Source of the DNA: Desulfobacterales bacterium
Lineage (GTDB): Bacteria; Desulfobacterota; Desulfobacteria; Desulfobacterales; C00003060
Assembly: GCA_030613145.1 (NCBI GenBank)
Contig: JAUWMM010000032.1
Coordinates: 1-10,233, forward strand
Direction: 5' to 3'
Length of the DNA stretch: 10,233 nt
Shown here: piece after piece, positions 1 to 10,233 of the stretch
Layout of the letters: the number at the start of each line of letters is the position of its first letter
Position numbering within the stretch: the stretch's first letter is position 1
The notes under the pieces: generated by a model
The model's input: only the letters and a program-made list of their open reading frames with translations
Told to the model about the DNA's origin: nothing
Database searches by the model: none
Program-made: the position numbers and the translations under genes

Positions 1-127
1 ACGGCTGAAATGGCGTGGTGACCCGCCATAGCCTCGGCGAAGGCGGGTTATTGCTTCGGCGAGTTCCGCGCCGTTCTGAGGCACAGTCAGGATGCCCTGT
101 GCGGGAACACAGGGAGGCTTCACTTTC
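1..127 (-). other. Non-coding region after rpoC with two GC-rich hairpins
   Basis: No gene is visible here. Just after the rpoC stop the transcript can form CCCUGUG-UUCCCG-CACAGGG (114 to 95), a 7-bp stem with a 6-nt loop. Further on, ACCCGCC (48 to 42) pairs with GGCGGGU (27 to 21) around 14 nt. Neither is followed by a U-run, so neither is a convincing intrinsic terminator, and transcription may continue into genes left of the window. rpsL is the usual neighbour, but it is not seen. The TCGGCGA word occurs twice (34-40, 56-62), giving the look of a short palindromic intergenic repeat. Confidence 0.5.
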
Positions 128-3100
128 TCAGGCACGGGCCACCTCATCCAGTTGATCCACTCCTGAGTCGTCCACGACCTGCAATTGTTCAACCGTCTCC
201 TCAGGTTCCATCACAATACGGGTATCTCTATATTGAGTTATTCCTGTACCAGCCGGTATTATACGCCCCATGATAACATTCTCTTTTAGGCCCTTTAAGT
301 GGTCAACCTTGCCCGCAATACTCGCTTCCGTTAGCACCTTCGTAGTTTCTTGAAACGATGCTGCGGAAATAAAACTCTCTGTGCTGAGCGACGCCTTGGT
401 AATTCCCAAAAGCAGAGGTTTGCCGACCGCCGGCTTGCCGCCGCCGGCTACCACCTCACGGTTGATCTCTTCAAAACGCATCTTTTCGACATGTTCTTCC
501 AAGATAAAGTCTGTGTCCCCCGGATCAGATATCCTTACGCGCCTCAACATCTGGCGCACGATCACCTCGATATGTTTATCATTGATTCGAACGCCCTGTA
601 GACGATATACTTCCTGAACTTCGTCTACCATATATCGGGCCAGGCGAAGATCACCTTGGATATTCAAGATGTCATGGGGATTCGCCGACCCCCCCATCAA
701 GGAGTCGCCCGCCTTGATGTAATCCCCTACCAACACGCTGATGTGTTTTCCCCTCGGAATCAAATATTCTTTTTTCTCGCCAACATCAGGCGGCGTTACG
801 GTAATCTTCTGCTTCCCCTTGGCTCCTTTGGAAATAGTCACATACCCATCAATCTCGCTTAGAATCGCAGCCTCTTTTGGTTTTCGACACTCAAACAGCT
901 CAGCCACGCGCGGAAGGCCACCTGTAATATCCTTGGTTTTAGTGGTCTCCCGGGGAAGCTTGGCAATAACATCCCCGGCATTGACAGTATCACCTTCAGA
1001 TACCATCAGAATAGCTCCCACCGGGATAAAATGACGGGCAGCACCACCTGAGGGAAGTTTGGCGGTCTTACCCTTTTCATCCTTTATGGAAATCCTCGGG
1101 CGAACGTCTGTGTCCTTGTGTTGGACGATCACTTGACTCGCCTTCCCTGTCACAGGGTCAACCTTCTCCTGCATGGTCGCCCCCGACAAGATATCCCCAA
1201 ACTTAACAACACCGCCTGTCTCACTAAGAATCGGGGTCGTGTAAGGGTCCCAAGTAACGAGCAGGTCACCAGACTTGACCTTCTGACCGTTTCTGGCCAC
1301 GAAGTGGGCACCGTATATCACCGGATATCGCTCACGTTCTCGGCCCTGGTCGTCCACAATGGCGAATTCTCCCCCTTTGCGGTCCATAACCACAAATTCT
1401 CCATCGGCATTCTCAACCATCTTTACGCCGATGTATTTAACCAGACCGGCGTTTGCAGCCCTGAAATCGGCTTCCTCTGCTGCGCCACGGGCTGTGCCGC
1501 CGATATGGAATGTCCGCATAGTAAGCTGTGTGCCGGGCTCGCCGATAGACTGCGCCGCCAAAATTCCAACTGGCGTTCCAATCTCTACGGGATGCCCATA
1601 TGCCAAATCACGGCCATAACACTTGCAACATACACCGTCTCCGGACTTACATGTCAGTGCTGAACGGATTTTGACCTTGGTAAGACCAGCATTGTCGATC
1701 TTGGCGACCTTCTCTTCGTCAATTTCATCGTTGGCGTGTACCAGCACCTCATCCGTATAAGGATCTCGCATGTCCTCTAAGGCCACTCTGCCGAGCACTC
1801 GCTCACCAATCTTCTTGATAATTTCGCCTCCCTCTACAAGAGGCTCCACATCAATCCCCGTCAACGTTCCACAATCCTCTTCAGTGGTCACACAATCTTG
1901 AGCAACATCTACCAACCTACGAGTCAGGTACCCTGAGTTTGCTGTCTTAAGGGCTGTATCGGCCAGGCCTTTCCGCGCACCGTGCGTTGAGCTAAAGTAC
2001 TGAAGTACGCTGAGCCCCTCCCGAAAGTTTGCCGTAATAGGGGTCTCAATGATCTCGCCAGAGGGTTTGGCCATCAAACCCCGCATTCCAGCTAACTGTC
2101 GCATTTGATCCTTGCTCCCCCTTGATCCTGAATCGGCCATCATATAGACAGCATTGAAGCTCTCTTCCGTGACCGGCTGGCCATTCTCGTCTAACACCGA
2201 CTGACCGTCCGTGTCCACAAGGGGAACAATCTTCATCTCTTCCATCATCTCATTGGCGACATCTGTGGTTGCCTTTGCCCAAATGTCAACAACCTTATTA
2301 TATTTCTCACCGCGGGTTATTAAGCCCTCGGTGTACTGCTCGTTGATCTTGGCAACTAGTGCATCAGCCTTCTTGATGATGTCCCATTTGTTGTGTGGTA
2401 TGACCATGTCATCCACGCATATGGAAATGCCTCCCCGAGTGGCATATCGATAGCCAATGTCCTTCAGGCGGTCTGAAAGGATGACCGTGGCTTTACCCCC
2501 TAAGATCCTATAGCAGTAGTTGACAAGCTGGCTCAGGGCCTTTTTATCCATCACCTTATTGATAAGCTCAAAAGGAAACCCCTCTCTCTTTTCCATTACT
2601 TTAAATATATGATAGCTCCCATTTGCCTTGATGACATCACTGAAGCCACCAACGTCAAGGGTAAATATTGCCTCTGCATCAGATGGATCTATCGTGTATG
2701 CCTCTTCGAGTTGCTCACGCTGCATAAATCCCATGTCACCACCCTTGGCACGATCCCTGCTCTTCGAGATCCTTTGTGCCATCTGGGCAAAATCCTCACC
2801 CTCTTCCAAATCAGCAAGGGCTCCTTTGGCCTCCTTCTCCGAAGAGACCATTATGTGACATAACCGCACAACCAGCTCACGAGAAAGGATTTCTCGAAGG
2901 ATAACACGGCCCACCGTGGTCTCCACCCGCTGGCCACCAACGCGAACAACGATTCTGGCATGAAGACCCACCTCATCCGCATCGTAAGCACAGCGCACCT
3001 CTTCTGGGTTGGCAAAGACCTTGCCTTCTCCTCTTAAGCCAAAAACCGCGCGGGTCATGTAATAAATACCCAATACGATATCCTGAGTAGGTACAATGAT

Positions 3101-4594
3101 GGGATCACCATTGGCAGGGGAAAGGATGTTGTTGGAGGACAACATAAGTACCCGCGCTTCAGTTTGAGATTCTATTGAAAGGGGGATATGAACCGCCATT
3201 TGGTCCCCGTCAAAATCAGCGTTAAACGCCGTGCATACTAAGGGGGGAAGCTGAATCGCCTTGCCTTCAATCAGGATCGGCTCAAATGCCTGCATTCCCA
3301 GCCGATGCAATGTTGGAGCGCGGTTCAGGATTACCGGATATTCCTTCACCACGTCGTCCAGGGTATCCCATACTTCCGGTGTTTCCCGTTCAACAAGTTT
3401 CTTGGCACCCTTGACCGTGGTGACCAATCCCTTTTCTTCGAGCCTGTAAAAAACAAAAGGCTTGAAGAGTTCCAAAGCCATCTTTTTGGGGAGGCCACAT
3501 TGATGGAGGCGCAATTCCGGGCCTATGACAATAACGGTGCGCCCTGAATAATCAACCCGCTTGCCCAACAAATTTTGGCGAAAACGGCCCTGTTTCCCCC
3601 GCAATGCATCACTCAAAGATTTGAGCGGACGACGGTTTGGCCCTGTAACAACCCTTCCATATCGGCCGTTGTCAAATAGTACATCCACGGACTCTTGCAG
3701 CATCCTCTTTTCATTCCGTATGATTATGTCTGGAGCCCGCAAGTCTTGAAGCCGCTTCAAGCGGTTGTTGCGATTGATCACCCTTCGATAGAGGTCGTTT
3801 AGATCAGAGGTGGCAAATCGACCTCCTTCCAAGGGGACCAGCGGTCGCACATCCGGGGGCAGCACAGGAATCACATCCATGATCATCCACTCGGGACGAT
3901 TCCCAGAGTTCCGAAACGCCTCAACGATCTTGAGCTGCTTGGATAATTTTTTGCGCTTTGCCTCTGAACCCGTAGCCATGATCTCAGCCCGTAGCCTCTT
4001 GTATTCCTCGTCCAAATCGAGCCTTTCGAGAAATGTCTTGATGGCTTCAGCCCCGATGCCGACCTCAAACGTATGACCGAATTTTTCCAATGCCTCCCGG
4101 TATGCGTCCTCCGGAAGAAGCTGGCGGGGGGCAAGACTGGTCTCCTTCGGATCTATAACGATATAAGCATCAAAATAGAGGACCTTTTCAAGCTCTTTTA
4201 GGGTCAGATCCAGGAGGTTCCCAATCTTGCCGGGCAGGCTTCTCAAAAACCATATATGGGCTACCGATGTGGCCAGTTTAATGTGGCCCATACGTTCTCG
4301 TCGAACCTTGGACTGAATGACCTCGACCCCGCACTTCTCACAAACCACACCCCTGTGTTTCATCCTCTTATATTTGCCGCAGTTGCATTCATAATCCTTG
4401 GTGGGGCCGAAGATCTTCGCACAAAAAAGCCCGTCCCGCTCCGGCTTAAAGGTTCGGTAGTTTATCGTTTCGGGTTTTTTGATCTCCCCGTAGGACCACC
4501 CTCTGATCTTTTCAGACGATGCCAGCGAGATGCGAACCGCCGTGTAGCTCAGCGGATCCTTGGGTCTGGCAAAAAAACTGTATAAGTCTTCCAA
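128..4594 (-). CDS. rpoC: DNA-directed RNA polymerase subunit beta' with an inserted parvulin-type domain
   Basis: This encodes 1488 residues, compared with 1407 in E. coli. Beta' forms the clamp and carries the catalytic magnesium. The parts in order are zinc site 1 (C70, C72, C85, C88), clamp helices that bind sigma (about 264-306), NADFDGDQM with D460, D462 and D464 holding Mg2+, and Rpb1 domain 3. Domain 3 is interrupted at 571-669 by a PpiC/parvulin-like domain and resumes at [11 protein letters not shown]. The rim helices (about 743-797), F-loop (about 820-845) and bridge helix (about 863-898) follow, then zinc site 2 (C908, C982, C989, C992). The trigger loop holds a proteobacterial SI3 insertion at about 1037-1223. 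The C-terminal region contains [15 protein letters not shown] (1412-1426). Up to the insert the numbering equals E. coli, and at zinc site 2 it is offset by 94. The frame is uninterrupted. The start is TTG and the stop is TGA. Confidence 0.98.
2588..2884 (-). other. Parvulin (PpiC/rotamase)-like domain inserted in RpoC, residues 571-669
   Basis: E. coli RpoC reads TTVGRAILWMIV then PKGLPYSIVNQ. Here [12 protein letters not shown] (559-570) is followed by about 99 foreign residues before [11 protein letters not shown] (670-680). The insert follows the parvulin layout throughout. It opens with a strand and HIMV (H580 onward, family form HILV), then a helix with [22 protein letters not shown] (584-605; family form EAE..L..L..G.DFA.LA). 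[12 protein letters not shown] (618-629) corresponds to [23 protein letters not shown] (642-655) to A.F.L..GE.S.PV, and YHIFKV (661-666) to the closing strand GYHI.KV. Parvulins catalyse cis-trans isomerisation of peptidyl-proline bonds or act as chaperone or binding modules. Whether this one is active cannot be read from the sequence. The domain call is by eye and no profile search was run. Confidence 0.85.
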
Positions 4595-4600
4595 GGCGTT

Positions 4601-4608
4601 CTCCTTTT
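4601..4608 (-). promoter_or_regulatory. Ribosome binding site of rpoC (TTG start)
   Basis: AAAAGGAG is followed by AACGCC and then TTG at 4594, a standard 6-nt spacing. The site lies in the 15-nt gap after the rpoB stop, so the two genes are probably translationally coupled. The TTG gives the N-terminus (M)[16 protein letters not shown], which is where RpoC of related bacteria begins. Confidence 0.85.
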
Positions 4609-4609
4609 C

Positions 4610-7600
4610 CTATTTGCCCTTTTCTTTTTTGTTTTCCATAAGTTCAATATCCAAACCCAAACCCTGTAATTCCTTAACCAGCACATTGAACGATTCGGGA
4701 AGCCCGGCCTCAAGCACATTCTCCCCCTTGACGATTTTTTCGTACATGCGAGTCCTGCCGGCCATGTCATCTGACTTGACCGTCAAAAACTCTTGGAGGG
4801 CATAGGCTGCACCATAGGCCTCCGTGGCCCAGACTTCCATCTCGCCAAGTCGCTGCCCGCCAAACTGAGCCTTTCCTCCCAAGGGCTGTTGTGTTACTAA
4901 CGAATAAGGCCCAATGGAACGGGCGTGGATCTTATCGTCCACCAAATGGTGCAGTTTCATCATGTACATGATGCCAACCGTCACCTTGGTGTCAAAGGGG
5001 CTCCCAATACGCCCGTCGTAGAGCGTGGCCTGGACCTTTACGGAAAAACCGGCCTCAGATAGCAAATCCAAGATCTCGGTCTCCTTGGCTCCGTCAAAAA
5101 CCGGTGTAACCATATAGGCCCCCCCCCGATAACGTTTAGCAAAATCTCTCAACTCTTGGTCGCTCAACACCTCGATTTGTTCCATCTGCTCTTTCAAAGG
5201 AAAAACCGATCTTAGTTTTTTCCTTAAAGCATCGTGATTTTCGGAACGAATCAGTTCGTTGATTTGGTCTCCCAGTCCTTTCGCTGCCCAACCCAAATGG
5301 GTTTCCAAGATCTGTCCTACGTTCATACGGGAGGGCACACCCAAGGGGTTTAGTACAATGTCTACCGGAGTACCATCTTCAAAATAGGGCATATCCTCCT
5401 GAGGCAGGATACAAGAGACCACCCCTTTGTTGCCATGCCGCCCTGCCATCTTGTCGCCCACCGAAAGCCTTCGCTTCATGGCCACATAGACCCTGACAAT
5501 TTTGATGATCCCGGGAGGGAGTTCATCGCCCCCTTCGAATCGATTCACCTGATCCTCAAAACGTTTACGGACCTGGTCGCACTGCTCTCGACATCGTTCC
5601 AGCATTTCATTCATCTGGACAGCCACTGTGGCGTTCTTCAACTCCAGGCCAACCATTTGAGATAAGGAAATCTTCGAAAGGACATCGCCTGAAATACGGT
5701 CGCCCTTCTTGATAAGTTGAACCTTTCCTTTCTTGAAAGAAGCCGCGCAAACTTTGTCCGTTAAAAGGGCTGTCAGGCTCTCCCTGGCAACTCCCTCAAT
5801 GATGGCGAGCTCATCATCTCGATCCCTTTCCAGGGCCTCAATTTTAAGTTTTTCAATGCTCAGGTCACGAGTAGCCTTTTCTACGCCCTTCCTGGAAAAA
5901 ACCTTAGCATCAATCACAACACCGTTTACGCCGGGTGGTACCCGAAGAGAAGTATCCTTCACATCGCCTGCTTTCTCTCCAAAAATTGCTCTCAGCAGCT
6001 TCTCCTCAGGGGATAGCTGGGCCTCACCTTTAGGGGTAATTTTCCCTACCAGGATGTCTCCAGGCTTGACCTCAGCCCCAAGCCTAATAATGCCGCTTTC
6101 GTCCAGGTTCTTTAATGCCTCCTCTCCTACATTCGGTATGTCACGGGTAATCTCCTCTTTACCCAGTTTGGTATCACGAGCCACCGTATCAAACTGTTCA
6201 ATATGAATCGATGTGAAAACCCCGTCTCGTACCAGACGCTCACTCACCAGAATAGAATCCTCAAAGTTGTACCCCCCCCAAGGCATAAAGGCGACCATCA
6301 CATTCTTGCCCAACGCAAGCTCTCCCCTTCTTGTAGCTGGGCCGTCTGCGATCACATCCCCTTTCTTGACAAGGTCGCCTTTTTTGACAATAGGCCGATG
6401 ATTAAAACAGGTATTCTGATTGGAACGAGAAAACTTCCTCAGTTTATAGATGGTTACCTGCCTGGCCTCCTGGGCATAGCCCGCCCGCTCCGGACGGTGG
6501 CCAGAGCCATCACCATTGCCTGTGTGCTTGACCACGATACGCTTTGCATCCACGCCCACAACTTCACCGTCACAGTCAGCTACTAGGGTAACCCCTGAAT
6601 CTATAGCAACCACATCTTCCAAGCCTGTAGCGACGAGCGGAGCGCCGCTCACAAGCAGCGGTACGGCCTGGCGCTGCATGTTGGAGCCCATGAGAGCCCT
6701 GTTGGCATCGTCATTTTCCAGAAAAGGAATCAGTGATGCCGCGACACTTACTAACTGATGAGGGGAGATATCCATGAGTTCAATCTCTTCGCGCTTGACC
6801 ATCAAGAATTCACCAGCAACGCGCGCTGAGACCAAGGGATTCACAAACCGGCCCTTTTCGTCCAAGGGGGCATTGGCTTGAGCAATGCTATGTTTCTCTT
6901 CGTCCAAGGCGGTTAAAGATTTTATCCTGTTTGTGACCTGGCTGTTCTCAACCACTCGGTAAGGCGTCTCAATAAAGCCAAGCTTGTTCACGCGGGCATA
7001 TGTACTCAGTGAGACAATCAAACCAATGTTAGGCCCCTCTGGGGTCTCAATGGGACAGATACGTCCGTAGTGTGTTGGATGAACGTCCCTTACCTCAAAG
7101 CCTGCACGCTCCCGCGTAAGTCCGCCAGGGCCCAAGGCACTTAGGCGCCTTTTATGGGTGATTTCGGAAAGCGGGTTAGTTTGGTCCATAAACTGGGAAA
7201 GCTGACTGGTGCCGAAGAATTCTTTCACGACTGCAGAAACCGGCTTGGAATTTATCAGGTCATGGGGCATCAATGCCTCAACCTCTTGCAGGCTCATCCG
7301 CTCCTTGATGGCACGTTCCATCCTCACCAGTCCTATACGGTATTGGTTTTCCAAAAGTTCCCCCACGGCCCGCACCCGCCGGTTGCCCAGATGATCGATA
7401 TCATCGACCGGGCCTTGGGTGTCTTTTAAATCGACCAGGATCTTTGTGGTGAGCAGGACGTCCTCTTCCCGAAGCGTACGCATATCGAGGGGCACTTCGT
7501 CCTGGCGCAACCCCAACCGAATATTAGTCTTCAAACGCCCTACTTCCGCAAGGTCATAATGAGACGGGCTAAAAAAGAGCTGATGACAAAGTTGCTGGGC

Positions 7601-8764
7601 CACCTCTATGGTGGGCGGATTACTTGGCCGGAGCCTTCGATAGATCTCCAGCAATGCATCATCCTTGGTCTCCACCTTGTCAAGGAGTAAGGTCTTGCTA
7701 ATGGAATCACTTGTCGTGACGTTGTCTATGTAGAGTATATTAAAACTTGATATCCGGGCAGCCGAGATCTTCTTAAAAACCTCTTCATCAATCACTTCGT
7801 TATAAGAGGCAACCACCTCTTCACTCTTGGGGTCTATCAAGGTGTGAGCCAAGATCTTGTTTTCAATATCTTCAACCTGAATTGATACGCGTTCGACTTT
7901 TGCTTCCAAGAGATGTTTGAGAGTATTTTTTGTAAAACGGCGCCCCTTTTTGATGATTACCTCACCGGTCTGTGGGTGTTTTACCGATTTTGACACGCGC
8001 TGCCCTACTAAGAGGTCTTTGTCAACCGTTTTGTACAGATGCTTGCCCGTCACCTCGATCCTTTCAGTACGATAAAAACGAGATAGAATTTCCTCCCCTG
8101 AATACCCAAAGGCCTTCAATAGTAAAGTGGCGGGAAATTTGCGGCGGCGGTCGATCCTAACATAAACCACATCCTTGGGGTCAATTTCCAAATCGATCCA
8201 AGAGCCCCGTACTGGGATAACCCTGGCCGTATAAAGGACTTTGCCACTCGAATGCGTCTTGCCCTTGTCATGATCAAAGAAGACCCCCGGTGACCTGTGG
8301 AGCTGACTTACGACAACCCGCTCAGTCCCGTTGATAATAAATGTACCCCCCTTAGTCATGAGCGGAATGGTACCAAAATAGATCTCCTGTTCCTTAATGT
8401 CCCGAATATTCTGGACTTCGGTCTCTCTGTCCGTCTCATAAACCACAAGCCGAACCGTGATACGAATCGGAATCTCATAGGTCATCCCTTTGTCGATACA
8501 TTCGTACTCATCATACTTGACCTCTCCAAAGCTATAAGAAACAAACCCTAAAGAGGCAGTGCCCGTAAAATCCTTTATAGGAAAGACACTTTTAAAGGCA
8601 CCCTGAAGGCCTTTGTCTTCTCTCTTTTCCGGCGGAACATCCCTTTGCAAAAATCGGGCATAGGATTCTTTTTGCATCTCAACCAAATCAGGAAATTCGG
8701 CAATCTTTGGAATCTTTCCGAAGTTTCTTCTTATCGGTTTAGCTGACAAGAGTCTGTTGGGCAT
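4610..8764 (-). CDS. rpoB: DNA-directed RNA polymerase subunit beta
   Basis: This encodes 1384 residues, compared with 1342 in E. coli. Beta forms one pincer of RNA polymerase and contributes to the active site and RNA exit path. Recognisable parts in order are the N-terminus with [21 protein letters not shown] (18-38), the lobe and protrusion, and the rifampicin pocket [20 protein letters not shown] (520-539). Q524, D527, H537, R540, S542 and L544 all match wild-type drug-contact residues, so rifampicin sensitivity is predicted. Next come [12 protein letters not shown] (571-582), the flap, a betai9-type helical insertion at about 970-1080, and the catalytic region [19 protein letters not shown] with K1097 and K1105. 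The C-terminal clamp and anchor contains [12 protein letters not shown] (1302-1313). A Gly/Arg-rich loop at 747-770 is about 11 residues longer than in E. coli. The gene is complete, starts at ATG 8764 and ends in TAG 15 nt before rpoC. Confidence 0.98.
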
Positions 8765-8769
8765 AAGGT

Positions 8770-8775
8770 CTCCCT
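8770..8775 (-). promoter_or_regulatory. Ribosome binding site fixing the rpoB start at 8764
   Basis: AGGGAG lies 5 nt before the ATG at 8764. The frame stays open upstream to a GTG at 8872, but that GTG has no Shine-Dalgarno site. The 36 extra codons would run through the stem-loop and the repeated words of the spacer and encode repeat-like text such as [12 protein letters not shown]. The ATG at 8764 gives the expected beta-subunit N-terminus. Confidence 0.85.
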
Positions 8776-8813
8776 GTTTTTTGTTCGTTATTCTGAAATC
8801 GTTATTTGTTATT

Positions 8814-8860
8814 TGCAACTCGTTACGTCCTACGTTTGACGGGTAACGTAACGAACTGCA
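8814..8860 (-). other. 15-bp stem-loop in the rplL-rpoB spacer
   Basis: In the transcript UGCAGUUCGUUACGU (8860 to 8846) pairs with ACGUAACGAGUUGCA (8828 to 8814), giving 15 continuous pairs of which two are G-U, around a 17-nt loop. The sequence after the stem is AAAUAACAAAUAACG with no U-run, so it does not look like an intrinsic terminator. In E. coli the rplL-rpoB interval holds a partial attenuator and an RNase III processing hairpin that set the ratio of ribosomal protein to polymerase. The position here is equivalent, and the same role is an inference. The 150-nt spacer (8765-8914) also holds one copy of the 25-bp repeat, and AT-rich GTTATT words at 8786-8814. Confidence 0.6.
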
Positions 8861-8877
8861 CAACAGATTCACGATTC

Positions 8878-8927
8878 GCGGTCAGACTATTATTTGACCT
8901 CAGCGGTCAGACTATTATTTGACCTCA
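8878..8927 (-). repeat. Perfect 25-bp tandem duplication over the rplL stop codon
   Basis: The plus-strand unit that begins GCGGTCAGACTATTATTTGA and ends CCTCA occurs twice without mismatch, at 8878-8902 and 8903-8927. The copy at 8903-8927 contains the final rplL codons (Glu-Val-Lys), the TAA and the TAG. The other copy lies just downstream in the rplL-rpoB spacer and is out of frame, because 25 is not a multiple of three. Each unit contains GGTCA and TGACC separated by 10 nt, so each could form a weak 5-bp hairpin. The absence of mismatches suggests a recent slippage or duplication, or an assembly artefact. Confidence 0.95.
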
Positions 8928-9298
8928 ACGGTTGCGCCAGCCTCTTCGAGCTGTTTCTTGATATTTTCGGCATCCTCTTTAGAAACCCCTTCCTGAACTG
9001 CCTTAGGAGCCTCATCCACCACAGCCTTGGCCTCTTTTAAACCAAGGCCGGTTATTGCCCTGATCGCCTTGATGACCTGAATCTTCTTATCCCCTATTTG
9101 ACTTAAGATGACATCAAACTCGGTTTGCTCCTCAGCCACGGCCTGGGATGCCTGCCCACCAGGCATAGCAGCCATGGCAACCGGAGCTGCTGCCGACACC
9201 CCGAATTTTTCTTCCAATTCCTTCACCAATTCGGAAAGCTCCAGTACAGACATACTGGAAATGAACTCAATGAGATCTTCTTTGGTAACATTAGCCAT
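8915..9298 (-). CDS. rplL: 50S ribosomal protein L7/L12
   Basis: This encodes 127 residues, a normal length for the family. L7/L12 dimers form the flexible stalk that recruits EF-G, EF-Tu, IF2 and release factors and promotes their GTPase activity. Three parts are visible. The N-terminal dimerisation and L10-binding helices are at about residues 3-32 ([20 protein letters not shown]). The Ala/Gly/Pro-rich hinge is at about 35-55 ([16 protein letters not shown]). The C-terminal factor-binding domain is at about 59-127, with the diagnostic [16 protein letters not shown] and the ending [10 protein letters not shown]. The gene ends in TAA followed at once by TAG. Its last codons and stop lie inside a 25-bp tandem duplication, but the protein ends at the usual position and is not altered. 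Confidence 0.97.
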
Positions 9299-9306
9299 TC
9301 TGTGTG

Positions 9307-9314
9307 TCCTCCTC
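9307..9314 (-). promoter_or_regulatory. Ribosome binding site fixing the rplL start at 9298
   Basis: GAGGAGGA lies 8 nt before the ATG at 9298. An in-frame ATG six codons upstream (9316) overlaps this site and has no Shine-Dalgarno sequence of its own. The downstream ATG also gives the normal L7/L12 N-terminus MANVTKEDL. The shorter start is therefore chosen. Confidence 0.85.
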
Positions 9315-9328
9315 ATTTATGAACTTAA

Positions 9329-9341
9329 GGGGCTTCGCCCC
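9329..9341 (-). other. Short GC hairpin upstream of the rplL ribosome binding site
   Basis: GGGGC-GAA-GCCCC forms a perfect 5-bp stem with a 3-nt loop, 14 nt before the rplL Shine-Dalgarno site. It is followed by UUAAGUUCAUAAAUG rather than a U-run, so it is not a convincing terminator. It could stabilise or separate the rplL message, which is typically translated more often than rplJ. That role is inference. Confidence 0.5.
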
Positions 9342-9364
9342 AACAGGAGTAGCGGACCGCTTCT

Positions 9365-9404
9365 AACACCCACTATTCCAGTACTCCATTACTCCAACAC
9401 TCCA
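9365..9404 (-). repeat. Five tandem octamers, consensus TGGAGTNN, in the rplJ-rplL spacer
   Basis: On the minus strand five consecutive 8-nt units can be read: TGGAGTGT, TGGAGTAA, TGGAGTAC, TGGAATAG and TGGGTGTT. The first three share TGGAGT exactly, the fourth has one change, and the fifth is degenerate. The array lies in the 144-nt gap between rplJ and rplL and is transcribed with them. It has no coding potential that I can recognise. Similar short-period intergenic arrays occur in some deltaproteobacterial genomes as far as I recall, which would make it an interspersed element. Its function is unknown. Confidence 0.8.
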
Positions 9405-9442
9405 TTCCGCCAGAGGCGAAAAGAAATTCCCATACCATTCAA

Positions 9443-9973
9443 TTATCCGTCTGACGCCCCTTCTTTTTGTTGCTTGATTGCCCCTAGGATACCCATAAAA
9501 TTCCTCAGCACGCCATTTAAAACCGTCACCAAACCGGTTACAGGCGCGTTCATCAGAGAGAGCAGTTGTGTCAATAAGACTTCATGGGATGGAAGCTTCG
9601 AGAGCCTTTCAATACCGGCAAGATCAATGACCTGACCGTCTACTACCCCGGCTTTAATTTCCAAAGTGGAGTTATCTTCGCTAAACTTCATTAGAATCCT
9701 AGCCGGAGCAACCGGGTCTTCATAGCTCAATGCCACAGCACACGGCCCAAAGAAATGTTCCTTCAACAGCGCCATGTCGGTTCCATCTGATGCCCTTGTC
9801 ATAAGGGTATTCTTGACCACTCGGTATTCAACCGAACCTTCTCTGAGTTGACCCCGCAACTCGTCCATGGCGGACATATTCAGGCCTCTGAAGTCCGTAA
9901 GTACGACGGCCTTTGCCGTTGAAAATTTCTCATGTAGGGCTTCAACAACTTTTTCTTTTTCGGATTGCTTCAA
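9443..9973 (-). CDS. rplJ: 50S ribosomal protein L10 (P0 stalk base)
   Basis: This encodes a 176-residue protein, slightly longer than E. coli L10 (165). L10 sits on the GTPase-associated centre of 23S rRNA and anchors L7/L12 dimers, which recruit and stimulate elongation and initiation factors. The N-terminal domain shows the family landmarks VVLTDFRGLNM (residues 23-33) and YRVVKNTLM (50-58). The C-terminal part from about residue 135 to 170 (TQLLSLMNAPVTGLVTVLNG onward) is the helix that binds L7/L12. The start is TTG, giving KQSEKEKVVE after the initiator, which is where the family normally begins. It lies after the rplJ leader and 144 nt before rplL. L10 is usually the translational repressor of this transcript. 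No defects are visible. Confidence 0.96.
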   Translation of the reverse strand: MKQSEKEKVVEALHEKFSTAKAVVLTDFRGLNMSAMDELRGQLREGSVEYRVVKNTLMTRASDGTDMALLKEHFFGPCAVALSYEDPVAPARILMKFSEDNSTLEIKAGVVDGQVIDLAGIERLSKLPSHEVLLTQLLSLMNAPVTGLVTVLNGVLRNFMGILGAIKQQKEGASDG

Positions 9974-10113
9974 AAGTCTGTTATCCCTCCTTTCCTTAAC
10001 GCTGAAAACTCAAAGTTCAAAGGTAAGTTTTTTCTACCTTTCAGCTTTGGGATTTCAGCTAAAAGGTATGCCACCATTAATCAATTTAAGTAGATTATTT
10101 GTTTGGGACTCCC
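9974..10113 (-). promoter_or_regulatory. rplJ leader with alternative stem-loops (probable L10 autoregulatory leader)
   Basis: This is the 140-nt non-coding stretch between rplA and rplJ. In the transcript, UACCUUUUAGCU (10068 to 10057) can pair with AGCUGAAAGGUA (10046 to 10035), giving a 12-bp stem with one U-G pair and a 10-nt loop. The AAAGGUA part of the second arm (10041 to 10035) can instead pair with a second UACCUUU at 10025 to 10019. GCUGAAA at 10045 to 10039 can pair with UUUCAGC at 10007 to 10001. No U-run follows these stems, so I see no intrinsic terminator. In other bacteria L10 bound to L7/L12 represses translation by binding the leader just ahead of rplJ, and position and size fit that role here. 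I could not match the known L10-leader consensus by eye, so the regulator is inferred. Confidence 0.5.
9986..9993 (-). promoter_or_regulatory. Ribosome binding site of rplJ (wide spacing to a TTG start)
   Basis: AAAGGAGG is a strong Shine-Dalgarno match. It is followed by 12 nt (GATAACAGACTT) before the TTG at 9973, which is wider than the common 5-9 nt. No ATG or GTG lies in frame between them, and the four codons between the site and TTG are GAT AAC AGA CTT. The TTG is therefore the only sensible start. Confidence 0.75.
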
Positions 10114-10233
10114 TTACCTCAGAATACTCTTTACATATACAGGATCAATTTTTATCCCAGGACCCATGGTTGTTGAAATGGCTATACTCTTCAGATATGT
10201 CCCCTTACTGCTTGCCGGCTTGAGACGGGTGAA
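10114..10233 (-). CDS. rplA: 50S ribosomal protein L1, C-terminal fragment (5' part outside window)
   Basis: This is the last 39 codons and TAA stop of a gene that begins beyond the right edge. The translated tail contains [16 protein letters not shown] followed by [10 protein letters not shown], which is the conserved C-terminal signature of L1 (family form: KP...KG.Y...I.ISSTMGPG). L1 binds 23S rRNA helices 76-78, forms the mobile L1 stalk near the E site that helps release deacylated tRNA, and in many bacteria represses its own operon. Only the end of domain I, which the C-terminus rejoins in the L1 fold, is visible, so nothing can be said about the rest. It lies 140 nt upstream of rplJ, the usual rplA-rplJ order. 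The identification is confident even though the fragment is short. Confidence 0.93.

Follow-up and report, generated by a model that had tools for sequence, protein, structure and literature searches.

An insertion of about 99 residues in the RNA polymerase beta' subunit (RpoC) of a Desulfobacterales bacterium is virtually certain to be a parvulin domain, held in frame within Rpb1 domain 3 and occurring clade-wide in one order of the phylum Desulfobacterota. The best explanation for its presence, to which we give a probability of roughly 0.55, is that it would act as a binding module whose isomerase activity is weak or lost.

Position and identity of the inserted domain

In the window, i.e. 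the whole stretch of 10,233 nucleotides that was analysed, rpoC occupies positions 128 to 4594 of the minus strand and reads without a break into 1488 residues, as had been claimed; the product scores 1735.9 bits against the rpoC profile TIGR02386 (NCBIfam), and Rpb1 domains 1-5 are all found in it (Pfam). Its ordinary neighbours rpoB, rplL and rplJ lie upstream on the same strand (4610-9973). The insertion spans residues 571-669 (2588-2884, minus strand) and stands between host segments of 12 and 11 residues. Aligned to E. coli beta' are the 11 residues that precede it (560-570; 2885-2917, minus strand), which match E. coli 573-583, and the 15 residues that follow it (670-684; 2543-2587, minus strand). 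Residue 570 pairs with 583 and residue 675 with 589 of E. coli K-12 RpoC, which yields the predicted 99 extra residues net, with ends uncertain by about three residues (the E. coli alignment puts the gap at 574-672). The insertion point corresponds to E. coli beta' G586/L587, a loop in Rpb1 domain 3, so that the placement of the flanks in this domain held up. The numbering of distant landmarks behaves as the original prediction had stated: the zinc-site cysteines 908, 982, 989 and 992 are each shifted by 94 from E. coli 814, 888, 895 and 898, and NADFDGD, with the upstream magnesium aspartates, starts at the identical residue number in both proteins. The observation itself is confirmed in every detail tested.

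Two features of the same loop may be recorded here. When cyanobacterial models are matched to RpoC, the rpoC1 stretch stops at residue 575, leaving 41 positions of the model unused, and the rpoC2 stretch starts at 678; by these model matches, the RpoC1/RpoC2 split lies around the insertion site (window 2573-2878, about residues 573-674). One outgroup family (f120; L063, L070) has a short unrelated insertion of about 14 residues in this loop, before a conserved 10-residue block.

Both Pfam parvulin families are significant in whole RpoC, Rotamase (PF00639) with E 4.1e-10 and 40.9 bits against a cut-off of 21.7, and Rotamase_3 (PF13616) with E 1e-9 and 39.4 bits against 22.5. Taken alone, the insertion gives E 4.9e-12. 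Of 92 aligned insertions, that of the window included, 86 match Rotamase by themselves at E <= 0.01; as far as sequence goes, the match is far beyond chance. The predicted structure has a parvulin fold across the insertion's whole model, and the dual-histidine pocket that goes with this fold is present as H580 (codon 2855-2857, minus strand) and H662 (codon 2609-2611, minus strand). The parvulin/PpiC-type identity proposed from the DNA letters is thus borne out by agreement of Pfam, a PDB profile, the predicted fold and comparative genomics, and the two outcomes that would have spoken against it, namely the lack of a profile match and parvulin fold or an assembly error, did not occur. We infer that the insertion folds as a separate module.

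Distribution, descent and constraint

How widely is this arrangement shared? Within Desulfobacterota, to which the surveys were confined apart from E. coli, a first survey found the insertion in all 22 genomes of the window's genus and in 64 of the 74 genomes from the rest of the order (in two of them in pieces); six gave no RpoC match and four, read directly, have RpoC without it (G026, G039, G043 and G084). Counted by family group, 62 of 71 carry it, four do not and five gave no RpoC match. A second survey, which overlaps the first, took genomes at least 90% complete (the window's excluded) and judged presence by per-genome E-value: among 242 genomes of the order, 222 have the insertion (in pieces in G078 and G262), five, again read directly, have RpoC without it (G026, G043, G218, G225 and G226) and 15 gave no RpoC match. 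Outside the order, none of 58 genomes gave an RpoC match spanning the insertion, and it is absent from all 22 loci read directly. The insertion is therefore clade-wide in a single order and, being in frame, between conserved blocks and clade-restricted within the phylum, is an RNA polymerase beta' lineage-specific insertion. Named carriers include Desulfosarcina widdelii (a complete genome, placed by NCBI in class Desulfobacteria, order Desulfobacterales), Candidatus Desulfaltia, Desulfatitalea and Olavius symbionts; they come from a scan in which 247 places matched the flank pattern and 153 were confirmed, the best 80 of the 153 being kept. In G262 (L165, L176, L170, L181), RpoC lies in two frames on one contig, broken within the insertion, and another contig carries a further rpoC fragment; the broken RpoC is probably a genome bin error.

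A host tree of RpoC minus the insertion columns (FastTree, 114 rows; 17 loci dropped beforehand, and L164 omitted with no frame picked) has the insertion-free f64 and f6 branching first in the order and the window's genus as sister of the other carriers. The presence label needs at least four changes on this tree, taken here as a single gain and losses in f19, f23 and G218, with more losses if f64 and f6 also lost the insertion. The G218 loss is a clean in-frame removal, beside relatives that retain the insertion. The sequences support an in-frame entry of the parvulin domain into rpoC in an early ancestor of the order, a single event if the trees are read most simply, and its retention since then under purifying selection, apart from a few clean losses.

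Where could it have come from? A quick tree built on 106 columns from 42 insertions and 41 other parvulin domains unites the insertions in one clade (SH-aLRT 99); the next larger clade (support 97) adds to them nothing but six free parvulins of 309-435 residues, four of which have 313-314. Parvulins of the type linked to mfd (e.g. L184:8835-9776) share up to 43% identity with the insertion region of the window. In G016, a member of the window's genus, a 313-residue parvulin and a SurA-like gene adjoin mfd (L184:7840-13470); the mfd link may be coincidence. This 313-residue protein is of the type to which the insertions' nearest free relatives in the sample belong; it differs from the insertions in being encoded by a separate gene and in having, as judged by eye, a lipoprotein-like N-terminal signal. 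Free parvulins outside the order (319-446 residues) reach 44% identity to the query, so that the ancestor may have had a donor within reach.

Within the window's genus, the median omega is 0.32 for the insertion (70 pairs), versus 0.12 and 0.14 for the neighbouring stretches (95 and 67 pairs) and 0.02 for core codons 330-469 (75 pairs), as calculated from 20 sequences (L014 and L021 omitted) over pairs with dS of 0.02-1.5. The insertion is thus constrained by purifying selection that is weaker than that on its host.

Pocket residues and possible roles

Pocket conservation was followed in an alignment of 92 of 99 different insertions, 22 from the window's genus and 70 from outside it, with insertion residues assigned to what we take to be the corresponding Pin1 positions; the seven insertions with longer internal loops were omitted (L057, L109, L112, L113, L115, L116 and L118). 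Histidine occupies the position of H580 (Pin1 H59) in 82/92 rows and that of H662 (Pin1 H157) in 80/92; both are found in 76, and one or both are missing in 16, as they are, by eye, in five of the seven longer insertions. In some families (L057, L112, L116, L118) loops within the insertion are enlarged, and both pocket histidines are gone in L116 and L118. Among the 70 rows from outside the genus, the H59 column ranks first of 95 in conservation, H157 fourth, F134 sixth and M130 fifteenth, the C113 position 35th and the S154 position 53rd; the advantage of ten Pin1-pocket positions, taken jointly, over random columns is only marginal (permutation p 0.039). The position of the catalytic Cys of Pin1 (C113) or Asp of PrsA is S612 in the window (codon 2759-2761, minus strand), with S in 61, A in 10, G in 9, D in 5 and C in none of the 92 rows. 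Further insertions were collected by text pattern from 95 of 100 extra loci, a set that overlaps the alignment (e.g. L189 and L034) and from which L215, L237, L269, L271 and L285 are left uncounted for want of a pattern match; four of these 95 have C or D there. As for the 41 free parvulin rows from the same genomes, which are domains (one gene is entered twice, as L133 and L159) and in which the longer first loop of many rows makes column 580 unreliable, position 612 is G in 15, C in 10, D in 9, A in 6 and T in 1. Residue 629 is F in 88 of the 95 further insertions versus M in 28/41 free rows, and residue 664 is F in 90/95 versus I in 31/41, so that the insertions have aromatic residues of their own at both positions. 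Overall, the conservation pattern suggests specialisation of the pocket more than its decay, although histidines have been lost in some lineages.

Whether the domain is a foldase or a proline-binding module had been left undecided by the original prediction, and the second of these options fits somewhat better: the window has Ser in place of the catalytic Cys/Asp, and only 5 of the 92 rows have either of these two residues there. According to the available text of PMC6983177, no activity was detected for Pin1 C113S, although it kept target binding. The RpoC domain may similarly bind a proline-containing peptide and be a poor enzyme. The retained dual-histidine/aromatic pocket would then grip a partner protein by a stretch that contains proline, and isomerase activity would be weak or lost as a result of the mostly Ser, Ala or Gly residues at the catalytic position. 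The domain would serve to tether or sense that partner, be it a transcription factor, a protein associated with the ribosome or a nascent chain. What tells against a binding module is that the insertion evolves faster than its host; moreover, it seems to have been lost at least three times, so that some lineages can dispense with it. The rows that lack one or both histidines and the marginal joint conservation of the pocket positions also speak against it, and the histidines may be kept for the fold, as argued for Pin1 in the available text of PMC6983177, where the pair mainly holds the structure of the site. Of 20 genomes, some with and some without the insertion, 19 have GreA and all have the DksA zinc finger; the insertion therefore does not seem to replace these factors. 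The residues that we take to form ppGpp site 1, K615-D622, follow some 30 residues downstream of the insertion, a separation in sequence and not a measured distance. That site lies at the beta'-omega interface (PMC6970531).

Could the domain instead be a nearly neutral passenger, captured in frame at a permissive loop as a harmless folded module with no binding partner? The faster evolution just mentioned would suit such an origin, as would the losses, one of them clean and recent, the decay of histidines in some lineages (L116 among them) and the loop itself, which seems change-tolerant given that the cyanobacterial rpoC1 and rpoC2 matches end and start around the insertion. An omega of about 0.3 is, however, not 1, the insertion persists in most family groups of the order, and the pocket histidines are among its best conserved columns, all of which makes a passenger rather unlikely. 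We also consider it unlikely that the domain is an active peptidyl-prolyl isomerase, whose targets would be protein that emerges during coupled transcription-translation, factors bound to the polymerase or the assembly of the enzyme itself. The fold and both histidines are retained. Position 612 is variable in the free parvulins as well, and since 22 of their 41 rows have neither C nor D, loss of catalysis cannot be concluded from that position alone; some activity is also left in Pin1 C113D and C113A, according to the same part of PMC6983177. Yet the residue that prevails in the insertions is Ser, and C113S is the only one of these three Pin1 changes for which that text gives no detected activity; in addition, the S154 position is poorly ranked, and the GGDLG aspartate, present in 30 of the 41 free rows and in 19 of 22 insertions within the window's genus (as GGDMGF), is found in only 6 of 70 outside it. 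Finally, there is a negligible chance that the segment reflects an error of assembly or frame, or that it is excised from the protein like an intein: the bin to which the window belongs is fragmented and 65% complete, but an artefact is refuted by dozens of separate genomes, some of them single-contig (G031, G086) and one the complete Desulfosarcina widdelii genome, while the insertion is a complete parvulin fold whose ends, by eye, show no splicing residues of the His-Asn-Cys/Ser type by which intein junctions are known, its first residue being Pro in 88/92.

Known systems and significance

Among known systems, the insertion comes close to PrsA, PpiC and SurA, whose parvulin domains (PF00639, PF13616) share with it the sequence profile, the fold and the dual-histidine pocket. 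These are free proteins, many of them secreted or membrane-linked, whereas the insertion sits in RNA polymerase, mostly lacks Cys/Asp at the C113 position and has pocket aromatics of its own. Its other point of reference is the set of lineage-specific insertions in RNA polymerase beta and beta' such as SI3/beta'i6, HABAS and BEAN, which are likewise in frame, clade-restricted and lodged in a conserved subunit (PMC11515920, main text); there, in a 2024 survey, beta' insertions are mostly HABAS, with BEAN and sLC also represented. The insertion has the predicted fold of an enzyme family; its parvulin fold over the whole model and its matches to parvulin profiles speak against a HABAS or BEAN domain. 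In cyanobacteria the chain is cut into RpoC1 and RpoC2, by the model matches around this place; the RpoC described here is unbroken and has gained a domain.

The raw combination is already visible in databases, as Pfam's precomputed annotation shows RpoC together with a parvulin domain, and it belongs among the RNA polymerase lineage-specific insertions, with an unusual guest. Within the literature searched (titles and starts of abstracts), no discussion of a parvulin insertion in RpoC was found: the main text of PMC11515920 has no parvulin, isomerase, rotamase or Desulfo, the available text of the 2026 domain-insertion survey PMC13114784 no parvulin, isomerase or rotamase, and that of PMC2939025 no parvulin or isomerase.

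What, then, is the significance of a foldase-family domain in this position? Insertions in the two large polymerase subunits mark clades and may have regulatory roles (PMC11515920, main text). Fixed in the polymerase of an order of sulfate reducers, a domain of this family would offer a new way into how transcription is connected with protein folding or with partner proteins in these bacteria. The insertion would also serve as a phylogenetic marker for them; it marks a natural beta' insertion site near the cyanobacterial split, and the lineages that have lost it offer natural controls. We put forward only tentatively, at somewhat less than even odds, that the polymerase of a whole order carries a reader of proline peptides, in which the parvulin pocket in the pore domain would capture a proline-bearing partner or nascent chain and feed its state into transcription. 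If true, this would be a polymerase-borne signalling or coupling domain of a kind that we have not found described.
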